Translations under genes and position numbers: made by a program | Shown here: positions 1-11,997 of the stretch, piece by piece | How the letters are laid out: every line of letters starts with the position of its first letter | Position numbering within the stretch: the stretch's first letter is position 1 | Notes under the pieces: generated by a model | Told to the model about the DNA's origin: nothing | Databases searched by the model: none | The model's input: only the letters and a program-made list of their open reading frames with translations | Source: Methanoregulaceae archaeon | GTDB taxonomy: Archaea; Halobacteriota; Methanomicrobia; Methanomicrobiales; Methanospirillaceae | Length of the DNA stretch: 11,997 nucleotides | Assembly (NCBI GenBank): GCA_013331215.1 | Contig: DUGU01000213.1 | Coordinates: forward strand, 211-12,207 | Direction: 5' to 3'

Positions 1-2
1 GC

Positions 3-338
3 GACATCCTCAGCGACCTCGGCGGGGCGATCATGGGCAGCCTGGGCCTGGGACCCAGCGGCAACATCAACCCGGAGAAGGAATTCCCCTCGATGTTCGA
101 GCCGATCCACGGCTCGGCCCCGAAATACCGCGGAAAGAACGTCGCGAACCCGATCGCGACCGTCTGGGCTGGCGCGCTTCTCCTCGACTCGCTCGGCGAG
201 CACGAGGCAGCGGACGGCGTGGTGCGGGCGATCGAGCGGACCATCGCCGACGGCGTCGTGACGCGCGACATGGGCGGCTCGTCTTCGACCTCGGGCGTGG
301 GCGATCACCTGGTGCAGCTCCTCGGGAGACGGGGTTAA
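3..338 (+). CDS. Isocitrate/isopropylmalate dehydrogenase family protein, C-terminal part (5' end outside window)
   Basis: This is the last 111 residues of a beta-decarboxylating dehydrogenase; the reading frame is open to the window edge, so the start lies upstream. The partial begins with DILSDLGGAI, the family's metal-binding aspartate segment, and continues with GLGPSGNIN and FEPIHGSAPKYRGKNVANP, the substrate and dinucleotide-binding signature. The C-terminal DMGGSSSTSGVGD matches the usual DLGG.A.T..VGD ending. The family oxidatively decarboxylates a 2-hydroxyacid such as 3-isopropylmalate (leucine pathway, LeuB) or a relative. The Lys-Tyr after HGSAP (123-128) is the pair that binds the NADP 2'-phosphate in isocitrate dehydrogenases, whereas typical LeuB has Asp-Ile there, so NADP use is possible. 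I do not assign leuB firmly because isocitrate, homoisocitrate and tartrate enzymes share these motifs. The next gene starts 6 nt downstream, suggesting cotranscription. Confidence 0.9.
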   Translation, partial: DILSDLGGAIMGSLGLGPSGNINPEKEFPSMFEPIHGSAPKYRGKNVANPIATVWAGALLLDSLGEHEAADGVVRAIERTIADGVVTRDMGGSSSTSGVGDHLVQLLGRRG

Positions 339-344
339 GCCCTT

Positions 345-1754
345 ATGTCCGAGATGGTCCGCTGGATCGAGGAGCACTTCGACGACGTGCCGCCCACGCC
401 CGCGCTCGTGATAGACGCGACCAAGCACATGCGCAAGAACGAGCGCAAGCAGCTCTTCTCGGACGATCTTCCTCAGATGAAGACGGCGGAGGGGCGTTGG
501 TTCGAGGGCGTCTGCTACGAGCGAATGCTCCGGCTCGTCGAGCGGACCGACCTCGTCGGGGGGATCGCCCGGAAGGGGGCCGACGCCCCGCCTGCCGGCA
601 GTGCCGCGGCCCTCGGCCAGAACGGCCTCTTCTATTCAAACATCGGCGACATCAAGATCCGCGGCAATGGCCAGGACCTCGCTGAGTTCGACCTCCTCCT
701 GCGGGACCGTGAGGGCAATCTCGCTTTCGCCGAGATCGTGACCTCGCCGACGGACATGAAGGAGTTCGAGGCCGAGATCCGGTTCAAGAAGCGGCTGATC
801 GGGTTCATCTACGGCCAGGCCCAGGTCCCGTTCCTGCTCTACTCCACGGTCGACGTCTCGCGCCACCCGATCGTGAAGCGGATCATGAAGGAGCCCGAGA
901 ACGCGCTGATCCTGTCCGGCCCGTGCGAAGAGCTCAAGAGGATGATCCAGGGCCACTCGGTCAAGAACCACGTCCGGAAAAGCCCGAAGAACCCGAAGTT
1001 CTTCCGGGCCGACGAGATCAAAGCCAAGCGCCCGTTCGATTTCAAGGCGCTCCACGAGGAGCGGCGCCAGCGGCTCCTGCAGATGGTCGCGGCTAAAACC
1101 TCCAAGGCCGAGTTCGCCGAGCCCGACGACCTGCCGCCGATCGTCCGGAAGATCCTCTGCGGCGGGCTCTACCCGTCGGCCGCGAAGGCCCTCTGTGCCA
1201 GTTATCCCCTGACTATCCGCGGCAAACCGATCCCGTGCGGAGACGTCCCGAAGCTCTACTCGAAGGTCGTGCTCGCGGTCAACCTGCCCGATGGAGATCC
1301 GATTGTCTACCTGCGCTCCCGCAACCGGAAGGAGTACCTAAAGATGGTCCGGGACAAGCAGGGCGGGTTCAAGTTCGAATCGGCCCGGACGCCGCATATG
1401 GCCGGGTTCTTTCTCTGGCTCGAAACGATCGCGCCGAGCCTCGGGTCGCAGGTCGCTCACGAGATCCTGATGACCTTCATCGGGGCGGGCCGGAACTCGG
1501 CTCCGTTCGTCCCGCCGAGCAATGCGCAGCGGCAACAGAAGGAGCCGAAGCCGCAGAAGGAACCGCCGCAGCAGAAGGAACCGGGGCGCCAGAGGCAGCG
1601 GAAGGTTCCGGCCGCGCCCGCGACAAAGCCGACCGGCGGTGCCGAGGCTCCGAAGGCGCCGCGAAAGCGCCGGCGCCGGCCCCGCAGGAAGTCCACACAG
1701 GCGACCCCGACTCCCGGGATGCCACTCGCCGGCGGCCCCGCCTCCGGCTCCTGA
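345..1754 (+). CDS. Uncharacterised protein with PD-(D/E)XK-like N-terminal domain and basic low-complexity tail
   Basis: I do not recognise this 469-aa protein as a named family. Residues 50-200 read like a restriction-endonuclease fold. An N-terminal helix, GRWFEGVCYERML (50-62), resembles the GxWLExxVY helix of Card1/DUF1887-type nucleases. It is followed by AEFDLLL (113-119), a hairpin, and LAFAEIVTS (126-134), where Asp116 and Glu130 would be the metal ligands. The usual lysine of the E-x-K motif is Val132; Lys148/Lys149 in the next helix could substitute, or the site may be inactive. Residues about 265-375 form a second globular part without recognisable motifs. From about 390 the chain is disordered: QKEP is repeated three times, followed by an Ala/Pro stretch and an Arg/Lys cluster (KAPRKRRRRPRRKS) suited to nucleic-acid binding. 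The ATG lies 6 nt after the dehydrogenase stop; a second in-frame ATG is at 354 and the ribosome site is weak. A DNA- or RNA-related role is inference. Confidence 0.85.
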   Translation: MSEMVRWIEEHFDDVPPTPALVIDATKHMRKNERKQLFSDDLPQMKTAEGRWFEGVCYERMLRLVERTDLVGGIARKGADAPPAGSAAALGQNGLFYSNIGDIKIRGNGQDLAEFDLLLRDREGNLAFAEIVTSPTDMKEFEAEIRFKKRLIGFIYGQAQVPFLLYSTVDVSRHPIVKRIMKEPENALILSGPCEELKRMIQGHSVKNHVRKSPKNPKFFRADEIKAKRPFDFKALHEERRQRLLQMVAAKTSKAEFAEPDDLPPIVRKILCGGLYPSAAKALCASYPLTIRGKPIPCGDVPKLYSKVVLAVNLPDGDPIVYLRSRNRKEYLKMVRDKQGGFKFESARTPHMAGFFLWLETIAPSLGSQVAHEILMTFIGAGRNSAPFVPPSNAQRQQKEPKPQKEPPQQKEPGRQRQRKVPAAPATKPTGGAEAPKAPRKRRRRPRRKSTQATPTPGMPLAGGPASGS

Positions 1755-1755
1755 T

Positions 1756-1834
1756 CCCCGGGTTCACCGGCACCGCCGCATCGGCCGCCTCCGCCCGGGA
1801 GCGGCTGCGCTTCTCGTCGCCGGTGAACTCCGGG
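1756..1834 (+). repeat. Imperfect inverted repeat downstream of the 469-aa gene, possible 3' hairpin
   Basis: A perfect 10-bp inverted repeat has arms at 1762-1771 (GTTCACCGGC) and 1819-1828 (GCCGGTGAAC). Imperfect pairing continues outward through CCCC/GGGG-type bases, and the arms are separated by about 47 nt. It begins just after the TGA at 1752-1754 in the gap between two convergent genes. It could form a 3' mRNA structure or part of a bidirectional end, but no T-run follows, so I do not call it a terminator. The remainder of the gap to 1921 shows no gene. Confidence 0.4.
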
Positions 1835-1921
1835 AGCCCCGCCGCCTGGGGCCCGCCGGCGCTATCGCTGAAGGAGAAGAACTGCGGGCGCCGCGAAAAA
1901 GGAGGGGGGATGCCGGGCCGT

Positions 1922-3574
1922 TCAGCGCAGGAGGACCCAGCCGATGGCGTTGGTCGCGATCCAGCCGACGGCGACCCCGATCGCGATGATCGTGCCCGCA
2001 CCGCCGAGGTGCTGCGGCATGAGGAGGGGGTAGGCGACGAGGGCGAGGAGGCCGACGCCGACCCAGAGCGCGATCCCGACGGCCATCAGCGCGGAACCGC
2101 GCTTCGGTGCCGGAGACTGCGCAGCCGCTCCCGGCGCCGGTCCTTCGGACGTCGTGTCGGCCGCCGGGGAGGTGGCCGGCTCGACGGTTGCGGCCTCCGG
2201 CTTCGCCCGGGCGAGGAGCGCCCCGAGCAGGTCCTCGGCCTCGTTCCGCCGGTCGCGGATCTCGCTGTTCGTCGGGTCGAGGGCGACCGCCTCCTCGAGG
2301 TCGGCGACGGCGCCGCGCATCTCCGCGATCGCCGGGCCGAGGTCCGTCTCTTCGTCTCCGGCGCCAGCCGTTCCGTGCTCGATGCGTTTATCCGCCCGCT
2401 CGAACAGGAAGTGCGCAAGGGGCACACGAAGGATCCCGCGCTCGCCGAGCGGCAGGGCCCTCTGGAGCAGCACGATCGCGTCGTCGTACTCCTCGCGGCT
2501 GTGCTGCAGCTTGGCCTTGCCGAGCACCGACTCGGAGAGCGGGACCGCTACAAGGGACCGTTCCCCGGCCCGAGCGATCGCACGTTCCCAATGGCCGAAG
2601 GCGTCGTCGACTCGGTCCGCCTCGAGGTCCCTGAGGCCGATCCCGAGGTGGAGTTTTGCCTCGATTCGGTGCGCATCGGGTGAGGTGCGCTCATCCTCAT
2701 CGAGCCGCCCCAGCGCTCCGAGGGCGCTGTCGTACTCCTTCTCGTCGACCAGCCGCCCGATGACGGCGAAGGGGGTGAAGAGCGGCAGCAGGTCGGCGCG
2801 CCGTTCTTCGACCGCGGCCCGGACCTTCTCGAGCAGGCCGACCTCCGCGAGGAGATACGGGCCGGCCGCGATCGCGGCCGGCGAGAGCCCCCGGCCCGAG
2901 AGGATCTTCAGCTGCGACAGGGCGCGGGCGGCCTCGAGCTCGGACCGGAAGAGCGCGATCTGTTCCCGAATACGCCCCTCTCCGGGGACATCCCCGTTCC
3001 CCATCCTGAGCCCCGCCATCGCCTCGAGCTCGTCCGTGAGGTATCTCCCGAACGCGTTCGCGGCCGCTTCGCCATCGACGCGGTGGCCGGTCACAACCCC
3101 CCACTCGGTCCAGAACGCCTCCGACGCGCAGAGGGCGGCGAAGCGGGAGAGGGCCGCCTCCCAGAGCCGCGCCGTAAGGTCCGGCAGCGTGGGCAGATCC
3201 GGGCCGTTCCGCCCCGATCCGCGTGCCTCCCAGTACGAGAGCACCGCAATCGAGTGCGTGGCCGCCGACAGGGGAAACCCGCGCTTCTCGATGGCGCGCC
3301 ACCGCTCGTCCGCATGCCGACGGGCCGCTGTCTCGCTCAACGTCTCGAACGGTTCGTCGAAGGCGAGGTCGTCGAGGTACCGGTCCTGGTAGAGGAAGAG
3401 GTCGACCAGCGCCCGCCGGACCGGATCGTTCAGTTCCCGCGCGGCCGCTGTGGCCTCGCCCTGTTCCCCGGCTCCCACCGCGGCCGCCCGGTTGATCTCG
3501 TCGTCCCCGGCGCCCGGCTCTATTCCGAGCAGTTCGTATGGCGTCGGGCCCCGCTGAAGTGGATCCTTCTTCAT
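1922..3574 (-). CDS. Degenerate J-domain/TPR-like protein with two C-terminal membrane helices
   Basis: The protein has 550 aa. Residues 11-60 (TPYELLGIEPGAGDDEINRA, then a short helix and ELNDPVRRALVDLF) match the first and last helices of a J-domain. The middle is shortened and the HPD tripeptide needed to stimulate Hsp70 ATPase is absent. Residues about 80-430 are helical, charged and rich in Ala/Leu/Glu. The part around 360-430 (KLQHSREEYDDAIVLLQRAL and AVADLEEAVALDPTN) looks like TPR helices. A Pro/Ala/Thr linker (about 445-490) leads to two hydrophobic helices at about 494-516 and 526-548 with a short loop, which should anchor the protein in the membrane with the large domain cytosolic. 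The start at 3574 is supported by GGAG 8 nt upstream. The neighbour on the other strand is divergent. A membrane-tethered adaptor or scaffold is inferred; no enzymatic motif is visible. Confidence 0.85.
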   Translation of the reverse strand: MKKDPLQRGPTPYELLGIEPGAGDDEINRAAAVGAGEQGEATAAARELNDPVRRALVDLFLYQDRYLDDLAFDEPFETLSETAARRHADERWRAIEKRGFPLSAATHSIAVLSYWEARGSGRNGPDLPTLPDLTARLWEAALSRFAALCASEAFWTEWGVVTGHRVDGEAAANAFGRYLTDELEAMAGLRMGNGDVPGEGRIREQIALFRSELEAARALSQLKILSGRGLSPAAIAAGPYLLAEVGLLEKVRAAVEERRADLLPLFTPFAVIGRLVDEKEYDSALGALGRLDEDERTSPDAHRIEAKLHLGIGLRDLEADRVDDAFGHWERAIARAGERSLVAVPLSESVLGKAKLQHSREEYDDAIVLLQRALPLGERGILRVPLAHFLFERADKRIEHGTAGAGDEETDLGPAIAEMRGAVADLEEAVALDPTNSEIRDRRNEAEDLLGALLARAKPEAATVEPATSPAADTTSEGPAPGAAAQSPAPKRGSALMAVGIALWVGVGLLALVAYPLLMPQHLGGAGTIIAIGVAVGWIATNAIGWVLLR

Positions 3575-3737
3575 TGCATCGTCTCCGCATCCCCAGCGCC
3601 GGTCCGGGCCCCCGCGCGGTGCCCATCCGGTATGCCGTCGAATAAGGGGATGGGATCTCGCGGCTCATATCTGTTTCATAATTATCCTGAGAGACCCCGG
3701 CGATACCGTCCTTCCCCGATGGAAAAGGCTACCTGCA
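3575..3737. promoter_or_regulatory. Divergent promoter region with palindromic TATA-like element
   Basis: This intergenic stretch separates two divergently transcribed genes. The only AT-rich island is around 3666-3687 and contains the self-complementary ATAATTAT (3678-3685), which could act as a TATA element in either direction. On the plus strand it lies about 55 nt before the GTG at 3738. On the minus strand it is about 105 nt before the ATG at 3574, where GGAG (complement of 3583-3586) gives a normal ribosome site. For the plus-strand gene only a weak AAAAGG (3723-3728) is seen. Confidence 0.4.
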
Positions 3738-4196
3738 GTGAAGCCGAACCGCTCTTTAACCGTGCCCTCGATTCTGCTCGTACCCGTGGAGCCCCTCCCG
3801 CCGAAGTCCCTGCTCGATATGCTCGCTGAACGCCTCGAACGTGCCTTCGGCCAGGCCGTGCGCATCATGGACCCTGTCCGAACCCCAGTTGCATCACGGC
3901 TCGGCGCCGATCGCTCCGCAGCAGAACCAGTCCGGGCTGCGATCGCCGCTACATGGGGGTGCGGCTGCCGGGATCGGCTCGTGGGCGTGACGGCCGCGAC
4001 GCTCGTCGGTGGGAACCCTGCAACCGGATGTGGGGGCGTCCTCGTCCTCTCCGTACAGCCGGGTGCGGAGGCCGGTGCGCCCGTCCGCGAGGTCGGCCGG
4101 AGCCTCGGCCTCGAGGACTGCAACGACCCCGGCTGTGCCATGCACCCCGCAGGCAACGCCCCCGGGCTCTGCCGCGCCTGCCGCGAGCGGTGCTGA
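3738..4196 (+). CDS. Archaemetzincin-like protein with eroded zinc-protease motif
   Basis: The protein has 152 aa and starts with GTG. The N-terminal ILLVPVEPLPPKSLLDMLAE and the central RLVGVTAATLVGG match the first strand-helix and the RVLGVTDxDL region of archaemetzincins, a family of zinc metalloproteases with motif HExxHxxGx3Cx4CxMx17CxxC. The motif here reads REVGRSLGLEDC-x4-CAM-x9-CRAC (residues 117-148). Both helix histidines are Arg (117 and 121), the third ligand position is Asp127, Glu118 and Gly124 remain, and all four structural-zinc cysteines (128, 133, 145, 148) remain. The linker before the last CxxC is 9 rather than 17 residues, and about 25 residues before the helix appear to be missing compared with the usual 170-200 aa family length. 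Extra cysteines are at 75, 77, 98 and 152. I infer a non-proteolytic derivative holding one structural zinc. The frame is intact throughout, so the changes are not caused by a frameshift. It is convergent with the ATPase gene. Confidence 0.8.
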   Translation: MKPNRSLTVPSILLVPVEPLPPKSLLDMLAERLERAFGQAVRIMDPVRTPVASRLGADRSAAEPVRAAIAATWGCGCRDRLVGVTAATLVGGNPATGCGGVLVLSVQPGAEAGAPVREVGRSLGLEDCNDPGCAMHPAGNAPGLCRACRERC

Positions 4197-4389
4197 AGAG
4201 CCCGGAGGCCGGTCACGGCAGTTCTGACCCGCGCAGTCGACGTCTGCCAGGAAGGAGCGCGGCCCCCTCCGTCCCCCAGATCGCTTCCGCCGGCAATTAC
4301 CCGCTCTTCACCTTCATCGGCTCCTTCCAGCCTGTGCGGCTCACGGCAGCGCCGATAGATTTTGGCACGTACAGGGAGTGGCCGCCCCG

Positions 4390-7147
4390 TCACACGGGCG
4401 CGGCAACAATGTTCGGCGTCTCCGCCCGCGCCCTCTGCCGGAGGAATGCCTTGTAGACGTCCCCCATGGCGAGCAGGGCCACGCCGGGGACGACACAGAG
4501 CAGCCACTGGTACGGGGTCAGCGGGACGGTGCCGAAGATCGCCTGGAAGAGGCCCGTCTCGGTCATCAGGATCGAGCCGAACACGACCCAGAGGTACGCG
4601 TAGACGAGCCGGGCGTTGGAGAACGTCGAGGCCTGGAACACAGTGTCCTGGGGGAACCGGACGTTCAGCGCGAGGAAGATGTTCATCAGCGAGAGCGAGA
4701 CGAGCGCCATGGTCTGACCGACTGCGAACGAGCCGTAGGCGACCTTCCCGATCTGAAAGAGGACGAGCGCCGAAGCGGCCATGAACGCCCCGGCGACGAA
4801 GAGCTGGACGTACATCCCGGCGGAGACGATCGACTCGTCGTACGGGCGAGGCTTGCGAGTCATGATCCCGGGGGAGGCGATGTCCAGGCCGAGCATCGCG
4901 CCGATGGGGACGACGATCAGCATGTGTATCCAGAGCACCTGCTGGGGGCTGAAGAGCGCCGTGCCGGCGATCGCGAAGACCGAGGATCCCAGGAAGGCCA
5001 GGATGAACATGAAGAGATTGACGATCTGGATCCGTAAAAACTTCTGAAGGTTGTCGTAGACCTTCCGCCCTTCCCCGATAGCCGCCACGATCGTCGCGAA
5101 GTTGTCGTCCGTGAGGATCATCTTGGCCGCACCCTTGGCGACATCCGTGCCGGCGATGCCCATGGCGATGCCGATATCCGCAGCCTTGAGGGCGGGTGCG
5201 TCGTTCACGCCGTCCCCGGTCATGGCCACGATATTGCCCTGCCGCTTCAGGACGTTCACCAGCTTGACCTTGTGCTCGGGCGCGACACGGGCGATCACCC
5301 CGATCTCGCCGATCTGTTGCACGGCCTCCTCGTCGCTCATCGCGGCGAACTCCGCTCCGGTGATGGCCCGTCCCTCGATGCCGAGCTCGCGGGCGATTGC
5401 GCCTGCCGTGACCGCGTGGTCGCCGGTGATCATCCTGACCCGGATGCCCGCACGCTTTGCCGTCTCGATCGCGTCCTTCACCTCCGGCCGGGGGGGATCG
5501 ACCTGGCCGACGAATGCGGTCAGAACGAGGTCCTTCATCAGGGCCATCAGGTCGGCTCCCGGGTCGAACGTGGAAGCGTCGAACTCCGCCTCTGCAAATG
5601 CGAGGATGCGCAGTCCCTGTCCGGCGATACGCTCGTACCCCCCCCAGTATCTTCCGGCGATCCTCCGCGCCGAGCAGCTTCGCCGATCCGTCGGGCATCA
5701 GGCCGTGCGTGGTCCAGGCCAGGATCACGTCAGGGGCGCCCCTGACATATGCCCGGATCACCGGCTTTCCGTCCGCGCCCTCCATCGCGTGGAAGGTCGC
5801 CATGAACTTGTACTCCGAGTCGAAGGGGATACTCGCGATCCTCGGGGTGTTCCGGCGGAACTCCTCCACGTGTATGCCGCCCTTCTCCGCGAGGACCCAG
5901 AGTGCCCCCTCTGTCGGATCCCCGATCACCTCGCCGTCCCTGATCTCGGTGTCGATACAGAGCGCGCAGGGAAAGAGGACGTGGTCCAGGTTCTCTTCCG
6001 CCTCCCCCTCGGTCCACTCTATCCGTCCCTCGAAGCTGTAGCCTTCGCCGGAGACGACATAGCGGTGCCGAACCGTCGAGACCACGCGGACGGTCATCTG
6101 GTTGATGGTCAGGGTTCCTGTCTTGTCCGAGTTGATGGCCGAGGTGGACCCCAGAGTCTCGACCGCCGGGAGACTCTTGATGATGGCGCCCTTCGCGGCC
6201 ATCGCGACGGTCCCCACCGCGAGGATGGTGATAACGACGGCGGGTAGGCCGTCGGGGATGGACCCTATCGCGAGCGAGACGCCGATGGTGAACAGCGTGG
6301 TGAAGTCCTCGCCCTCGAAAAGGCCGATCACGACGATGCTGAGGAAGGCCAGCACCGCCATCCCGATGATGAAGAGGGTGACCCTGTCGACCTGCCGGGC
6401 GAGCGGGGTCTTCTCCTCCTTCTGCTCCCTGAGCATGGTGGCGATGTGGCCTACCGCCGAACGCATGCCCGTCTCGGTGACCAGGATCTCGCCGTGGCCC
6501 CGGGTGACGTTCGTGTCCATGAAGGCCATGTTCAGGCAGTCGCCGAGGGGCGGGTTCGGTGTGGCGATCACCTCGCCGGTCTTCTCGACGGCCGTGCTCT
6601 CACCGGTGAGGGCCGCCTCGTCGATCTGCAGGTTTGCGGCGGCGATCACCCGGCCGTCGGCGGGGACCCGGTCGCCGGCATCGACGATCACGATGTCGCC
6701 GGGGACGATCCCATCGGCCTCTATCCGGGAGATCCGGCCGTCCCGCCGCACCTTTGCGACGATCTTCATCATCCTGTTCAGCGCGGCAACACTGGCCCCT
6801 GCCTTCGCCTCCTGCTTGTAGCCGATGGTGGCGCTGAAGATCGTCAGCAGGACGAGAAGCAGGAACGTGCGGTACTCGGCGATAAAAAGGCTCACAATCG
6901 CCGCGACGATCAGGACGATCTGCATGGAGGACGTGTACTGTTCCAGGAACCTGAGCCAGGCGGGCTTCTGCTTCTCCTCCTCGAGCACGTTACGGCCGTA
7001 CCGTGCGATGCGTGCCGCGGTCTCGAACGAGCTGAGCCCCCGGTCTGGAGAGACTCCCAGTCGCTCCGCGACCTCCTCCACGCTCATCGCGTACCAGGAC
7101 GGCTCGGTGTTTCCAGAGCCCGGTGACTGCAGAGTCGGATCAGGCAT
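4390..7147 (-). pseudogene. P2-type cation-transporting ATPase, interrupted by a single-base frameshift
   Basis: Removing one base restores a 918-aa P-type ATPase. The parts in order are an N-terminal cation-ATPase domain (about 17-70); M1/M2; an actuator domain with TGES (181-184); M3/M4 with PDGLP (298-302); the phosphorylation motif DKTGTLT at Asp341; an N-domain with GDPTEGAL (409-416) and RGAP (469-472); the hinge TGDGVNDAP (643-651); and M5-M10. The frame breaks after residue 503 in a C8 run at 5638-5645; seven bases would keep the frame. As read, the first frame would continue to 3665 with Arg/Gly-rich nonsense antisense to the archaemetzincin-like gene, so that extension is spurious. 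The start at 7147 has a strong GGGGAGGAG (complement of 7151-7159). It resembles Ca2+ ATPases (P2A), but M5/M6 lack the SERCA Asn/Glu and Asn/Thr/Asp ion ligands and M4 has Asp instead of Glu, so the transported ion is uncertain. Sequencing error is the likeliest cause of the break. Confidence 0.9.
5638..5645 (-). other. Homopolymer frameshift site in the ATPase (C8 on +, G8 on coding strand)
   Basis: The coding strand reads ATACTG then a G8 run then TACGAGCG. With eight G the reading passes into an Arg-rich out-of-frame sequence. With seven it reads ILGGYERIAGQGLRILAFAE, the expected family sequence, and joins directly to the intact second half. Confidence 0.9.
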
Positions 7148-7342
7148 GCGCTCCTCCCCTACCGGACGCCCTCATCCTGCCTCTGATCTGCCTTCTCCCT
7201 GCCAGTCCCCACCCGAAAAACTCGGGTCGGAGTCCTTCCCCGGGTCGATCCCCCCTCCCAGGCGGAACCCGGGACATTTTCGAGAGATCTTTATCGTCAA
7301 ACGCCACGCCATCACCACCTGTAATTATCGCATAAGCTATCA
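7148..7342 (-). other. Long untranslated leader of the ATPase gene
   Basis: The stretch of about 195 nt between the inferred promoter and the ATG at 7147 contains no convincing gene. On the coding strand it is purine-rich. It has one small hairpin with arms ACCCGA (7211-7216) and TCGGGT (7222-7227) around a five-base loop, and it ends in the strong ribosome-binding site GGGGAGGAG. I do not recognise a known riboswitch in it. Confidence 0.35.
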
Positions 7343-7392
7343 GAGAGTACTCTCCCATCTCTCCCATTATACTTTTTCGAATTTTATAAAAT
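7343..7392 (-). promoter_or_regulatory. Probable ATPase promoter with palindromic element near the start site
   Basis: On the minus strand an A-rich CGAAAAA (complement of 7374-7380, BRE-like) precedes GTATAAT (complement of 7366-7372). About 20-25 nt further lies the perfect 12-bp palindrome GAGAGTACTCTC (7343-7354), placed where transcription should start. Two copies of TGGGAGA lie between the TATA-like box and the palindrome. A second self-complementary AT box, ATTTTATAAAAT, is at 7381-7392 and could serve either strand. This would give the ATPase mRNA a leader of about 200 nt. Operator function is inference. Confidence 0.5.
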
Positions 7393-7631
7393 CAGAAAGC
7401 CACCCATCGGTAATCAGAGTGATACCCCCACCGAGCCTCCTGCCAGGCCGGTCCGAAAGGGATAGCGTGGGGACAGACGGTCTGACACGCCCTGCGGCCG
7501 GATGCGGCCCGGGGCTCCTCATGGACCGACGGCCTCCCTCAGAAAAGGAGGAGAACCCGGTTCTGGTGGATCGTTCGCGGACACGGAGACCACGGGTTCC
7601 TTTTTCGTGTGCTCCAGCATCCGGTTCAGGT
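7393..7631. other. Gap without a recognisable gene
   Basis: No frame in this stretch gives a recognisable protein and I see no tRNA or rRNA. It holds an orphan Shine-Dalgarno-like AAGGAGGAG (7545-7553) followed 12 nt later by GTG (7566), which is in frame with the LOR gene and could give a 22-residue N-terminal extension. It also has a CCTTTTTCG T-run at about 7599-7606, before the likely start of the LOR gene. Confidence 0.35.
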
Positions 7632-8138
7632 ATGCGTAGTGGCGATACGGCGACCGTGCCGCGCCGGTATCGGATGCGCGAGCGGCTCTTCGACCTCGGC
7701 GAGGACTTCACGGTCGAGGACGAATCGGGTCGCCCGGCATTCCGTGTCGACGGGAAGATGCTCACGCTCCGGAAGACCTTCGTGCTCGAGGACATCGACG
7801 GGCATCAGCTCGCGACCATCCGCCAGCCGCTGATCTCGCTTCGGGACACGGTGGTGATCGAACGGCCCGACGAGCCGCCGGCGACCGTGCGGCGACCGCT
7901 CCTCCCGCACCTCCGGCCGAGGTTCCATGTCGAATTCACCGAGGGCGACCTCGAGGTGGAGGGAACATCATCGGGCATGAGTACGTGGTCCGGAGGGGTC
8001 GCGAGACTGTCGCGCGGATCTCCAGGGAATGGTTTCAGCTCCGGGACACGTACGGGATCGAGGTCGAGCCCGGGGGGGGATCCGGCACTGATGATCTCGA
8101 TCGCGGTCGCACTCGAGGCGTTCGACGAGGGCGAGTAG
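7632..8138 (+). pseudogene. LURP-one-related (LOR/DUF567, tubby C-like) protein with two compensating frameshifts
   Basis: After correction of two single-base errors this is a protein of about 168 aa. The frame at the start gives RYRMRERLFDLGEDFTVEDE, then FRVDGKMLTLRKTFVLED and ATIRQPLISLRDTVVIE, the repeated beta-strand pattern of LURP-one-related proteins. At the GGG of 7961-7963 the frame must shift, one G short, to read GNIIGHEYVVRRGRETVARI and REWFQLRDTYGIEVEPG. At the G8 of 8072-8079 it must shift back, one G too many, to read DPALMISIAVALEAFDEGE and stop. All three pieces match the family in order, so this is one gene. The family has a 12-stranded barrel around a central helix; its cellular role in prokaryotes is unclear. 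The start is taken as ATG 7632; GTG 7656, ATG 7674 and GTG 7566 are in-frame alternatives and none has a well-spaced ribosome site. Confidence 0.85.
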
Positions 8139-8145
8139 ACTACTC
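8133..8145. repeat. Palindrome spanning two convergent stop codons
   Basis: GAGTAGACTACTC is symmetric around the central A at 8139. The plus-strand gene ends GAG-TAG and the minus-strand gene also ends GAG-TAG, so the two stops are one base apart and mirror each other. It may form a short hairpin shared by both mRNA ends; no T-run follows. Confidence 0.5.
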
Positions 8146-8775
8146 GAGCAGGACGAGCCCGATCGAGACCACGTCGGGCGAGACGATCTTCCCGTACTCG
8201 AGGTTTCGCGACGGAATCGTCCGCAGGTCCCAGCCGACCTTCCGGGCGGTTGCGAAGACGTCCATGCCCGCGGCCTCCATCGAGGGCCGGACGCGGTCCT
8301 GCGACCTGCAGAACCGGCGGTACGACTCGTCCACGGAGCCGGGCTGCTCCTCGGCCACGCACTCCTCGCAGAACGCACACGGGTACCCCCCGAAAGCGAA
8401 GGCCTTGTAAAACCCGTCGTAGAACGCGGTCTTCTCGAGCCGGTGGACGGTCGTGTTCACCCAGAGGATCAGGTCGCGGTAGAACATGTGGAAGTCCTCG
8501 GGGATCTCGTCGGGTCCGAATCGGCCGTGGCCGGGCACGCCGTCGAACCGGACGAGCAGCGCGGCCTCGTACTCGGCGAGCATGGCCCGCGTCTCGGCCG
8601 GTGCGGGCGCGTACGGCGGGCACGAGAGGTGCTTGGCGTAGCCCTTGCAGCCGTACCGGCACTTGAACCTGACCCACTCGGCGACAACGACGTCCCCCGG
8701 TGCGATCGGCACGGCAATAGCGCCGGCATCCGCCGCGAGCCCGGTCAGCGCCTCGATCTCTCCCTCGCGATTCAT
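8140..8775 (-). CDS. DUF2284 predicted metal-binding protein
   Basis: The protein has 211 aa from the ATG at 8775. It has the family's two cysteine clusters: RFKCRYGCKGYAKHLSCPPY (Cys39, Cys43, Cys52), and CAFCEEC (133-139) followed by Cys156 and the RPSMEAAGMDV segment (163-173). These cysteines probably hold iron-sulfur clusters; the biochemical function of DUF2284 is not established. I prefer 8775 because AAGGAG lies just before it (although only 2 nt away) and the family usually begins shortly before the first cysteine cluster. An in-frame ATG at 8814 would add 13 residues with no ribosome site. The upstream peroxiredoxin ends 44 nt before, so the two are probably cotranscribed. The gene is convergent with the LOR gene, with a single base between stops. 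Confidence 0.9.
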   Translation of the reverse strand: MNREGEIEALTGLAADAGAIAVPIAPGDVVVAEWVRFKCRYGCKGYAKHLSCPPYAPAPAETRAMLAEYEAALLVRFDGVPGHGRFGPDEIPEDFHMFYRDLILWVNTTVHRLEKTAFYDGFYKAFAFGGYPCAFCEECVAEEQPGSVDESYRRFCRSQDRVRPSMEAAGMDVFATARKVGWDLRTIPSRNLEYGKIVSPDVVSIGLVLLE

Positions 8776-8819
8776 CTCTCCTTCTCGACCGATGCAGGGG
8801 ACGGACCGGGGCATAAGGG

Positions 8820-9293
8820 TTACGCCGTCCGCCGGAGGAACTCGAGCGTCTCGTCGAGCGGCGGGACCTCGTGGACCGGGTAGACCCGGGCGAAGACGAT
8901 CCGGCCGTCGCGGTCGACCACGACGTTCGCCCGTTCGGAGAAGCCGTTCTTCTCCCGAAAGAGGCCGTACGCGCGGGCCACGGCGCCGTGCGGCCAGAAA
9001 TCGGCGAGGAGCGGAGTCGCGGCGACCCCGATCTCGCCCGCCCAGGCCCGCTTCGAGATCCAGGAGTCGATGCTGATTCCGACCGCGACGCAGTCGAGTT
9101 CGACGAACTCGGACCGGTGCGCCTCGAGCGCCCGCATCTGCGCGGCGCAGGCCCCGGTCCAGGCGAGGGGGTGAAAGGAGAGAAACCAGCGCTGCCCGTC
9201 GCCCGGCGAAAAGGTCACGGGTGCGCGCCGCTGGTCCTCGAGGGTGAAGCCCGTGGCCACTCGCCCCACGAGCCCCGTCTCATGATCGTCCAT
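8820..9293 (-). CDS. Peroxiredoxin (AhpC/TSA family)
   Basis: The protein has 157 aa. The active-site loop SFHPLAWTGACAAQM (39-53) holds the PxxxTxxC motif with Pro42, Thr46 and the peroxidatic Cys49. The conserved Arg is in ERANVVVDRDG, and the strand-helix order of the thioredoxin fold is complete. A second cysteine, Cys68 in ELDCVAVGIS, sits where resolving cysteines are uncommon, so it may be a 1-Cys enzyme or an atypical 2-Cys enzyme. It reduces hydrogen peroxide or organic peroxides in the cytoplasm using a thiol donor. The start ATG at 9293 fits the family N-terminus (GRVATGFTLED at 10-20); the frame is open further upstream, but that sequence is antisense to the acetyltransferase gene and not protein-like. 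There is no well-placed ribosome site. It is divergent from the GNAT gene and upstream of DUF2284 on the same strand. Confidence 0.93.
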   Translation of the reverse strand: MDDHETGLVGRVATGFTLEDQRRAPVTFSPGDGQRWFLSFHPLAWTGACAAQMRALEAHRSEFVELDCVAVGISIDSWISKRAWAGEIGVAATPLLADFWPHGAVARAYGLFREKNGFSERANVVVDRDGRIVFARVYPVHEVPPLDETLEFLRRTA

Positions 9294-9365
9294 GTCCGTG
9301 GATAGCGCTCCGATCGGATAAGGGGTTCGGCAGCTCCTTTGCCTCGCCCGGCGATCTGTCTCTGC
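9294..9365. promoter_or_regulatory. Divergent intergenic promoter region
   Basis: This 72-bp gap lies between the divergent peroxiredoxin and acetyltransferase starts and must hold promoters for one or both. The only AT-leaning element is GGATAAGG (9316-9323; CCTTATCC on the other strand), a weak TATA candidate. No clear ribosome site is present for either gene, so short or absent leaders are possible. Confidence 0.3.
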
Positions 9366-9869
9366 ATGGCATGGACCGTGCGGCCGTTCCGCGACGCAGA
9401 CTTTCCCGCAGTCTGGGCGCTCGAGCGGGTCCGCGACGTCGAGGGCTACGCCTCGGCCGTCACCATCCGTCAGGCCGCAGCCCTCTGGCCCGCGACCCTC
9501 CTCGTCGCGGACGAGGACGGCACGGCCGTCGGTTTCACGATCGGCGCGGCCTCGTCCGACCCCGCCGCCGGCTGGATCCTCCGGCTGAAGGTCCGCGAGG
9601 ATAGGCACCGGCAGGGGTGCGCGACGTCGCTCCTCCGTGCCGTGCTCGAGCGGCTCAGCGCCGAGGGTGTACGTACGGTCCGGCTCACGGTCGCGCCGGA
9701 GAACCGGCCGGCCCGTTCGCTCTATGCCGGGTTCGGCTTTCTCGAGGAGGCCGTGCTTCCCGAGTACTTCGGGCCGGGCGAGGATCGCCTCCTGCTCTGC
9801 CGCCGGATCGACCCCGCCGCTCTCGCCTCCGCCGGCGGGATGGAGGGGCCGGGGCGGTCCGGCGAGTGA
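9366..9869 (+). CDS. GNAT family N-acetyltransferase, RimI-like
   Basis: The protein has 167 aa. The N-terminal VRPFRDADFPAVWALER is the typical first strand and helix. Motif A, ILRLKVREDRHRQGCATSLL (71-90), carries the acetyl-CoA pyrophosphate loop in the form HRQGCA, with His where Arg/Gln is usual. Motif B, VAPENRPARSLYAGFGF (109-125), followed by EYFGPGEDRLLL, resembles the ribosomal-protein and N-terminal acetyltransferases (RimI/Ard1 type). It should transfer acetyl from acetyl-CoA to a protein N-terminus or another amine; the substrate is not readable from sequence. ATG 9366 gives the standard family start; an in-frame TTG at 9339 would add nine residues and is less likely. It is convergent with trpA 40 nt away. 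Confidence 0.9.
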   Translation: MAWTVRPFRDADFPAVWALERVRDVEGYASAVTIRQAAALWPATLLVADEDGTAVGFTIGAASSDPAAGWILRLKVREDRHRQGCATSLLRAVLERLSAEGVRTVRLTVAPENRPARSLYAGFGFLEEAVLPEYFGPGEDRLLLCRRIDPAALASAGGMEGPGRSGE

Positions 9870-9909
9870 CCGCCGGGAGCCGGCCGTATCGTTGTCCCGT
9901 GTCCACCCG

Positions 9910-10716
9910 TCAACCGGGCGACCGGTCGAGGGCGGCGCGGAGGGAGAGGACGTACGCGCCGAGCGCACGATGCAGCGCCGGCTCGTCGCTCCGGTGCACC
10001 TCGACCAGGGAGACGATCGCGGAACCGACGATCGCCCCGTCCGCGCCGGCCGCGACGACGGCGCATGCCTGGTCGGGGGTCGCGATCCCGAAGCCGACCG
10101 CGATCGGCAGGTCCGTAACCCCCCTCAGCCGTTCGACGAACGGCCCCACCGCTACGGGAGTACCGTCGCGGACTCCCGTCACCCCGCGGGTCGAGACCGC
10201 GTAGACGAACCCCTCCGCCTCCCGCCCGATCCGTGCGAGCCGGGGGTCGCCGGTCGACGGCGACGCCATCAGGACCCGGTCGAGCCCGGCGACGCGGCAG
10301 GCGGGGAGGAGTTCGTCCGACTGCTCGACCGGGAGGTCGACGCAGAGAAGTCCGTCGACGCCGGCGGCGGCCGCCTCGCGACAGAACCGGTCGACCCCGT
10401 ACCGGTAAAGCACGTTGAAGTAGCAGAGCAGCACGATCGGCGCGTCGGCCCCGCCGTCCCGGAGCGTCCGGACGAGGGCGAAGAGCTTCGCCGGGGTCAT
10501 GCCGGCGGCAAGGGCCCGTGCATCGGCCCGCTCGATCACGCTCCCGTCTCCGGTCGGGTCCGAGTACGGCATGCCGAGCTCGAGGACGTCGGCGCCCGAG
10601 GCGAGGAGGGTCGCTGCGATCCGCGCCGAGGTCGCGGGATCGGGGTCTCCGGCGACCGTGAACGCGACGAGGGCGGGACGGCGCGGATCGGAGAAGGCGC
10701 ATGCGAGTCGGCTCAC
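9910..10716 (-). CDS. trpA: Tryptophan synthase alpha subunit
   Basis: The protein has 268 aa, the usual length. It cleaves indole-3-glycerol phosphate to indole and glyceraldehyde 3-phosphate within the alpha2beta2 complex. The catalytic Glu46 is in [11 protein letters not shown] and Asp57 in DPTGDGS, at the family spacing of 11. The barrel strands are recognisable: [36 protein letters not shown] and the phosphate-binding [12 protein letters not shown] and GAIVGSAIV. Some normally constant positions differ: DPxADGP is DPTGDGS, and YYNP is YFNV. The start is GTG, overlapping the trpB stop in GTGA, which implies translational coupling. It is the last gene of the trp run visible here. Confidence 0.96.
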
Positions 10717-11891
10717 ACGACCACTCCCCGCCGACGCGCGAGGGCGTGCATGTCCTTGTCGCCCCGGCCCGAGATCGAGATCACCATGATCTCGTCCCGG
10801 GCCATCGTTCCGGAACGCCGGCGGGCCTCGGCGACCGCGTGCGCCGACTCGAGTGCCGGGATGATCCCCTCCGCGCGCGAGAGATACCCGAGGGCCTCGA
10901 CCGCCTCGTCGTCGGTCACGGCCGTGTACTCGACACGCCCGGTCTCGTGGTAGTGGGCGTGTTCGGGGCCGACGCCGGGGTAGTCGAGCCCGGCCGCGAT
11001 AGAGTGGGTGCCGGCCACCTGTCCGGCCGCATCCTGCAGCAGGTAGGAGAGGGTGCCGTGGAGCACGCCGGGGGCACCGGCCGAGAGGGTGGCGCCGTGC
11101 CTCCCGGTCTCGATCCCCTCACCGCCCGCCTCCACCCCGACCATCCGGACGGAAGGCTCGGCGGCAAACGGCGCGAACATCCCGATCGCGTTCGACCCGC
11201 CGCCGACGCAGGCGATCAGGAGGTCGGGGAGCCGACCTTCGGCGACCCTGCACTGGCGCCGGGTCTCGGCCCCGATCACGGCCTGGAAGTCCCGGACCAT
11301 CGTCGGGTACGGATGGGGCCCGGCGGCGGTGCCGAGCAGGTAGTGGGTCGTTTCGAACGACGCGGCCCAGTCGCGGAGGGCCTCGTTGATCGCGTCCTTG
11401 AGGGTCCGTGTCCCCGTCTCCACAGTGTGAACGGTCGCGCCGAGGAGCTCCATCCGGAAGACGTTCAGGCGCTGACGCTCGACGTCGAGGCCGCCCATGT
11501 AGACCTCGACCGGCAGGCCGAGCGCGGCGCCGACAATCGCGGTCGCGACCCCGTGCTGGCCCGCCCCGGTCTCGGCGATCAGCCGGGTCCGGCCCATGGA
11601 CTTCGCGAGCAGGGCCTGCCCGAGCGTGTTGTTCAACTTGTGGGCGCCGCCGTGGAGCAGGTCCTCGCGCTTGAGGTAGACCCGGCACCCGAGGTCGGCC
11701 GTGAGCCGGGGCGCGAAGGTCAGCGGAGTCGGGCGGCCCGCGTACTCGGACAGCAGGCGGCCGAGCTCGGCCGTGAAAGTGGGGTCGGCCCGGAACCGGT
11801 CGTAGGCCGCCTCGAGCTCGAGCACGGCCTCCATCAGGGTCTCGGGCATGTACCGGCCGCCGAAGCGTCCGAATCGTCCGTCGCCCGTCAT
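10713..11891 (-). CDS. trpB: Tryptophan synthase beta subunit
   Basis: The protein has 392 aa. It condenses indole from TrpA with serine using pyridoxal phosphate. The PLP lysine is Lys85 in HGGAHKLNN, the catalytic Glu107 is in AETGAGQHG, the phosphate-binding loop is [12 protein letters not shown], and SGRGDKDM closes the C-terminus. It resembles the standard TrpB1 type rather than the longer stand-alone TrpB2. The first residues [14 protein letters not shown] are the usual start, so ATG 11891 is chosen. An in-frame ATG at 11936 would add 15 residues that lie antiparallel to no known domain and inside trpC. The start overlaps the trpC stop (ATGA) and the stop overlaps the trpA start (GTGA). 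Confidence 0.97.
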
Positions 11892-11997
11892 AATGCCCGG
11901 AGCGCCTCCAGCGCCGTGCGGGGGCTCGGGGCCCACATCAGCGCCGAGCCGATCAGGAACGCGTCGCAGTCGGGAGCGAGCCGCAGGAGATCCGCCG
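11888..11997 (-). CDS. trpC: Indole-3-glycerol-phosphate synthase, C-terminal end (5' part outside window)
   Basis: The last 35 residues of the protein are present; the rest lies beyond the right edge. The segment [20 protein letters not shown] matches the C-terminal GADAFLIGxxLM.A.DP..AL signature of TrpC, which carries the phosphate-binding last strand and helix of the barrel. The TGA at 11888-11890 overlaps the trpB ATG in ATGA. Position directly before trpB in a trp operon supports TrpC over TrpF, whose ending differs. Confidence 0.85.

Follow-up and report, generated by a model that had tools for sequence, protein, structure and literature searches.

The window, by which we mean the whole analyzed stretch of 11,997 nucleotides, carries on its forward strand an open reading frame (ORF) for a pseudo-archaemetzincin, a relative of the archaemetzincin peptidases (family M54) in which the catalytic zinc ligands have been replaced. 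The features of this ORF, and two other genes of the window that bear on its possible function, are as follows.

1922 to 3574, reverse strand: gene for a divergent, genus-only TPR protein of 550 amino acids, a candidate partner
3738 to 4196, forward strand: pseudo-archaemetzincin ORF, 152 codons from GTG 3738, or 144 amino acids from the likelier start at GTG 3762
3960 to 3968, forward strand: C75-G-C77, part of the family motif W-G-C-G-C-R, shortly ahead of predicted strand 80-85 (C75 in 36/38 family rows, C77 in 38/38)
4008 to 4085, forward strand: shortened segment, with about 18 to 20 residues absent, at the putative site of the archaemetzincin edge strand for substrate binding and of the loop after it
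4029 to 4031, forward strand: C98, an invariant extra cysteine (38/38) just before predicted strand 102-105
4086 to 4118, forward strand: dead active-site helix and third-ligand position, with R117, E118, R121, G124, and D127 in place of HExxHxxGxxH (family alignment)
4119 to 4142, forward strand: C128-x4-C133-x-M135, with the first two cysteines of the Cys4 zinc site (C128 and C133 in 38/38) and Met-turn methionine (M135 in 36/38)
4143 to 4169, forward strand: shortened linker at the putative site of the archaemetzincin substrate-specificity loop (loop role as reported in PMC3427221)
4170 to 4181, forward strand: C145-x2-C148, the other two cysteines of the Cys4 zinc site (38/38)
7680 to 8138, forward strand: gene for a LOR (LURP-one-related, PF04525) protein, with a frame-disturbed look in the window copy

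Translation probably starts at GTG 3762 rather than at GTG 3738, since many orthologues begin with MSPSILLVPV and residues 1 to 6 have low confidence in the predicted model. An AT-rich TTTCATAATTATCC upstream of the ORF, at 3674 to 3687 of the window, may be an archaeal TATA box, and upstream of the orthologues a possible archaeal TATA box, TTTATCAAACCC, is common to three related genomes (G004 to G006).

In related genomes, the ORF lies within a kept block, with LeuB-like, orf345, and TPR genes on one side and LOR, DUF2284, Prx, GNAT, and trp genes on the other, some of these genes being missing in some genomes. The TPR protein was matched in 6 of the 81 family genomes searched, all within the genus of the window, and its gene adjoins or is near the ORF in G003 to G006, with another gene in between in G004 (of the PAS/histidine-kinase type) and in G005. 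No match to the TPR gene was found in G001, where the contig starts shortly upstream of the ORF and carries another ORF there. By eye, a transposase-like ORF lies directly upstream of the G001 orthologue (L092). Against Pfam, the TPR protein gave a sub-threshold TPR match only, and its C terminus looks hydrophobic by eye. A J-domain, suspected by eye at its N terminus, is not claimed, given that Pfam result and a best PDB E value of 0.33 for the first 100 residues.

In G001, G004, G005, and G006, the ORF is followed by the LOR gene in the same orientation, the assignment in G006 being based on a 38-residue match only. The window has a Ca-ATPase gene interposed between the two, and the G003 contig stops there. 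The coding sequence of this Ca-type P-ATPase breaks into two frames near 5547 (3665 to 7147 and 4390 to 5547 in the window, reverse strand), which suggests a one-base indel, either an assembly error or real; the two G003 pieces, by arithmetic, have the spacing of a single frame. The PF04525 domain is nearly whole in the G001 LOR protein, whereas the window LOR protein matches its first half only and has a middle stretch that does not align with its relatives, and the window LOR gene, at about 7680 to 8138, is likely to represent another frame disturbance.

A search of 5.8 billion proteins with the ORF protein returned 32 proteins including itself, all with E values of 9e-31 or below, and a profile search (8,000 candidates scored) added 7 more, giving a pseudo-archaemetzincin family of at least 39 proteins. 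The named sources are Methanospirillum sp. or Methanoregulaceae archaeon, all as metagenome-assembled genomes. Among 232 genomes of the order, with at most 16 candidates scored per genome, strong matches (E of 3.7e-54 or below) occurred only in six of the seven genomes of the window's genus, and none of the six has a stop within the match. The remaining 81 of 87 matching genomes, G002 included, gave weak matches only (E of 3.9e-6 or worse), and each of the 24 weak-match loci that were read (L068 to L091) is an ordinary archaemetzincin with HExxHxxG. In G002, which is about 80% complete, the TPR gene begins at base 1 of its contig, so that the ORF would lie beyond the contig end. A viral or proviral origin was considered and rejected, as none of the 32 IMG/VR contig stretches that fitted a search pattern encodes a relative. 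The literature listings searched, those of one library, yielded no report of the family.

The family alignment comprises 38 rows with a mean column identity of 59% and 14 invariant columns, namely C77, C98, C128, C133, C145, C148, G124, and seven others. One protein, P0030, was left out; it also lacks HExxH, and its tail is divergent as if frame-shifted. The ORF reads R117-E-V-G-R121, D127, C128-x4-C133-x-M135, C145-x2-C148, and the corresponding site of AfAmzA is reported as H117-E-I-G-H121 (PMC3427221). The original prediction had taken the Arg, Arg, and Asp of the window protein for the loss of a catalytic site, and the orthologues bear the same pattern. The HExxHxxGxxH motif that marks M54 membership is present in none of the 38 rows; at the first ligand position 37 rows have Arg and one has His, at the second 34 have Arg and none has His, and at the third 30 have Asp and none has His, which is not what chance or read error would give. 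The statement that Glu118 remains holds for the window ORF and not for the family, where the catalytic Glu is kept in 9/38 rows and is Ala in 22/38. The four cysteines of Cx4CxM...CxxC, the other mark of M54 membership, were predicted to be kept and are present in every row. The Methanopyrus kandleri enzyme was unstable once a single Cys4 cysteine had been changed, which led the authors to conclude that the site is structural (PMC3427221). Neighboring H136 is found in 37/38 rows.

The loss goes deeper than the histidines to which the original prediction had chiefly pointed, as parts of the substrate groove are shortened too, and the two shortenings it had noticed in the window are fixed in the family. 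The segment before the active-site helix has 26 to 31 residues in the family, against usually 46 to 48 in the M54 proteins of the order (n = 54; 26 type A and 28 type B), the anchors used for the two groups being one residue apart; longer distances of 55 to 71 in 2/26 type-A and 4/28 type-B proteins reflect the pattern matching an earlier site. The linker from the Met-turn methionine to the third cysteine has 9 residues in 38/38 family rows and 16 in 54/54 M54 proteins of the order examined (the published archaemetzincin motif gives x17 for the linker that is 16 by the count used here). The edge strand of archaemetzincins is reported to serve substrate binding (PMC3427221). Between residues 90 and 102, the predicted model shows no strand reaching three residues in length, and we infer that this region is the site of that edge strand. 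In several genomes of family f5, one frame matches in two separated parts, N-terminal and C-terminal, as shared descent with an internal deletion predicts.

That the resemblance to archaemetzincins is convergence confined to CxxxxCxM...CxxC would fit the single-sequence searches. The ORF protein alone scored 11.2 bits against Pfam M54 (cut-off 24.4; residues 117 to 139) and 14.5 bits against the NCBIfam model (cut-off 145), only 10/38 family members matched Pfam M54 even at an E value of 1 (best 0.034), and a PDB sequence search placed unrelated chains on top. The family profile did bring archaemetzincins to the top of the PDB search, at nonsignificant E values of 0.048 to 0.095. Against convergence, profile-profile comparison by hhalign matched the family to archaemetzincins over 145 columns, its whole length, at an E value of 5.8e-17; the N-terminal part alone matched archaemetzincins above all 60 shuffles; and the predicted fold, a metzincin fold with a Met-turn, matches archaemetzincins even though the model was built without archaemetzincin sequences. 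Common descent over the whole length is thus supported by profile comparison and predicted fold, as the original prediction held, and an unrelated origin is hardly credible. An enzyme that still cuts with other residues as zinc ligands might draw on D127, H136, and the extra cysteines, the first two of which lie near the old site in sequence. Set against this are the near-complete absence of His from ligand positions 1 (37/38) and 2 (38/38), the scarcity of Glu118, and the trimming of the stretches that precede the helix and follow the Met-turn, and we regard continued peptidase activity as extremely improbable.

A relic decaying without function is suggested by the rate of change, by the other disturbed reading frames in the window, and by P0030 with its divergent tail. 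Between the ORF and its counterpart in G001, the nearest relative with DNA, dN/dS is 0.38 (bootstrap 0.24 to 0.55), above the values for four neighbors in the same comparison (DUF2284, 0.11; TrpB, 0.12; Prx, 0.26; TrpA, 0.26); the GNAT gene was left out because it was misaligned, at 9% identity. Across 15 pairs of six genomes, dN/dS ranged from 0.28 to 0.78, many of these values being imprecise with dS at 0.64 to 1.74. The pseudo-archaemetzincin appears to be under purifying selection, and a value of 0.38 indicates that it is not simply decaying, although its faster evolution than the neighbors would fit weak constraint as well. The invariant columns and the intact match in all six genomes with the gene likewise speak against decay, which we consider very improbable; the original view of a selective loss with retained function stands, given this ratio and the family-wide absence of the catalytic motif. 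A further reading makes redox or metal sensing the main job of the protein, with C75, C77, and C98, perhaps joined by H136 or C152, forming a putative new metal, Fe-S, or disulfide site. In its favor are the conservation of these cysteines and their position just ahead of two predicted strands, 80-85 and 102-105, which we take to be neighboring strands in the metzincin sheet. Less favorable are the replacement of C75 by Gly in 2/38 rows and the presence of C152 in only 26/38; the metal site originally proposed for the four extra cysteines is partly supported, by the conservation of the other three. We consider this reading unlikely.

An intact archaemetzincin does occur elsewhere in the genome, a point raised at the outset: all seven genomes of the genus (66 to 95% complete) have one type-A match each, and accordingly no intact type B showed in any of them. 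Duplication of the genome's own type-A gene is not a favored origin, since type A matches the C-terminal 39 columns only and lies beyond a branch of 1.71 in the tree, which itself does not settle the origin. In the tree (built without P0002, P0020, P0030, and P0032), a long branch (1.91) leads to the family from a poorly resolved fork that also gives rise to several type-B lines and to the line of type A plus L075. No intermediate was found. Other dead archaemetzincins were not apparent among the 120 matches listed of 4,647 to the type-B profile (8,000 candidates scored): 118 carry HExxHxxGxxH, and the remaining two depart from it at the Gly alone, their three histidines being intact. In three family f3 genomes (G038, G053, and G058), an intact type-B archaemetzincin lies near a leuB-like gene. 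A gene order shared with the window was rejected, because the window LeuB-like gene, compared via a 101-residue piece, has its nearest match there in a different paralogue (64 to 65%), the copies adjoining the archaemetzincins being 43 to 48% identical to it.

We think it quite probable that the pseudo-archaemetzincin is folded around its Cys4 zinc and serves as a protein-binding adaptor. Descent, fold, loss, and selection were computed, and the remaining steps extend from them. In an ancestor of the genus, an archaemetzincin gene most like type B would have been stripped of its three catalytic zinc histidines, of much of the segment with the substrate-binding edge strand, and of some of the specificity loop, and in most members of the catalytic glutamate as well. 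Retained would be the beta-sheet, the helices, the Met-turn, and the Cys4 site, the last presumably still binding structural zinc. Such a protein would be expected from its sequence to bind no catalytic zinc and to cut nothing, and it may work by binding another protein. The gene neighborhood makes the divergent genus-only TPR protein and the nearby LOR protein candidate partners. A more elaborate scheme, in which C75, C77, and C98 form a second cysteine metal or redox site at the ends of neighboring strands and the adaptor senses in concert with the TPR and LOR proteins as a three-part system of the genus, strikes us as quite doubtful.

Pseudo-proteases are familiar from animals and bacteria. 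In the present family, which still looks to be under constraint, the loss extends to every catalytic ligand and to much of the substrate groove. The family offers a way to ask what the Cys4 fold of archaemetzincins is for when catalysis is gone, a useful question because little is known of archaemetzincin function.

The archaemetzincins themselves (M54, PF07998; structures of AfAmzA, 3zvs and 4axq; MkAmzA, 2x7m; and MlAmzA, 3lmc) are the closest known system. With them the family has in common the whole-length profile match, the predicted fold, CxxxxCxM...CxxC, the Met-turn methionine, and the conserved glycine; unlike them, it lacks HExxHxxGxxH, has mostly lost the Glu, conserves extra cysteines at 75, 77, and 98, and is shorter by about 18 to 20 residues before the active-site helix and by 7 before CxxC. 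Purified AfAmzA and MkAmzA are reported to show no activity on the substrates tested (PMC3427221), and AMZ-tk is reported to be active (PMC4681839). In vertebrate AMZ1 the third zinc ligand is substituted (PMC3427221), and only that histidine is reported replaced, whereas the loss in the family extends to all three. One review on metallopeptidases that are inactive (PMC11266112) does not use the terms M54, CarG, or "archae" in its main text. CarG of Myxococcus xanthus has been labeled a noncatalytic archaemetzincin (PMC3427221); it is described as binding two zincs, having no protease activity, and acting in complex with CarD, with the three motif histidines kept (HQx2H...HC) and the Glu changed to Gln (PMC8156234). 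As a nonprotease relative of archaemetzincins with the Cys4 motif kept, CarG offers the nearest likeness to the adaptor role proposed here. It differs in keeping its zinc histidines, a pattern seen in none of the 38 family rows, while the pseudo-archaemetzincins have lost theirs and have shortened groove segments as well.
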